Part shown: positions 1 through 64,000 of the stretch, piece after piece
How positions within the stretch are numbered: the stretch's first letter is position 1
Layout: the number at the start of each line of letters is the position of its first letter
Source of the DNA: Candidatus Thiothrix putei
Lineage (GTDB): Bacteria; Pseudomonadota; Gammaproteobacteria; Thiotrichales; Thiotrichaceae
Direction: 5' to 3'
Length of the DNA stretch: 64,000 nucleotides
NCBI GenBank assembly: GCA_029972225.1
Contig: CP124756.1
Location: 2,152,001 to 2,216,000, forward strand
Notes under the pieces: generated by a model
Databases searched by the model: none
Told to the model about the DNA's origin: nothing
What the model saw: only the letters and a program-made list of their open reading frames with translations
Made by a program: the position numbers and the translations under genes

Positions 1-684
<684 letters not shown>

Positions 685-885
685 TCAGCAAAAGGATGGA
701 ATAATAGCGAAAATTGCGGGGGGATTCACCGCATCCTGCAAACTTTCCTACAAACTGCTACGTTGGGGGCAAGGTAGGGAACTTAATCGGCAAAGTTGTT
801 TTCCAATTAAAAGACGTTGGGCAATAAAGCAGCGAAAAGGCGGGGCTTTTACGGCTGCTCATCATAATATGGGGTTTAGTAAATC

Positions 886-3348
886 ATGATAAATGCTTTC
901 CATTGGGGGGGGAGCCGCTGGGCTATGGCTTTCTTACTGCTATTGGGGTTAATGGCGGTTAAACCAGCCTCAGCCTTCTACAACAGTCATTCTGCGTTGG
1001 GAACCAATACGAATGAAATCATGGATGACGATTCAAGCGTACCCTTCATTGATTTGATGAAAATGGCGTTGCCGTTTCGTGAAGCTCATCAATTGAATAA
1101 AGGTCATATCGAATACGATCGTTACGGCTGGCCTAAAAAGATTTCTGCGGGGGGGCAAGCAGGTACACGCTTTGTGAGTAAGTTACCTGCTGGCACTATC
1201 CCCAGTGGGCGTTACACCGTCTTATACGATGGTGAGGGTAAGTTAGAGTACCGCAATGATGCCGTCTTGGTGGAAAACATGCAGGGGCGGGACATCATTA
1301 CGCTTGAACCGGGCAAGGACAATGAGTTGAATGCCACGTTGTTCATTATGGCAACGAATCCAGCCAACCCGATACGCAATATCCGCATCCTGCCACCGGG
1401 TGGAATTTGCGGGAGTAACCCGTTTCAGCGTGTGGCTGGCGCAGGGCAGTGCCGGGGTGATTACCTGGCATTTGAACAGCACTCCAGCAAGATCATTTTC
1501 AATCCCGATTACCTGACCTATATGCGGGATTTCCGCGTGATTCGCTTTATGAACATGAGCGGTATTACCCGTAATCCGGTGTATGCGTGGGAAGACCGTG
1601 CCAGCATCGACCAGCAAACCTGGGGGGGCGCAGAGGGTATCCGTGGCGCACCCATGGAAGTCATGGTCGAACTTGCCAACCGTTTGCACGCTGATCCGTG
1701 GTTTTCCATGCCACATGCAGCGAGCAACGACTTTATTCGGCGTTTTGCTGAATACGTGCAGACAAACCTTGACCCAACTTTGAAGGTGTATGTGGAATAT
1801 TCCAACGAAGTCTGGAACGGTGTTTTCACCCAACACGCTTTCGCCAAGCAACAAGGGATGCAAATGGGGTTAGACCCTGATCCGAATCAGGCTGCGTATA
1901 AGTTTTATTCCAAACGTTCGGTGGATGTGTTTGGGATTTGGGAACAAGTGTTTCGTGGGAATAAACGGGTAGTACGGGTGATGTCAGGGCTGGTGGGCAG
2001 CACCCAAATGACCAAAACAGTGCTGTCCTACAACGGTGCTTACCGCTTTACCGATGCGTATGCTGTTGCACCCTATGTGTTTGGTGATGCGAATGCCTTA
2101 CGTCAGGCGCGTAGTGTGAATGATATTTTCCGGGTGATGACCGACCCGAAGTACCCACATTCCCTGCCTAATGAAATCAAGCTTATTGGCAAGCAAGCGG
2201 AGATGGCAAAAAGTTTCGGGGTTGATTTAATTGCCTATGAGGGTGGGCAACATTTGGTGGATATGACCACTAAATCCGATAGTCAGCACCCCAATAACTT
2301 GTTTTACGCCGCTAACCGTCACCCACAAATGGCCTCCATTTACCAACAACTGTTAGCCGGTTGGAAACAGGCGGGTGGCAAATTATTTGTACACTTTAGC
2401 TCCCCGCGTATTTACCGCAAATACGGTAGCTTTGGCACCAAGGAATACATTACCCAAGCGGATGCACAAGCACCAAAGCACCGTGCGTTAATGGCATTTA
2501 CCCGTGCTAACCCTTGTTGGTGGAATGGTTGTTCGGGTAACACTTTGGTACGCCAAGCGAAACCCGTCAGCACCTTGGAGGCATTGAAAACACAATCGGA
2601 ACCTTTGGATGCCACAGCACCACAATACGAACCAATCCACGGTGAACCTCCACCGTTCCCTATGGGCAATATTCCTCCAGAAGAGGCTATGCCCCCGCAA
2701 GCAGCCGTGCAACCAACGCTGGTCACCATGCGCAATGCACCGAGTGAGCAATACGTTGCAGGCGGTAATGCCCTTATTCGGCGGGTGCGTAATCCGGCAG
2801 ATGTTTGGCAAGGTGCGACAGCCTATCAACTGCGTAATATGTTGAATGGCAAAATAGATGGCACGACAGATTTAGCCGCCATGTGGCAAGCCAGTTGGGA
2901 TCAGCAAAACCTGTACCTGCGCATAGGTGTTGAAGATGACCGTCCGGGCATAAGTGATTCTACGTTGCCTTGGGAAGATGATGCGGTGGAACTTTATCTG
3001 GATGCGGATGCTTCCATGCGTCCACAATATGACCAATATAACGACTTCCACTTCATTTTTGACCTAAAAACTGGCACAGTTGTGTTGGGCAAAAACTCAC
3101 CTAAAATTGACCGTATGCCATTGACTCATAGCATGATACGTTCCAGTAATGGTTATATGTTGGATGTAACTTTGCCTTGGTCGGCTTTACAGGTTAACCC
3201 GCGTTCGGGGCAGCGCTTAGGGATAGATGTACACATTGACGACGACGATGACGGTGGTGATCGTGACGGTAAGTTGGCTTGGAAGGCCAAGCAAGACGAG
3301 TCTTGGCAAAATCCATCGTTATTCGGTGGGGTGATTTTGGGCGAATAA
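886..3348 (+). CDS. Secreted glycoside-hydrolase-like protein with C-terminal CBM9-like domain
   Basis: The 820-residue product starts with a probable Sec signal peptide (residues 1-30, ending KPASA). Residues ~190-560 look like a clan GH-A type TIM-barrel region. The segment VEYSNEVWN (303-311) contains an Asn-Glu pair (N307-E308) typical of the acid/base site of that clan, but I cannot assign a GH family or substrate. A Pro-rich linker (~600-640) leads to residues ~660-818, which resemble the CBM9/DOMON-like sugar-binding fold (alternating Trp, DDAVELYLDAD, IDVHIDDDDDGGD). An alternative ATG at 925 follows a better purine-rich stretch but would leave a signal peptide without a basic residue. 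It is probably exported and acts on or binds a polysaccharide. Confidence 0.75.
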   Translation: MINAFHWGGSRWAMAFLLLLGLMAVKPASAFYNSHSALGTNTNEIMDDDSSVPFIDLMKMALPFREAHQLNKGHIEYDRYGWPKKISAGGQAGTRFVSKLPAGTIPSGRYTVLYDGEGKLEYRNDAVLVENMQGRDIITLEPGKDNELNATLFIMATNPANPIRNIRILPPGGICGSNPFQRVAGAGQCRGDYLAFEQHSSKIIFNPDYLTYMRDFRVIRFMNMSGITRNPVYAWEDRASIDQQTWGGAEGIRGAPMEVMVELANRLHADPWFSMPHAASNDFIRRFAEYVQTNLDPTLKVYVEYSNEVWNGVFTQHAFAKQQGMQMGLDPDPNQAAYKFYSKRSVDVFGIWEQVFRGNKRVVRVMSGLVGSTQMTKTVLSYNGAYRFTDAYAVAPYVFGDANALRQARSVNDIFRVMTDPKYPHSLPNEIKLIGKQAEMAKSFGVDLIAYEGGQHLVDMTTKSDSQHPNNLFYAANRHPQMASIYQQLLAGWKQAGGKLFVHFSSPRIYRKYGSFGTKEYITQADAQAPKHRALMAFTRANPCWWNGCSGNTLVRQAKPVSTLEALKTQSEPLDATAPQYEPIHGEPPPFPMGNIPPEEAMPPQAAVQPTLVTMRNAPSEQYVAGGNALIRRVRNPADVWQGATAYQLRNMLNGKIDGTTDLAAMWQASWDQQNLYLRIGVEDDRPGISDSTLPWEDDAVELYLDADASMRPQYDQYNDFHFIFDLKTGTVVLGKNSPKIDRMPLTHSMIRSSNGYMLDVTLPWSALQVNPRSGQRLGIDVHIDDDDDGGDRDGKLAWKAKQDESWQNPSLFGGVILGE

Positions 3349-3375
3349 CAGCATTAATAACACGGGGAATTCACG

Positions 3376-3798
3376 ATGATGACATCAGAACTGCTGGCGG
3401 CTTACCATGCAGCACATTACCAAGTGCAAGATCCACAAGGGGCGTTTACGCTGAGAACGGATAGCCCTTCACCGGAGCTTGCCGCATTGCTGCGCACAAG
3501 AGGGCATAACTGTGCCGCTTTTATTACCGCTTGCAACCCACACAGTTGGCCGTTGAGTGAGGCTGAAAATGCCAGTGCTCAACAACAATTAGCGGCGGAG
3601 TTGGCACAATACGGGTACACCACTATTCCAGCCATTGGGTTAGACCCGGCGGGTGAGTGGCAAGGTGAGGCAAGCTTTCTTGTACCGGGCTTGGATTTAG
3701 AAAATGCCAAATCACTGGGTGAGCAATACGCACAAAACGCTATTTTATGGGCAGATGCGGAGACTGCTGTACCGCAATTGGTGGTATTAGCCGGATGA
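3376..3798 (+). CDS. DUF3293 domain-containing protein
   Basis: This small soluble protein of 140 residues has the DUF3293 signature: AAFITACNPHSWPLSEAEN in the middle, a second conserved block around IPAIGLDPAGEWQGEASFLVPGL, and a C-terminal stretch (NAILWADAETAVPQLVVL). The function of DUF3293 is unknown. Its stop overlaps the ATG of the following lprI-like gene (ATGA, 3795-3798), so the two are probably translationally coupled. The start follows a GGGGAATTCACG stretch with a weak Shine-Dalgarno. Confidence 0.8.
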   Translation: MMTSELLAAYHAAHYQVQDPQGAFTLRTDSPSPELAALLRTRGHNCAAFITACNPHSWPLSEAENASAQQQLAAELAQYGYTTIPAIGLDPAGEWQGEASFLVPGLDLENAKSLGEQYAQNAILWADAETAVPQLVVLAG

Positions 3799-4058
3799 AA
3801 CACTGCATTCGAGGTTTGCTATTAGTGGCAGCATTGGTATTACCGTTGCACAGCCATGCAGCCAGTTTCAATTGCGCCAAAGCCAAAACATGGTCAGAGA
3901 AAACCGTGTGTAATACCAAGCAATTGTCCAGTTTGGATGATCTGTTAGCGGTTTCATTCAAAAAAGCGTTGGAAAGCACTGACGATAAAGCTGCTTTGAA
4001 ATCGGCACAAGTTGCATGGCTGACGGATGAGCGTGATGTTTGCGAAGATATTGCTTGT

Positions 4059-5114
4059 GGCTCAATATGCGTTTCAGGGTCTTGTTTTCCCCGGCATTGC
4101 AAACGTGATGGATAGCGGTAAAGTTAGTCATTTCCGATAGCCAAGGAGAGGCTTTATGACCTCGCTCATCAGTATTTCCAGCCTGACCAGTGATGCCGCC
4201 TGTTTCGAGCAAGTCCGTTCCGTGCGTTGGCCTAATGGGGTGATTTGTCCGCACTGCGGTTCACAGGACACTATCCGTCGAGGCAAGGATGACACCCAGC
4301 AGGAACGCCAGCGTTACCAGTGTAAGGATTGCCAAAAGCGTTTTGATGACCTGACGGGCACGGTGTTTGAAGGCCACCACCAGCCGCTGAAGGTGTGGGT
4401 GTTGTGCCTGTACCTGATGTCGTTGAACCTGTCCAACCAACAAATCGCCCGCGAATTGGGGTTGAACAAGGATGATGTTCAGGCGATGACGGAACAGTTA
4501 CGGCGTGGTGTCGAGAAAAAAACGCCAGTAAACCTGTTTGGGAATGTTGAATTTGATGAGGTTTATGTCAAGGCTGGACACAAGGGAAACCCCGAAGCCG
4601 TCGCGGATGCTGGGCGTGAAGGTCGCCGCCGCGCCCTGAAAGGTGCGCCGGGGCGTGGGACACTGGAAAAGGACAAACCACCCATTTTCGGCATGATCCA
4701 GCGTTCCGGGGAGGTCGTGATCCGTATGCTGGCGAATGTGAAACAGACGACGATCAAGCCGTTGATTGTGGAAACGGTGGCAGCAGGCACGCTGGTCTAC
4801 ACCGATGAGTACAACATTTACAGCCGATTGGAAGAATGGGGCTATGCCCACAAAACCGTCAACCATGGCGCAGGCGAATATGCCCGTGACGAAGATGGTG
4901 ACGGTTTCCATGAAGTCCACGTCAATACGATGGAAGGTTTTTGGTCACTGTTACGCTCATGGTTACGACCTCATCGGGGGATCTCACAAGAAAAGCTACC
5001 GTGTTACCTTGCATTCTTCGAGTCTCTTCACAACATCAGGAAACGGGGGCAAGCTGCCTTACAGTCCTTGCTTTCGCTGCTGTTGGGATAAGACCCTGAA
5101 ACGCATATTGAGCC
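4059..5114 (+). mobile_element. IS1595-family insertion sequence (1056 bp)
   Basis: The element is bounded by perfect 25-bp terminal inverted repeats at 4059-4083 and 5090-5114, starting GGCTCAATATGCG. It is flanked by an exact 8-bp direct repeat TTGCTTGT at 4051-4058 and 5115-5122. An 8-bp target duplication is the known habit of the IS1595 family. It carries one transposase gene. Perfect ends, a perfect target duplication and an intact transposase suggest a recent and possibly still mobile copy. Confidence 0.95.
4156..5091 (+). CDS. IS1595-family transposase (ISXO2-like DDE)
   Basis: The 311-residue protein has an N-terminal zinc ribbon (CPHCGSQD ... CKDCQKRF, residues ~32-57) and a helix-turn-helix-like segment (LSNQQIARELGLNKDDVQ). 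The ISXO2-like catalytic domain shows an acidic residue in EFDEVYV (~130), one in VYTDEYN (~216) and a glutamate in HVNTMEGFWS. An AAGGAG Shine-Dalgarno at ~4143 supports ATG 4156. It is the only gene of the element and appears intact. The stop codon lies at the inner edge of the right inverted repeat. Confidence 0.93.
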   Translation: MTSLISISSLTSDAACFEQVRSVRWPNGVICPHCGSQDTIRRGKDDTQQERQRYQCKDCQKRFDDLTGTVFEGHHQPLKVWVLCLYLMSLNLSNQQIARELGLNKDDVQAMTEQLRRGVEKKTPVNLFGNVEFDEVYVKAGHKGNPEAVADAGREGRRRALKGAPGRGTLEKDKPPIFGMIQRSGEVVIRMLANVKQTTIKPLIVETVAAGTLVYTDEYNIYSRLEEWGYAHKTVNHGAGEYARDEDGDGFHEVHVNTMEGFWSLLRSWLRPHRGISQEKLPCYLAFFESLHNIRKRGQAALQSLLSLLLG

Positions 5115-5741
5115 TTGCTTGTTTAAAAGCAGTTTACACGGCTCGCCTTGCGGTACTGAATGAGATTATTGCCAGTGCTGAAGAGTCCGTAACAGAACAC
5201 GATAGCGATGAAGTGAGTGGTGGTTGGTATCAAGCTATTGCTAAACCTAACTTGACGGTACGCAAAAGCGCAGATGTTACTGGTAAAAAGCTCGGCAATG
5301 TTCCCTATGGCGGTAAAGTAAAGGTCTTAGAGTTCACCGATAAAACCGATTCGATTGGAGGGCGTGCGGGTACGTGGGTAAAGATCGAATGGCAAGGTAA
5401 GAGTGCTTACGCCTTTGATGCTTTTCTGGAAAAACTGCCTGTGGCTGATAGTGATAAAGCTGACGAATCTGACACCACTAAGGCAAGTAAAACCTTGGAA
5501 GGACTCATCACCTCCTATGAATGTGGCGACAATTGCTATTTGGTGATCACAGACAAGCAAGGCGAGCAACATTCAGGCTTGTGTACGGCAACGCTATGTG
5601 AACCTTGGAACGAGGTGGCGGAAATGCCAACCAAGTTCCAGAATCAAAAGGTGAAAGTCACTGTAGGTACAGGAACCCAATACGACGGCGGCGGCAACGT
5701 GATGGGTGAGATGGATGCATTTGAAACGATTAAGTTACTGA

Positions 5742-5779
5742 AATAACCGCAGTCGCAAGCAAGGTGCGGTGCGGTTATT
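5742..5779. other. Inverted repeat after the LprI/SH3 pseudogene
   Basis: Perfect 10-bp arms AATAACCGCA (5742-5751) and TGCGGTTATT (5770-5779) flank an 18-base loop. The left arm overlaps the stop codon of the pseudogene. No T-run follows, so it is not a classical rho-independent terminator; it may protect or process the 3' end. Confidence 0.45.
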
Positions 5780-5796
5780 GAGTGGGTTCTATGCAT

Positions 5797-5817
5797 GGCG
5801 GGCTATATCAGCCCGCC
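5797..5817. terminator. GC-rich hairpin between converging LprI/SH3 remnant and proS
   Basis: An 8-bp GC-rich stem, GGCGGGCT/AGCCCGCC, with a 5-base loop overlaps the proS stop codon. Neither side has a strong T-tract (the plus side continues AGTTTCCCTTG). It could be a weak bidirectional terminator for the converging genes. Confidence 0.35.
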
Positions 5818-7526
5818 AGTTTCCCTTGTATAAACGCTAAAATATCGGCAACCGGTATTTTCACTGCATCACCACCGCTGCGAGCTTTGTATTCCAATTC
5901 ACCGGCTTGCAGGCCACGTTCTGAAATAATGACGCGGTGTGGAATGCCTAGTAATTCGTGGTCAGCAAACATCGCACCGGGGCGCAAGGCACGGTCATCC
6001 AGTAACACATCCACACCCACTGCCTGCAATTGCGCATACAGATCTTCTGCTTTCGCGGCAACATCCGGTGATTTCTGCATGTTCAAGGGCGCAATGACCA
6101 CCGTGAATGGCGCAATCGCCGCAGGCCAGCGGATACCGAATTCGTCGTTATTCTGCTCAATCGCGGAGGCGACGACACGCGAAACGCCGATGCCGTAGCA
6201 ACCCATCGTCATCACTTGCGCACGTCCGCTTTCATCCAGCACTGTCGCGTTGAGTTTTGATGAATAGGTTTTGCCTAACTGGAAAATATGCCCGACTTCA
6301 ATACCGCGCACAATGGAGAGCGTGCCGCACCCGTCGGGACTGGGGTCGCCTTCGATGACATTGCGCAAATCGGCCACTTTTGGTAGAGCAACATCGCGTT
6401 CCCAGTTGATGCCGAAGAAGTGTTTGCCGTCGATATTCGCGCCTGCGCCGAAGTCAGACATATTTGCGACTGTGCGGTCAGCAACCACCGGAATCTTTAA
6501 ACCGACCGGGCCTAAGGAGCCGGGGCCTGCACCAATTAGCGGACGAATTTCATCTTCACGGGCAAAGCGCAATGGCACAGCAACGCCGGGGATTTTTTCC
6601 GCTTTGATTTCGTTCAAGGTATGATCGCCGCGTACTAGCAGTGCGACAAAATCGTATTCTGCATCTTCGGCAGCAGCCACGATCAGGGTTTTGATGGTTT
6701 TTTCAATTGGTAAGCCGAATTGTTCCACCAATTCCTCGATAGTTTTAGCGTTAGGCGTATCGACTTCACGCATTGTCTCCGTCGGGGCGGCGCGTTCGGC
6801 AATCAGGCAAACCGCTTCTGCCAATTCGATATTCGCGGCGTAGTTGCTGCCACTGGCGAAGGCAATCGCATCTTCACCGGAATCAGCCAATACATGGAAT
6901 TCGTGCGAAGCGTTGCCCCCGATCGAGCCGGTATCCGCTTGCACCGGGCGGAAATCCAAGCCCAACCGCTGGAAGATGCGCGAATACGCCGCGTACATGG
7001 CGTCATAGGTTTCTTGCAGCGATTCTTGGGTGAGGTGGAAGGAATACGCATCCTTCATCAAGAATTCACGCGCGCGCATCACGCCAAAACGCGGGCGCAC
7101 TTCGTCACGGAATTTGGTTTGAATCTGGTAGAAATTGATCGGCAATTGCTTGTAGCTGCTCAATTCTTTGCGGGCGTAATCGGTAATGATTTCTTCGTGG
7201 GTTGGGCCGTAGCAAAAATCACGGCTGTGACGGTCACGAATGCGCAGCAATTCTGCCCCGTACTTTTCCCAACGACCGGATTCTTGCCAGAGTTCGGCGG
7301 GTTGGATGGAGGGCATCAGCACTTCTATCGCACCCGCGTTGTTCATTTCTTCGCGCACGATAGCTTCGACTTTGCGCAATACGCGCAAGCCATACGGCAT
7401 CCACGTATACAGACCGGAAGCGAGGCGGCGAATCATGCCAGCGCGTAGCATTAATTGGTGGCTGATGACTTCGGCATCGGCGGGCGTTTCGCGCAGGGTG
7501 GTGAGGGGGAATCGGGAAACTCGCAT
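5808..7526 (-). CDS. proS: Prolyl-tRNA synthetase
   Basis: ProS charges tRNA-Pro with proline in the cytoplasm. The 572-residue protein is the bacterial long form. Class II motif 1 lies around [24 protein letters not shown] and motif 2 around [28 protein letters not shown] YbaK-type editing insertion spans ~residues 230-390, and motif 3 lies around [16 protein letters not shown]. The C-terminal anticodon-binding domain includes [23 protein letters not shown]. Length and start match the family. It is divergent from cydA across about 350 bases. Confidence 0.97.
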
Positions 7527-7879
7527 GGTGTTGTCTTCTATCCGGTGTGTGAAAGGGGTGATTATAGATTTCGTGGCAGATTTGCGAAACCCCTATAGTG
7601 CCGTGGCGTATATGTTGATGAATCAAGTCAGAATTACTCACTAAATTTGATGGAAATCAATGTTGTTGCATTGCGCTTCAGAGTAGATTCGGCCCACAAC
7701 AGGTAAGAGTCTGAGGAGGTGGCAAGCGGGTAGAGTGGTGTGGCATTTCACCTGCGAAGTGAGTGTGATGCTATGAGCATCTGTTGATCTGCAAAGCTAA
7801 GTATATGTTTGTTAATAATTAAATAATTTGGCATCTTTTTTGCTTTGTTCGCGATGAAGTTTTTAATGCGCTAGAGGTA
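7527..7879. other. proS-cydA divergent intergenic region (353 bp)
   Basis: There is no gene here. The left part holds the candidate proS promoter. The right part (about 7795-7835) is AT-rich, with GTTTGTTAATAATTAAAT, loosely like ArcA-type sites known upstream of cyd operons, and a TTGAT half-site near 7785. These are resemblances only. No clear -35/-10 pair for cydA could be fixed. An AGAGGT stretch at ~7872 is the likely cydA Shine-Dalgarno. Confidence 0.3.
7561..7588 (-). promoter_or_regulatory. Candidate proS promoter
   Basis: On the minus strand a perfect TATAAT (plus-strand ATTATA 7561-7566) lies 16 bases from TTCGCA (7583-7588), a poor -35. Transcription would start roughly 30 bases upstream of the proS ATG. 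Support is mainly the -10 element. Confidence 0.4.
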
Positions 7880-9490
7880 ATGCTATTTATGGTAACCGAT
7901 GAAGTCGTCGATCTCTCGCGGCTGCAATTTGCAGTCACTGCCCTTTACCATTTCCTGTTTGTCCCCTTGACGCTTGGCATGACCTTCATGCTGGCGATCA
8001 TGGAGTCGGTCTATGTGATGACCGGCAAGCAAATCTACAAGGACATGGTGAAATTCTGGGGCAAACTATTCGGTATTAACTTCGCGCTCGGTGTCACTAC
8101 TGGCCTGACAATGGAATTTCAGTTCGGCACGAACTGGGCATATTACTCACACTATGTCGGTGACGTGTTCGGCGCACCGCTGGCCATTGAAGGTTTAATG
8201 GCCTTCTTCCTCGAATCGACCTTCGTCGGTTTGTTCTTCTTTGGTTGGGATCGCTTGAGCAAAGTGCAACATTTATCTGTCACTTGGTTGATGGCGATTG
8301 GCACGAATCTTTCTGCGCTGTGGATTTTGATTGCGAATGGCTGGATGCAAAATCCGGTGGGTGCAATCTTTAGCCATGAAACCATGCGCATGGAAATGGT
8401 GGATTTCGCCGCTGTCTTGCTAAATCCGGTTGCGCAAGTGAAGTTTATTCACACGGTTGCAGCAGGTTATGTGACGGGAGCAATGTTCGTGTTGTCGATC
8501 AGTGCGTGGTACATCCTCAAAGGGCGTGATCTTGGGTTTGCGAAACGTTCGTTTGCGGTGGCGGCGGGTTTCGGTATGGCTTCCATCCTCTCGGTTATTT
8601 TGCTGGGTGATGAAAGCGGTTATGAAGCGGGTGACGTGCAAAAAATGAAACTCGCGGCGATTGAAGCGGAATGGGAAACCCACCCCGCACCGGCGGGTTT
8701 CAACCTGATTGCTTTCCCGGATCAGGAAAAGGGCGAGAACAGTTTTGAGGTGAAAATCCCTTACGCACTCGGTCTGATTGCCACCCGCTCGCTGACGGAA
8801 GAGGTGAAGGGTATCAATGATTTGGTCGAGGAAAATACCCAGCGCATCCGTAACGGGATTTTGGCTTACGACCTGTTCCTGAAAATGCGGGCAGGCACTG
8901 CGAGTGATGTGGATAAGGAAAGTTTTGAGCGGTTGCGGGTTGACCTAGGTTACGGTTTGCTATTGAAGCGTTACACCCCGAATGTGGTGGATGCGACCGA
9001 GGCGCAAATCCAAATGGCGGCGAAAGACACTGTGCCACACGTTGCACCGTTGTTCTGGACATTCCGCATTATGGTGGCTTCGGGCTTCTTTATGTTGATG
9101 GTGTTTGCGCTGTCATTCTATTACACCGCGAAAAAGACCGCGTTTGAAAAGCGTTGGTTGATGCGTTTGGCGTTCTTCAGCTTGCCGTTGCCCTGGATTG
9201 CGATTGAATCCGGTTGGTTTGTGGCGGAATACGGGCGTCAACCTTGGGCGATTGGGGAGGTGTTGCCAACGTTCTTGGGTACTTCAACGCTGACGGAGTG
9301 GGATTTGATTGGGTCAATTGCTGGCTTTGTATTCTTCTACACCATTTTGCTAGTGGCGGAAATGTACTTAATGATCAAGTTTGCCAAACAAGGCCCCAGC
9401 AGCCTGCACACCGGGCGCTACTACTTTGAGAAGCACGGTGGCGGTCACGCGGGTGCGGTTTACGCTGATAAAATGAACGATCAGGTCTAA
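7880..9490 (+). CDS. cydA: Cytochrome bd ubiquinol oxidase subunit I
   Basis: CydA carries haems b558, b595 and d and oxidises quinol in the inner membrane, reducing O2 to water without pumping protons. The 536-residue sequence follows the E. coli-type long Q-loop form: [21 protein letters not shown] at the N-terminus (haem b595 His), [16 protein letters not shown] (b558 His), a long loop at ~250-380, and the hallmark [13 protein letters not shown]. Start ATG 7880 or ATG 7889 ([13 protein letters not shown]) are both possible; the second matches family length slightly better. It is the first gene of cydABX, with ten bases to cydB. Confidence 0.97.
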
Positions 9491-9500
9491 GGAGCAAACC

Positions 9501-10646
9501 ATGATTTTTGATTACGAAACGTTTAAGTTGATCTGGTGGGTATTGGTCGGCGTGCTGTTTATTGGCTTTGCCTTGACCGATGGCTTCGATATGGGCGTGG
9601 GTGCGTTGTTGCGCTATGTCGGCAGAAATGACGAGGAGCGCCGTGTGGCAATCAATGCGATTGCGCCGCATTGGGATGGCAATCAGGTGTGGTTGATTCT
9701 GGCGGCGGGGGCGATTTTTGCGGCTTGGCCGATTACCTTTGGTGCGTCGTTTTCGACGTTTTATTGGGCGTTGGTATTGACCTTGTTTTCGCTGTTTTTC
9801 CGTCCGGTGGGCTTTGATTACCGTTCTAAAATTGCGGATACGCGCTGGCGGAATACGTGGGATTGGGGGTTGGTGATCGCGGGTGTTGTGCCGCCATTGG
9901 TCATCGGCGTGGCGTTTGGCAATTTGTTGCTGGGTGTGCCGTTTGCGTTTGACGAGTTTTTGCGAATTACGACTTACGGCTCGTTCTTTAAGTTGTTCCA
10001 CCCATTTGCGGTGTTGGTGGGCTTGGTGAGTTTGCTGATGTTTACCATGCAGGGTGCGACGTATTTAATGCTGCGTACTGATGATGTGGTGTATGAGCGT
10101 TCACGTAAGGCGGCGCGATGGACAGCGGCTGGGGTGATTATCACCTTCGGGCTGGCGGGCATTTGGTTGTGGGCAGGGATTGATGGTTATGCGATTGTGC
10201 AAGAGCCGCCCCATGATTCACTGCCGAATCCGGTAGCGAAAACCGTTGTGCCGATGGCGGGCGCATGGTTGGCGAATTACAGCACGTATCCGTTGGCAAT
10301 TGCTGCGCCGTTGGCGGGTTTCGTTGGGGCATTCGGGGTATTGATGCTGGCAAGTGGTAAAGGTCGCCCGGTATTGAGTTTCGTCCATAGCTCTTTGTGC
10401 TTGATTGGGGTGATCATGACGGCGGGTGTTTCCTTGTTCCCGTTTGTGATGCCTTCCAGCTTGAACCCGAACCACAGTTTGACGATTTGGGATTCGGCTT
10501 CCAGCCATTTGACGTTGGCGATTATGTTCTGGGCGGCGATGATTTTTGTGCCATTGATTCTGTTCTACACCATTTGGTGCTACAAACAGATGTGGGGCAA
10601 GATTACCGTTAAATTCATCCGTGAAAATGATCACGCCGTTTATTAA
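9501..10646 (+). CDS. cydB: Cytochrome bd ubiquinol oxidase subunit II
   Basis: The second core subunit of the bd oxidase is 381 residues with about eight or nine membrane helices. Family hallmarks are LTDGFDMGVGALL near the N-terminus, IAPHWDGNQVWLI, and a C-terminal HSLTIWDSASS block. An AAGGAG Shine-Dalgarno precedes ATG 9501. It lies between cydA (10-base gap) and cydX (12-base gap), giving a typical operon. Confidence 0.97.
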   Translation: MIFDYETFKLIWWVLVGVLFIGFALTDGFDMGVGALLRYVGRNDEERRVAINAIAPHWDGNQVWLILAAGAIFAAWPITFGASFSTFYWALVLTLFSLFFRPVGFDYRSKIADTRWRNTWDWGLVIAGVVPPLVIGVAFGNLLLGVPFAFDEFLRITTYGSFFKLFHPFAVLVGLVSLLMFTMQGATYLMLRTDDVVYERSRKAARWTAAGVIITFGLAGIWLWAGIDGYAIVQEPPHDSLPNPVAKTVVPMAGAWLANYSTYPLAIAAPLAGFVGAFGVLMLASGKGRPVLSFVHSSLCLIGVIMTAGVSLFPFVMPSSLNPNHSLTIWDSASSHLTLAIMFWAAMIFVPLILFYTIWCYKQMWGKITVKFIRENDHAVY

Positions 10647-10658
10647 GGAGATTTTAGC

Positions 10659-10769
10659 ATGTGGTATTTTGCTTGGTTACTCGGCGTATTGCTGGCGTGT
10701 TCCTTCGGTATCATTAACGTGATGTGGCTGGAGTTTCATGGCGGCTTGGATACGGATGATGAAAAGTAA
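10659..10769 (+). CDS. cydX: Cytochrome bd small subunit CydX
   Basis: This 36-residue single-helix protein reads MWYFAWLLGVLLACSFGI at its start, almost identical to the E. coli CydX N-terminus (MWYFAWILGTLLACSFG). It ends with an acidic tail LDTDDEK. CydX binds CydA and stabilises the haems. AAGGAG at 10645-10650 is a strong ribosome site eight bases before the ATG. A rho-independent terminator follows, so cydABX forms a complete unit. Confidence 0.95.
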   Translation: MWYFAWLLGVLLACSFGIINVMWLEFHGGLDTDDEK

Positions 10770-10794
10770 GGCGTGAAGCACGTCTGAGAAAAGG

Positions 10795-10818
10795 GGAGTG
10801 CTGCGGCACTCCTTTTTT
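10795..10818 (+). terminator. Rho-independent terminator after cydX
   Basis: A 7-bp stem GGAGTGC/GCACTCC with loop TGCG is followed by six T. It ends the cydABX transcript before the Uma2 gene. Confidence 0.85.
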
Positions 10819-10876
10819 ATGGGATAGGGGTTGATGTGCTAATATCTCGGTATTCATCGAGTCAGGAGTGCTAACC

Positions 10877-11467
10877 GTGCCGCCATTAGCGTTTCAATTG
10901 GATTATCTCAGTGTTGAGGATTACCTCCGTGGTGAGCGTGTCAGTGAACAAAAGTATGAATATGTCGAGGGAATAGCGTATGCGATGGCGGGCGCGAGCC
11001 TGCGGCATAATCTAATTACCAATAATTTTTCAGCATTGTTGTGGGTACAGTTGCGGGGCAAGCCGTGTTTCCCGCTGACCAGTGATATGTTGGTGAAAAC
11101 CAAAACAGAGCGTTTTCGTTATCCCGATTTGATGGTGGTGTGTAATGATGATCCCTCTGATGATGATTATGTGCGGGAAGCGCCGTTATTGATTGTCGAG
11201 GTGATTTCTGAAAGTACACGGCGTAAAGATAAAACTGAAAAACGTGCTGAATATCTGGCGTTACCCAGTTTATTGGAATATGTTTTGATTGAACAGGATA
11301 TTGCAGAAGTAACGGTTTATCGGCGTATCGATAATTGGCAACCCTCTTATTATTATCTGGGACAGGAATTGGTGCTGGAGTCTATCGGTGTTACTGTGTC
11401 GGTGGCTGATTTATATGAGCGGGTGGAAAACGGGGATATGGTGAAATGGCGGACAGATTTAGGATAG
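10877..11467 (+). CDS. Uma2 family endonuclease (DUF820)
   Basis: The 196-residue protein has the PD-(D/E)XK-like Uma2 pattern: DYLSVEDYLRGE, KYEYVEGIAYAMAGAS, FRYPDLMVVC, PLLIVEVISEST, and KRAEYLALPSLLEYVLIEQD. Putative active-site acids lie in YPDL and VEVISES, with a lysine further on. Uma2 genes are abundant in cyanobacteria and filamentous sulfur bacteria, and their roles are unproven. I chose GTG 10877 because an AGGAG (10864-10868) overlaps the earlier in-frame GTG 10868 but is well placed for 10877. It sits alone between cydX and cydD and may be cotranscribed with cydD (12-base gap). Confidence 0.85.
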   Translation: MPPLAFQLDYLSVEDYLRGERVSEQKYEYVEGIAYAMAGASLRHNLITNNFSALLWVQLRGKPCFPLTSDMLVKTKTERFRYPDLMVVCNDDPSDDDYVREAPLLIVEVISESTRRKDKTEKRAEYLALPSLLEYVLIEQDIAEVTVYRRIDNWQPSYYYLGQELVLESIGVTVSVADLYERVENGDMVKWRTDLG

Positions 11468-11479
11468 CGGCTATCAATA

Positions 11480-13279
11480 ATGACCACACAATCTCAACCC
11501 AAGCCTCATAAACCAGCCCCTGAAATCCTCACCGCGCTCAAAGGCTGGAAAACCCATTCTGGTTTCTGGCTGAAAGCCGCTGTTGCGATTGGTTTGACTT
11601 CCGGTTTGCTGCTGATTGCGCAGGCGTGGTTGCTGGCAAATGTCGTCAATGCCGTAGTATTTGCCGAAGCAGCTTTAGCGGATGTCATGCCCAGTCTGTG
11701 GGGTTTGCTGGCATTATTTCTCCTGCGGGCAGGCTTGGCGTGGGCATCCGAACAAGCCGCGTTTCATGCTGCGGTGCAGGTCAAGCTTGCCATCCGCGCC
11801 CAACTTTACCAAAAAGTGCAGCAACTCGGCTCCGCGTGGTTGACGGGTGAGCGCAGCGGCGATTTACTCAATACCCTCAGCGATGGGGTGGAGGCACTCG
11901 AAGCCTATTACGCCCGCTACATTCCCGCGATGTCACTGATGGCACTCGTGCCGCTGGCGATATTGGTGTTTGTGTTTGCCAATGACTGGTTGTCGGCAGT
12001 GGTGATGCTGGTGACAGCCCCGCTGATTCCGGTGTTCATGATTCTGATAGGCAAAGGCACGGAAAAGCGTAACCAGCAGCAATGGCAACAATTGGCGCGG
12101 ATGAGTGCGCATTTCCTCGACGTGATTCAAGGCTTAACCACCCTGAAACTGTTCAATGCCAGCCGCCGCGAAGCGCAAGTGGTGGCACAAGTTTCCGACG
12201 AATACCGCCAAAGCACGATGTCGGTATTGCGGGTCGCGTTTCTGTCCTCGTTCGCGCTGGAATTTTTCGCCGCAGTCAGCATTGCGATTATTGCGGTGTT
12301 GATCGGCTTCCGCCTGTTTTGGGGGGAAATGGATTTTCTGTACGGCTTTTTTGTGCTGCTGCTTGCGCCCGAATTCTACCTGCCGCTGCGCAATATGGGG
12401 ACGCAGTATCATGCGCGAATGGCGGCGATAGGGGCGGCGGAGAAGATGGTGGGAATGCTAGAAGAGAAAATCCCCCTCAATCCCCCTTTTTCAAAGGGGG
12501 AGGCTGGATGTGCTACTTTCCTGATTCCCCCCTTTGAAAAAGGGGGGCTAGGGGGGATTTCTCTTCAAAACCTTTCCTTCATCTACCCCGACGCTAGAAC
12601 CGCCCTAAGCAACCTCTCGCTGGACATCCACCCCAACGAAACCCTAGCCATCGTCGGCGCAAGCGGTGCTGGCAAAACCACGCTAATCAACCTGCTAATG
12701 GGTTTCCTACAACCCCAAAGTGGGCAAATCCTCATCGGCGATACGCCGTTAACCGCCATTGCCCCGGAAATCTGGCGCAAACACCTAGCATGGCTGCCGC
12801 AAAAACCGCAACTGTTCCCCGGCACGGTTGCCGACAATATCCGCCTCGGCAATCCCACTGCAACGCTGACACAAGTGCAAGCCGCTGCCGAACAAGCCTA
12901 TGCCGCCGAATTCATCGTCAAATTGCCGCAAGGTTATGACACGCTGATTGGCGAAGCGGGGCAAGGGCTTTCCGGCGGACAAGTGCAACGCATCGCACTG
13001 GCACGGGCATTCCTCAAGGATGCGCCGCTGGTAATTCTCGACGAAGCCACCGCCAACCTTGACCGTGCCAGCGAAACTTTGGTGCAAGCCGGGGTCGAAC
13101 GTTTGGCGCAAGGGCGCACGCTGGTGATGATTGCGCACCGTTTACGCACCGTACAAACCGCCGACCGGATTGTGGTGCTGGATCAGGGTACGGTGAGCGC
13201 GATTGGGACGCACGCCGAATTGCTGGTCAGTTCCCCGCTCTACCGGCAGATGCAAGCGGCTTACGGGGGTGAAGCATGA
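11480..13279 (+). CDS. cydD: Thiol-reductant ABC exporter subunit CydD (repeat in linker)
   Basis: CydDC exports cysteine and glutathione to the periplasm and is needed for cytochrome bd assembly. The 599-residue protein has an N-terminal ABC exporter membrane domain (~20-320) and an NBD with Walker A GASGAGKTTL, signature LSGGQVQRIALARA and Walker B LVILDEATANLD. An extra ~36 residues (EEKIPLNPPFSKGEAG ... PPFEKGGLGGISLQ) between membrane domain and NBD are encoded by a palindromic repeat, in frame. The stop overlaps the cydC ATG by four bases. Confidence 0.93.
   Translation: MTTQSQPKPHKPAPEILTALKGWKTHSGFWLKAAVAIGLTSGLLLIAQAWLLANVVNAVVFAEAALADVMPSLWGLLALFLLRAGLAWASEQAAFHAAVQVKLAIRAQLYQKVQQLGSAWLTGERSGDLLNTLSDGVEALEAYYARYIPAMSLMALVPLAILVFVFANDWLSAVVMLVTAPLIPVFMILIGKGTEKRNQQQWQQLARMSAHFLDVIQGLTTLKLFNASRREAQVVAQVSDEYRQSTMSVLRVAFLSSFALEFFAAVSIAIIAVLIGFRLFWGEMDFLYGFFVLLLAPEFYLPLRNMGTQYHARMAAIGAAEKMVGMLEEKIPLNPPFSKGEAGCATFLIPPFEKGGLGGISLQNLSFIYPDARTALSNLSLDIHPNETLAIVGASGAGKTTLINLLMGFLQPQSGQILIGDTPLTAIAPEIWRKHLAWLPQKPQLFPGTVADNIRLGNPTATLTQVQAAAEQAYAAEFIVKLPQGYDTLIGEAGQGLSGGQVQRIALARAFLKDAPLVILDEATANLDRASETLVQAGVERLAQGRTLVMIAHRLRTVQTADRIVVLDQGTVSAIGTHAELLVSSPLYRQMQAAYGGEA
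12461..12566. repeat. Long inverted repeat of the NPPFxKGG type inside cydD
   Basis: Two ~40-base arms (12461-12501 and about 12526-12566) are near-perfect reverse complements around a ~24-base spacer. Each arm contains the smaller palindrome CCCCCTTTTTCAAAGGGGG. The same arm recurs at 33975/35129, 37288-37415, 37787-37824 and 38824-38866. The insert is translated without a stop in the CydD linker. Confidence 0.9.
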
Positions 13280-14926
13280 ACGATTTACTGCGTTTGTTGC
13301 GCCTGTTCAAGCCGTATTGGAACTGGGCGGCATTGGGCATGGGCTTGTCATTCATCACCTTGCTGGCGAATGTGGGGTTGATGGCGGTGTCGGGCTGGTT
13401 CATTACGGCGATGGCAATGGCGGGTGTCGCGGGTGTGTCGATGAATTATTTCACCCCCTGCGGCATTGATTCGGCTGGCAGCGATTGTGCGCACGGCGGG
13501 GCGTTACGGCGAACGGCTGGTCACGCACGAAGCTACGTTTCGGATGTTGGCGGAATTGCGGGTGTGGTTTTACGAGCGCATCGAGCCGCTGGCTCCGGCG
13601 GTGTTGGAGCAATATCGCAGCGGTGATGTGTTGAGCCGCATCCGTGCCGACATTGATACGCTGAATAATGTGTACTTGCGTCTGCTAGTGCCCGTGGTGG
13701 TGGCAACGGTGGCGACGTTCGTGTTCGTGGTGGTGTTGCTGTTTTATCACCCGTTGCTGGCACTGCTGGAGTTGAGCTTGCTGCTGGTGGCGGGGGTGCT
13801 GATTCCCTGGCTGATGAACCGTTTGGGGCATGAGCCGGGGCAACAATCGGTAGAAACGGCTGCGCAATTGCGCTCGGCTTTGGTGAATGATTTGCAGGGC
13901 ATGGGCGAGTTGCTGGTGTATGGTGCGGCGGATGACCATGCCGCGCACGTTCAACAGTTGTCGCAAACCTTGGCGGCGCAACAGCAAACCCTGAGCCGTT
14001 TGAATGGCGTGGCGCAAGGCGCGTTGGGGCTGTGCGCGAATTTGGCGATGTGGGGCATGTTGGTGCTGGCAATTCCGTTGGTGCGTGATCACACGATAGC
14101 CCCGCCGGAATTGGCGATGTTGGCATTGTTCGCGCTGGCAAGTTTTGAAGCGGTGTTACCTTTGCCGCTGGCGTTCCAGTCCTTGGGCGAAACCTTGGCA
14201 GCGGCGCGACGTATTTTCAGTCTTGCGGATCAAGTTGCGGCGGTGACAGAACCAGCGCATCCGCAAGCTGTGCCTGAACGTCTGGATTTTGCGTTGCGGG
14301 AAGTGAGTTTCCGTTATCAGCCGCAGGGTGAGGCCGTATTGGATGGTTTGACGCTGGATTTTCCGCAAGGTCACAAGCTCGCCATTGTCGGCGTAACCGG
14401 TGCGGGCAAAAGCACCCTGACCAGTTTGCTGCTACGTTTCCGCGAACCGAGCAGCGGTGAATTGCTGTTAGGTGGGCAAGCTATCGCCCACTACAGCGGC
14501 GAAGCCTTGCGCCAACACATCGCGGTTGTGCCGCAGCAAACACATTTGTTCAACACTACCTTGCGCGAAAACCTGTTGTTGGCAAAACGCGATGCGACGG
14601 ATGCGGAGCTGGAAGCGGTGTGCCGCACTGCGCTGATCCACGACTTCATTACGCAACAGCCGGAAGGTTATGCAACGTGGGTGGGGGAAACGGGCGTGCG
14701 TTTGTCCGGCGGGCAAGCCAAGCGCGTGGCGATTGCACGAGCTTTGCTGAAACCTGTACGGTTGTTGATTCTCGATGAACCTACCGAAGGCTTAGACCCG
14801 GAAACCGCGACACAGGTGATGGTCAATATCCTCGCGCATGTGGCGCGTAACGGGCAAAGCCTGTTGCTGATTACGCACCGGGCGCACGGCTTGGAAGCGA
14901 TGGATCAGGTGCTGCATCTGTCTTGA
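13276..14926 (+). pseudogene. cydC: Thiol-reductant ABC exporter subunit CydC, frameshifted
   Basis: Frame 1 from ATG 13276 gives the CydC N-terminus (LANVGLMAVSGWFITAMAMA ... GVSMNYFTP). It then leaves the family in a run of five C (13454-13458). The next frame continues as AALIRLAAIVRTAGRYGERL, matching CydC, and runs to 14926 with Walker A GVTGAGKSTL, signature LSGGQAKRVAIARA and Walker B LLILDEPTEGLD. Deleting one C restores a ~549-residue protein of normal length. The rest is intact, so this is either a sequencing or assembly error in a homopolymer or a very recent mutation. A TTG at 13466 could start the distal part but would lack the first two helices. Confidence 0.9.
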
Positions 14927-14976
14927 AGGATGCGGTATGATGGCGGCGATTTTTAACCAGAAAACAGGAATGCACC

Positions 14977-17042
<2,066 letters not shown>

Positions 17043-17122
17043 TTATCGTCTCATGTTCGTCTGTTATCTTTAATACTGCTACACTGGGCAAATACATAAA
17101 AAATATAACGGATACCGTGAAC

Positions 17123-18805
17123 ATGGCTACAGATGAAGCACAGATTTCCAACCATCGTTTTATTCCTTTGTCCAGCAGCAAAGCCCGCGACTGGATCAAA
17201 GCCCTGCCATTAACTGATCCCGGCGAAACGACACGGCGTATCTTCCACGGTTTAGTGGATTTAAACCGGCGGGCATTGCCAGCGATGGCGCGTTTGCAAA
17301 TCAGTGAAATGTTGCGCCCAGCGCTGGACGTGTCGTTGGAGGCATTGCAACGTCATTTGGAAGCACGTGCTTTTCCGCTCCCCTCAAAAAGCCAGAAAAT
17401 TTTCGAGCTTACCCAGTCCTTGATGCTGGAGTTTGCAGGGGCGTATCAAGTGGCAGCGCTGGATATGATGACCAAGAAAGAGGGCAATAAAAAAGCCCTG
17501 CAATTGGCTATTTATCGGGCAATGGATTTGATGGGTAAAGTGCTGGTACTGACCTATTCGGTATACGTGCGTACTCGTGAAACTTTGTGGCATGACATTC
17601 ATCACCTCTACTTGTTGGCGGTGGAAAATGGTGTGGAAAAATTGCCACTTCGTGATGCTGCTGTGGGCGCGCCGACCATTGAAGCGCGGTATACCCAGAT
17701 GAATTTGCTGGCACTGGTTAAGCCTTACAGTTTACGGCAGGGTGAGGTGGTGCGCTTGATGCAGTATTTCGCGCAACATTCGCCATTAGTGACGCTGACG
17801 CGGGACACCAACGGGCAACAGATGGGTGATTATGTTCATGCTGCGCTTCTGAATAGTGACGAGCCAGCGGTGATGATGTTGGCAAGTGATTTGCCTCATT
17901 CCCCTACCGTGAGAGTGTTGAACTTGAGTGCGTTGGTGGCGCAGATGGATACGCATATTCGTGAGTTAGAAGCCAAAGGTGTGCCAGCGATGATCCTTCA
18001 GGAAGGGTTGAGCCGCAACCTCGCTAAGCGTGTCATTTACCATTTAACGGCAGTGCTTAACCGCAGTTATAACCGTTTTCTGAAAAATGAACAGATTGGT
18101 ATGGTGACGCGCCTACCTGATGTTTTATCCGTTATTCGTCAGGCACATAAAAGTGAAGCCAGTGAAGATGCGGAGGCGGAAGACATGCTGTTCAACGTAT
18201 TTATGGCGAGTGATTATGAGGATGAGCATGAGGATGAGGGTGAGGCGAGAAAGGCCGTTATTCATCGGGTAGCCGAAGAGGATGGCGCCCGTATTCAGAC
18301 CTGGCATGTCATGAATACCAGTGTGGGGGGCTACGGTTTGCGCTGGGAGGGTAAGGAGGCATCCGGTGCCCGCGTTGGTGAGATTGTCGCTTTGCGTGAT
18401 TTGAATGATGACACCTCGTTGTGGATGATCGGGGTGATCAAATGGATGGAGTTTGTAGCTGGAAAAGGCTTATGTTGTGGTGTTGAGTTATTGTCGACCA
18501 AGATGATGGAAGTGTCTGTACAGCAAGTGCTTAACCGCACGGTGGCACAAAAAATGCCGATGGAAGGCTTGATGTTACCAAGTATCGAAGGTGTACGCCC
18601 TGATCCGGCATTGATTTTGCCAGCCTATATTTTTCAGGCAGGTGATGAAATCCGTTTGGAGTTCGCTGAACGTGAAGAGCGGGTACGGCTAGTCTTGTTG
18701 GATGAGTGTTTAGGGGCGTTTGCTTATTTTCGTTTTACGACACTTGCAGAGAAAGCGATTGAAGAAGACGAAGACGATTTCACCTTGTTGTGGCAATCGC
18801 TTTGA
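17123..18805 (+). CDS. Large protein with C-terminal PilZ-like domain
   Basis: The 560-residue soluble protein has a long alpha-helical N-terminal region of unrecognised function. Its C-terminal part (~420-520) resembles PilZ: MNTSVGGYGLRW carries the (D/N)xSxxG signature, followed by VGEIVALRDLNDDTSLWMIGVIKWM and GVELLS. The upstream RxxxR motif needed for tight c-di-GMP binding is not clear (I see R-x5-R), so binding is uncertain. An acidic stretch (~385-405) precedes the domain. ATG 17123 is preferred because the longer frame back to 16958 overlaps the tgt start region and has no similarity. It sits directly before a FimX-like gene, suggesting a shared c-di-GMP-related role. Confidence 0.65.
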   Translation: MATDEAQISNHRFIPLSSSKARDWIKALPLTDPGETTRRIFHGLVDLNRRALPAMARLQISEMLRPALDVSLEALQRHLEARAFPLPSKSQKIFELTQSLMLEFAGAYQVAALDMMTKKEGNKKALQLAIYRAMDLMGKVLVLTYSVYVRTRETLWHDIHHLYLLAVENGVEKLPLRDAAVGAPTIEARYTQMNLLALVKPYSLRQGEVVRLMQYFAQHSPLVTLTRDTNGQQMGDYVHAALLNSDEPAVMMLASDLPHSPTVRVLNLSALVAQMDTHIRELEAKGVPAMILQEGLSRNLAKRVIYHLTAVLNRSYNRFLKNEQIGMVTRLPDVLSVIRQAHKSEASEDAEAEDMLFNVFMASDYEDEHEDEGEARKAVIHRVAEEDGARIQTWHVMNTSVGGYGLRWEGKEASGARVGEIVALRDLNDDTSLWMIGVIKWMEFVAGKGLCCGVELLSTKMMEVSVQQVLNRTVAQKMPMEGLMLPSIEGVRPDPALILPAYIFQAGDEIRLEFAEREERVRLVLLDECLGAFAYFRFTTLAEKAIEEDEDDFTLLWQSL

Positions 18806-18895
18806 GGCGTTAGCGCTTGCAGTTCATCCCCTAGTCATACTCGATAATCGGTATTTATGTAGGTTTGTCTTGGGGTGATGCGTATCTTCTGTGTT

Positions 18896-20455
18896 ATGAA
18901 AAAGCAGAAGATACATTGTGTTGTAGTTGATCAGGATGTCGAAGTCACAGCATCGCTGGATGCGGCTTTGCGCCATTCTGATGTGCTGCTGGAGCTGAAT
19001 CAGGTGGCATCAGTGCAGCAACTGATCCCCGTGTTGCAAGAGCTTCAGCCGCACCTGTTGTTTTGTCCCTATGATAAGAGTAAGCCTTCGGTCGAGTTAC
19101 TGGAAACGTTGCAGCGTTATTCGCCGGATACGTTATTGGTATGGGTAGCACGGGATGAATGGCAAGGTTTGACCACTTGGCTGATGGGGGTTGAATCCTG
19201 CATTCTGCCCTTGCGTGACTTGGAATATTTCGGGCAATACATTGATTTTCTGTTGCGTTATTCGAGTATTAAGCAAGATTTTCGCGATTGTAAGCATTTA
19301 CTGGGGGTGGCGGAGTTACGTTGCCATTGGTTAGTGGATTATTCGTGGGAGGCAATTGCGTATATTTCCCAAGGAATGCACTTGTATGCCAATAATGCCT
19401 ATGTGACCCTGTTTGGTTTTGAGGGCATGGCTGAAGTGCGATCCATGCCAGTGGCGCATTTAGTGGATAATGCTGAACGCAAAATCTTTGAGGCCATGAG
19501 TAAAGCTGCTGATGTGGGCAGCAAACCTTCCAACCGTTTGCTGATTACCTTGCGCACGCTTGAAGGTGAACGAATGCGGGCAGAAATCCGCTTCATTCCT
19601 GCGGTACTTAAAGGTAAGCGTTGTACCCAGCTACATGTGAAGCCGTTAGAGCGCAATATATTGAAGGGTGTGTCATTGCGTAAACAAGACAACCCTTGGG
19701 AAGCAACTGAGCTACGTTTGCAAAAGGCTCCAGCACCACGAGGGATGCCTGAGGTGCAGGGGGGGCTGACACCTGCTGTACCGTCTGCTGTTGATGGGAT
19801 GAAAATGGTTTTCCGCAAGCTTCAGCGTATGCAGGAAACTCTGCCTAATCTATACCTTTCAGAGCCTGAGTTTCAGCAAAAATCCCAGAAGCTTGATTAT
19901 ACTGCACTCGTAAAACAGTTGGGTAATGGTGGGGGGCGTTTCCGACTGGATTACTGGAATCTTGGACAAGTCGTGTCAAGACTGTCATCTCAGGGGAATG
20001 AAAAGCCCGATTATCTGGTTTTTGTGTCGGTGGGCAGTGCGATTCTGAATAATGAAGCCGAGCTAAAGCGGGTGGTGGAATTACTCAATACAGCCCCTGA
20101 AGTTGCTAAACGTATGGTGTTGGCATTTCAGTATCAGGATTGTATGGCAAACATTGCTCAGCTTGGTAAAGTGATTAAGCTTTTGAAAGTCCTTGGTGTG
20201 CACTTAGCGATTGATGGTTTGCCGGATTCTTCCCAATCCTTAAAATTTGTCCAAGTGGTTAAGCCGGTCTTGGTGCGGTTGGATGCTAATGCAGTAAATG
20301 ACAGTATCCACAGTACTAACACAAATCGCTTGCAATGCTTGATTGATCAACTGGTTGAGAGTCGCTGTAAAGTGATTATGCCTAGTGTGCAGGATCAACA
20401 TTTCTTAAAAGTGGCTTATTCTACGGCTGCGGCTTATGTTCAGGCAGCCACATGA
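18896..20455 (+). CDS. FimX-like REC-PAS-degenerate EAL protein
   Basis: About 519 residues. Residues ~1-125 look like a receiver-type fold (IHCVVVDQDVEVTASLDAAL). Residues ~145-260 look like a PAS domain (DYSWEAIAYISQGMHLYANNAYVTLFGF). A linker follows, and then an EAL-like fold (~330-515). The catalytic EAL and DDFG motifs are absent: LAIDGLPDSSQSL stands where LALDDFGSG normally is. No GGDEF domain is present. FimX proteins use a degenerate EAL as a c-di-GMP sensor for type IV pili, and this gene may be a cut-down relative. The start is uncertain: GTG 18875, ATG 18878 and ATG 18896 are in frame and none has a convincing Shine-Dalgarno. Confidence 0.65.
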   Translation: MKKQKIHCVVVDQDVEVTASLDAALRHSDVLLELNQVASVQQLIPVLQELQPHLLFCPYDKSKPSVELLETLQRYSPDTLLVWVARDEWQGLTTWLMGVESCILPLRDLEYFGQYIDFLLRYSSIKQDFRDCKHLLGVAELRCHWLVDYSWEAIAYISQGMHLYANNAYVTLFGFEGMAEVRSMPVAHLVDNAERKIFEAMSKAADVGSKPSNRLLITLRTLEGERMRAEIRFIPAVLKGKRCTQLHVKPLERNILKGVSLRKQDNPWEATELRLQKAPAPRGMPEVQGGLTPAVPSAVDGMKMVFRKLQRMQETLPNLYLSEPEFQQKSQKLDYTALVKQLGNGGGRFRLDYWNLGQVVSRLSSQGNEKPDYLVFVSVGSAILNNEAELKRVVELLNTAPEVAKRMVLAFQYQDCMANIAQLGKVIKLLKVLGVHLAIDGLPDSSQSLKFVQVVKPVLVRLDANAVNDSIHSTNTNRLQCLIDQLVESRCKVIMPSVQDQHFLKVAYSTAAAYVQAAT

Positions 20456-20501
20456 CATAACTAGATCAGTATAATGACTAATAATATGTAGCGAGCATCG
20501 T

Positions 20502-22229
20502 ATGTCTGTTAACGCTTTCAGGGCTGCCCTAGTGGTAGAGGGTGAATACATTTCTGCTTGGCAATATCGCATGTTGGAGTCTTTGCAAGCATCCAACAAT
20601 GTCCAACTTGTCATGGTTATTTTCCGTCAGCCGGTAGCTACGGCATGGTTACAGTGCTTCAATGCATCTTGGCTTAATGTATTGCATTATTTTGATGGTA
20701 AGTTGTTTAAATGTCCGGCGACTGCACAACGCTCAACGAGTTTCTTGGCGTTACTCGGTGATACCCATTTGTGTGATGTCGGTAGTCAGCGTTACCAACA
20801 CTTGCTTGCACAACAGGCGTTGGATGTCGTAATTGATTTGAGTACCCAGGCACCACTGCCGGAGATAATAGCCGCAGCAAAGTATGGCGTGTGGCGGCAT
20901 GTTTATGGTTATCTTGGTGATAAAGCAGATCATTATGTCGGTATACGTGAATATGCTGGTCAACAGTCAGAAATACTCTCTGGGGTTGAGTGTTGGCGTG
21001 CGGGGCAAACGATGCCTGAGACTCTTTTCTTGGCGACAACGAGTACTGATACCGCTTCGATTAACCGTGGAATAGAACGTTCCTTGTGGAAAATGGCTGA
21101 TTTTATTCCGCAACGCTTGCATGAATTGTTTCATGTGGGTGAATACATTTTCTTCAGCAATGCGAAACAACGTGTGCAGCCAACCGCATTAATGCCTCCC
21201 CCGCATAAGCCAAGCTCCAGCTTTTTCATGACCTTGAAAATATTATGGCGTTACCCTAATAACTTTCTCAACAAACTGTTTATTGCATTGTTTCGTGATG
21301 AACAATGGATATTGCTAACCAAAGCCATTGGGGATGTCACGGATTTAGGCACGTTGGAGCATTTGCACAAATGGATTCCCCCGCGTGACCGTTTTTGGGC
21401 TGATCCGTTTGTTGTTGAGCATGAAGACGAACAGTTCGTATTTTTTGAGGAGCTGCTGTATGCGCGAGGCATAGGGCATTTGGCCTGTATGCGTCTGAAT
21501 TCTGATGGTTCCCATTCAGAACCCGTGACGATTTTGGAAAAGCCTTACCACTTGTCATACCCGTTTATTTTTAAACATGAGGGTATCTATTACATGATTC
21601 CTGAAACAGCTAGCAATCACACCATTGAACTGTATCGCTGTGAAGCATTTCCATTCTGCTGGGTTTTTGAAAAAAACTTGATGGAAGGCGTAGAAGCTTA
21701 TGATGCTACCTTGTTAGAGCATGAGGGACGCTGGTGGATGTTTACCAGTATGCGGCAACATCAAAGCTGTTCACCCAGCGAGTCATTGTATTTATTTCAT
21801 GCAGATGACCCATTAAGTACCCAATGGCAAGCACACCCTCAAAATCCAGTGGTAGCGAGTGCTGCACACGCCCGTCCGGCAGGGCGTATATTCACGAAAG
21901 CGGGTAAATGGTATCGCCCTTCACAGAATTGTGCAGGCGTTTATGGTCGCGGTTTGAACGTCAATCTTATTCAGCAACTGGATCAGCATACTTATCGAGA
22001 GGAAACCATCAGCTCTTACTTACCGGAAGGTCAGAACGACATGAACGGAATGCATACCTTGGGTGTTGGTACACCTGTATCCGTGGTAGATGCCGTTCAC
22101 GTACATCGCCGCTTAGGGCTACTGGATCGTTGGGTGGTGAAGTTAAACTGTTTTTTTAACCGACCTATTTTGAAAACACGCTATGCATTAGCGGCTATTC
22201 CGCTGGCGTTTTTATGGTTTGATACGTGA
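20502..22229 (+). CDS. GINT1-like beta-propeller protein with N-terminal formyltransferase-like region
   Basis: The 575-residue protein has a C-terminal half (~265-560) with the pattern of the GIPC glucosaminyltransferase N-terminal domain family, a GH43-like propeller: RDRFWADPFVVEHEDEQFVFFEELLYARGIGHL, YHLSYPFIFKHEGIYYMIPET, YDATLLEHEGRWWMFTS, ARPAGRIF. The N-terminal ~230 residues resemble the formyltransferase-like region often fused to it. In bacteria this architecture occurs in surface-polysaccharide clusters, and its reaction there is not established. A TATAAT at 20470-20475 may be part of the cluster promoter. It opens the polysaccharide operon; the next gene begins seven bases after its stop. 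Confidence 0.75.
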   Translation: MSVNAFRAALVVEGEYISAWQYRMLESLQASNNVQLVMVIFRQPVATAWLQCFNASWLNVLHYFDGKLFKCPATAQRSTSFLALLGDTHLCDVGSQRYQHLLAQQALDVVIDLSTQAPLPEIIAAAKYGVWRHVYGYLGDKADHYVGIREYAGQQSEILSGVECWRAGQTMPETLFLATTSTDTASINRGIERSLWKMADFIPQRLHELFHVGEYIFFSNAKQRVQPTALMPPPHKPSSSFFMTLKILWRYPNNFLNKLFIALFRDEQWILLTKAIGDVTDLGTLEHLHKWIPPRDRFWADPFVVEHEDEQFVFFEELLYARGIGHLACMRLNSDGSHSEPVTILEKPYHLSYPFIFKHEGIYYMIPETASNHTIELYRCEAFPFCWVFEKNLMEGVEAYDATLLEHEGRWWMFTSMRQHQSCSPSESLYLFHADDPLSTQWQAHPQNPVVASAAHARPAGRIFTKAGKWYRPSQNCAGVYGRGLNVNLIQQLDQHTYREETISSYLPEGQNDMNGMHTLGVGTPVSVVDAVHVHRRLGLLDRWVVKLNCFFNRPILKTRYALAAIPLAFLWFDT

Positions 22230-22236
22230 TCAGGTT

Positions 22237-23304
22237 ATGACAGTACGCAGAAAAATTGCTTTGGTGGTGTACTCGCTGGGCATGGGTGGGGCAGAAAAAG
22301 TTGTGTCTGACTTGTCATTCCAGTTTGCAAAGCAGCATGATGTGACGCTCATTTTGTTTGATGCCAGCCACATGTATTACCCTTATGCGGGGGAATTGAT
22401 CGACATTCAGTGTCCTTCCAAACATGGCTTTATCTTTAAAGTGTTCAATTTTTTGGATCGTGCCAGCCAACTTCGGCGTATTTTCAAAGTAAAGCGTTTT
22501 GATACGATTATCAGTGTGATGGAACATGCCAGCTTTCCGTCAATCTTAGCCAGCAGCCAAACTATTGCTGCAAATCATTGCAATCCTGAAAGGAATTTCA
22601 CCCGATTTGACTGGTTGTTTGCGCGTTGGTTGTATCCGCGTGCTAAAAAAGTTATTGCGGTTTCCAAAGATGGAATGAGCATTTTTCAGCAGCATTTGAA
22701 GCTGAAAAATATTGATTGCTTGTATAACCCGGTGAATTTGTACCGTATTCGTGAATTGGCTAAGGAACGTCCAGCAGTAGTCGTCAATGGCGCTTATATC
22801 GTGGCAGCAGGCCGGTTGAGTCCTGAAAAAAACTTCGCCAGCTTACTGGAGGCTTATGCACATTCACAAGCATCGCAAACCTTCAAATTATTAATTCTGG
22901 GGGAGGGGCCAGAGCGTCTTGCCTTAGAACAACACATTAAGCAGTTAGGTTTAGAAGAGCGGGTGCTCATGCCGGGTTTTATGCGTAACCCTTACCCGTA
23001 TATTGCAAATGCCCATTGTTTGGTGTTGTCCAGCTTGCATGAGGGTTTTCCGGTTATTTTGATTGAAGCCTTGGGTTTAGGGCGTCCCGTCATTTCTACC
23101 GATTGTGAAACCGGGCCGCGTGAGATTATCCATGACGGCGAAAATGGTTTATTAGTGTCTACCAATGATTGTGCAGCATTATCAGCCGCACTGGATCGTG
23201 TGTGTCTGGATGATGCGTTGCATAGTCACTTTCAGCGAAATGCGATTCCCTCGGTTGAGTATTTGGATATTGAAAAGGTGGCAGAACAATGGCTTGCTAT
23301 TTGA
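22237..23304 (+). CDS. Glycosyltransferase family 4
   Basis: Retaining GT-B glycosyltransferase of ~355 residues. The N-terminal glycine-rich loop is YSLGMGGAEKVVSDL. The C-terminal Rossmann part carries AAGRLSPEKNFASLLEAY, LILGEGPERLALEQ and the EX7E motif in SSLHEGFPVILIEALGLGRPV. It closely resembles the GT4 at 26269 in several blocks (RWLYPRAKKVIAVS, YNPVN, TDCxTGPREII, GENGLLV), so the two look like paralogues. The acceptor is unknown. ATG 22237 is preferred over TTG 22219, which overlaps the previous gene. The 3' end overlaps the next gene by 16 bases. Confidence 0.88.
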   Translation: MTVRRKIALVVYSLGMGGAEKVVSDLSFQFAKQHDVTLILFDASHMYYPYAGELIDIQCPSKHGFIFKVFNFLDRASQLRRIFKVKRFDTIISVMEHASFPSILASSQTIAANHCNPERNFTRFDWLFARWLYPRAKKVIAVSKDGMSIFQQHLKLKNIDCLYNPVNLYRIRELAKERPAVVVNGAYIVAAGRLSPEKNFASLLEAYAHSQASQTFKLLILGEGPERLALEQHIKQLGLEERVLMPGFMRNPYPYIANAHCLVLSSLHEGFPVILIEALGLGRPVISTDCETGPREIIHDGENGLLVSTNDCAALSAALDRVCLDDALHSHFQRNAIPSVEYLDIEKVAEQWLAI

Positions 23305-25073
23305 AGCGTTGGTATTGCTACGCTTTATTGTTGCTGGGTTTGAGCGGCTGTTCACCCGAACCGTCTGTACCGGGATTGCAAGTCAAAGCAATTGGTGTGT
23401 TGGAACGGTTTGCGCCATTTGAGCCAGTGGTAGGGAGCGATCAGGTGGATATTTTCGCCGCCCGCAATGAGTACGAAGGTTTTCAGTTGGTCATCACAGC
23501 AGGTCAAGCCGGGGCGATGAATGTACAGCTCAGTGTTTCCTCATTACGTAGCTCAGACGGTGAAGTAATTGACGGTTTGCAGGTATTCCGTGAGCGTTAT
23601 GTCAAAGTGAGTACTCCGTCGCCCTATTCGCCGTATCCACCACAATCATGGCCGGATATTTTATTGCCTGTTATGAATGTTACTGAGGGTGTGTCGAGTG
23701 CTTATCGGGCATTTCCGCAAAATTTGAGTGCAGGTGAAAACTTACCGGTGTGGGTTGATGTGCATATTCCGGCAAACACCAAGCCCGGTCAGTATAGTGG
23801 GCACGTAACGGTAAGTGCTGATGGTTATGCGCCTTTAGAATTGCCTGTTAATTTGACGGTATGGAATTTTACTTTGCCGGAGCGTTCTCCCTTACGCACG
23901 GTGTTTGGTACAAATGGCTACCGGGTGGCGGAGATTTACGGCTTTGAACGTACTGGGAAATCGGCGGTGGATAATGGTTTGATTCGTGCTTACAACGATT
24001 TTATGTTGGATCACTATTTGACGCCGGAAAGCCTGTGGGATGCTTCACCGGAAGCGGATGCGACCGGCAAACCCGATTTTCAGCGTAAGTTTGCGGGTTT
24101 GGGAACCGTTACCGACAATATGCGCCATTACATGCAAGAAAAGCACGCTTCCACTTACACCTATGTGTTTGCGGATAGTTATCCATTTACTGATCCTTTG
24201 GGTAAGGATCGCCAACAAGCTAAGCAATTTATGCGGGAATATGCGGGTTGGTGCGCGGCGCACGCGGGGGCTGAGCGTTGTTATACCGACCCCTCTTTTG
24301 TGGATGAGCCGGATACCCGCGAAGCCTATCAGTATGCGCGGCGTTGGGGGGCGTTTTTTGATGAAATACCGTTGCCCAAAGATGCAAAGATTCGTTATCA
24401 GGTTAGCGAGCCACCGCTAAACGAAGAGCCTGCATTAGGCAATCTGGCAGGGGCGGTGGATGTGTGGATTCCCAAGTTTTACGATTTGTGGCGGGATGTG
24501 GATCATCTTGGTAAAAATGCAGTATCTCAGCGTTTAGCTGCGGGTGAGGAAGTATGGGCATACACCGCTTTGGTGACAGACTTTAAGGAATACCAGCAAC
24601 TGAATCCACGTGCTGAGGTGCTAACCGGCAATTATCCACCCGTATGGCAATTGGATTTTCCTGCGATTAATTACCGGATACCAACGTGGTTGTTGCATCG
24701 TTATGGCGTCACGGGTCTGGGGTATTGGGATACGCTGGCAGGAGCGGAAAATGCCACTATTTGGCAAGATGCGGCGAGTTTCATCAGTGATAACCCGCCA
24801 GGCATGGTGTTTAATGGCGATGGTTTGTTGGTATATCCGGCTAAACAAGCGCAAATCGGCTTTGATGGCCCAGTCGCTTCCTTGCGCCTGAAATGGATAC
24901 GCGAGTCAGTGGAAGATTATATGTACATTGATTTGCTGTTACAGGCCGGTGAAAGCGCTTTTGTTGAACAGCAAGTGGGGCGAATTGCGCGTGATTTTGG
25001 TCATTGGGATAACAATCCCGTTTTGTTAATGCAAGTGAGGCAGGCGTTAGGCGAACGTCTGGCAAGTTTATGA
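23289..25073 (+). CDS. DUF4091 domain-containing lipoprotein
   Basis: The 594-residue protein starts with a lipoprotein signal (YALLLLGLSGC, lipobox LSGC). A beta-rich domain follows (~35-200: AARNEYEGFQLVITAG). The DUF4091 region (~200-590) shows ETYPYTDPLG-like and WIPKFYDLW segments, YGVTGLGYWDTL and LKWIRESVEDYMYIDLL. DUF4091 relates to glycoside hydrolases such as GH123. A membrane-anchored hydrolase inside a polymerase/flippase cluster suggests trimming or processing of the exported polysaccharide, but the substrate is not known. The stop overlaps the next start by four bases. Confidence 0.82.
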   Translation: MACYLKRWYCYALLLLGLSGCSPEPSVPGLQVKAIGVLERFAPFEPVVGSDQVDIFAARNEYEGFQLVITAGQAGAMNVQLSVSSLRSSDGEVIDGLQVFRERYVKVSTPSPYSPYPPQSWPDILLPVMNVTEGVSSAYRAFPQNLSAGENLPVWVDVHIPANTKPGQYSGHVTVSADGYAPLELPVNLTVWNFTLPERSPLRTVFGTNGYRVAEIYGFERTGKSAVDNGLIRAYNDFMLDHYLTPESLWDASPEADATGKPDFQRKFAGLGTVTDNMRHYMQEKHASTYTYVFADSYPFTDPLGKDRQQAKQFMREYAGWCAAHAGAERCYTDPSFVDEPDTREAYQYARRWGAFFDEIPLPKDAKIRYQVSEPPLNEEPALGNLAGAVDVWIPKFYDLWRDVDHLGKNAVSQRLAAGEEVWAYTALVTDFKEYQQLNPRAEVLTGNYPPVWQLDFPAINYRIPTWLLHRYGVTGLGYWDTLAGAENATIWQDAASFISDNPPGMVFNGDGLLVYPAKQAQIGFDGPVASLRLKWIRESVEDYMYIDLLLQAGESAFVEQQVGRIARDFGHWDNNPVLLMQVRQALGERLASL

Positions 25074-26272
25074 ATACGCTGCGCAATGCTGCGGTATTTT
25101 TCATGATGATCTTGGTATTTGCCTTGCCAACGGATGGGGCGGTTGAAGTAGCAGGAATGTCATTGGTAAAAATTGCTGGGTTAATGGCGTTTGGGTTAGC
25201 TGGGTTGCTATTAGTTATGGGCAATAATATTCATGCGATGCAGGCGTTTCATACTACCGTACTGCTGTATGTGGCGTGGGTTCTGTTGTCGTATACCTGG
25301 TCGGAAATGCCCGTGCCGTATGAAACCACGCAAGCAGTCAGCAGTGAGCAAGCATTAAAAAGTAATCTGTATATCCTGATGATTAGCTTATTACTGTTTC
25401 AACTGATCACGACAGCGCATGACTTAACGAAATTGTATATTGCGTTGGTGTTAGGTTCATTCTGGTTGGTGTATTTGATGGTTAAAGATTATCAAGTGAC
25501 AGCCAATACGGTACGCCATGAAATAAAACAATTCGATGCCAATGAAGTATCAGTGAAATTAGCGATGGTCATACCATTGGCGATTTACTTACTAACACAA
25601 GTGAAACAATGGTGGTGGCGTTTATTGGGGCTGGCTTATATCCCAGCAGCGGCATTTACCATTTTGATTACAGGGTCACGCACAGGCGCGGTTATTATGG
25701 TATTGGGGTTGGCGGGTTTCTTACCCAGTATTCTACGGGCTGGTTGGTTGGGTAAAGCGGCAAGCGGATTGGTTATGGTGGTGGCACTGATTGCAGTGGC
25801 GAATATTATTCCACAAAAAACCATTGAGCGTATTTTTTCGACCGGCAAAGAGATTTCCAGCGGCACTTTAAATGAGCGCAGCGTAATATGGGCAAATGCG
25901 TATGAGGAGTGGGAAGAAAGTCCGCTGTATGGTCACGGGTTAGGGTCTTTTCGCCGCATTATCAATCCGTACAATGTGGACTATACCGCCCATAACAGTT
26001 TTGTGGCGATTACGGCTGAACAAGGTATTGTGGGTGTCGTGTTGTACTTGAGCGTGATAGGCATTGTGTTGGTTCTGGCTTGGCGCTTGCCGGGTGATGA
26101 ACGCTGGCTACTGTTGCTCATGTTGTTAGTGGTAGTGATTGGACAAATGTCCTTAACGCTGCAAGACAGGATGTATATTTGGTTTGCTTATACGCTGACT
26201 GCTTTAAATTTTTATATTAAAAATAATGCGCCGGTGGCGAAAGATTTTAACAAGGTATCTATACCGACATGA
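25070..26272 (+). CDS. O-antigen ligase/polymerase (Wzy_C family)
   Basis: A multi-pass inner-membrane protein of 400 residues with about ten helices. The Wzy_C signature region contains LITGSRTGAVIMVLGLAG, a periplasmic loop with ERSVIWANAYEEWEESPLYGHGLGSFR, and AHNSFVAITAEQGIVG, whose His is conserved in the family. It either ligates undecaprenyl-linked glycans or polymerises repeat units; sequence alone does not decide. Four-base overlaps with both neighbours indicate translational coupling. Confidence 0.88.
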   Translation: MNTLRNAAVFFMMILVFALPTDGAVEVAGMSLVKIAGLMAFGLAGLLLVMGNNIHAMQAFHTTVLLYVAWVLLSYTWSEMPVPYETTQAVSSEQALKSNLYILMISLLLFQLITTAHDLTKLYIALVLGSFWLVYLMVKDYQVTANTVRHEIKQFDANEVSVKLAMVIPLAIYLLTQVKQWWWRLLGLAYIPAAAFTILITGSRTGAVIMVLGLAGFLPSILRAGWLGKAASGLVMVVALIAVANIIPQKTIERIFSTGKEISSGTLNERSVIWANAYEEWEESPLYGHGLGSFRRIINPYNVDYTAHNSFVAITAEQGIVGVVLYLSVIGIVLVLAWRLPGDERWLLLLMLLVVVIGQMSLTLQDRMYIWFAYTLTALNFYIKNNAPVAKDFNKVSIPT

Positions 26273-27336
26273 AAAAGATAGCGATTGTTATTGCTGAATT
26301 AGCTGCCCCAGGTGGGGCAGAGAAGGTTGCGGTAGATCTTGCAGAGGAGTTTCGCCAGCGTGATTATGAAGTGACGGTCGTTAAGTTTGCGCGTTTGCCA
26401 GTGGATATTACCCGTTACGATATTCCCGTGCGCATGATTAATCTCGATATTCCTGAACGACAAGGTGGTTTGTTTACGCAGATTACTGTTTTGTTGCGAC
26501 GGGCTTGGCAGTTCCGGCAGTTATTTCAACGTGAGCAGTTTGATCATATTTTTTCGTTTCTGGAAGCGGCGAATGTGCCGTGTGCATTGGCTTGCCCTGA
26601 CTCAGTATTATCCGTACACCTTGATCCTAGCACTATGACCCGTAGCGAGTGGTTGGCTTTTCGTTGGTTATATCCACGTGCGAAACGGGTAATTGCGGTG
26701 TCGCGGCAGATGCAGGATTTACTGGAAAAACAGGCACACCTGAAAAATGTGAACTGTATTTATAACCCAGTGAATACCCGCCTGATTGCGGAAAAGTCTC
26801 AGGAGGTTATTGGCTTTGAGGGACGTTTTATTCTCGGTGTGGGACGTCTAGAAAAGCAGAAGCGTTTTGACTTGCTGATCGAGGCATTTGCACGTAGCAA
26901 GGCACAACAAGATTGTCAGTTGCTGATTGTCGGACGTGGTACGCAGCAAGCCATGTTAGAGCAGCATATTAAGACCTTGGGGATGGAAGAACGTGTTGTG
27001 TTAGTCGGATTTGATGCGAATCCTTACAAGTACATGGCAAAAGCAGAATTTCAGGTGATGAGCAGCGATTATGAGGGCTACCCGCTGGTATTGATTGAGG
27101 CGCTTTCTTTAGGTTGTCCGATTGTGTCGACGGATTGCCCGACAGGGCCACGCGAGATTATTCGTCATGGCGAAAATGGTTTGTTGGTTGAAAAAGGCAA
27201 TGTGGATGCACTGGCGGCTGGAATAGATACCTTGTTTTTTGATCAAGAGCAATGTGAACGCTTGCGCCAACAGGCTAAGGAATCGGTGCGTAACAATGAT
27301 ATTGCTGCGGTTGCTGATGCATGGCTGGCAGCATGA
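26269..27336 (+). CDS. Glycosyltransferase family 4
   Basis: A 355-residue GT-B enzyme. Key features are AAPGGAEKVAVDLAEEF near the N-terminus, GVGRLEKQKRFDLLIEAF, LLIVGRGTQQAMLEQHI, and the EX7E block SSDYEGYPLVLIEALSLGCPI, then STDCPTGPREIIRHGENGLLVE. It is the nearer paralogue of the GT4 at 22237. It shares a four-base overlap with the polymerase gene and lies twelve bases before the flippase gene. Confidence 0.9.
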   Translation: MKKIAIVIAELAAPGGAEKVAVDLAEEFRQRDYEVTVVKFARLPVDITRYDIPVRMINLDIPERQGGLFTQITVLLRRAWQFRQLFQREQFDHIFSFLEAANVPCALACPDSVLSVHLDPSTMTRSEWLAFRWLYPRAKRVIAVSRQMQDLLEKQAHLKNVNCIYNPVNTRLIAEKSQEVIGFEGRFILGVGRLEKQKRFDLLIEAFARSKAQQDCQLLIVGRGTQQAMLEQHIKTLGMEERVVLVGFDANPYKYMAKAEFQVMSSDYEGYPLVLIEALSLGCPIVSTDCPTGPREIIRHGENGLLVEKGNVDALAAGIDTLFFDQEQCERLRQQAKESVRNNDIAAVADAWLAA

Positions 27337-27348
27337 TGGCGGTGCATC

Positions 27349-28794
27349 ATGTACGTTAAACACAGTTTGATTTATTTGTTGGCAAAGCTTGCCCCGGCGC
27401 TGGCAAGTTTTGTGGTATTGGCACTGTATACGCGCTGGATGTCAGCCGAGGAATACGGCATTTTCACGACGATATTGGTGGTGGCTTCCAGTGTCAGTCT
27501 GTTTGCTTTTGGTTGGTTGTACGTCGGTATCATGCGTTTTTGGGATAAGCAGACGCTGACAGCGGGAGCGGTGGAACGTTTAATTAGTGCATCGGTGTTG
27601 TTGATTGCTTTGTTTGTTGGGGTGCTGACCGCAGTATTTGCGTGGTTGACGGGGCAATGGGCGGTGGCTGGCGGATTTTTTGCGGTATTTATCAGTTCGG
27701 CATTTTATGAGGCTTATCAACGCATTAACTCTATCACCTTAAAAGTTGATCATTATTTATGGGCTGAGGTCGGGCGTACTGTATTGACGATGGGCAGTGG
27801 TTTGTTGTTGGTTTGGGCAGGGTATTCATGGTTGGGTGCTATTGGTGGCGTGATTCTGGGAGTGTTGCTAGTTTTGGTATTGTCAGGTGCATTGTGGCGG
27901 CATTTTCGGCTTTCTTGGCAGGAATTGGACAGGGGTGTGCTTAAGTCCTTGCTGGTGTACGGTTTGCCTTTGAGTTTGTCTTTTGTACTGTTGGAAATCA
28001 TCCATGCTGCTGATCGGGTGATGTTGGGCTGGTTACTGGGTTATGCGCAGGCAGGCGAATACGCGGTGGCTTATAACCTGCCGTTTCAGATTTTGATGAT
28101 GCTGACCAGTTCGTTGAATCTGGCAGCTTATCCTTTGGTTATCCGTACTTTGGAGCAAGCAGGGCGGGAACAGGCAGAGGCGCGTCTCCAGCAATATTTT
28201 GTATTACTGATGGGGGTTTCCATTCCGGCTATTTTTGGATTGCTGGGGATCGCTGAGGCATTTATTCCTTTGTTGGTGGGGCCTGAGTTTGTACCCACAT
28301 CATTGAGTCTATTACCGTGGATTGGGCTGGCTATTTTTGCCAATTGCACGTATTTGTTCTACGTCTCGTTGGCGTTTCAGTTGGCAGAATACACTGCCGG
28401 TTCGGTCAAAGTGGTGGGGGTGGCGGCAGTTGTGAATGTGGTGCTGAATTTGATCCTGATCCCTACGCAGGGTGTGTTGGGTGCTGTATTGGCGTCGATT
28501 GCGGCGTATCTGATTTGCGTGGTGTATGGTTATTATCTGGGCAAGCAGCATTTTGCTTTGAATATCCCCGTATTGGCGTTAAGCAAGATTCTACTGGCGG
28601 CTTTAGGTATGTACCTGTTAATGGAGCAGTTGCCAGTATTAGCGTTGCACGGTGCGTATGTGGTGGCGTTGAAAATACTGTTGGGAGTGCTGACGTATGC
28701 AGCGTTGGTATGGTTGTTGGATATTGCTAAGGTTCGGCAATTAGTGAGAACGAGGTGCGTATGGGCAACATGCTCTACATCATCACCTCGCTGA
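27349..28794 (+). CDS. Oligosaccharide flippase family protein (Wzx-like)
   Basis: A 481-residue polytopic protein of the MVF/PST exporter type with about twelve or more hydrophobic helices. The N-terminal HSLIYLLAKLAPALASFVVLALYTRWMSAEEYG is characteristic of polysaccharide flippases. It probably turns the lipid-linked repeat unit across the inner membrane for the ligase/polymerase encoded just upstream. The C-terminal ~13 residues overlap the next gene in another frame (34 bases). Confidence 0.87.
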   Translation: MYVKHSLIYLLAKLAPALASFVVLALYTRWMSAEEYGIFTTILVVASSVSLFAFGWLYVGIMRFWDKQTLTAGAVERLISASVLLIALFVGVLTAVFAWLTGQWAVAGGFFAVFISSAFYEAYQRINSITLKVDHYLWAEVGRTVLTMGSGLLLVWAGYSWLGAIGGVILGVLLVLVLSGALWRHFRLSWQELDRGVLKSLLVYGLPLSLSFVLLEIIHAADRVMLGWLLGYAQAGEYAVAYNLPFQILMMLTSSLNLAAYPLVIRTLEQAGREQAEARLQQYFVLLMGVSIPAIFGLLGIAEAFIPLLVGPEFVPTSLSLLPWIGLAIFANCTYLFYVSLAFQLAEYTAGSVKVVGVAAVVNVVLNLILIPTQGVLGAVLASIAAYLICVVYGYYLGKQHFALNIPVLALSKILLAALGMYLLMEQLPVLALHGAYVVALKILLGVLTYAALVWLLDIAKVRQLVRTRCVWATCSTSSPR

Positions 28795-29897
28795 GCGTGG
28801 GTGGGGCGCAAAAAGCCTTGCTGAATTTGGCAACGTCTGAGTTCAGGCGTGACTATTCACCCGTGGTGATTTCACTGGTAGAGGTTGAAGGGGTGCAGCA
28901 ACAGTTTGCTCAGGCGGATATTCCGGTGCATGTATTAGGGATAAATCGGCTGGCAAAATTGCCTTGGCTATTGCCGCGTTTGTTGCGTTTGGTCAGGGCG
29001 ATTCAGCCAGAGTTCATTCACGGGTGGATGCACCACGGTAATGTGTTTGCCACATTGGCGTGGATGTTCGCAGGTTGTCGCCCGGTATTATTGTGGGGAA
29101 TGCACCATACGCCGGAAAAAGCGACGTTAGAACGTGCTCAACATGCGCTAGTGCTCAAGGTGGGGCGCTGGTTATCACGTTTCCCGCAGCACATTGTGTA
29201 TGTGTCACGCCGTAGTATGCAGCGTCATGCGGAACTGGGTTATGTCACCACACAGGCGCAAGTGATTGCTAATGGCATTCCTTTGCGACATTCACAGCAG
29301 GCAGCAGAGGCGCGTGCCAGTGTGCGCGAGGAGCTGGGAATTCCGGTAACGACGGTGTTGATCGGTAGCTTGACCCGTTACGTGCCGGAAAAAGACATTC
29401 CCAATTTGCTGCAAGCCATTGCGTATTATCAAACAAATGGCGGGGATGCCCACTTTCTGTTAGCCGGTGAGGGCATGGATGCTCAACACCCTGTCTTACC
29501 CTCCTTGTTGGCGCGGCTTCCAGCGCCGGAGAACGTGCATGTGTTAGGGGTGCGCACGGATGCGGAACGTTTGATTGCCGCGTTGGATATAGCCACGCTG
29601 TCTTCACAGCGCGAGGCGTTTCCCTTATTTTTAGCCGAAGCCATGGCCGCAGGCGTGCCGTGTGTGGCGACCGATGTGGGGGATATTGCGGAGTTTGTGG
29701 CCGATACCGGGTTGATTGTGCCTGCGGGCGATGCACCAGCGTTGGCGCAAGCGTGGGTAACGCTATTGCAACAGTCAGATGTACAGCGTTATGCCTTGGG
29801 GCAACAAGCCCAACAACGCGTTGCTGCCCGTTACAGTCTCGATGCGGTGATCCAGTCGTATCGGCAATTGTTAGCGCCTCCATCTATTCATTCCTAG
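28761..29897 (+). CDS. Glycosyltransferase family 4
   Basis: A GT-B glycosyltransferase of 378 residues: MLYIITSLSVGGAQKALLNL at the N-terminus, SLTRYVPEKDIPNLLQA, LLAGEGMDA, and EX7E in SSQREAFPLFLAEAMAAGVPCVATDVGD. It is a different GT4 subgroup from the pair at 22237 and 26269. ATG 28761 is favoured by CGAGG five bases upstream; GTG 28755 and ATG 28770 are alternatives. It is the last gene of the polysaccharide operon, and the accessory island starts about 90 bases downstream. Confidence 0.88.
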   Translation: MGNMLYIITSLSVGGAQKALLNLATSEFRRDYSPVVISLVEVEGVQQQFAQADIPVHVLGINRLAKLPWLLPRLLRLVRAIQPEFIHGWMHHGNVFATLAWMFAGCRPVLLWGMHHTPEKATLERAQHALVLKVGRWLSRFPQHIVYVSRRSMQRHAELGYVTTQAQVIANGIPLRHSQQAAEARASVREELGIPVTTVLIGSLTRYVPEKDIPNLLQAIAYYQTNGGDAHFLLAGEGMDAQHPVLPSLLARLPAPENVHVLGVRTDAERLIAALDIATLSSQREAFPLFLAEAMAAGVPCVATDVGDIAEFVADTGLIVPAGDAPALAQAWVTLLQQSDVQRYALGQQAQQRVAARYSLDAVIQSYRQLLAPPSIHS

Positions 29898-29984
29898 GCG
29901 GTGAATTAAACGTGGCATTAAGCGGCAAAGTATTATAAAAACAAGGCAAGTCTGAACCACCTTCCCCTATAAGGTTTGCCGATC

Positions 29985-30434
29985 ATGCCTGATGATTTGT
30001 TTCCCCTCTATTTGCAGCAATTGTATGCCCGCCGTAGCCAATTGCAGGAAAAACTTGCCCGCTCCAGGCAAGAACGCGACTTTACCGATGACCCGAAACA
30101 CCAGATGCGGCTTGAACGCGATCAGGTCGAAACCGAACACGCCTTGTACCAGCTTGAACTGGATATTTGCCAGCAAGGGCTGCGCGAAGTACGCCAGCGT
30201 AAGTTGAAGCGTTCGTATGATAAGGCGCTATTGCTTGCCCAGCATTTGCTGTTGGATCAGCCGGATCACCGCGAGTTACAGCAAGAAGTGGTGGAGTTGG
30301 AAAAGCTGGAACAGCAAGAGGCATTAGCCGATAGTTATGCAGCACGTTTACTGCGTATCGTAGATGAGCGTTTCAAAGTGATTCGCCACAAAGTGATGGC
30401 GGCATTGCGTACCGATACTGGGCGGCGTTACTAG
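29985..30434 (+). CDS. Coiled-coil protein, possible effector-associated adaptor
   Basis: The 149-residue protein is almost entirely helical and charged. Residues ~10-60 form a coiled coil with the motif DDPKHQMRLERD (~36-47). The same motif, as [12 protein letters not shown], occurs in the C-terminal coiled coil of the TIR-type remnant at 38717. Such helical modules next to SIR2, TIR and STAND genes resemble effector-associated adaptors of predicted conflict systems, but I do not recognise a named family. ATG 29985 has AAGG ten bases upstream. About 24 bases after the stop the restored SIR2-like gene begins, so this is probably the first gene of the broken three-gene operon. Confidence 0.6.
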   Translation: MPDDLFPLYLQQLYARRSQLQEKLARSRQERDFTDDPKHQMRLERDQVETEHALYQLELDICQQGLREVRQRKLKRSYDKALLLAQHLLLDQPDHRELQQEVVELEKLEQQEALADSYAARLLRIVDERFKVIRHKVMAALRTDTGRRY

Positions 30435-30468
30435 GTTCTGGTTCAGCAGGTGGATGACTTGTTAGCTA

Positions 30469-31596
30469 TACTTCAACCGCCCATAATTGCAGATTCCTCA
30501 AAGGTCTGAAAGTTGAGAGTCAGCAAGGAGTCCAAGGCTTTTTTATGCGTAGTGTGGGTTTGTGCCAAACAGGCATCAATGGCCTGCGCAAACGCGGTAA
30601 AGTTTTCATGGTAACGTGAATACAGGCATTCCTTCTTCACAAACTTCCAGAGGCGCTCAATCAGGTTCAGGTTGGGGGAATAAGCGGGTAGGAACAACAG
30701 TTCGATCCCGAGTGTTTGGGCGAATGTTTGTACCAGGCTACAGCGCTGGTAACGGGCATTGTCCATCACCAAGGTCACCGGGACATCCAGGGCCAATGCC
30801 TTGATTTGCCGAAGCAACTGACAAACACTTTGGGAGTTGATGTAACTGTCATTGGTCACGGTGACCAGTTCATGGGTGACTGCATTCAACGCACCGAGGA
30901 CATTGTAGCGCTGGCGTCCGGCAGGGGCGCGGATGAACAGCCGGGTGAAACACCACAGGAACCCCAGAAACGGGGCCAGGACAAAATGGGCGGCGTCGAC
31001 AAAGAAAACGGCGCGTTTTCCGGCCTTGGCCTCCTCAAGACGCGGCTCCAGCTCTTTTTTTAAAAGTCTCCTGGGCAGCAGGGTCGGCTTTCGCCGGTAT
31101 CATCCCCACCTTCCTGACGGACAAACCCAAGTCATGCAGGAATAGCCGCACGGCTTCCCGCTTGAGTTCAAGGCCGGTTAAGCGCTGTATATCAGCGATC
31201 GCCTGACTGATCCGGGTCGGTGGATGCTTCTCAAAATGTTTCTTCAGGGGCTCACGGAAAGGTTCCAACCGGCGGGTTGGGCGACGGAAATCCAGTTGTT
31301 CCAAGGCAGCGATCCCACCTTGTTGGTAACGTTTCAAATAACGGGTGACCGTCGTTGAACTCACCTGTGCCAGCCGTTCAATGTCCCCATGCGCCATTCC
31401 CTGGCTTTTTAGCCACAACACTTCCATCCGTTGGCGGACGCGAGGGTGGGCATGGCGGTAACGCCCCTCATTCAAGGCGGTTTGATCGGATTCGCTGAAG
31501 TCTATCTGGATCATGGAAAGGACGACCGGTTGCCAATAACAGCCGTACTTTGCTTGAGGGCTTCTCATTATTCAACAGCTATTCACGGGCAAAGTA
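30469..31596 (-). mobile_element. IS630-type insertion sequence, copy 1 (about 1128 bp)
   Basis: The flanks are TA (30467-30468 and 31597-31598), as expected for the TA target duplication of IS630 elements. The ends are imperfect inverted repeats beginning TACTT with conserved CCG, ATA and TG positions. Excision leaving one TA rejoins the SIR2-like frame exactly, which supports these limits better than the repeats alone. The transposase is on the minus strand. Confidence 0.75.
30473..31514 (-). CDS. IS630-family transposase in two frames joined at an A7 run
   Basis: ORF A from ATG 31514 (MIQIDFSESDQTAL) carries the helix-turn-helix part (HPRVRQRMEVLWLKSQGM, VRKVGMIPAKADP). At A7 (31055-31061) the homologous reading moves by +1 into ELEPRLEEAKAGKRAVFFVD and on to the DDE domain: FFVDAAHF (Asp), LVMDNARYQRC (Asp), and PAYSPNLNLIERLWKFVKK (Glu). 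Many IS630 members are made by slippage or frameshifting at such runs, so the gene may be functional rather than decayed. The C-terminal frame ends at 30473, four bases from the element end. Confidence 0.85.
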
Positions 31597-31959
31597 TAAG
31601 CAAGTCACGGCGGCTGAATTCTGCGAGTGGTGGCAGGAAACTCGCACAGAGGGGGCAGTGTCAGATTTTATCGCGGATGAGAAGCAAGGTGTGGCGGAGC
31701 GCGTCCGTCAAGGCAAGGTTGCCTTGTTTCTTGGCAGTGGTGTATCAGGATTGGGGGCGCAGGAAAGTGAGCTGGCGGCGCAGCTTGCCCAGCAAGCCCC
31801 GTATGAGGCTTTTACGGGTAGCCTTTCGTCCATTGCTGAATATTACCGCCTCAAGTTCAATTTGGGGATGGATAAATTACTGGCGCGGATGGATGAAATC
31901 TTGCCGAATGATTCCCAGCAGGCGACGCTTTATCAAACCTTGTCACAGGTTCCGGCACG

Positions 31960-33383
31960 GGGTGTGAACAAAAGTGCGGTAAACCTCATGCCGCCTCAGC
32001 GGTGTTTCGCCAATAATGCTTCCATTGCTGGTTTCCCCGCATGACCCTCAACGCCAACATATCCGCCGCATTATCACTTTTCCACCATGCCCCCGATTTT
32101 TTTAAGCGTTGCTGGATGATGTAACGGTGTGCACTTTCTATTTCGCCCGACCCCACGGGCAATCCGAGGGATTTTGCTGTCGGGTAATCCAGTTGCTCAA
32201 TGCGGTTGCTCAGGTAACGGTGACAAGCTCGTACTGGGGCGTTACTGTCTTCTACCGTTTCTGCTTCGAGGAAAGGTTTCAGTGTGTCGATGACCGCTTG
32301 AGCTTGACCATCCTGTAGGGCTTTTTTCTGTTTGGCAAACCATTTATCCTTGTCCTTGAGGCATGAACAGCTTGCGGATGCTGCTGATAGGTATTCACAA
32401 ACATGATAAAAATCAATCAGGTAATGTCCTTGTGTGCCAAATTGTTCATCCACTTGACGGTTGATCCAGCTTGCCCCATCACCCACCGCATGGAGGAACG
32501 TGCTTTTTCCAAATCCAGCACGGCAGGCGGTGTCGAATAAGATTTTTCCAGCATCTTCTACCGTGCCACCGAATATTGCGCCAAACGTTGGCGTAGCACT
32601 GCCTTTGGCGTGGGCAAGACACAGGCGGGCTTCTTTCCAGCTTTCCTTTTTGCCTTTGCGCTTGTCGGGGGCTGTTTCGTCAATCTCGACGATGGGGATC
32701 ATGCTGCCGTCCATTTCGGCAATGACATAGGCTTTTCCCAACGTGCTTGGATAGTCTTTTATCAACACTTGGGATTCATGGATGCGTTTGGCGTGACCTT
32801 CGGTGATGTGTCGGATGCTGCTGGATGCCAGCCGTATCCCGTAATGTTCTTCTAATTTATCAGGCACTTGAGCAAATGAACAGTCCGCCCCAAAGTCCGT
32901 CACCGCCCGTTGCAGCGGGAGCGAACAGCCTCGGCAAACAACCTCGGCACTCTGGCTAAAGGGGCGGACACGCTTGCCGGGAATCCGGTAGACCGGTTCG
33001 CTTATGTGGATTTTTCCGTAGGTCGTGTGCCAATGACAGTTTTTTTTCCACTCTTTACATACTTCCCAATGCCTTCTTCACAGGCTGGGGCTGTGCATTT
33101 TTCTACACGTTTGTTTGCCCATGCAGTGATCGCATCATTTCCCATTTGGCGCAGTTCTTCTATCACCCGCTGTTCGGCGTCTGCTGCTTTGATAATGTCA
33201 TCACCGGCATTTTCAACCACCTCGATTAGCCCTTCCATCCGAGCTTTTAATGCGGGGTTGCGGTTCAAGGCTTCTAAAAGTTTTTGGTCGCGGGAGCTAA
33301 CTGTCAACATGGGAAAGTCCTTTTTCTCTGGTTTTAGGGGATGCCATCTTAGTCTACAGGACACCGCACTTTTGTTCACACCC
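31960..33383 (-). mobile_element. ISKra4-type insertion sequence (1424 bp)
   Basis: Perfect 21-bp inverted repeats lie at 31960-31980 and 33363-33383, starting GGGTGTGAACAAAAG. They are flanked by an exact 9-bp direct repeat TCCGGCACG at 31951-31959 and 33384-33392. The insertion splits the SIR2-like gene in the middle of an Arg codon, and removal of element plus one repeat copy restores it. The family call rests on the transposase. Confidence 0.93.
31986..33310 (-). CDS. ISKra4-family transposase in two frames joined at an A8 run
   Basis: Part one starts at ATG 33310 (MLTVSSRDQKLLEAL) after AAAGGA and includes the conserved EECRGK-like N-terminal zone. At A8 (33040-33047) the homologous reading changes by -1 into HISEPVYRIPGKRVRPFSQSAEVVCRGCS and continues as TDFGADCSFAQVPDKL. 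The catalytic region includes VIAEMDGSMIPIVEIDE (Asp), HAVGDGASWI (Asp), YLIDFYHVCEYLSAA, and LGLPVGSGEIESAHRYIIQQRLKKSGAWW (Glu). With the shift it is about 440 residues, normal for the family. Slippage on A8 is a likely expression route; decay is the alternative. Confidence 0.82.
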
Positions 33384-33990
33384 TCCGGCACGACTGGTGT
33401 TGATTTCTTCGGCTTATGATGATTTGTTGGAGCAAGCGTTCACGCTGGCAGGCAAGCCGTTTGCCCGCTTGAGCGCGATGATACGCAAAGGCAACAAACA
33501 CGAGGTGGGGCATGTACAGGTGGAGTTTTCAGATGGGAATGCCGCCGCTGGGGTATATACCAGCGAACAGGTGTCCACCTTGGAAAAAACACTGGCTGAT
33601 TATTCCATAATCTACAAAATGCGCGGTACATGCCGTAGCAACGGTAATGCGCGTGAAGCCCTTACTGTGACTGAAAGTGACTATTTCAGCTTTGCCCAGA
33701 ACACGGCGGCGATACTCCCCAACTACTTGGTGGCGCAACTGGGGGATTTGGGCTTGCTGTTTGTGGGGTATCGCCCACGCCATTGGGAAGACCGTTTGTT
33801 GGCAACCGTGTTATTGAAACGGCGGCAAGCGCCAGAACCGTGTTTCCGTTTGGTGCAGACGGGGGAAGAGCCGTTGGAAACGGTGTTTTGGCAGCGGCGT
33901 AGCGTACAGCCGTATGCGATGGATGTGCAGGAGCTGGAGCAGTATTTGGTGGGAGGGGTGGCGTGATGGAAGAGAAGAAAATCCCCCCTA

Positions 33991-35126
33991 TACCTTACAG
34001 CGTCAAGACCTGAACATTTTTAAAGGTTTGAAAATTTGTTGTCATCAACTGGGTCAGTTCTTTCTTGTGATCGGTATCCAGCTTGTCGAGACAGTTGGTG
34101 ATGGCCGCCTTGAAAGCGGGAAACTTATCATAGTATTTCGAGTACAAGCATTTTTTCTTGACGAACTTCCACAACCGTTCAATCAGATTGAGGTTGGGTG
34201 AATAGGTCGGTAAAAATAATAGTTCAATATTGAGCCTTTTCGCACAGGCAAACACGGCTTCACAGCGTTGATACTTGGCATTATCCAAGACCAAAGTGAT
34301 CGGTATTTTGAGTGCTAACGCTGCAATTTTTTCCAATAATTCACACACGCTGTTAGCGTTGATATAGGAGTCGTTAGTGATCGTGATGAGTTGTAGCGTT
34401 ATCGCATTGAGTGCGCCCAATACGTTGTAGCGTTGTCGACCACAGGGGGCTTTGATGAATACGCGGGAAAATGACCACAAAAACCCCAGAAACGGTGCTA
34501 ACACGAAGTGGGCGGCATCGACAAAAAAAGGGCGCGTTTGCCCTCCTTAGCCTCCTGAATGCGCGGTTTTAGTTCATTTTCCAGGAACTTTTCTTGTGCT
34601 TCCACATCAGCTTTGGCGGGTATCATCCCCACTTTATGGATGTCCATCCCTATTTTCTTCATAAAGACACGTACCCTGTCCTCACTGCGTTTGATGCCTG
34701 TCAGCTCCTCAATCTTAGCGGCTGCCGCCTTGCTGGTTGCGGGGGGATATTCACGAAAATAGGCTTCAATCTTGTCTTTATATGCCATCAAATCACTCTG
34801 TGGTTTATTGAATCGTATTTCTTTAAGAGCTTCTAAACCGTTAGGTTGTAGGTAGGCGTTTAGGTAGGCAAGCAGCGTGGCTTCTGTAATCCTTTCCAAT
34901 CGTTTGATTTCCTTATGCGTCAACTGTTGGGATTTCAGGTACAGCACGGACATTTTCTTACGGACTCTGGGATGAGGATGGCGCTCCTTCCAGTAGAACA
35001 GCTCCGCTATCTCATCCTCAGTGAAAGTGATTTTTAATGTCATACATTACTCATGGCTGCTTTTGTTACCAGTCATCTAACCATATTTCCTTGATCAAAA
35101 AAACTATTTTATGGCACGGACTGGTA
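33991..35126 (-). mobile_element. IS630-type insertion sequence, copy 2 (about 1136 bp)
   Basis: The element is bounded by TA dinucleotides at 33989-33990 and 35127-35128. Its ends both begin TACC and are weak inverted repeats. The target lay inside a copy of the palindromic PPFxKGG repeat (CCCCCTAGCCCCCC). Excision leaving one TA regenerates that repeat and links ATG 33966 in frame to the STAND coding sequence. It is divergent in sequence from copy 1, so it is a separate IS630 type. Confidence 0.8.
33995..35043 (-). CDS. IS630-family transposase in two frames joined at a T7 run
   Basis: ORF A from ATG 35043 (MTLKITFTEDEIAELF) covers the DNA-binding half (HPHPRVRKKMSVLYLKSQQL ... DIHKVGMIPAKADVEAQEKFL). 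On the coding strand a T7 run (plus-strand A 34523-34529) needs a -1 slip to read LFFVDAAHFVLAPFLGF. The rest carries LVLDNAKYQRC (Asp) and PTYSPNLNLIERLWKFVKKKC (Glu). Only one base is out of register and both halves are full length, so programmed slippage is plausible. It is about 60% like copy 1 by eye in the catalytic half. Confidence 0.83.
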
Positions 35127-35128
35127 TA

Positions 35129-35151
35129 GCCCCCCTTTTGCAAAGGGGGGG
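35129..35151. repeat. PPFxKGG repeat split by IS630 copy 2
   Basis: The stretch GCCCCCCTTTTGCAAAGGGG here and AAGAAAATCCCCCCTA at 33975-33990 are the two halves of one repeat arm, separated by the IS630 element. Joined, they encode KKIPPSPPFAKGG near the start of the STAND protein. Confidence 0.85.
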
Positions 35152-37284
35152 ATGGAAGAAGCGCCGTATCCGGGGTTGCGTCCGTTTGCGGAAAGTGAGC
35201 AGGGTAAGTTTTTTGGGCGTGAAGCGGATAAAGCCATTCTGGTGGACAAGATTTTGGGCAACCGTTTGACGCTGTTGTTTGCGGCGAGTGGGGTAGGCAA
35301 AAGCTCGTTGCTGAATGCGGCGGTGATTCCGCATCTGACCGCAGCGGGTGGGGAAAACGTGGCGGTGGTGCGCAATATCCATTGGGCGGATGAGCCATTA
35401 AGCCGCTTGCACACGGTGGTACGCGATACCTTGCAACAGAAAGCGATTTTGCCTGCTGATGTGCCGACGGAAGGGACAAGCCTGCTGCAACTGCTGGAAA
35501 TGTGTAGCTTATTCATACGTCGTCCGCCGTTGGTGTTGGTGCTGGATCAGTTTGAGGACTTTTTCCGCTATAACCGTTATCACCCGTCATTCCGCCCGTT
35601 TATTGAGCAGCTTACGGCGGTGATTTTGGATAACACGCTGCCGGTGAGTGTGGTGATTTCCATGCGTGAAGATTTTGCGATGGAAATGAATGCCTTCAAG
35701 CCGCAATTGCCAACCTTGTTGTTTGAAAACTATTACCGGCTGGAAAAGCTTAGCCCGGTGGCGGCGACCCAGGCGATTCTCGACCCGGTGCGGCAGGTGG
35801 ATTGCGATTATGAGCCGGAACTGTTGCAACACTTGCTGGCAGATTTGAAAGAGCGCAAGCGGGACGGGCTGGAATTGCCGCATCAACCCAGCGAAGGGGC
35901 AGGGGTGGAGGTGATTGACCCGCCGTATTTGCAGATTGTGTGTGGCTACCTGTGGCGGCTCAAGGGGGATGGGAAACTGCTGCGTTTGGCGGATTACCAG
36001 CGGGCAGGGGGCGTGACCGGAATTCTGGATTATTTCCTGAATGACCATTTGCAAGGCTTGTCTCCGGCGGAAAAGCAGTTGGCTTCGCGGGCGTTTGATT
36101 ATCTGGCGGCACAGCGCGGTATCAAGATGGCCTACCCGTTGGCGGTGTTGGCGACTGACTTGTTGAAAGTCAAACCGGACAAACTGGCGGCGGTGCTGGA
36201 TAAATTGGCGCGGGGTGACATGCGTATTTTGCATAGTCATGAGCGCGATGGGGTGCGCTGGTATGAGCTTTACCATGATATGTATTCCGACAGCATCAGG
36301 AACTGGAATACGGCTTGGAAGGAACAGCAGCATAAGCGCCAACGCTTGGTGGCACGGGTCGTGATTGGTGTGTTGCTGGTGGTGCTGGCGGTGTTGGGGG
36401 ATTCTTTGTGGTGGCTGTCTAGGAATAGTACATTTCCGGCACAATATTTGTTCAAAGAACAGGAGTTTCGTTTGATGAATTGGGGCATTCTGCCCGAACC
36501 TTTGCCGGAAATGGTGGAAATTCCCGTGACCACGGGTGAATTTCAATCGGGTGAATTGGATAAGGCTTTTGGTAAATATTACAATAAATCCTTGAGCGAG
36601 CAGGGGGCTTACGGTCAGCAAAACTTTGGGTATCCGCCGATTACAGCGGCGCTTTCTGCTCCGTTTGCCGTTGGTCAAGATGAAATCACTTATGAACAAT
36701 ACGACTATTATGTTTGGCAACAGCATCGGGCAGGAAAGACTGAAGAGGAGTTGCCCTATCCGACGGGGGCAACCCGCGATAATGGGCGTGGGCAACGTGC
36801 TGTTACTCAGGTGTCTTGGGATGAGGCAGTGGCTTATACCCAATGGTTAAGCACTAAGACAGGTAAAGAATACCGCCTGCCGACAGAAGTGGAATGGGAA
36901 TATGCTGCTCGTGCTGGTGGCAAGACGGCGTATCCTTGGGGTGATGAAGTGGGTGTGAAGCAGGCAAACTGTAAAAATTGTGGAAGCGATTGGGATGACA
37001 AGTTTATTGCACCAGTTGGTAGCTTTGCTGCAAATGAGTGGGGGCTTTACGATACTTCAGGGAATGTTTGGGAGTGGACGTGTTCTGAATGGAAACCTGA
37101 ACTTGGTGATGATGCAAAGCAGTGTGCAGGGGAGGGTGCATCCGTGCGCCGCGTGATTCGCGGCGGCTCGTGGAACGACTCTCCCGATTGGGTGCGTTCT
37201 TCCGCGCGTCTCAGGCTCTACCCCGACTTCCGTAACGATTTTGTGGGTTTTCGCGTTTTGCGCCTTTCCCGCCAGGACAATTAG
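35152..37284 (+). CDS. STAND NTPase with transmembrane helix and C-terminal SUMF1/FGE-sulfatase domain
   Basis: The surviving frame encodes 710 residues: the nSTAND1-type N-terminus YPGLRPFAESEQGKFFGRE, Walker A in AASGVGKSSLL (~44-54), Walker B in LVLVLDQFEDFF (~127-138), a winged-helix-like zone to ~390, one transmembrane helix (~398-422, VIGVLLVVLAVLG), and a SUMF1/FGE-type domain (~470-705) with YRLPTEVEWEYAARAGG, YDTSGNVWEWT, RRVIRGGSWND and FRVLR. The original start was probably ATG 33966, overlapping the SIR2 stop; IS630 copy 2 has displaced it, leaving ATG 35152 next to AAAGGGG. With the NTPase inside, the SUMF1 domain would face the periplasm and could act as the sensor. Family knowledge: STAND proteins with SIR2 or TIR partners act in antiphage or suicide responses. 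Confidence 0.82.
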   Translation: MEEAPYPGLRPFAESEQGKFFGREADKAILVDKILGNRLTLLFAASGVGKSSLLNAAVIPHLTAAGGENVAVVRNIHWADEPLSRLHTVVRDTLQQKAILPADVPTEGTSLLQLLEMCSLFIRRPPLVLVLDQFEDFFRYNRYHPSFRPFIEQLTAVILDNTLPVSVVISMREDFAMEMNAFKPQLPTLLFENYYRLEKLSPVAATQAILDPVRQVDCDYEPELLQHLLADLKERKRDGLELPHQPSEGAGVEVIDPPYLQIVCGYLWRLKGDGKLLRLADYQRAGGVTGILDYFLNDHLQGLSPAEKQLASRAFDYLAAQRGIKMAYPLAVLATDLLKVKPDKLAAVLDKLARGDMRILHSHERDGVRWYELYHDMYSDSIRNWNTAWKEQQHKRQRLVARVVIGVLLVVLAVLGDSLWWLSRNSTFPAQYLFKEQEFRLMNWGILPEPLPEMVEIPVTTGEFQSGELDKAFGKYYNKSLSEQGAYGQQNFGYPPITAALSAPFAVGQDEITYEQYDYYVWQQHRAGKTEEELPYPTGATRDNGRGQRAVTQVSWDEAVAYTQWLSTKTGKEYRLPTEVEWEYAARAGGKTAYPWGDEVGVKQANCKNCGSDWDDKFIAPVGSFAANEWGLYDTSGNVWEWTCSEWKPELGDDAKQCAGEGASVRRVIRGGSWNDSPDWVRSSARLRLYPDFRNDFVGFRVLRLSRQDN
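37144..37266 (+). other. Possible diversity-generating-retroelement variable region in the STAND-SUMF1 gene
   Basis: The last ~40 codons (RRVIRGGSWND ... FRNDFVGFRVLR) match the place and motif of variable regions in C-type-lectin/SUMF1 proteins diversified by retroelements. Base composition turns abruptly GC-rich and C-ending here relative to the preceding T-rich codons. No reverse transcriptase or template repeat is visible in the window, so this is a hypothesis. Confidence 0.3.
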
Positions 37285-37287
37285 CCC

Positions 37288-37415
37288 TGAAGAAAATCCT
37301 CCCCCAACCCCTCCTTTTGCAAAGGAGGGGGCAAGAGGGGATTCTGTTGACTATGTGGGGATATTCTCTGGCCTCCCCCTTTGAAAAAGGGGGAATGAGG
37401 GGGATTTTCTTCAAG
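37288..37415. repeat. Paired palindromic PPFxKGG repeats, intergenic
   Basis: Two oppositely oriented repeat arms, GAAGAAAATCCTCCCCC... and its counterpart ending GGGGGATTTTCTTC, each carry an inner palindrome (CTCCTTTTGCAAAGGAG and CCCCCTTTGAAAAAGGGGG). They fill most of the 140 bases between the STAND gene and the DUF559 gene and could fold as a long hairpin. Confidence 0.88.
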
Positions 37416-37424
37416 GAAAAAACC

Positions 37425-37811
37425 ATGCTCGATTACAATCCAGCCCTACGAGATGCTGCCCGTGACCTACGCAAGCACCAGACCGAAGCCGAAACGCGCC
37501 TCTGGGAAAGGTTACGCCGCAAGCAACTTTGTGGCGTCCAGTTCTACCGCCAGAAACCACTTGGCAGTTTCATTGCCGATTTTTACTGCGCCGCAGCTAA
37601 CCTCGTTATCGAACTTGACGGCAAACACCATGCCGAAGGCAATCAGCTTGCCTATGACCAAGAGCGCACCCTGCAACTTGAGGCATTGGGTTTGCACATC
37701 CTCCGTTTCGACAACCAAAATGTTCTTCAAAACATCGACGTTGTAGTGACGCAGATACAAACCACCCTACTGGCACGCATCCAGTTCCCCCCTTTGAAAA
37801 AGGGGGGTTAG
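37425..37811 (+). CDS. DUF559 domain-containing endonuclease-like protein
   Basis: A 128-residue protein of the DUF559 group, related to very-short-patch-repair-type (PD-(D/E)XK) nucleases: LRKHQTEAETRLWERLRRKQL, FYRQKPLGSFIADFYC, LVIELDGKHHAEGNQLAYDQERTLQLEALGLHILRFDN. The acids in IADFYC and IELDGKHH are the likely active site. It starts at ATG 37425 after AAGGAAAA. The last codons (FPPLKKGG) and the stop codon come from a palindromic repeat, so the natural C-terminus has been replaced or extended. Function in the cell is unknown. Confidence 0.85.
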   Translation: MLDYNPALRDAARDLRKHQTEAETRLWERLRRKQLCGVQFYRQKPLGSFIADFYCAAANLVIELDGKHHAEGNQLAYDQERTLQLEALGLHILRFDNQNVLQNIDVVVTQIQTTLLARIQFPPLKKGG

Positions 37812-37824
37812 GGGGGATTTTCTT
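37787..37824. repeat. PPFxKGG repeat arm at the DUF559 3' end
   Basis: A single arm, CCCCCCTTTGAAAAAGGGG followed by GGTTAGGGGGGATTTTC, supplies the last eight codons and the TAG stop of the DUF559 gene. Confidence 0.85.
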
Positions 37825-37853
37825 TTGCCTGCTCCTAACATCTGCGCTATATT
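37825..37853 (+). promoter_or_regulatory. Promoter of the toxin-antitoxin pair
   Basis: TTGCCT (37825-37830) and TATATT (37848-37853) are spaced by exactly 17 bases. Transcription would start near 37860, about 30 bases before the antitoxin ATG. Confidence 0.6.
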
Positions 37854-37856
37854 AAC

Positions 37857-37885
37857 TGTACCCTTAAAATGTAGTACAAAGGTAC
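37857..37885. promoter_or_regulatory. Candidate autoregulatory operator of the toxin-antitoxin pair
   Basis: The imperfect inverted repeat GTACCCTT (37858-37865) and AAAGGTAC (37878-37885) overlaps the predicted transcription start, where antitoxin autorepression commonly acts. It is inferred from position and symmetry only. Confidence 0.4.
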
Positions 37886-37891
37886 GCCATT

Positions 37892-38230
37892 ATGCACGCC
37901 ATCGCCATCCGTGAGTTACGCAACAATCCCTCCAGCCTGACTCATGCACTCGAACAAAATGAGTACATTTTTATTACCAAGCACGGCAAACCCATTGGTG
38001 TCGCCGTACCCTTGACGGATGAAAACTTGCAAATCGGTTTGATCAAAGCGACAGCCTTGCAAGCATGGCGCAACGGTGATATTTCGCTAGGGAAAATGGC
38101 GGAATTGCTGCAAATGGACAAACGGGAATTACGCCATGTGTTATCCAGCATGGGGTTGCCAATGATTGATTATCCGGCTGATGAAGTTTCGGCAGAAGCC
38201 GATTTTCTGCTGCAAGACGAACCTGCATGA
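37892..38230 (+). CDS. Antitoxin of the UPF0175 type with Phd-like N-terminus
   Basis: A 112-residue protein. The N-terminal half (AIAIRELRNNPSSLTHALEQNEYIFITKHGKPIGVAVPL) resembles Phd/YefM-type antitoxins. The C-terminal half (ALQAWRNGDISLGKMAELLQMDKRELRHVLSSMGLPMIDY) matches the UPF0175 helix-turn-helix region. Its stop overlaps the toxin start by four bases. It likely neutralises the PIN-like protein and represses the promoter just upstream. Confidence 0.8.
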   Translation: MHAIAIRELRNNPSSLTHALEQNEYIFITKHGKPIGVAVPLTDENLQIGLIKATALQAWRNGDISLGKMAELLQMDKRELRHVLSSMGLPMIDYPADEVSAEADFLLQDEPA

Positions 38231-38724
38231 AAGAGCTGGTTGTCGCTGACAGTTCCCCGTTGATTACGCTGCTGAATATCGGGCGTTTTGATCTGCTGGG
38301 GAAGCTGTTTACCCATATTATTGTGCCGCCAATGGTTGCCGAAGAAGTAGGTTGCGGCGAAGCAGATAGCTCCATCTGGTTTGCCATGCAACAATCCGGT
38401 TTCATCCGTATCGCAACGCTGCAAGCTGATAAACGCCTGCCGGTGTTGCTGTTGCAAATTGACCCCGGTGAATCAGAAGCTATTTTGCTGGCGGATCAAC
38501 TCAAGCAACCGTTACTGATTGATGATAAAGCAGGTCGTAAAATGGCGCAGATGATGGGCTTAAGAATTACCGGACTGGTTGGTATTCTGGAGGCACTGCA
38601 AAAGAAAGGCGCTCTTTCAGCAGAACAAATGCCCGGAATTCTGGATGATCTGGAAAAAGTGGAATTTCGTCTGAGTGCGGCACTAAAACAGCGTTTACTG
38701 GAAGGGAGGCGCTCAAATGCCTGA
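38227..38724 (+). CDS. PIN-like toxin (DUF3368)
   Basis: A 165-residue DUF3368 protein with a PIN-like nuclease fold: VADSSPLITLLNIGRFDLL (first Asp), a central IDPGESEAILLADQL (Glu/acid pair), and LLIDDKAGRKMAQMMGLRITGLVGIL (Asp pair). UPF0175-DUF3368 pairs are predicted type II toxin-antitoxin modules. An 8-base overlap joins it to the following chimeric ORF, whose Shine-Dalgarno GGGAGG lies inside this gene. Confidence 0.83.
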   Translation: MKELVVADSSPLITLLNIGRFDLLGKLFTHIIVPPMVAEEVGCGEADSSIWFAMQQSGFIRIATLQADKRLPVLLLQIDPGESEAILLADQLKQPLLIDDKAGRKMAQMMGLRITGLVGILEALQKKGALSAEQMPGILDDLEKVEFRLSAALKQRLLEGRRSNA

Positions 38725-38790
38725 TCTTTTTATCAGCTACGCCCACGTTGACAAACATTGGGTCGATGCTGACCATACCAGCAAGAGAAT

Positions 38791-38813
38791 CGCTTGCAGG
38801 GCAAGCTCCTACC
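38791..38813. repeat. REP-like hairpin
   Basis: GCTTGC (38792-38797), loop AGG, GCAAGC (38801-38806), followed by TCCTACC, resembles Pseudomonas-type REP sequences (GTAGGAGC...GCTTGC). Only one copy is seen in this window. Confidence 0.4.
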
Positions 38814-38823
38814 GATGTGATTT

Positions 38824-38866
38824 CCTCCCCCCTTTGCAAAAGGGGGGCTGGGGGGATTTTCTTCAA
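38824..38866. repeat. PPFxKGG repeat arm inside the TIR remnant
   Basis: The arm CCCCCCTTTGCAAAAGGGG continues with GGCTGGGGGGATTTTCTTC. It is read in frame as PPLQKGGWGDFLQ in the chimeric ORF. Confidence 0.85.
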
Positions 38867-39053
38867 CAAAAACGCGCCGCCCTCGAACAACGCCGCACCT
38901 TGCTGCTCGACCTTCTCACCCGCCAGCAAGAAGAGCTAACCTTCGCTGATGACCCCAAACGCCAGATGAAACTGGAACGCGACATCCGCACCACCCAAGC
39001 CAGCCTTGCACAGGTTGAATCTGAAATTCGCTAACATTGACAAAGTTCCAACC

Positions 39054-39896
39054 ATGAAACAGACCCGCATCCCTGACAACTACGCCGTCTTCGGCAATCC
39101 CATTGCCCACAGCAAATCCCCGCGCATCCACACCCTCTTCGGCGCACAAACCGGCGAAGCCGTCGAATACGGTGCAATCTGTGCCGAACCGGAAGAATTC
39201 GCGCAAGACGTAATGATGTTTCTCGTGGCAGGAGGCAAAGGTTGCAATGTCACTGTGCCTTTCAAGCAAGAAGCGTGGGAGCTGGCGGATGAACTCAACG
39301 ATTACGCCGCCCGTGCCAAAGCCGTGAATACGCTGGCATTCCGCGAGGATGGCACGATGATTGGGCATAACACCGATGGCATCGGCATCGTGCGTGACTT
39401 GCAGCAAAATCACGGCATTGCCTTACAGGGTAAACGAATTCTGTTATTAGGCGCAGGCGGGGCAGTGCGTGGCGTGTTGCAACCCTTGCTGGAAGCGCAG
39501 CCTGCGAGTTTATTCATTGCCAACCGTACTGCGGCGAAAGCGGTGGAACTGGCGGCGGATTTTGCAGGTTTGGGCAATGTTTCCGGTGGTGGCTTTACGG
39601 ACATCAGTGGGCAATTTGACCTGATTATCAACGGCACGGCTGCCAGCTTGCAGGGCGAGCTACCGCCGCTGCCTGATGGTTGCTTAGCCGATAATGGCTG
39701 CACTTATGACATGATGTACAGCGCCAAGCCCACGGCGTTTGTGGCATGGGGCAGGGTGCAAGGCGCTGCTCAAGCTTTGGATGGTTTGGGGATGTTGGTT
39801 GAGCAAGCGGCTGAAGCGTTCTTTATCTGGCGCGGTGTGCGCCCTGACACCGCGCCGGTGTTGGCGCAATTGCGTGACGAATTAAGCCGCCAGTAA
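39054..39896 (+). CDS. aroE: Shikimate dehydrogenase
   Basis: AroE reduces 3-dehydroshikimate to shikimate with NADPH. The 280-residue protein has the substrate-binding [17 protein letters not shown], the catalytic-lysine region [24 protein letters not shown], the nucleotide loop [16 protein letters not shown], the NADP-selecting ANRTAAKA, and [12 protein letters not shown] start at ATG 39054; the longer frame to 39006 overlaps the upstream remnant. It converges on maf with a 15-base overlap. Confidence 0.95.
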
Positions 39897-40472
39897 ATTC
39901 ACGCCAGCTTGTTTAAGCATTTGACTCAAGCGAATCAGTGGCAACCCCATTAATGCCGTGGGGTCGTCGCCCTGCATACGTTTAAACAAGGTGATTCCCA
40001 AACTTTCCGAACGGAAACTGCCCGCGCAATTATACGGTTGGTCTTTGCGCAGGTAGCTGTCAATTTCTGCATCGCTCAACTCGCGAAAATCCACCGCAAA
40101 CGGTACGACATCCAATTGATACGACCCATCGCGGCTGTCATACAAGCACAAACCGGTCAGGAAGGCGACGCTTTGCCCAGAAGCGTTTTGCAATTGCTTA
40201 ACGGCATTCTCATGGCTACCGGGTTTGCCAATGACTTGTTCGTGCAATACCGCGCATTGATCCGAGCCAATAATCAGCGCATCGGGATATTGTGCCGCGA
40301 CCGCTTGCGCTTTTTGCAAGGATAAGCGCAACACCATGTCGCGGGCGCTTTCACCGTCATGACGGGTTTCATCAATATCCGGTGCGGCAGTTTCAAAGGG
40401 AATCGCCAAGCGCTGTATCAATTCGCGCCGATACGGGGAGGTCGAGCCAAGAATCAGTTGTCGGGTCATCAT
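39882..40472 (-). CDS. maf: Maf family nucleotide pyrophosphatase (YceF type)
   Basis: A 196-residue Maf protein: [14 protein letters not shown] at the N-terminus, [11 protein letters not shown], the catalytic-base region [10 protein letters not shown], and [15 protein letters not shown]. Residues around the site follow the YceF branch, which hydrolyses 7-methyl-GTP, rather than the dTTP/UTP branch. Like E. coli yceF it lies divergently next to yceD-rpmF-plsX-fabH. ATG 40472 or 40469 may be used. Confidence 0.92.
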
Positions 40473-40558
40473 TAAGCCTGCTATCGCCTATCTGGTAGGA
40501 AAGTAGCGGATAATACGCAAGATATACACATTACCCAAGTAAAAAGGCTAGAAATTCC

Positions 40559-40588
40559 TTTACACATCATAGGCTGGATTCATATAAT
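40559..40588 (+). promoter_or_regulatory. yceD-rpmF-plsX-fabH promoter
   Basis: TTTACA (40559-40564) and a perfect TATAAT (40583-40588) are spaced by 18 bases. The expected start point (~40595) is only a few bases before the yceD ATG at 40598, so this transcript would be leaderless or nearly so. Confidence 0.65.
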
Positions 40589-40597
40589 CCCGCGCTT

Positions 40598-41143
40598 ATG
40601 TTGAACAGACTACCCGTAGACGTTAATCCTTTTAAACTGGTTGAGCAAGGAAGATGCCTAACCGGTGTTGTGCCGTTGCAGCAATTGCCGCGTTTAGCGG
40701 AAATCGCTTTGGATGGGACAGAGGATATGGCGGTCACATTGGACTTCACCCGCAGTATCGGCGGTCGCCCAATGATCAAGGGTCATATTCGCGGCAATGT
40801 ACTGTTGGAATGCCAACGCTGTATGCAGCCCGTGACCATTGCCCTTGATGCGCCGCTGCAAGTAGCACTGACAACGTTTGAGTCGGATGAACGCCCCGAA
40901 CAAGAAGGCTTAGAGGCTTGGTTGATCGAGGACGAACGGCTGTTTATACAGGATTTCGTTGAAGATGAAATTCTTCTGGCTCTGCCCTTAGTGGCAAAGC
41001 ACGAACAGTGTGAACCGTTGCGCAAGTTGATTGAAGCCTTGCCATCGGATGAGCCTGTTACAGAAAATGGGCAAGCGGATGTTGCGGCAGATGCCAAAAA
41101 GAATCCGTTTGCAGTGTTAAAAAATTGGAAAAAACCGGAGTAA
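40598..41143 (+). CDS. yceD: YceD/DUF177 23S rRNA accumulation protein
   Basis: A 181-residue DUF177 protein. YceD contributes to 23S rRNA accumulation and normally precedes rpmF. The conserved core LECQRCMQPVTIAL, the acidic region FVEDEILLALPLVAKHEQC and the C-terminal KNPFAVLKNWKKPE match the family. No Shine-Dalgarno precedes ATG 40598, consistent with the very close promoter. Six bases separate it from rpmF. Confidence 0.92.
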   Translation: MLNRLPVDVNPFKLVEQGRCLTGVVPLQQLPRLAEIALDGTEDMAVTLDFTRSIGGRPMIKGHIRGNVLLECQRCMQPVTIALDAPLQVALTTFESDERPEQEGLEAWLIEDERLFIQDFVEDEILLALPLVAKHEQCEPLRKLIEALPSDEPVTENGQADVAADAKKNPFAVLKNWKKPE

Positions 41144-41149
41144 CAGACT

Positions 41150-41344
41150 ATGGCAGTCGGTCAAGCTCGAATGACTCGTTCAAAACGCGGTATGCGCCGT
41201 TCACACGACGCACTTTCTAACCCTACTTTGTCAGTGGATGCAACCACCGGTGAAACACACCTGCGTCATCACATGACTAAAGACGGTTTCTACCGTGGTC
41301 GTCAAATCATCAAAACAGCGGTTGCAGTGGAAGACGAAGCGTAA
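41150..41344 (+). CDS. rpmF: 50S ribosomal protein L32
   Basis: bL32 with 64 residues, beginning [22 protein letters not shown]. It lacks the zinc-type CxxC pairs of some L32 forms. The gene is in its usual place between yceD and plsX. A terminator-like hairpin after it may tune ribosomal against lipid gene output. Confidence 0.96.
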
Positions 41345-41382
41345 GTGGTAACACGTTGCGCTTGTTCTCAACACACTCAACA

Positions 41383-41412
41383 AAAATCGCGGGCATGACC
41401 CGCGATTTTTTT
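41383..41412 (+). terminator. Rho-independent terminator between rpmF and plsX
   Basis: A stem of TCGCGGG/CCCGCGA, extended by flanking A/T pairs, has a 5-base loop CATGA and eight or more T. It probably terminates or attenuates reading from rpmF into plsX. Confidence 0.85.
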
Positions 41413-41437
41413 TCAAGCGAGCACTAGAGAGGATAGC

Positions 41438-42466
41438 ATGGCAGAACAGTATCGCATTGCGCTGGATGCGATGGGGGGCGATCACGGTTTATCAGTAGTG
41501 GTTCCAGCCGCTCTGAACGCGTTGCAACAATACCGAGATATTGCGCTGATCTTAGTGGGTGATGAAACCCAAATCAACGCTGCTCTGGTACAGCATAAGG
41601 CGCTATCGACACCCAATCTGCGTATTCATCATGCCTCACAAGTGGTACACATGGATGAATCCCCAGCAGTCGCCTTGAAAAACAAAAAGGACTCCTCCAT
41701 GCGAGTAGCCATTAACTTGGTTAAAGCGGGTGAGGCCAATGCGGCTGTTAGTGCCGGTAACACAGGGGCGTTGATGGCCACCGCCCGTTTTGTTTTGAAA
41801 ACGTTACCCGGTATTGACCGCCCCGCGATTTGCACCGCGATTCCTTCCATGCACGGGCATACTCATATGCTGGACTTGGGCGCGAATGTTGATTCTGAAG
41901 CCGAACATCTGTACCAATTTGCGCTCATGGGGTCAGAATTGGTCAAAGCCATTGATAATAAAACTAACCCCAAAGTGGGTTTGCTCAATATCGGTCAGGA
42001 AGCGATTAAGGGTAATGAGCAGGTAAAAGCCGCCAATGCCTTGCTACAAGGTTGCCCGCTGAATTACATTGGCTATGTGGAAGGCGACGATATTTACCAA
42101 AGCGATGTCGACGTGGTGGTCTGCGACGGATTTGTCGGCAATGTTGCACTGAAAACCAGTGAAGGTTTGGCGAAAATGGTTTCTGCTCAACTCAAGGCTG
42201 GTTATAGTGCTAACCTGTTTACCAAATTAGCCGCGTTAATTTCCTTGCCCGTGCTGAAATCATTCCGACGTAAATTTGACCCTAGGCGCTATAATGGGGC
42301 AAGTTTGCTAGGCTTGCAGGGTATTGTGGTGAAAAGTCACGGTGGTGCGGATAGTTTAGCGTTTGCTAACGCCATCGGTATTGCTCGCAGTGCCGTTATC
42401 AGCAATGTCCCGCAACGTATTCATAAACAACTGGAAAGTTTGCACACACAGAGGCAGAGCGCATGA
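41438..42466 (+). CDS. plsX: Phosphate acyltransferase PlsX
   Basis: PlsX makes acyl-phosphate from acyl-ACP for phospholipid synthesis at the membrane face. The 342-residue sequence has [90 protein letters not shown] and [22 protein letters not shown] precedes ATG 41438. The stop overlaps the fabH start (ATGA). Confidence 0.97.
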
Positions 42467-43431
42467 TCTATTCTCGAATTACTGGTACTGGCAGTTACTT
42501 GCCGGAAAAAATCCTGACCAACCACGATCTCGAAAAGATGGTGGATACCACTGATGAGTGGATTTTTGAACGTACCGGCATTCGGGAACGCCACGTCGTG
42601 GAAATGGAAAGTGCCTCAGACATGGCAGAACACGCTGCCCGACGTGCCTTGGAAATGGCAGGCAAACGCCCTGAAGACGTTGACTTGATTATTGTCGGTA
42701 CGTCCACCCCGGATTTGGTTTTCCCCAGCACCGCTTGTTTATTGCAAAACAATTTGGGGATTCGTAATGGTGGTGCGGCGTTTGACGTACAAGCGGCGTG
42801 TTCCGGTTTCGTGTTTGCCTTGAGCGTGGCAGATAAGTTTGTGCGCAGTGGCACGAGCAAATGCGCCTTAGTGGTCGGCTCAGAAGCCATGTCCAAAATT
42901 CTGGACTGGACGGATCGCGGTACCTGTATCCTGTTCGGCGATGGCGCGGGGGCTGTGGTATTGGAAGCCAGCGAGGAAGCAGGCATTCTGTCTACCCACA
43001 TTCACGCGGATGGCGCTTATGAACATTTGTTGAGTGTGAATGCCGGTATTTCCCGCAATATAGAGATGCTGCGTGCTGAAGGCGCATTGCTGCAAATGCG
43101 CGGTAACGAAGTGTTTAAGGTGGCGGTCAATACCTTAGGGCGGATTGTGGATAAAACGCTTGAAGCTAACGGCATGACCAAAGCTGATGTGGATTGGTTA
43201 GTCCCGCATCAAGCGAATATCCGCATTATTCAAGCCACCGCGAAAAAGCTGGATATGTCGATGGATCATGTGGTGGTCACGGTCGAGTCACATGGCAATA
43301 CTTCCGCAGCCTCTGTGCCGTTGGCCTTGGATACTGCCGTGCGTGACGGGCGCATTAAACGCGGCGAAATTATCCTGTTGGAAGCCTTCGGCGGTGGCTT
43401 TACGTGGGGTTCAGCTTTAATTAGGTTCTAG
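42463..43431 (+). CDS. fabH: 3-oxoacyl-ACP synthase III
   Basis: FabH condenses acetyl-CoA with malonyl-ACP to start fatty-acid synthesis. The 322-residue protein has the catalytic triad in context: Cys in [12 protein letters not shown], His in VPHQANIRI, Asn in [14 protein letters not shown], and the C-terminal [14 protein letters not shown]. In many gammaproteobacteria fabD follows directly; here a CYTH gene follows and fabD lies 18 kb away. Confidence 0.97.
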
Positions 43432-43437
43432 GTGCTA

Positions 43438-43923
43438 ATGGCAACCGAAATCGAACGCAAATTTTTACTGGTATCGGATGCGTGGCGGGCGTTAATCAGC
43501 CGCTCGGAATCCTTCCGCCAAGGCTATTTGAGCAGCAGCAAACGTGCCTCAGTACGGGTGCGCATTGCTGATGACACCGCCACGCTCAATATAAAAGGCA
43601 TGACTTTAGGCGTCCAACGCCCTGAATATGAATACGAAATCCCGTTGCCTGACGCGACGGAATTGTTAGATCAGTTGTGCGAACGCCCGCTGATTGAAAA
43701 GACCCGCCATTTCATCGAGTTTGGCGGCAAACTGTGGGAAATAGATGAATTCCACGGTGACAACGCAGGCTTAATTGTCGCGGAAGTCGAACTCGATGCA
43801 CCGGATGAAGTAATCCCCATGCCCCATTGGGCAGGTGCAGACGTTTCACATTTGGAACGCTATTACAACGTCCGTCTTACGCAATATCCCTACAGCCAAT
43901 GGTCGGCTGAGGAACGAGGTTAA
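43438..43923 (+). CDS. CYTH domain protein (inorganic triphosphatase-like)
   Basis: A 161-residue CYTH/TTM protein with the signature EIERKFLL at the N-terminus. The tunnel-fold motifs are [55 protein letters not shown]. Single-domain members of this kind hydrolyse inorganic triphosphate in bacteria; other triphosphate substrates are possible. It is in the fabH transcript direction with ATG 43438 after AGGTG. Confidence 0.88.
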
Positions 43924-43930
43924 TTACACC

Positions 43931-45277
43931 ATGCTATTTTCTGAACTCGGCTTGTCCGAGCCGCTGTTGCGTGCCATCAGCGAACAGGGTTACGACACCC
44001 CAACCCCTATCCAAGCACAAGGCATTCCTGCTGTCCTATCCGGTCGCGACATTATGGCTGCGGCGCAAACGGGCACTGGCAAAACCGCTGGTTTCACCTT
44101 GCCGATGCTGCATTTGCTCTCGGCTAACGGCAATGCGCCCAAATCCAACCACATCCGCGCTTTAGTGCTGACGCCGACCCGTGAATTGGCGGCTCAAGTC
44201 GGCGAAAGTGTGCGCGATTACGGCAAAAACCTGCCACTGACCTCTACCGTCGTGTTCGGTGGCGTGAGTGCCAACCCGCAAATGATGGCGTTACGCCGTG
44301 GCTTAGACATTCTGGTGGCAACACCGGGGCGTTTGCTGGACTTGTATGACCAAAACGCCGTGAAATTTTCCCAAGTGGAAATGCTGGTGCTGGATGAAGC
44401 GGATCGTATGTTGGACATGGGTTTCATCCGCGACATCCGTAAGATTCTGGCGTTGCTGCCGAAACGTCGCCAAACCTTGATGTTTTCCGCGACCTTCTCC
44501 GATGACATCGTGGCGCTGACCAAGGGTTTATTGAATAACCCGGTGCAAATCTCGGTTAGCCCACGCAATGCTGCGGCAAATACCGTGACGCAATCGGTTT
44601 TCTTGGTGGATAAAGCGCGTAAAACCGCTTTGTTGAGCCACTTAATCCGTGAAAATCAGTGGGAACAGGTGCTGGTATTCTCGCGCACCAAACACGGCGC
44701 GAACCGTTTGGCGGAAAAGCTCGAACGCGATGGTGTCACCGCTGCGGCGATCCACGGCAACAAAAGCCAAGGAGCACGTACCAAAGCACTGGCGGATTTC
44801 AAGCAAGGCAATATTCGCGTGCTGGTAGCGACCGACATTGCGGCGCGTGGCTTGGATATTGAACAGTTGCCACACGTCATCAACTTCGAGTTGCCGAACG
44901 TGTCGGAAGATTACGTGCATCGTATCGGGCGTACTGGGCGTGCGGGCGCAACGGGTGAAGCAATTTCCTTGGTTGAGCCGGAAGAATACGGTTTCCTCAA
45001 AGGCATCGAAAAGCTCATCAAGCAGCAATTGCCGCGTGAACCGTTGCCTACGATCAGCGTTGCGCCAACTCGTGCCTTGACTGCCGCCGAGATTGCTAAA
45101 GATGCGGAAGCGGATCGTCCGCGTCCTGCGCAACATCGCCCTGCGAATCGTCGTACCAAATCGCAAAAGACTGAAACGCGCAAAGCCGCTGGTTTGCCGC
45201 CTGTGAAAAAAGCGGAAGGTGCAGCAGCGAGCAAGCCACGTCGCCGTCGCCCGAATAAGCCGAAAGCGGTCGCGTAA
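43931..45277 (+). CDS. rhlE: DEAD-box ATP-dependent RNA helicase (RhlE-like)
   Basis: A 448-residue helicase: Q motif [26 protein letters not shown], motif [21 protein letters not shown], motif [13 protein letters not shown], motif III SATF, motif [12 protein letters not shown], motif [12 protein letters not shown]. The C-terminal tail (~370-448) is basic, Pro/Ala/Lys-rich and low in complexity, as in RhlE proteins acting in ribosome assembly or RNA turnover. ATG 43931 is chosen; the frame extends upstream into the CYTH gene without similarity. Confidence 0.92.
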
Positions 45278-45363
45278 ACCCCGCATTGTCAGCCGCTGCT
45301 CTTGGCAAGCGCGGCTGGCTGTGATTGAATGCCTGACTGATTTTTTGCTTATTCAGGCCAATC

Positions 45364-46494
45364 ATGCAAACGACTGTTGATTTCAAAACACTGGCGGTAA
45401 CAGGGGTGCAAGCCTTGCAACCCTATCAGCCCGGCAAACCCATCGAAGAGCTGGAGCGCGAACTGGGGATTAGCAATATCCTCAAACTGGCTTCCAACGA
45501 AAATCCCCTCGGCGCAAGCCCCAAAGCGCAAGCGGCGCTGGCTACCGCTCTCAAATCGCTGGAACTTTACCCTGACGGCAGTGGTTATCAGTTGAAAGCG
45601 GCGATTGCGGACAAGTTTGGTTTGCAAAGCGCACAAATCACTTTAGGTAACGGTTCTAATGATGTGTTAGACATCATTGCCCGTGCATTTCTGGATAATA
45701 GCCGTGCTGCCGTTTTTTCAGAATATGCGTTTGCGGTTTACCCGATTGTGATTCAATCTGTCGGTGCGGAATTGCAGCCTGCTAAAGCGAATCCGTCTAC
45801 GCACGATACCATGCCTTATGGGCATAATCTGGCAAACCTTGCCGCGAAAATTACCGATAAAACCCGCGTGGTGTTCATTGCGAACCCAAATAATCCGACA
45901 GGGACGTGGTTGGGTAAGGAAGAGCTGCACCGTTTTCTAAGCCGCGTGCCGGAAGATGTGATCGTGGTGATTGACGAAGCCTACACCGAATACGTGACCG
46001 ACCCGACCTTCCCGAATGCCTTAGCGTGGCTGGCAGAATTCCCGAATTTGATTGTAACGCGCACGTTTTCCAAGATTTACGGTTTGGCAGGGTTACGGGT
46101 GGGTTATGCAGCCTCCAACCCTGCGATTGCGGATATGCTGAATCGGGTGCGTCAGCCCTTCAATGTGAATTCACTGGCTCTGGCGGCGGCGCAAGCGGCG
46201 TTGGGCGATGATGATTTTCTTGAGCGCAGTGTGGCAACCAATGCGGCAGGTTTGCAGCAATGGTTTGCGGCGTGTGCCGAGAATGGCTGGGAATACATGC
46301 CGACAGCGGGCAATTTTATCACCATCAATATGCAGCGTCCGGCAGCACCGTTATATGATGCATTGTTGCGTGAAGGCGTGATTGTGCGCCCGATTGGTGG
46401 GTATGGTTTGCCGCAACATTTGCGGATTACGGTTGGCACGGCTGCGCAGAATACGCGCTGTATCAATGCGTTGCAGAAGGTTCTTACCGCGTGA
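45364..46494 (+). CDS. hisC: Histidinol-phosphate aminotransferase
   Basis: A PLP enzyme of fold type I, 376 residues: LASNENPLGASPKAQ, GNGSNDVLDIIARAF, FIANPNNPTGTW, VIDEAYTEYV, and the PLP-lysine region TRTFSKIYGLAGLRVGYA. It serves histidine synthesis and, as aromatic aminotransferase, may serve Tyr/Phe synthesis. That second role fits its four-base overlap with tyrA. Confidence 0.94.
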   Translation: MQTTVDFKTLAVTGVQALQPYQPGKPIEELERELGISNILKLASNENPLGASPKAQAALATALKSLELYPDGSGYQLKAAIADKFGLQSAQITLGNGSNDVLDIIARAFLDNSRAAVFSEYAFAVYPIVIQSVGAELQPAKANPSTHDTMPYGHNLANLAAKITDKTRVVFIANPNNPTGTWLGKEELHRFLSRVPEDVIVVIDEAYTEYVTDPTFPNALAWLAEFPNLIVTRTFSKIYGLAGLRVGYAASNPAIADMLNRVRQPFNVNSLALAAAQAALGDDDFLERSVATNAAGLQQWFAACAENGWEYMPTAGNFITINMQRPAAPLYDALLREGVIVRPIGGYGLPQHLRITVGTAAQNTRCINALQKVLTA

Positions 46495-47369
46495 TTAAAA
46501 AGCTGGTTATCTTTGGTGTCGGACTGATCGGCGGGTCGCTGGCGTTGGCATTGCGTGAAGCACATTTCTGCGAAACGGTGGTGGGGTGCAGTCGCAATGC
46601 GGTGCATTTGCAAAAAGCGGTGGAGTTGGGGGTGATCGACAGCTTCAGCCTTGACCCGGCGGAGGCGGTGCGCGATGCCGATATGGTCTTGTTGGCTGTG
46701 CCGATGGGTGCAATGCGGTACTTATTGCAGCAAATCAAACCGGCATTGTCGGCGGATGCGATTCTTACCGATGCAGGCAGCACCAAGGGCAGTATCGTGG
46801 CGGAGGTCGCTCAAGTTTTCGGTGCAGATTTCCCCCGTTTTGTGCCGGGGCATCCGATTGCAGGGCGTGAAAAGAGCGGGGTGGAAGCGGCAATTCCTGA
46901 TTTGTACGTCAACCGCCGTGTGATTTTGACCCCGCAGGCGCACACGGACGCCGATGCCGTTGCGAAGGTTGAGGCTATGTGGCGCGTGACGGGCGCATTG
47001 CTAGAACAAATGCCGGTGGAATTGCATGATCAGGTGTTGGCGGCAACCAGCCATTTGCCGCATGTGCTGGCATTTTCGCTGGTGGATACGCTGCTGAATA
47101 TGCCGCAACGCGAAGATATTTTGCGTTATGCGGCGGGTGGATTTCGTGATTTTACCCGCATTGCATCCAGCGATCCGGTGATGTGGCGGGATATTTGCCT
47201 GACGAACAGAGCGGCGATTCTTGAGGTGATTAATGCTTTCCAACACAATTTGGGTGAATTTGCTGCTTTGATTGAAGCACAGGATGGCGAAGCGCTGCAC
47301 AAGCGTATGACACATGCCAAACAAGCCCGTGACAATTATGTTGCCCAATTTGAGGCGCAACAGCCGTAG
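46491..47369 (+). CDS. tyrA: Prephenate dehydrogenase
   Basis: A 292-residue TyrA with the NAD loop VIFGVGLIGGSLALALREA, DAGSTKGSIV, the substrate region PGHPIAGREKSGVEAA, LATSHLPHVLAFSLV (catalytic His) and GGFRDFTRIASSDPVMWRDI. It starts with GTG 46491 overlapping the hisC stop. It converts prephenate to 4-hydroxyphenylpyruvate in tyrosine synthesis. It ends three bases from the convergent DUF58 gene. Confidence 0.94.
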   Translation: MIKKLVIFGVGLIGGSLALALREAHFCETVVGCSRNAVHLQKAVELGVIDSFSLDPAEAVRDADMVLLAVPMGAMRYLLQQIKPALSADAILTDAGSTKGSIVAEVAQVFGADFPRFVPGHPIAGREKSGVEAAIPDLYVNRRVILTPQAHTDADAVAKVEAMWRVTGALLEQMPVELHDQVLAATSHLPHVLAFSLVDTLLNMPQREDILRYAAGGFRDFTRIASSDPVMWRDICLTNRAAILEVINAFQHNLGEFAALIEAQDGEALHKRMTHAKQARDNYVAQFEAQQP

Positions 47370-47372
47370 ACG

Positions 47373-48680
47373 CTACAGCAAACCACTCCGTTTAATATCC
47401 AGATAGTGGTTAATCAAATTCACCGATAATTCTGCGGGTGGTACATCCAAACAACGAATCCCTGCTGCCCGCACCCGGTTCAGGGTTGCCTCGCGTGTTG
47501 CCAAGTAATGCTGTACGGCAGCGGTATGTAAGGCATCTTCCAGATTATCCACGGGTGCATCTAGCGCTTGATCGATGGCTTGTTCGCGCATACTCGCCAA
47601 CAGTACCAGATGGCGTTTGCGCAGGATATGCAAAGCGGGTAATAAGTCATCCAAATCCTCATCCCGCAAATTAGTCAGGAGTACAATCAAGGCACGTTTT
47701 TTCTGGCGTACCAGCAGTTCAGTGGCTGCTTGCGCATAATCTGGGGCGTGGGTAGTCGGTTGTAAATCATACAACGCATTCAGCATATGCTGCACATGGT
47801 GTTGCCCCTTGTGGGCGGGTAGCCAGCGATGTTGCCCCGCAAAACTGCCTAACCCGACCGCATCGCCTTGGCGTAATGCCACGTAAGTTAACAGTAAAAT
47901 GGCGTTCAAGGTGTGATCGAAATGCGACAGTTCGTCATCTTTCGCCAGCATCCGATGCCCGCAATCCAGTAAGAAAATGATTTCTTGATCGCGTTCATCC
48001 TGATATTCACGGGAAATGGGTTTGCGCATTCGGGAACTGGCTTTCCAGTCAATTTGACGCAGACTGTCGCCAGCACGGTACTCACGTAATTGATGGAAAT
48101 CCTGACCCTCACCCCGGCGGCGTTTTTTCATAATACCCATGTGACTGAGGTGATGATCCGTTGCCATGAGCGCATATTGCGCTACAGCCGCAAAGTTAGG
48201 GTATACCTTGGTTGCGGAGGCTACCGGTAGCTTGACGTCATGCCACCACAGTTGCAGGGGGGATAGAATCCGCAGTTGCAAGCAAGGGAAGTGCAGTTTG
48301 CCGCGTTCGTTCGCGGTTATTTCATACAAAGGTTCAGCGAATTTGCCTACTGCTAACCCTAAGCGAAGTGGAAAACCTTGAGTGCTAACTTCCAAAGGAA
48401 AATGATCGAAAACCTCCAGTGTGAGGGAGCGCTTGCTGGTATTGTGAATCCGCAATTGTACAGTACGTTTCACGCCCAACGGTAAGGAGTGTGGCACAAA
48501 CCGTTCAGCACGCGGTATTGGTTCTGTTACGACCAGCAATAAATCAGCGAACGCCAGCAGTAAGCTGATACCAACGGTCACATACCAGACACCGATGAGG
48601 TCAGGGAAAATGCTGGCAAACAAGGCGATCACTGCATTCACGCCAACCAGTTGAAAGCTGCGGCGAGCGGGCAATATCAT
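47373..48680 (-). CDS. DUF58 domain-containing protein
   Basis: A 435-residue protein with two N-terminal membrane helices (~10-55) and a DUF58 region: REYRAGDSLRQIDWKASSRMRKPISREYQDERDQEIIFLLDCG, a vWA-like fold with a DxG start. It is the last gene of a six-gene operon and overlaps the MoxR stop by four bases. MoxR ATPases and DUF58/vWA proteins act as a chaperone pair, and the target is unknown. Confidence 0.9.
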   Translation of the reverse strand: MILPARRSFQLVGVNAVIALFASIFPDLIGVWYVTVGISLLLAFADLLLVVTEPIPRAERFVPHSLPLGVKRTVQLRIHNTSKRSLTLEVFDHFPLEVSTQGFPLRLGLAVGKFAEPLYEITANERGKLHFPCLQLRILSPLQLWWHDVKLPVASATKVYPNFAAVAQYALMATDHHLSHMGIMKKRRRGEGQDFHQLREYRAGDSLRQIDWKASSRMRKPISREYQDERDQEIIFLLDCGHRMLAKDDELSHFDHTLNAILLLTYVALRQGDAVGLGSFAGQHRWLPAHKGQHHVQHMLNALYDLQPTTHAPDYAQAATELLVRQKKRALIVLLTNLRDEDLDDLLPALHILRKRHLVLLASMREQAIDQALDAPVDNLEDALHTAAVQHYLATREATLNRVRAAGIRCLDVPPAELSVNLINHYLDIKRSGLL

Positions 48681-49651
48681 GAACGGGGTGCTTCGGTCTT
48701 GTCGAGAACGGCGGTTAATAAGTGGTCGGCATTATACCCTTCTAGTTCCATTTCTGGTGTCAATGAAACCCGGTGGCGCAGTACGGGTAAACAGACTTGT
48801 TTGATGTCATCCGGGTGCACGAAGTCGCGTCCTGCCAGCAAAGCATTAGCACGCGCAGCACGAATCAGCGCGATACTGCCGCGCGGCCCGGCTCCAAAGC
48901 GCAGTCCTTGCCAATGACGAGTGGCACGGGTAATACGTACCGCGTAATCCAGCACCGCGACATCCACGGCAATATCAGCGACCACTGTTTGCATTGCCAT
49001 GACTTGTTCAGGGGTGGCAATCGCTTGCAGATTATTCAAGTTGAAACGATCACCGATTTGTTTGTCAGTGACGACCATAACCATTTCCGCTTCTTCCTCT
49101 AATGCGGGGTAGTCAATGAATACTTTTAGTAGGAAGCGATCCAGTTGGGCTTCGGGCAATGGGTACGTGCCTTCTTGTTCCAGGGGATTTTGGGTAGCCA
49201 GTGTCATGAAGGGCAGGGGGACAGGCAAGGCTTTACCTTCGATCGTGACCTGCTGCTCTTGCATGACTTCCAATAAAGCGGATTGGGTTTTTGCCGGTGC
49301 ACGATTGATTTCATCCGCCAACAATAGATTGGTGAATACCGGCCCTTTGCGCACGTTGAAACTCTGGTGTTGCATGTCGAACAGTACATGTCCGCTGATG
49401 TCCGCAGGCATCAAATCAGGGGTAAACTGGATACGGGCAAATTGCCCGGAAATGGTGCGGGCAAGGGCGCGTACCAGCAGGGTTTTGCCAAGACCGGGTA
49501 CACCTTCAATCAACACATGCCCACCTGCGAGTAACGCAATGAGGGTTTCGCGTACCACTTGTTTTTGCCCTATCAGTGCTTTGCTGATTTCATGGCGGAT
49601 GTTTTCTGCCAGTTGGCTGGCTTGTTCAAGCGTCAGGGTTGCTGTTGTCAT
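48677..49651 (-). CDS. MoxR family AAA+ ATPase
   Basis: A 324-residue AAA+ protein: Walker A IEGVPGLGKTLLVRALA, Walker B LLLADEINRAPAKTQSALLEVMQE, sensor 1 ATQNPLEQEGTYPLPEAQLDRFLL, sensor 2 in GPRGSIALIRAARANALL. It is chaperone-like and cytoplasmic. Its 5' end overlaps the DUF4350 gene by 26 bases. Confidence 0.94.
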   Translation of the reverse strand: MTTATLTLEQASQLAENIRHEISKALIGQKQVVRETLIALLAGGHVLIEGVPGLGKTLLVRALARTISGQFARIQFTPDLMPADISGHVLFDMQHQSFNVRKGPVFTNLLLADEINRAPAKTQSALLEVMQEQQVTIEGKALPVPLPFMTLATQNPLEQEGTYPLPEAQLDRFLLKVFIDYPALEEEAEMVMVVTDKQIGDRFNLNNLQAIATPEQVMAMQTVVADIAVDVAVLDYAVRITRATRHWQGLRFGAGPRGSIALIRAARANALLAGRDFVHPDDIKQVCLPVLRHRVSLTPEMELEGYNADHLLTAVLDKTEAPRS

Positions 49652-50636
49652 GTTGTTTCCTTGTGCCTGTTAGTAGTTGAGTGACACGTGCGGCGAAAGC
49701 AGCGTATTGGGCATCACCGTGTTGTTGATGGCGTTGCCACATGAATAGACCGCTGGCATGGATATGTTCCAAAATACGGCGGCGTGCGGGGGCTGGTTTG
49801 GGAATCATCGGGCCAAAGCGTGGGCTGAGAGCCAGCAGGGTTAGTGGGATAAGGCTTGCCAACGTTAGTACCAATGCCCAGGCATGTTCCCATAACAGTT
49901 GCCAGAGGGGGGGCATATCATCTTGATGGATAAGCCAGACTGCTTGTGGTTCATCGTGTAAGCCGTGCAGCATGTACCAGAAAAATTCTGCATGGTCGTA
50001 ATCGTCAATCGCGGGGTTTTCGATAAAATCTAGGTTAGCGGCCAGGGTGATTAAACCATCACCGCGCTCCAGTTCTAAAAGCCAGGCGGCATTGTTGTAA
50101 TGTTGTGGGTAGGCTTGTTCCGCAGTGGTATTGAGTGCATAGAAAAACTCTGGGTCAACTTGCAGCGGGTGGCTCATGGTAGAAAGTTCTGCTTCTAGCG
50201 GCAGATCGTCATCGTCGGGGATAATATGCTCGCCGGTTGTTACGCCTAAAGCCAGTTGTAGCAAATCATTGCTGGCTGAGGCTTCAACGTCAGTTTCTGC
50301 AAGGGTTTGACGCACACGGGTAATGAGATGTCCGCCACGTTCCACCCATGCAAGGATCTCATCCACGGTTGCGCGTGACAGAGTATAACGATCCGTGTCG
50401 ATGACCAGCACCGTGTTGGTATCCGGTAGCCTTTGCAGGCTCTCTTTGCGCTCAGCGGGGATGCCCATGCGTTTCAGAAATAAGCGGGCAGCGAAGAGTG
50501 GATTCTCTCGTGCTTCTCCGCGAAACCCGATGTATTCGTCAACTTCTTTGTATTCATAGGTATTCAGGAACCAGAGCACACCGGTGGTTGTGACTAGGGC
50601 AACAAACAGACCGATGAGAATGGATTGGAGCTTCAT
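49626..50636 (-). CDS. DUF4350 domain-containing protein
   Basis: A 336-residue membrane protein with an N-terminal helix (~5-25), an extracytoplasmic GATase-like domain (ENPLFAARLFLKRMG ... TVLVIDTDRYTLSRATVDEILAWVERGGHLI) and a second helix (~235-255) before a short basic tail. DUF4350 genes belong to MoxR-DUF58 operons. Function is unknown. Confidence 0.87.
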   Translation of the reverse strand: MKLQSILIGLFVALVTTTGVLWFLNTYEYKEVDEYIGFRGEARENPLFAARLFLKRMGIPAERKESLQRLPDTNTVLVIDTDRYTLSRATVDEILAWVERGGHLITRVRQTLAETDVEASASNDLLQLALGVTTGEHIIPDDDDLPLEAELSTMSHPLQVDPEFFYALNTTAEQAYPQHYNNAAWLLELERGDGLITLAANLDFIENPAIDDYDHAEFFWYMLHGLHDEPQAVWLIHQDDMPPLWQLLWEHAWALVLTLASLIPLTLLALSPRFGPMIPKPAPARRRILEHIHASGLFMWQRHQQHGDAQYAAFAARVTQLLTGTRKQHDNSNPDA

Positions 50637-52144
50637 CCGTGCTCCTTGAAATCACTCCAGCCCTGCCAGAGGAGTTCCAGTGCGGCGGTGTTCGGGGTGC
50701 GGTGGGCGTAGGCTATTTCTTGCCATGCATGAGTCGCTGCCCGTAACCAGATAAGCCGCGCGTTGCTTAGGTGTGACTGTGCCAAGTTTAGGATGTCGCC
50801 TTCTGTGTGGCTTTCTTTCACGCCCAAATGGTCATGGCGCGTTAAACGCATCAAGGCTCCCCGGTACAATAGGCTGAGGGCATCACGGTGTTGACCCGCT
50901 TCCCATAAGCGTTTACTGGCAGCAGCAATATCATCCGGTAAGGATTCTGGGCGAATATCCATGCCGAACAGGATGTTCGGTGGCGGCGATGTGGGCAATT
51001 TACGTTTGGTGGGTTTTAGTAAGGCCAGAATGCGTTGACGGTATACAAGTGCCATGACGAGCAGCACAATGACCGCAACCCACAGGAGGAGTTTGGTGAT
51101 ATTAGCAAACAGCAGTTGCAGGGATTTGGCAAGGGCTGCGGGGTCTTCCGATTTTTCTTGTTCCGGGTTGCGTGCAATCCACTGCATTTGGGTGCGCATT
51201 CCGGCGAGTTCCTCGCGTTGCATGACGGTACTAATCTGTGTTGCGGCTTCTGCTGGGGGAAGGCGTTCAGATGCTAAGTATTCACTAACGGTAGTATTTG
51301 CCCATGATGTAACCGGCAGCAGTGTGGGCAAACCTGCCAACAACAGGCTCGCCAATAAAAGTGTCAGCGGCTGTCGTGCCAGTTGACCAAGGCGTTTTCC
51401 CAAATGACGAAAAGCCAGTTCAATATCCCACGCTTCCAATTGGGTGCGGCGATTCAAGTACAGGCTGAAACTGGCGGCTACGTACAACGGTTCAATCACC
51501 AGAATAGTCAACGTATACAGTAGCAAGTACAGCAGGTTGCCCCAATATTGCGTTTCCGTATCCAATGTTTCGGTGAACGCACTGAGCATGTAATCCCATG
51601 AACCATCCGTGGGGTCAAGGATGATAATGAGTACATACAAGCTGGCAGTCACGACATATTCCAGATGCAAACAGGCAATCGTCAGCCAGATAGCTTGAGA
51701 GTGGCCTTGCAGGTGCAGCAACGCTTGACGTTCTGCCCGTGCTTTGCCGCGCAATTGTTCCAATTGCCAAATAGACAGGTTGAAACCACGCGACAAGGAG
51801 AAACGCCGCCATGTTAATGCACTGAATAGCCCAGTATGACGTATCAAGTCAGGAAGAGCGCTAAACACGGCTGCGGTGGATAAGTGCTGGTTAAACATCT
51901 GGTGGCTCAGAATATGCAATAATACCCGATCATACAAAGGCTTAAACCACCATAAGGCGATGGGTATATAGCCTTTGTAAGCATCTGGCGTCACCACCCA
52001 AGCGATGAGTGCAAAGCTACCGAGTAGCAGTATCCAAGCGGGAAAAATCCAGCGGGTATGGTGTCGCACTAGCGCAAAGCCTAAATCAACAGCTTCCCAA
52101 GGGGAACGTAAACGGATATTTGCCGTGAGGTTGTCAAGTTTCAT
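50633..52144 (-). CDS. DUF4129 domain-containing membrane protein
   Basis: A 503-residue multi-helix protein. Hydrophobic segments lie at ~30-50, ~155-175, ~205-225, ~265-285 and ~350-370. The C-terminal DUF4129 signature is AGQHRDALSLLYRGALMRLTRHDHLGVKESHTEGDIL. It overlaps DUF4350 (4 bases) and SpoIIM (11 bases), so the operon is tightly coupled. Confidence 0.86.
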   Translation of the reverse strand: MKLDNLTANIRLRSPWEAVDLGFALVRHHTRWIFPAWILLLGSFALIAWVVTPDAYKGYIPIALWWFKPLYDRVLLHILSHQMFNQHLSTAAVFSALPDLIRHTGLFSALTWRRFSLSRGFNLSIWQLEQLRGKARAERQALLHLQGHSQAIWLTIACLHLEYVVTASLYVLIIILDPTDGSWDYMLSAFTETLDTETQYWGNLLYLLLYTLTILVIEPLYVAASFSLYLNRRTQLEAWDIELAFRHLGKRLGQLARQPLTLLLASLLLAGLPTLLPVTSWANTTVSEYLASERLPPAEAATQISTVMQREELAGMRTQMQWIARNPEQEKSEDPAALAKSLQLLFANITKLLLWVAVIVLLVMALVYRQRILALLKPTKRKLPTSPPPNILFGMDIRPESLPDDIAAASKRLWEAGQHRDALSLLYRGALMRLTRHDHLGVKESHTEGDILNLAQSHLSNARLIWLRAATHAWQEIAYAHRTPNTAALELLWQGWSDFKEHG

Positions 52145-53132
52145 CCGTGACTTCCTCGCGCCCTAAAAAGGCGAAATAGCCAATGACTAGCAGCCATAAT
52201 GCAATGCCAATGGCATATTTTATCAACAAAGGAATCCATGTTTGTGACGACCAAAAGGCTTCCACAAATGCCGCCATGATGAATAGTGTTGCCGCACCGT
52301 AAACAATTAAAATGGCCTCTTGTGCATTATCGCGTAATGCCAGCGTCCGCGATTTACGCCCCGGTATAATCAAGGCGGCTGCCAATTTAAACCCTGCTGC
52401 TCCCGATAACACAATCGCAGTTAACTCGAAAGCGCTATGCCCTGCCACAAATCCCCAAAAAGTTTCGGTATAACCGATTTGTGTCAAATGCCCGGCGGCT
52501 GCCCCAATGTATAAGCCGTTGAACAGCAGAAAGAACACGCTACCTAAACCGTATAATAAGCCACCTGCAAATACCTGAAAACCAATGCCAGTATTATTCT
52601 TAATGTAAAACCCGAACATATACACATCGCTATCGGCTTCACGTTCGCGCCCAAAGCGTGAAGCACGTTGCGGGTCATACATGTTTTCCATATTGGCGAC
52701 TGTTGTACCATCCATGACCGAATACACCAGTTCCGGTTCGAGTTGTATGGCAATCAGTATGGCAAAAAAACTACCGAAAAACAGCATTCCCGCTAACAGC
52801 ATCGCTTGCCATTCGCGCCGCACTAATTGCGGTAAATCCTGAAAATAAAACTGAATGAAGCGATGGGCGAAATGCAGCCTTGAGGTATACAAACTGTGAT
52901 GCCCGCGTGTCACCAGATCGTTGAGTTGCGCAATCAATAGCGGGCTGTACATGCGGGATTGTGCTAACGCTAAATGGTGGCACAGTTGGCGGTAGGCACG
53001 AGGAAAATCGAGAGCAGGTGCGGTTAAAACGTCACGTTCACGTTGCTTTTTAGGGATTTGTTGATAATCAAGCCATGCAGCAATTTGATCCCACAGCGGT
53101 TGATAGTGTTGAATGAATTGCTCTTGTTTCAT
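52134..53132 (-). CDS. SpoIIM-like (stage II sporulation protein M family) membrane protein
   Basis: A 332-residue protein with a cytoplasmic N-terminal ~100 residues and about five helices. SpoIIM-family cues are FYIKNNTGIGFQVFAGGLLYGLGSVFFLLFNGLYIGAAAGHL and FVAGHSAFELTAIVLSGAAGFKLAAALIIPG. In non-sporulating bacteria it travels with RDD and MoxR genes; the role is unknown. Confidence 0.9.
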   Translation of the reverse strand: MKQEQFIQHYQPLWDQIAAWLDYQQIPKKQRERDVLTAPALDFPRAYRQLCHHLALAQSRMYSPLLIAQLNDLVTRGHHSLYTSRLHFAHRFIQFYFQDLPQLVRREWQAMLLAGMLFFGSFFAILIAIQLEPELVYSVMDGTTVANMENMYDPQRASRFGREREADSDVYMFGFYIKNNTGIGFQVFAGGLLYGLGSVFFLLFNGLYIGAAAGHLTQIGYTETFWGFVAGHSAFELTAIVLSGAAGFKLAAALIIPGRKSRTLALRDNAQEAILIVYGAATLFIMAAFVEAFWSSQTWIPLLIKYAIGIALWLLVIGYFAFLGREEVTDET

Positions 53133-53815
53133 GTTCTACCGCCGCCGGTTAGCCAGCGGGCAATGCCTTGCAACCAGCAGGTAGGATTTTCTTGTTGTGC
53201 GACCAAGACGCCTGTCATTTGAGCGAGTTCTTCCAGGCGCGAAGGGGTGAGGGTATGGCTACGTTGCGCAAATAATATGATGGCTTGTTGTTCTGGCAAG
53301 GTAAGCGCGACTTCTGGGCGTATCGGTTCAACGTTCATCACAGCGTTATGTCCATTGCGGTAGGTTTTATGGAGCACTACCGTATTTGCCGCCAAATCAC
53401 CGAGGCGTTGAAAACGTTGATTGAGCATCATGCTGGCAAAGCCAAAACCGTACAGTAAGGGCAAAAAATCCACTACTCGTAGTAAGTTACGGACTAAAGA
53501 GGCAGTGGCTGTTACCGGACTGGCATCGGCTTGTGCCACGTAGAGGTCAAACATTTTTTTGCCGGGTGTTTGCCCTTGATGGCGCAACTCAAAATAGACG
53601 GGATAAAACCATTCCAAGAGAAAGGTGAGGATCAGAGCAATTCCCATACCCATTCTGCCGAAGATGGCAAGAGCGGCAAAGAGCAAAGCGCTGATGAGTA
53701 TGCGTAACAACAAATCCAATGCCCATGCTAATAAACGTGGCGCAGGGCCTGCGGGTGACAGTTGTAAAGCAATGCCTTCAGGCGTGTTGACCGTATAGGT
53801 GGTGTCTAATCTCAT
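53129..53815 (-). CDS. RDD family membrane protein
   Basis: A 228-residue protein. The RDD pattern appears as APRLLAWALDLLLRILI (Arg and Asp of the first helix), YFELRHQGQTPGKKMFDLYVA, and LVRNLLRVVDFLPLLYGFGFASMM. It is first in the RDD-SpoIIM-DUF4129-DUF4350-MoxR-DUF58 operon and overlaps SpoIIM by four bases. The 63 bases upstream of it hold a CCTCCCC/GGGGAGG hairpin whose T-rich side faces the plus strand. Confidence 0.9.
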   Translation of the reverse strand: MRLDTTYTVNTPEGIALQLSPAGPAPRLLAWALDLLLRILISALLFAALAIFGRMGMGIALILTFLLEWFYPVYFELRHQGQTPGKKMFDLYVAQADASPVTATASLVRNLLRVVDFLPLLYGFGFASMMLNQRFQRLGDLAANTVVLHKTYRNGHNAVMNVEPIRPEVALTLPEQQAIILFAQRSHTLTPSRLEELAQMTGVLVAQQENPTCWLQGIARWLTGGGRT

Positions 53816-53878
53816 GTAAGACCACAGTTTATCCCTGTTCCTCCCCTGATATGGGGAGGTTAGGTTTTGTTTTTAGAA

Positions 53879-55081
53879 TTATTTTGCTGGCGGGGAGGGA
53901 ACCGGAGCAGGTGTTGGCGTTGAGTTAACAGGTGTTGGGTTAACCGTAGTCGGCATCCAACCAGATGTAACCCCCGTAGGTGGGTTGTTAATGATTTTCT
54001 CACCCGGATTCAAACCCGAAATAACGGCTACTTTGCTACCGCCATTCTGCTCTGCACCCAAACGTACCATACGCAGTTCAGAGGTATTGTCGTCTTTAAC
54101 CACCAAAACACCCGGTAAACTGCTGCCTTTCATCAACGCAGAGCGCGGAATCACGGTGACTTGGCTGCCGCCCTTTTTGTTTTCAGGCACATAAATTTCC
54201 GCGTACATACCCGGTGCGGTGGTGATTTCCATCGGAATATCAAACTTTACCGTGACCGTGTGGCGGCTAGGATCGGCGATAGGGTAAATTTCGGAAACCC
54301 GTACCGAGGTGTCGGTACTGCCGTCAATGCGTGCCGGTAACAGCATGTCTTTGCTCAAATTGCCGACCAGACCGGAAGGCACATCGGCTTGCAAGCGTTT
54401 GTATTTGACGTAGCCGAATTTGACCAGTGGTTGACCGGGTTGCACGGTATCACCCACTTCGACCATTTTTTCGAGGATAATGCCTTCAAACGGTGCAAGA
54501 GCGCTGGCATCACGTAAGGCAGAGTCGATTTCCTGCAACTGCGACATGGCTTGCTGGAGCTGGCCTTGTGCTTGCGAAACGGCTGACATAGCATTGGTTA
54601 AATCGCCCTGACGGATGGTGTCAGAGTCATAACCGCCCATGAACGATTCCGCAAACGGGCGCACTGCCATGCGGTCAAACATGGATGGCATCCCAAAACC
54701 GGGCATTGCGCTTACATCTTTGCTGCGTGGTGAAGTCATTTCACGGTAATACTGGGCTTGCGCGTTTTGTACGCCAGCTTGTGCAATGGAAATTTGTGCA
54801 ACCACGGCGTTACGCTTGGCCATGAGTTGGGCTTCGTCAATCTTGAAGACAACCGCGCCTTCCGTCAGATTAGTACCCACCGCGCCCGCAACGTATTTCA
54901 CCACACCGGGGATCTGGGCGATCAAGGTCACTTCTTTGTACGGAATAACGGTGCTACCCAAGACCGATTGCGAACGAGCGCCTGCGGTTTCAACTTGAAT
55001 GATTTCAGCGGCTTGTACAGCAAATGTGCTGGCAAACAAACCAGCGATTAACAATACCGACGCTTTTTTGCGTATAGTCAT
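53879..55081 (-). CDS. Periplasmic adaptor subunit of RND/HlyD type
   Basis: A 400-residue protein with signal peptide (MTIRKKASVLLIAGLFASTF, cleavage near VQAAE). It has a biotinyl-lipoyl-like hairpin (PYKEVTLIAQIPGVVKYV ... GTNLTEGAVVFKIDEAQL), a coiled-coil hairpin (~80-185), and beta-barrel and membrane-proximal domains (YKRLQADVPSGLVG, VTVIPRSALMKG). A Pro/Thr-rich tail ends the protein. No inner-membrane pump or outer-membrane factor is adjacent, so it is an orphan adaptor here. ATG 55081 gives a proper signal peptide. Confidence 0.87.
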   Translation of the reverse strand: MTIRKKASVLLIAGLFASTFAVQAAEIIQVETAGARSQSVLGSTVIPYKEVTLIAQIPGVVKYVAGAVGTNLTEGAVVFKIDEAQLMAKRNAVVAQISIAQAGVQNAQAQYYREMTSPRSKDVSAMPGFGMPSMFDRMAVRPFAESFMGGYDSDTIRQGDLTNAMSAVSQAQGQLQQAMSQLQEIDSALRDASALAPFEGIILEKMVEVGDTVQPGQPLVKFGYVKYKRLQADVPSGLVGNLSKDMLLPARIDGSTDTSVRVSEIYPIADPSRHTVTVKFDIPMEITTAPGMYAEIYVPENKKGGSQVTVIPRSALMKGSSLPGVLVVKDDNTSELRMVRLGAEQNGGSKVAVISGLNPGEKIINNPPTGVTSGWMPTTVNPTPVNSTPTPAPVPSPPAK

Positions 55082-55143
55082 GTGATTCTTTATCCTCAAA
55101 GCGGGCAATTCAACAAATTAGGGCATATTAGCATGATTTCGCG

Positions 55144-56946
55144 TTATTGCCGGTATTCAATGGAAGCCAGCAAGTCGCGATTATTCAGCAATTGTAATGC
55201 ATTTTCAGGTGTATCAATAAACGGATTTCGGATACCCAAGCGGGAATGTACCCAGTTATTGTAAGCAAGTTCCCACGCACTGGGGCTGTCTACCTTTGCC
55301 CAGTGTACCAGAGTCGCAATGTGGCGATTATAAAGTTCGTCGATTTCGTATACCAGCAACATGTACAACAGTGCACGGGCAATGTCGCCCCGGTTACTGG
55401 AGGGGATGACCCATTCGTGATCCGCATCAAAGCCCGTGGCAGCGCTGAAACTATCCGGGTGTAGGGTGAGGTTGTACGGCCGCACAATTTTATCGCCGTC
55501 CAGATCGAAATTGAAGTTAGAGCGTTTGGCATTCAAGCCGCGTTCCGAGGGGGCGAAATTGAACGGGTTGGTGCTTGCCCCATTGCGTACATGACGCGGT
55601 GCGTTTTTGTAAGTAAGGTAACGGTCTAAGAAATCGCGGGGGATAATGTGTTCAATGCTGTGATGTTGCTTCTGGTACAGCTCATTGATGGGAACTGTGC
55701 CGTAAATCGACGTGACCCAGCCGTATTCGTTATCGAAGAAAAATGACCAGAAGTTTTTCCATTTGGCGGTGCTGTCCCATTGTTTGAAATGTTCACGCGC
55801 TTGGAATACACCTCCGGCATACGCCACAAAATCCTGCCGGGTGAGAATATCAGCAACGTGTTTAATGCTGTGGGCGGGGCGTTGGTGAATACTATTGGCG
55901 TAGTCTGGGGGCGCATTACAAGGCAGCAGTTCCACGCAAACTTGCCCGTGATCGGACTGCAAGCGTTCGGCAGTCCCGTCGGTTTCCAAATGCTGATTCC
56001 AGACTTCGTAATGCGCCACTTCAGCTTTGGCATCGGTATTTTTAGGATTAAGCGCATTGGAGACGAGGATATAGTCGAGTACGCAGCCGGTGCCGCGATG
56101 AATCTTGGTAAACGGGCGTACCCGCTGCCGCATATTCGGGGCAAGTCGGAAGCTATCTGCCAAGCGGTACGTGTATAACCACGAGGCAATGCCTTCTGGC
56201 CAGTGTTCTGCTTCTAAGCCGCCAATCGTGTAAATACGTTCCTGCATGGTCAGGGCTGCGAGTGGAATGGAATTTTCACTGTCATTCATATCGCCCAGCA
56301 CCGCAATGGGGTGAGTCGCATCCTGTTCTAATCGGCGCACAATGTGGTGGTAGAGCAGGGTGGCTTCTAAACCCCGTTGCAAGAGGGAGGCAATCGTACC
56401 GCGTGATAAGCGTTGCAAGGTATCGGCGACACGGTGCTGCCATTCCAGCGTATCCGGGTAACGCATATCCAAGGTAGTGGGGCGTTTGGATTTCAGGTGT
56501 GACACGTAGACGGTCAATATCCCAAAATCAGGCACTTGCACATCCACACAGATAGGAACGCGGCTAAACCGGAAATTCTCAGGAATCGGCAATTCATCAC
56601 GCACAGCGTTTGCAATGTCGACTGGATGAACCGTAACGATCGGAAAGCGCGAGGCTAATGCGACCACGGACTTGCAATACACCAATGGATCATCGTCACG
56701 CACACCGGAAGTGTCAACGTGAACAAAATGCGGATACCCCGCCGCTGAACACAATTGCTGAAGTTCGGGGATGCTGAATACTTCTTGAAAGCCCACGATG
56801 TCTGCATTCATTTGGTGCAGGCGTGTGCTAATCCAGTGCTGTTTTTGCTCCCACTCGGCGGGCGTAAAGGTATTGTGTTCCGTGTGTTCATGCCAGTAAT
56901 ACCCGTGGGCGGCAAACTGGTAGAGGTTAAAAGTGGCAAGTTTCAT
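55144..56946 (-). CDS. Fused EEP-fold nuclease and endonuclease I domain protein
   Basis: A 600-residue protein. Residues 1-~330 are an endonuclease/exonuclease/phosphatase domain: MKLATFNLYQF, DIVGFQEVFSI (catalytic Glu), TVYVSHLKSKRP (His), AVLGDMNDSE (Asp/Asn), CVLDYILVS and SDHGQVCVEL (Asp-His). Residues ~370-600 resemble endonuclease I (EndA/NucM): SIEHIIPRDFL, NLTLHP, DHEWVIPSSNRGDIARALLYMLLVY, AWELAYNNWVHSRLGIRNPFIDTP. No signal peptide is evident, unusual since EndA enzymes are generally exported. ATG 56946 has GGAGA eight bases upstream. Adjacent icd is divergent. Confidence 0.82.
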   Translation of the reverse strand: MKLATFNLYQFAAHGYYWHEHTEHNTFTPAEWEQKQHWISTRLHQMNADIVGFQEVFSIPELQQLCSAAGYPHFVHVDTSGVRDDDPLVYCKSVVALASRFPIVTVHPVDIANAVRDELPIPENFRFSRVPICVDVQVPDFGILTVYVSHLKSKRPTTLDMRYPDTLEWQHRVADTLQRLSRGTIASLLQRGLEATLLYHHIVRRLEQDATHPIAVLGDMNDSENSIPLAALTMQERIYTIGGLEAEHWPEGIASWLYTYRLADSFRLAPNMRQRVRPFTKIHRGTGCVLDYILVSNALNPKNTDAKAEVAHYEVWNQHLETDGTAERLQSDHGQVCVELLPCNAPPDYANSIHQRPAHSIKHVADILTRQDFVAYAGGVFQAREHFKQWDSTAKWKNFWSFFFDNEYGWVTSIYGTVPINELYQKQHHSIEHIIPRDFLDRYLTYKNAPRHVRNGASTNPFNFAPSERGLNAKRSNFNFDLDGDKIVRPYNLTLHPDSFSAATGFDADHEWVIPSSNRGDIARALLYMLLVYEIDELYNRHIATLVHWAKVDSPSAWELAYNNWVHSRLGIRNPFIDTPENALQLLNNRDLLASIEYRQ

Positions 56947-57020
56947 GTTTTTTGGTCTCCTTCTTGCAGTCACCATCCTTACACGTTTCAGCAGTGTATG
57001 CCAAGCGTGCGGGAATTGTT

Positions 57021-57026
57021 TATAAT
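57021..57026 (+). promoter_or_regulatory. Candidate -10 element of icd
   Basis: TATAAT at 57021-57026 lies 47 bases before the icd ATG. No good -35 lies 16-18 bases upstream, so confidence is limited. Confidence 0.4.
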
Positions 57027-57073
57027 GCCCGCTACGCGCAGAGAGACAACCACCAAAATTGGAGAGAGTATTG

Positions 57074-58327
57074 ATGTACCAACATATCAAAGTTCCCGCA
57101 CACGGCGAGAAAATCACAACGAATGCTGATTATTCCCTGAATGTGCCGAACAACCCGATTATTCCGTACATTGAAGGGGATGGCATTGGCGTTGACATCA
57201 GCCCCGTTATGATGAAGGTCGTTGATGCTGCTGTGCAAAAAGCTTACGGCGGGGAGCGCAAAATCGCTTGGATGGAGGTGTATGCCGGTGAAAAAGCCAC
57301 CCAAGTTTACGGTGAAGATGTTTGGTTGCCGGATGAAACGGTGGATGCTGTCAAGGAATTTGTGGTGTCCATCAAAGGCCCGTTGACCACGCCGGTCGGT
57401 GGCGGGATTCGTTCGTTGAACGTTAAGCTGCGTCAGGATTTGGATTTGTACCTGTGTCTGCGCCCGATTCGTTACTACGATGGTGTTCCCAGCCCCGTGA
57501 AAGAACCGGAAAAAACCAATATGGTCATTTTCCGTGAAAATTCCGAAGACATTTACGCGGGGATTGAATGGGCAGCAGAATCCCCCGAAGCCAAAAAAGT
57601 CATTGAGTTTTTGATGAAGGAAATGGGTGTTACTAAAATTCGTTTCCCTGAAACGTCTGGGATTGGCATTAAGCCGGTTTCGCGTGACGGCACGAAACGT
57701 TTAGTGCGCAAAGCGATTCAATACGCAATTGACAATGACCGTGACTCAGTAACACTGGTGCACAAAGGTAACATTATGAAGTTTACCGAAGGTGCATTTA
57801 AAAACTGGGGCTATGAACTGGCTAAAGAAGAGTTTGGCGCGGTAGACATCGACGGGGGGCCTTGGTGCTCAATGAAGAATCCGTTGAATGGCAAGGAAAT
57901 TATCGTTAAAGACGTGATTGCGGATAACTTTCTGCAACAAATCTTGTTGCGCCCAGAAGATTATTCGGTGGTGGCAACCCTGAACCTGAATGGCGATTTT
58001 GTGTCTGATGCTCTAGCGGCTCAGGTGGGCGGGATTGGTATTGCCCCCGGTGCGAATTTGTCTGATACCATCGCAATGTTTGAAGCGACCCACGGTACGG
58101 CACCGAAGTTTGCAGGTTTGGATCAGGTTAACCCCAGTTCCATCGTATTATCCGCCGAAATGATGCTGCGTCACATGGGCTGGTTGGAAGCGGCTGATTT
58201 GATTAACAAAGGTACGGCAGGGGCGATTTCCTCTAAGCGTGTGACCTTTGACTTTGCCCGCATGATTGACGGGGCAGAAGAAATTGCTTGCTCAAAATTC
58301 GGCGATAATGTGATCGCTCACATGTAA
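57074..58327 (+). CDS. icd: NADP-dependent isocitrate dehydrogenase
   Basis: Icd oxidatively decarboxylates isocitrate to 2-oxoglutarate in the TCA cycle. The 417-residue E. coli-type protein has [36 protein letters not shown] (phosphorylation-site Ser region), [63 protein letters not shown] and [21 protein letters not shown] precedes ATG 57074. A terminator follows. Confidence 0.97.
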
Positions 58328-58350
58328 CGCTCGGTACGCGATTGTGTGTC

Positions 58351-58381
58351 AACAGGCGGCCTGAGTGTCGCCTGTTTTTTT
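58351..58381 (+). terminator. Rho-independent terminator after icd
   Basis: An 8-bp stem AACAGGCG/CGCCTGTT with a 10-base loop is followed by a run of seven T. Confidence 0.85.
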
Positions 58382-58503
58382 ATTAGGACACTTGTATTTA
58401 AGGAAGTTACACCAATCTATGCAAGGAATAGTGACAGCGAACGGTCAAACCGTTTATAACATTAGCATCACAACCCGTAAGCTTGGGGCAAGGTAAATCA
58501 GGT

Positions 58504-58836
58504 ATGGCGCAAAAACACAAAGAAGATCATGGTAACGGTCAGGATTCCGGTGTAGCGGTACAGGAATCCCGCCCAGAGGTGAAAGAACCCCCCCGCTTTA
58601 AAGTTATACTATTAAATGATGATTTCACACCGATGGACTTTGTGGTCGAAGTACTGCAAACGTTCTTCGATATGGATCACGAGAATGCGACCCGCATCAT
58701 GTTACACGTACATACACGTGGCAAAGGTGTTTGTGGGGTCTATACTCGTGACATAGCGGAAACCAAAGTGGCACAGGTCAGCCGGTTTGCGCGGGAACAT
58801 CAACATCCTTTGCTGTGTACAATGGAAGAGGCATAA
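58504..58836 (+). CDS. clpS: ATP-dependent Clp protease adaptor ClpS
   Basis: ClpS delivers N-degron substrates to ClpAP. The 110-residue protein has the core [52 protein letters not shown] and the C-terminal HPLLCTMEE. The Asn/Asp and His lining the degron pocket are present. The N-terminal extension is variable. ATG 58504 is preferred to the in-frame TTG 58483. Five bases separate it from clpA. Confidence 0.95.
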
Positions 58837-58841
58837 GTCTT

Positions 58842-61139
58842 ATGTTGAGCGCTGAAGTAGAATACTCGATCAATACGCTGTATAGCGATGCCCGTAACCG
58901 CCGTTACGAGTTTGTCACTGTTGAACATTTGCTATTGATTATGCTGGATAACCCCAGTGCGGCAGAGGCATTGCGTGCCTGTTCAGTGGATATTCCACAG
59001 TTACGCCGTGAATTAGACATATTCGTGGATGAAAACACGCCGTTGGTTCCTGAAAATGACCCGCAGCGCGATGTGCAACCGACTTTAGGGTTCCAGCGTG
59101 TTATTCATCGGGCTATTTACAGTGCTCAAACTTCGCGGAAGGGTGAAGTGACGGGCGATGCAATTTTGGTTGCCATTTTTGGTGAGCCGGATTCTCACGC
59201 GGTGTACTTCCTGTCACGCTATCGTGTGACGCGCTTGGACATCATTAATTTCATTTCCCACGGCATCCGCAAAGATCACCAGCCTGAAGCGTCGCAAGGC
59301 AAAGGTGCTGATGATGATACCCCTCAGTCATCCGGCAACCCGTCTGAAGCCGATGCTGATACCAATGACAGTGGCAAGCCTTTGGAAAAATACGCCAGTA
59401 ATCTGAATGAAATGGCATTGGAGGGCAAAATTGACCCGTTAATTGGGCGCGATCTGGAAATCGAACGCACCATCCAAGTGTTGTGCCGCCGTCGCAAAAA
59501 TAACCCATTGCTGGTGGGTGAAGCAGGCGTTGGTAAAACCGCGATTGCCGAAGGCTTGGCAAAACGCATTGTGGATGGCGAAGTACCGGAAATTCTCGCC
59601 GATGCCGTGATTTATTCCTTGGATATGGGGTCACTGTTGGCGGGCACTAAATACCGAGGGGACTTTGAAAAGCGCCTGAAAGCGGTATTGAAGCAAATCA
59701 AGACTGAGCCGCACGCGGTATTGTTCATTGACGAGATTCACACCATTATCGGCGCGGGGGCGACCTCCGGCGGAACGATGGATGCTTCCAATTTGATCAA
59801 GCCGGTATTGTCGACGGGCGAACTCAAATGCATCGGTTCGACCACCTTTCAGGAATACCATACCATTTTTGAGAAAGATCGTGCCTTGGCGCGGCGTTTC
59901 CAAAAGATCGACATCAATGAGCCGTCTGTTGAAGAAACCATTGAAATCCTCAAAGGCTTGAAATCGCGTTTCGAGGCACATCACAATGTGCGTTACACCC
60001 AGCCTGCACTCAAAGCAGCAGCAGAACTGGCGGCTAAGTACATCAATGACCGGCATTTGCCCGACAAAGCCATTGATGTGATTGACGAAGCAGGCGCGAA
60101 CCGTCAATTGCAACCGGCTGCTTCCCGCAAGAAAACCATCAATGTCACCGATATTGAAGACATCGTGGCAAAGATTGCGCGAATTCCACCCAAGTCGGTA
60201 TCCACTTCCGATATGAATACCCTGCGTAATCTGGAGCGTGATTTAAAAATGGTGATTTTCGGGCAGGACAAAGCGGTTGAGCAGTTGACCGCTGCAATTA
60301 AAATGGCGCGTTCCGGTTTGCGTGATGATACCAAACCGATTGGTTCATTTATGTTTGCAGGGCCAACCGGGGTAGGGAAGACCGAAGTCTCGAAGCAATT
60401 GGCTTCACGCTTGGGAATCGAGTTGCTGCGCTTTGATATGTCTGAGTACATGGAGCGCCACACGGTTTCACGTCTGATTGGTGCGCCGCCGGGTTATGTG
60501 GGTTATGACGAAGGTGGTTTGCTTACTGATGCGATTAACAAACACCCGCACGCGGTCTTGTTGCTGGATGAAATTGAAAAAGCCCACCCGGATATTTTCA
60601 ATATTCTGCTGCAAGTGATGGATCACGGTACGTTGACCGATGCGAATGGACGTAAGATCGACTTCCGCAATGTGATTCTGATCATGACCAGTAACGCGGG
60701 GGCGGAAAATATCAGCCGTAAATCGCTGGGTTTCACAGTGCAAGATCACACGCTGGATGCTACCGAAGCGGTTAACCGTACTTTCTCCCCAGAGTTCCGT
60801 AACCGTTTGGATGCCGTGATTCAATTCAACCCGCTGACGGCTGAAGTGGTGTCTTCGGTAGTGGATAAGTTCATTATCAAACTGGAAGCACAACTAGAAC
60901 CGAAAAAAGTAGTACTTGTCGTTGATGAAGCGGCTCGGCACTGGTTAGCGGGTAAAGGTTATGACCGCTTAATGGGCGCACGCCCGATGGAACGGGTGAT
61001 TCAGGAACACATCAAAAAACCACTGGCAGACGCCATTCTGTTTGGCGAACTCAGCCAGGGTGGTCGAGTGGAAGTATCGGCAGATGATGAAGGGCTAGTG
61101 CTTGAAATGCACGGCACGGAAGCGGCCGTACCAGCCTGA
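58842..61139 (+). CDS. clpA: ATP-dependent Clp protease ATP-binding subunit ClpA
   Basis: A hexameric AAA+ unfoldase for ClpP, 765 residues. It has the Clp-N domain (1-~150, the ClpS docking site), AAA-1 with LLVGEAGVGKTAIAEGLA and LFIDEIHTIIGAG, and AAA-2 with MFAGPTGVGKTEVSKQLA and VLLLDEIEKAHPDIFN. A ClpP-contacting loop is seen in the DxxRKI region (TDANGRKIDFRNVILIMTSNAG). The linker ~150-180 is acidic and Ser/Asp-rich. ATG 58842 fits the conserved MLSAEVEYSINTLY. Confidence 0.97.
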   Translation: MLSAEVEYSINTLYSDARNRRYEFVTVEHLLLIMLDNPSAAEALRACSVDIPQLRRELDIFVDENTPLVPENDPQRDVQPTLGFQRVIHRAIYSAQTSRKGEVTGDAILVAIFGEPDSHAVYFLSRYRVTRLDIINFISHGIRKDHQPEASQGKGADDDTPQSSGNPSEADADTNDSGKPLEKYASNLNEMALEGKIDPLIGRDLEIERTIQVLCRRRKNNPLLVGEAGVGKTAIAEGLAKRIVDGEVPEILADAVIYSLDMGSLLAGTKYRGDFEKRLKAVLKQIKTEPHAVLFIDEIHTIIGAGATSGGTMDASNLIKPVLSTGELKCIGSTTFQEYHTIFEKDRALARRFQKIDINEPSVEETIEILKGLKSRFEAHHNVRYTQPALKAAAELAAKYINDRHLPDKAIDVIDEAGANRQLQPAASRKKTINVTDIEDIVAKIARIPPKSVSTSDMNTLRNLERDLKMVIFGQDKAVEQLTAAIKMARSGLRDDTKPIGSFMFAGPTGVGKTEVSKQLASRLGIELLRFDMSEYMERHTVSRLIGAPPGYVGYDEGGLLTDAINKHPHAVLLLDEIEKAHPDIFNILLQVMDHGTLTDANGRKIDFRNVILIMTSNAGAENISRKSLGFTVQDHTLDATEAVNRTFSPEFRNRLDAVIQFNPLTAEVVSSVVDKFIIKLEAQLEPKKVVLVVDEAARHWLAGKGYDRLMGARPMERVIQEHIKKPLADAILFGELSQGGRVEVSADDEGLVLEMHGTEAAVPA

Positions 61140-61164
61140 GCATAATCGGGAAACTGACACATCT

Positions 61165-61188
61165 ATGCGCCCTACGGGGCGCATTTTT
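61165..61188 (+). terminator. Rho-independent terminator after clpA
   Basis: An 8-bp stem ATGCGCCC/GGGCGCAT with loop TACG is followed by TTTTAT. Its T-run overlaps the stop of the convergent infA. Confidence 0.85.
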
Positions 61189-61405
61189 ATTTGTTGCGGT
61201 AGCTGATGCGACCTTTGGTTAGGTCATAAGGAGTAAGCTGTACGGTAACGCGGTCGCCGGTCAAAATACGGATGTAGTTTTTACGCATACGCCCAGAAAT
61301 GTGGGCATTTACCACATGACCATTGTCTAGTTGAACGCGGAAAGTTGTATTTGGCAGGGTTTCCTGCACAATACCTTCCATTTCAATATAATCTTCTTTC
61401 GCCAT
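61187..61405 (-). CDS. infA: Translation initiation factor IF-1
   Basis: A 72-residue OB-fold protein, [20 protein letters not shown], with [49 protein letters not shown]. It is full length and nearly invariant. It binds the 30S A site. Like in E. coli, it lies near clpA. Confidence 0.97.
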
Positions 61406-61559
61406 AATCTCGCTAAATACTAAAGTGTACCAAACGGCGTATTATCCTTGCCACACGCCAGATGACAAGTTCTTTTTTAGATTTCTCGTTTTGACAGTTT
61501 TCATGGCAACATAATTTTATTAGGATAGAACGATTTTTCACGCGGGAGCAGTAAAACAC

Positions 61560-62507
61560 ATGACCATTGCGGGTATTTTTCCGGGGCAAGGTTCGCAGTC
61601 ACTCGGTATGTTGGCAGCTTTGAGCGCGGACTTTGCGGAAGTGTGTGACACATTTCAAGAAGCTTCCGACGTATTAGGGCGCGATTTGTGGCTATTGGCG
61701 CAAGCAGGGCCTGAAACCGCGCTCAATAGCACTGAAAATACCCAGCCGTTAATGTTGGCTGCTGGTGTCGCGGTCTGGCGTGTTTGGCTGAAACAGGGCG
61801 GTTGTCAGCCAGTTGCCTTAGCGGGGCATAGTTTGGGTGAGTATTCCGCGCTGGTAGCAGCGGGTGTGTTGAATTTTACAGATGCGGTGGTGTTAGTCGC
61901 AGAACGTGCCCGCCTGATGCAATCGGCAGTAGCCGATGGCGAAGGGGCAATGGCGGCGATTCTGGGGCTGGATGACGCGCAAATTGTAGCGGCTTGTGCT
62001 CAAGCCGCTCAAGGCCAAGTGGTTGAAGCGGTAAATTTCAATTCACCGGGGCAAGTTGTTATTGCGGGGAATACGGCTGCGATTGATCGCGCTATTCAAG
62101 TGGCAACCGAGATGGGCGCGAAAAAAGCTATCAAATTGTCGGTGAGTGTGCCTTCGCATTGTGCGCTGATGTTGCCTGCTGCAACCGAGTTAGCCAGTCA
62201 GTTAGCCGCTATTACGTTTGATCTGGCGCAAATTCCCGTGCTGCATAACGTCGATGCGCAAACCCGCACCACGGCGGATGAGGTGCGTAGCGCTTTAGCA
62301 CAACAACTCTATCGCCCGGTGCGTTGGGTTGATACGATCCAAACCTTGCAGAATACTTACGGTGCAACAGCGGCTATCGAATTTGGCCCCGGCAAGGTGT
62401 TGACGGGGTTGAATAAACGGATTGACCGCAAACTCAGTGCCGTATGCATTTTGGATAGCAAAACATTGGAAGAAGCATTAAAACTTTGTGAGGAGGCGGG
62501 AGCGTAA
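61560..62507 (+). CDS. fabD: Malonyl CoA-acyl carrier protein transacylase
   Basis: FabD moves malonyl from CoA to ACP. The 315-residue sequence has FPGQGSQSLGML, QPLMLAAGVAVW, the nucleophile motif AGHSLGEYSALVAAG (Ser), the His in VSVPSHCALM, and VEAVNFNSPGQVVIAG. TTGACA at 61491-61496 may be part of its promoter. Its stop overlaps the fabG ATG by one base. Confidence 0.96.
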   Translation: MTIAGIFPGQGSQSLGMLAALSADFAEVCDTFQEASDVLGRDLWLLAQAGPETALNSTENTQPLMLAAGVAVWRVWLKQGGCQPVALAGHSLGEYSALVAAGVLNFTDAVVLVAERARLMQSAVADGEGAMAAILGLDDAQIVAACAQAAQGQVVEAVNFNSPGQVVIAGNTAAIDRAIQVATEMGAKKAIKLSVSVPSHCALMLPAATELASQLAAITFDLAQIPVLHNVDAQTRTTADEVRSALAQQLYRPVRWVDTIQTLQNTYGATAAIEFGPGKVLTGLNKRIDRKLSAVCILDSKTLEEALKLCEEAGA

Positions 62508-63262
62508 TGGATTCACTCATCAGTTTACAGGGCGAAATTGCCCTAGTCACCGGCGCAAGCCGAGGTATCGGGCGTAGCATTGCAGAAATGTTAGGCAAAG
62601 CGGGCGCAACCGTTGTTGGCACGGCAACCAGTGAAAAAGGCGCAGAAGCCATTTCTGCCTATTTAGCCGCTGCGGGTATTGCTGGCAAAGGGATGGTGTT
62701 GAATGTTGCTGACAAAGATTCCATCGAATCCGTCACTAAAGCGGTAACTGGGGAATTCGGTGGTATCAGTGTGCTGGTGAATAATGCAGGCATTACCCGC
62801 GATAACTTGCTGATGCGCATGAAAGATGAGGAGTGGGATGACATTATTGCCACCAACCTGACGTCGGTGTACCGGATGAGCAAAGCGTGTATGCGCGGCA
62901 TGACTAAAGCTAAAAAAGGGCGCATTATCTCGATTTCATCCGTGGTGGGGGCATCCGGGAATCCGGGGCAAACCAACTACGCCGCTGCCAAAGCCGGTTT
63001 GGTCGGGTTTTCCAAATCACTGGCTCGCGAAATCGGTTCACGCAACATTACGGTGAATGTGGTTGCGCCCGGCTTCATTGATACGGATATGACCCGCGAA
63101 TTGTCCGAAGAGCAGCGCAATCATTTGCTGCAAAATATCCCGCTAAGCCGCTTAGGGCAACCCAATGAAATTGCCGGAGCTGTGTTGTTTTTAGCGTCCT
63201 CTTTGGGTGCATACATCACAGGCGAGACAATTCATGTCAACGGTGGTATGTATATGGCTTAA
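62507..63262 (+). CDS. fabG: 3-oxoacyl-ACP reductase
   Basis: A short-chain dehydrogenase of 251 residues: VTGASRGIGRSIAEML (NADPH loop), LVNNAGITRDNLLMRM, catalytic Ser in SISSVVGASGN, YAAAKAGLVGFSK (Tyr-Lys), VNVVAPGFIDTDM and ITGETIHVNGGMYM. It is the second gene of fabD-fabG-acpP-fabF. Confidence 0.97.
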   Translation: MDSLISLQGEIALVTGASRGIGRSIAEMLGKAGATVVGTATSEKGAEAISAYLAAAGIAGKGMVLNVADKDSIESVTKAVTGEFGGISVLVNNAGITRDNLLMRMKDEEWDDIIATNLTSVYRMSKACMRGMTKAKKGRIISISSVVGASGNPGQTNYAAAKAGLVGFSKSLAREIGSRNITVNVVAPGFIDTDMTRELSEEQRNHLLQNIPLSRLGQPNEIAGAVLFLASSLGAYITGETIHVNGGMYMA

Positions 63263-63342
63263 ACCTGCTGGTATGATGCACGGGTTTTAAATACAATAGC
63301 CTACCGCTACCAATACTTTTTATTTACGAGGAATACAAAACC

Positions 63343-63582
63343 ATGAGCGATATAGAAGAGCGCGTCAAGAAAATCGTTGTTGAACAATTAGGCGTTGATG
63401 AAGCTGAAGTGAAAAATTCATCTTCTTTCATTGACGATCTGGGCGCGGATTCTCTGGACACCGTTGAACTGGTTATGGCACTGGAAGAAGAATTCGGTGC
63501 TGAAATCCCTGATGAAGACGCAGAAAAGATCACCACTGTGCAAGCAGCGATTGATTACATCAAGGCTCAGCCACAAAAGTAA
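63343..63582 (+). CDS. acpP: Acyl carrier protein
   Basis: A 79-residue acidic four-helix protein with the phosphopantetheine attachment Ser in [21 protein letters not shown]. It carries fatty-acyl intermediates. GAGGAAT precedes ATG 63343. It is followed by a stable hairpin before fabF. Confidence 0.98.
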
Positions 63583-63592
63583 GTTCTTGCTT

Positions 63593-63623
63593 GATAAACC
63601 GCAGCTTAGGGTTGCGGTTTATC
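63593..63623 (+). terminator. Hairpin between acpP and fabF
   Basis: Perfect 11-bp arms GATAAACCGCA/TGCGGTTTATC enclose a 9-base loop, with no T-run after them. It probably stabilises the acpP 3' end or attenuates reading into fabF rather than ending transcription fully. Confidence 0.5.
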
Positions 63624-63653
63624 TGTGTATCACGATGAGATAGGGGCATAAGT

Positions 63654-64000
63654 TTGTCTAAACGACGTGTAGTAGTAACAGGTCTGGGTATTGTTTCACC
63701 TGTGGGTTCCAAGCTGGAAACAGCATGGGACAATATCAAAGCTGGTCGCAGCGGGATTAACCGTATTAGTCCTGACCTGTTCGATGCCAGTGCTTTCAGT
63801 GTGCAAATTGCTGGTAACGTCAAAGGCTTCAATGCTGACGATTACATCAAGCCCAAAGACCAGAAAAAAATGGATAAATTTATCCATTACGGCATCGGTG
63901 CGGGCGTTGAAGCGATTCGCGACTCTGGTTTGGAAGTCACCGAAGAAAATGCGGAACGCATCGGTGTGCTGATGGGGTCGGGGATCGGTGGTTTGGATAC
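63654..64000 (+). CDS. fabF: 3-oxoacyl-ACP synthase II, C-terminus beyond window
   Basis: The first 115 codons read [34 protein letters not shown] and continue to [15 protein letters not shown], the N-terminal thiolase half of KAS II. The catalytic Cys lies beyond the edge. The start is TTG 63654, supported by AGGGG seven bases upstream and by the family N-terminus; no ATG or GTG fits. Confidence 0.93.

What the first reader, a model, noticed from the sequence alone, without database searches (positions are those of the whole stretch)
37144..37266. STAND-SUMF1 C-terminus looks like a diversity-generating-retroelement target
The final codons (RGGSWND ... RNDFVGFRVLR) sit exactly where variable regions lie in C-type-lectin/SUMF1 proteins diversified by retroelements. 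Codon usage shifts sharply to C-ending triplets there. If true, the sensor of a suicide NTPase would be hypervariable. No reverse transcriptase or template repeat is in this window, so a distant cassette would be required.
Basis: inference. Interest (0 to 1): 0.6.

Follow-up and report, generated by a model that had tools for sequence, protein, structure and literature searches.

The report
Orphaned variable region of bacterial immune sensor
The end of this bacterial sensor gene was once rewritten by a built-in mutation machine (a diversity-generating retroelement), but the template it would need is not found in this genome, so the sensor now looks frozen.

Summary
Window 37151-37271, the last codons of an intact nSTAND1-TM-FGE gene (35152-37284), is a genuine diversity-generating-retroelement (DGR) variable region (VR). 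An orthologous target with a complete Avd-RT-template cassette exists in a tubeworm endosymbiont (L058). Against that template the window differs at 19 of 29 adenines but 11 of 70 other bases. Four orthologous VRs differ pairwise at 15-20 of 29 template-adenine sites, but at 0-1 of 39 other first/second codon positions.

The genome (one 4.28-Mb contig) holds one intact DGR 338 kb away and two broken ones. None of their templates fits this VR, and a template profile found no further template. The VR therefore looks orphaned. A 124-bp MITE-like hairpin starts 4 bp after the stop codon, where some relatives keep Avd, RT or template.

The gene is also a chimera. Its NTPase half is 56% identical to a SIR2-linked HEAT-repeat STAND; its sensor half is 58% identical to a TIR-nSTAND1-FGE protein. 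The SIR2 gene upstream is split by an insertion sequence.

Leftover DGR targets, and MITEs replacing DGR parts, are published. This is a clear new case of a known kind with an unusual sensor swap.

The parts
35152..37284 (+). nSTAND1-TM-FGE protein, 710 aa, intact ORF: chimeric STAND NTPase with C-terminal FGE/C-type-lectin sensor
   Evidence: halves have different nearest relatives
37151..37271 (+). DGR variable region (VR) without a cognate template in the genome
   Evidence: coordinates by homology to the L058 VR; adenine-site divergence; no template
36346..36402 (+). predicted transmembrane segment between NTPase and sensor (residues 399-417), positive residues on its N-terminal side
   Evidence: Kyte-Doolittle 19-residue maximum 2.51
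37289..37412 (+). MITE-like hairpin repeat directly after the VR gene; the same kind of repeat follows the VR gene in G001 and G015
   Evidence: ends read from the sequence printed
31550..31959 (+). N-terminal piece of an interrupted SIR2 gene (GSGVS motif, recalled as a SIR2 nucleotide-binding motif)
   Evidence: no Pfam hit alone; homologous to SIR2 genes upstream of STAND genes in relatives
33397..33966 (+). C-terminal piece of the SIR2 gene (SIR2_2); its stop overlaps the ATG of the left copy of the STAND gene start
   Evidence: junction read
31960..33383 (.). insertion sequence inside the SIR2 gene: UPF0236-type ORF, 20-bp terminal inverted repeats, flanking direct repeat
   Evidence: ends read
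33974..35150 (.). MITE arm carrying an IS630-type transposase (DDE_3) between SIR2 and STAND, flanked by a 9-bp direct repeat that contains the STAND start codon
37425..37811 (+). DUF559 gene after the hairpin (ORF from 37317; the ATG at 37425 follows the hairpin)
   Evidence: sequence

Best explanation
The last ~120 bp of the STAND-FGE gene is a real DGR variable region that has lost its machinery. It was diversified in the past by an Avd-RT-template cassette of the type still complete in L058, through adenine-directed mutagenic retrohoming. The protein most likely works as a membrane-anchored immune receptor: a periplasmic FGE/C-type-lectin sensor, a cytoplasmic nSTAND1 switch, and a SIR2 effector encoded just upstream. 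In this genome no template fits any more, so the binding surface is fixed and inherited like an ordinary gene; and because the SIR2 gene is split by an IS, the system is probably decaying. Shown: VR identity, absence of a fitting template in the held contig, the chimera, the broken SIR2 gene, the flanking MITE-like repeats. Inferred: past retrohoming at this very gene, ligand binding, topology, NAD-directed effector action, loss of the cassette in place.
For: Against the L058 template the window differs at 19/29 A and 11/70 non-A sites, Fisher p 2.3e-6, the fewest non-A mismatches of 17 template-like repeats. Four orthologous VRs differ pairwise at 15-20/29 template-A sites, 0-1/39 other codon positions 1-2, 3-9/28 other third positions. 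At 9 template AAY codons the window keeps the third base in 8/9 but A at positions 1-2 in 7/18; in the other 23 codons it keeps 41/46 and 11/23. Nine ordinary FGE tails keep the third base in 2-4/9. L058 carries TIR-nSTAND1-FGE, Avd (NF033474 over cut-off), RT with GNLTSQ and YVDD, and TR. The template profile in the own genome finds TR-B, TR-A and half of TR-C, the rest being FGE-type tails and one 12-codon match at E 0.43. A hairpin repeat follows the stop codon; G001 and G015 show the same. In G011 the orthologue keeps a shortened Avd without RT or TR in its 17-kb locus. Sensor domain matches the DGR variable protein 2y3c, phmmer E 7.1e-15, Foldseek E 1.9e-12.
Against: No second strain of the same species was available, so population variation was not measured. 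The best outside template is not identical at non-adenine sites (11/70 differ), so it is a relative, not the template. The ordinary FGE tails also show a milder A-site excess against the L058 template (one-sided p 0.0068-0.41 in nine). An extra plasmid may be missing from the one-contig assembly. The 710-aa ORF is undamaged, so the gene may still be useful.
Confidence: 0.83

Rival explanations
1. Active VR served in trans by one of the other DGRs of the genome (RT-A with its own or another template).
For: RT-A and Avd-A are intact and recently used: TR-A/VR-A differ at 13/29 A and 0/95 other sites. Trans action between loci is proposed for Thiohalocapsa PB-PSB1 (PMC10907252, section 8).
Against: TR-A and TR-B differ from the window VR at 23/73 and 26/72 non-A sites; the half TR-C does not carry this tail either. 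No other template in the profile search.
Confidence: 0.04
2. The template and RT exist in the organism but not in the held contig (plasmid or structural variant), so the VR is still active.
For: PB-PSB1 populations hold variants with intact RT/TR beside MITE-degraded ones (PMC10907252, section 7). The assembly is a single contig.
Against: No match to the VR in 72,556 plasmid records; the genus relatives with this VR type lack an RT of the L058 type: best identity 49% over a part, 44% over full length, in 16 genomes.
Confidence: 0.1
3. The sensor module arrived by recombination already diversified and alone; this gene never had its own cassette. This rivals only the 'lost in place' part.
For: The protein is a chimera: its NTPase half belongs to HEAT-type STANDs (11 of 26 loci, none of them matching the FGE half), its FGE half to other proteins (15 of 26 loci; NTPase half unmatched in 10 and 23-26% identical in 5). 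All 20 other strong matches in 63 family genomes cover one half only.
Against: The breakpoint lies just past the VR and is filled by a repeat also found after VRs of non-chimeric relatives G001 and G015; VR tails would normally travel with the sequence behind them.
Confidence: 0.3
4. Ordinary FGE enzyme C-terminus, resemblance by fold only.
For: All FGE-fold tails share RGGSW...GFR; PvdO is the best solved match.
Against: Adenine-site and third-base pattern, shared with a template-bearing orthologue and far stronger than in nine ordinary tails.
Confidence: 0.02

Closest known systems
DGR 6 of Thiohalocapsa PB-PSB1 (nSTAND1 + FGE targets; PMC10907252)
   Same: Same target class: nSTAND1 with C-terminal FGE domain carrying the VR, proposed as antigen sensor
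   Different: PB-PSB1 DGR 6 targets carry EAD8 and sit with a trypsin-like peptidase; here there is a TM segment, an upstream SIR2 gene, and no fitting template
DGR 4, 5 and 7 of PB-PSB1, with MITE-like arrays in place of RT or template (PMC10907252, section 7)
   Same: MITE-like hairpins stand where DGR parts should be, VR genes remain
   Different: There a template in trans or intact variants are known; here none was found
Leftover target genes of Treponema denticola DGRs (PMC4891356, section 11)
   Same: VRs that differ from a relative's template mostly at adenines, in genomes lacking that template
   Different: Different target protein; here other DGRs, one of them intact, coexist in the genome
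TvpA, PDB 2y3c
   Same: FGE/C-type-lectin fold with the DGR VR at the C-terminus; sequence and fold match
   Different: No STAND NTPase in the solved chain
TIR-nSTAND1-FGE target with Avd-RT-TR of the Lamellibrachia barhami endosymbiont (L058)
   Same: Orthologous FGE sensor and VR; its template explains the window VR pattern
   Different: TIR head and complete cassette; the nSTAND1 half is unrelated at close range (no tblastn hit at E 1e-5)
SIR2 + nSTAND1-HEAT gene pairs of Thiothrix and relatives (L046-L051, L069)
   Same: SIR2 gene directly upstream and nSTAND1 domain 48-56% identical
   Different: Sensor is HEAT repeats (Pfam, tested in L046 and L074 only), not FGE; no VR

Membership tests
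DGR variable region (target) | C-terminal VR in a C-type-lectin/FGE-fold protein | tested here: met
   Pfam FGE; 2y3c match by sequence and fold
DGR variable region (target) | Differences from a template concentrated at template adenines | tested here: met
   Met only with a relative's template: 19/29 A, 11/70 non-A; orthologue comparison
DGR variable region (target) | Cognate template repeat in the genome, identical at non-adenine sites | tested here: not met
   own genome is one contig of 4,277,058 bases
DGR variable region (target) | DGR reverse transcriptase and Avd in the genome | tested here: met
   RT-A with GNLTSQ and YVDD, Avd over the NCBIfam cut-off, 338 kb away, with a different template
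DGR variable region (target) | Variation at adenine sites within the species | not testable with these tools
   One genome per species is held
Short hairpin/cruciform 3' of the VR as in BPP-1 (PMC3240598) | GC-rich stem of 7-10 bp with 4-nt GRNA loop, 4-34 bp after the VR | tested here: not met
   Only by reading the sequence behind the stop: a long MITE-like hairpin instead
STAND NTPase immune receptor | STAND NTPase domain with C-terminal sensor | tested here: met
   nSTAND1 E 1.7e-51, FGE E 3.6e-46
STAND NTPase immune receptor | Fused or linked effector, intact | tested here: not met
   SIR2 gene upstream but split by an IS; no fused effector in the 710 aa
STAND NTPase immune receptor | Phage protection | not testable with these tools
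   Needs an assay; no PADLOC model hit for the window protein at E 1e-5
Formylglycine-generating enzyme | Catalytic copper-binding cysteines | not tested
   Active-site residues were not mapped

The most novel reading that the evidence does not exclude
A STAND defence operon swapped its HEAT-repeat sensor for a DGR-diversified ectodomain and then dropped the mutagenesis cassette, so that a chosen binding specificity was fixed: a bacterial analogue of drawing one receptor from a diversified repertoire and locking it in the germline, with MITE-like repeats as the cutting tool. Several Thiothrix relatives show VR genes of this type at different stages: complete (L058, outside the genus), Avd only (G011), template without RT (L055, L056), VR followed by a MITE-like repeat (window, G001, G015, and G006 a little further on).
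Probability: 0.12. Interest if true: 0.7.

Novelty: new member of a known kind. Interest (0 to 1): 0.42.

Why it matters
It shows from one genome and its relatives that a hypervariable sensor can be orphaned and moved between defence operons. If orphan VRs are fixed specificities kept by selection, they record which targets mattered, and the many VR-like tails in this genus (matches to the template profile in 16 of 16 genomes, though ordinary FGE tails are among them) would make that testable.

Tried and rejected
Rejected: service by the genome's own templates (too many non-adenine mismatches); a template in the other weak BLAST places (L005-L013 encode no FGE tail where the match lies); ordinary FGE tail. 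Led nowhere: literature searches for Thiothrix with 'diversity-generating retroelement' or 'retroelement', 0 papers each; a five-term search for orphan or remote variable regions, 0 papers; PADLOC for the window protein, no hit; plasmid collection, no match. The AlphaFold model (mean pLDDT 80.6) was used only for a fold search; variable residues were not mapped on it, and residues 173-198 of the model are below pLDDT 50. One search scanned for templates only inside each locus, and searches compare without gaps. One search returned nothing because of a wrong spacing in my expression and was repeated.

Papers: PMC10907252, abstract, passages and sections 7 and 8; PMC4891356, passages and section 11; PMC3240598, PMC8144416 and PMC7159879, passages only; other papers, listings only.

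Full report
What is there. The window lies at 2152001-2216000 of a one-contig genome of 4,277,058 bases. The genus is most likely Thiothrix: same-genus handles have contigs of the same lengths as named Thiothrix records, for example 4,541,730 (G009 and CP059265.1) and 56,135 (G002:C22 and NZ_FNQP01000020.1). The ORF 35152-37284 encodes 710 aa with nSTAND1 (residues 5-401), a hydrophobic segment at 399-417, and an FGE-sulfatase domain (453-704). The finding's coordinates and peptide are correct, and the codon shift is real.

DGRs in the genome. PF00078 gives five matches. One, RT-A (364 aa, GNLTSQ at 203 and YVDD at 234), is followed by an Avd over the NCBIfam cut-off. It lies next to an FGE gene whose VR differs from a template at 2531.7 kb at 13 of 29 adenines and 0 of 95 other bases (repeat ends set where the match ends). 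The same RT at 97% identity is in G004; the two VRs differ at 16 of 27 template-adenine sites and 1 of 83 others, so this DGR has been active. DGR-B at 2117-2121 kb has a NACHT-FGE target, an Avd, a template (14 of 27 A, 0 of 104 others changed), and an RT in two frames lacking about residues 164-222, the GNLTSQ motif included. DGR-C at 3171 kb has a truncated RT that runs into half a template; over 57 bases, 12 of 18 A and 5 of 39 others differ from the neighbouring VR. The RT beside Cas1 at 1094 kb is not a DGR; the fifth long RT (588-aa frame, L015) was not classified.

Is the window tail a VR? In L058 (endosymbiont of Lamellibrachia barhami) a TIR-nSTAND1-FGE gene is followed by Avd, RT and a template; over 121 bases 12 of 32 template adenines are changed (the extent was defined by the absence of other changes). 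The window tail differs from this template at 19 of 29 A and 11 of 70 other bases (two-sided p 2.3e-6, the fewest non-A differences among 17 template-like repeats). Pairwise among window, L079, L054 and the L058 VR, template-A sites differ at 15-20 of 29, other first/second positions at 0-1 of 39, other third positions at 3-9 of 28. At nine AAY template codons the window keeps the third base in 8 and a pyrimidine in 9, but A at only 7 of 18 first/second positions. This is the reverse of ordinary coding divergence. Controls: nine tails that I take for ordinary FGE proteins keep 2-4 of 9 third bases and differ at 14-21 of 29 A and 24-33 of 67 other sites, one-sided p 0.0068-0.41, against 1.8e-6 for the window. 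A mild A-site excess thus exists in non-targets too.

Is there a template for it? BLAST of the VR in the own genome found no near copy (13 matches, the best other one 71% over 108 bases, in another FGE gene). A profile of five templates found, in order, TR-B, TR-A, the window VR itself, eleven further FGE-type or half-template places (half of TR-C among them), and one 12-codon match at E 0.43; 15 in all. TR-A and TR-B differ from the window VR at 23 of 73 and 26 of 72 non-A sites. The RT type of L058 is not in the 16 genus genomes: best 44% identity over full length, 49% over a part. So within the held contig the VR is an orphan.

How the cassette may have gone. In L058 the order is VR-Avd-RT-TR. 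In G011 (L054) the VR gene is followed by an Avd of 108 aa, 84% identical to L058's over 101 aa, and no RT or template was found in the 17-kb locus. In L055 and L056 a template lies about 350 bp behind the VR and no RT was found in the loci. In the window a hairpin repeat begins 4 bp after the stop (-70 kcal/mol for 142 nt), then a DUF559 gene. In G001 and G015 the same repeat and, by eye, a similar gene follow the VR; in G006 the repeat follows after about 35 bp more. Three further pieces of the repeat lie elsewhere in the window (12.5, 37.8 and 38.8 kb). MITE-like arrays replacing RT or template are described in Thiohalocapsa PB-PSB1 (PMC10907252 section 7).

The gene is a chimera. Of 26 loci from genome contigs, 11 match the NTPase half (31-56% identity) and none of these the FGE half; 15 match the FGE half (42-58%), of which 10 show no NTPase match and 5 one of only 23-26%. 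Direct comparison: 56% over 399 residues to L046, 27% over 247 to L054. In 63 family genomes all 20 other matches at E 1e-90 cover one half only (in some genomes only 18 candidates were scored). HEAT repeats follow nSTAND1 in the two relatives tested, L046 and L074. In 7 of the 11 NTPase-half loci both SIR2 pieces match directly upstream; of the other four, L052 holds only 2.5 kb upstream and L059 has one distant C-terminal match. In the window the SIR2 gene is split by an IS with terminal inverted repeats, and a MITE arm with an IS630-type transposase, flanked by a 9-bp direct repeat containing the STAND start codon, lies between SIR2 and STAND. The left copy of that start codon overlaps the SIR2 stop, which suggests that the two genes were once translationally coupled (inference).

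How it most likely works. The FGE domain matches the DGR variable protein 2y3c. With RQR-rich residues before the TM segment the sensor would be periplasmic (positive-inside rule, recalled). Ligand binding would switch the STAND domain and a SIR2 effector (recalled: SIR2 effectors deplete NAD in phage defence). None of this is tested, and the effector is broken here.

Known or new. nSTAND1-FGE DGR targets, trans targets and MITE-degraded DGR loci are in PMC10907252; leftover targets whose VRs differ from relatives' templates mostly at adenines are in PMC4891356 section 11. I found no paper naming Thiothrix with DGRs, and none that reports a SIR2-linked STAND with a DGR sensor: one search gave one paper, PMC8195603, seen only as a listing. 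Verdict: a real DGR variable region, orphaned; new member of a known kind, with a sensor swap as its unusual feature.

Noticed in passing
L016/L019/L038 (G000:C1:2526.8-2531.8 kb): Intact DGR: FGE target with VR, RT, Avd, and a template about 2.5 kb upstream of the target gene on the same strand.
   Followed up: partly
L041 6944-10717: DGR-B: NACHT-FGE target with template and Avd, RT broken; an IS end similar to the one in the window's SIR2 gene lies at the target's N-terminus, and an IS630 copy nearby.
   Followed up: partly
L040 9181-9789: Truncated DGR RT that reads in frame into half a template repeat.
   Followed up: partly
L021 (G000:C1:2696-2698 kb) and L043 (2932 kb): Three more FGE genes with VR-like tails; the two neighbours at 2696-2698 kb are 104/120 identical in the tail. 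No template for them was found in the genome; possible further orphan VRs.
   Followed up: no
L055 and L056: VR and template about 350 bp apart with no RT or Avd found in the locus, yet all VR/template differences that I saw are at template adenines: possibly served in trans.
   Followed up: no
L054 and L056, behind the VR: GC-rich inverted repeats (ACCGCGC...GCGCGGT) roughly 100 bp behind the VR; perhaps the counterpart of the BPP-1 cruciform.
   Followed up: no
L014 300-2130: Cas1 gene directly followed by a reverse transcriptase gene: RT-associated CRISPR adaptation module in the same genome.
   Followed up: partly
window 30473-31568: A second IS630-type transposase in two ORFs (by similarity to the one at 33995-35043, read by eye) just upstream of the SIR2 piece.
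   Followed up: no
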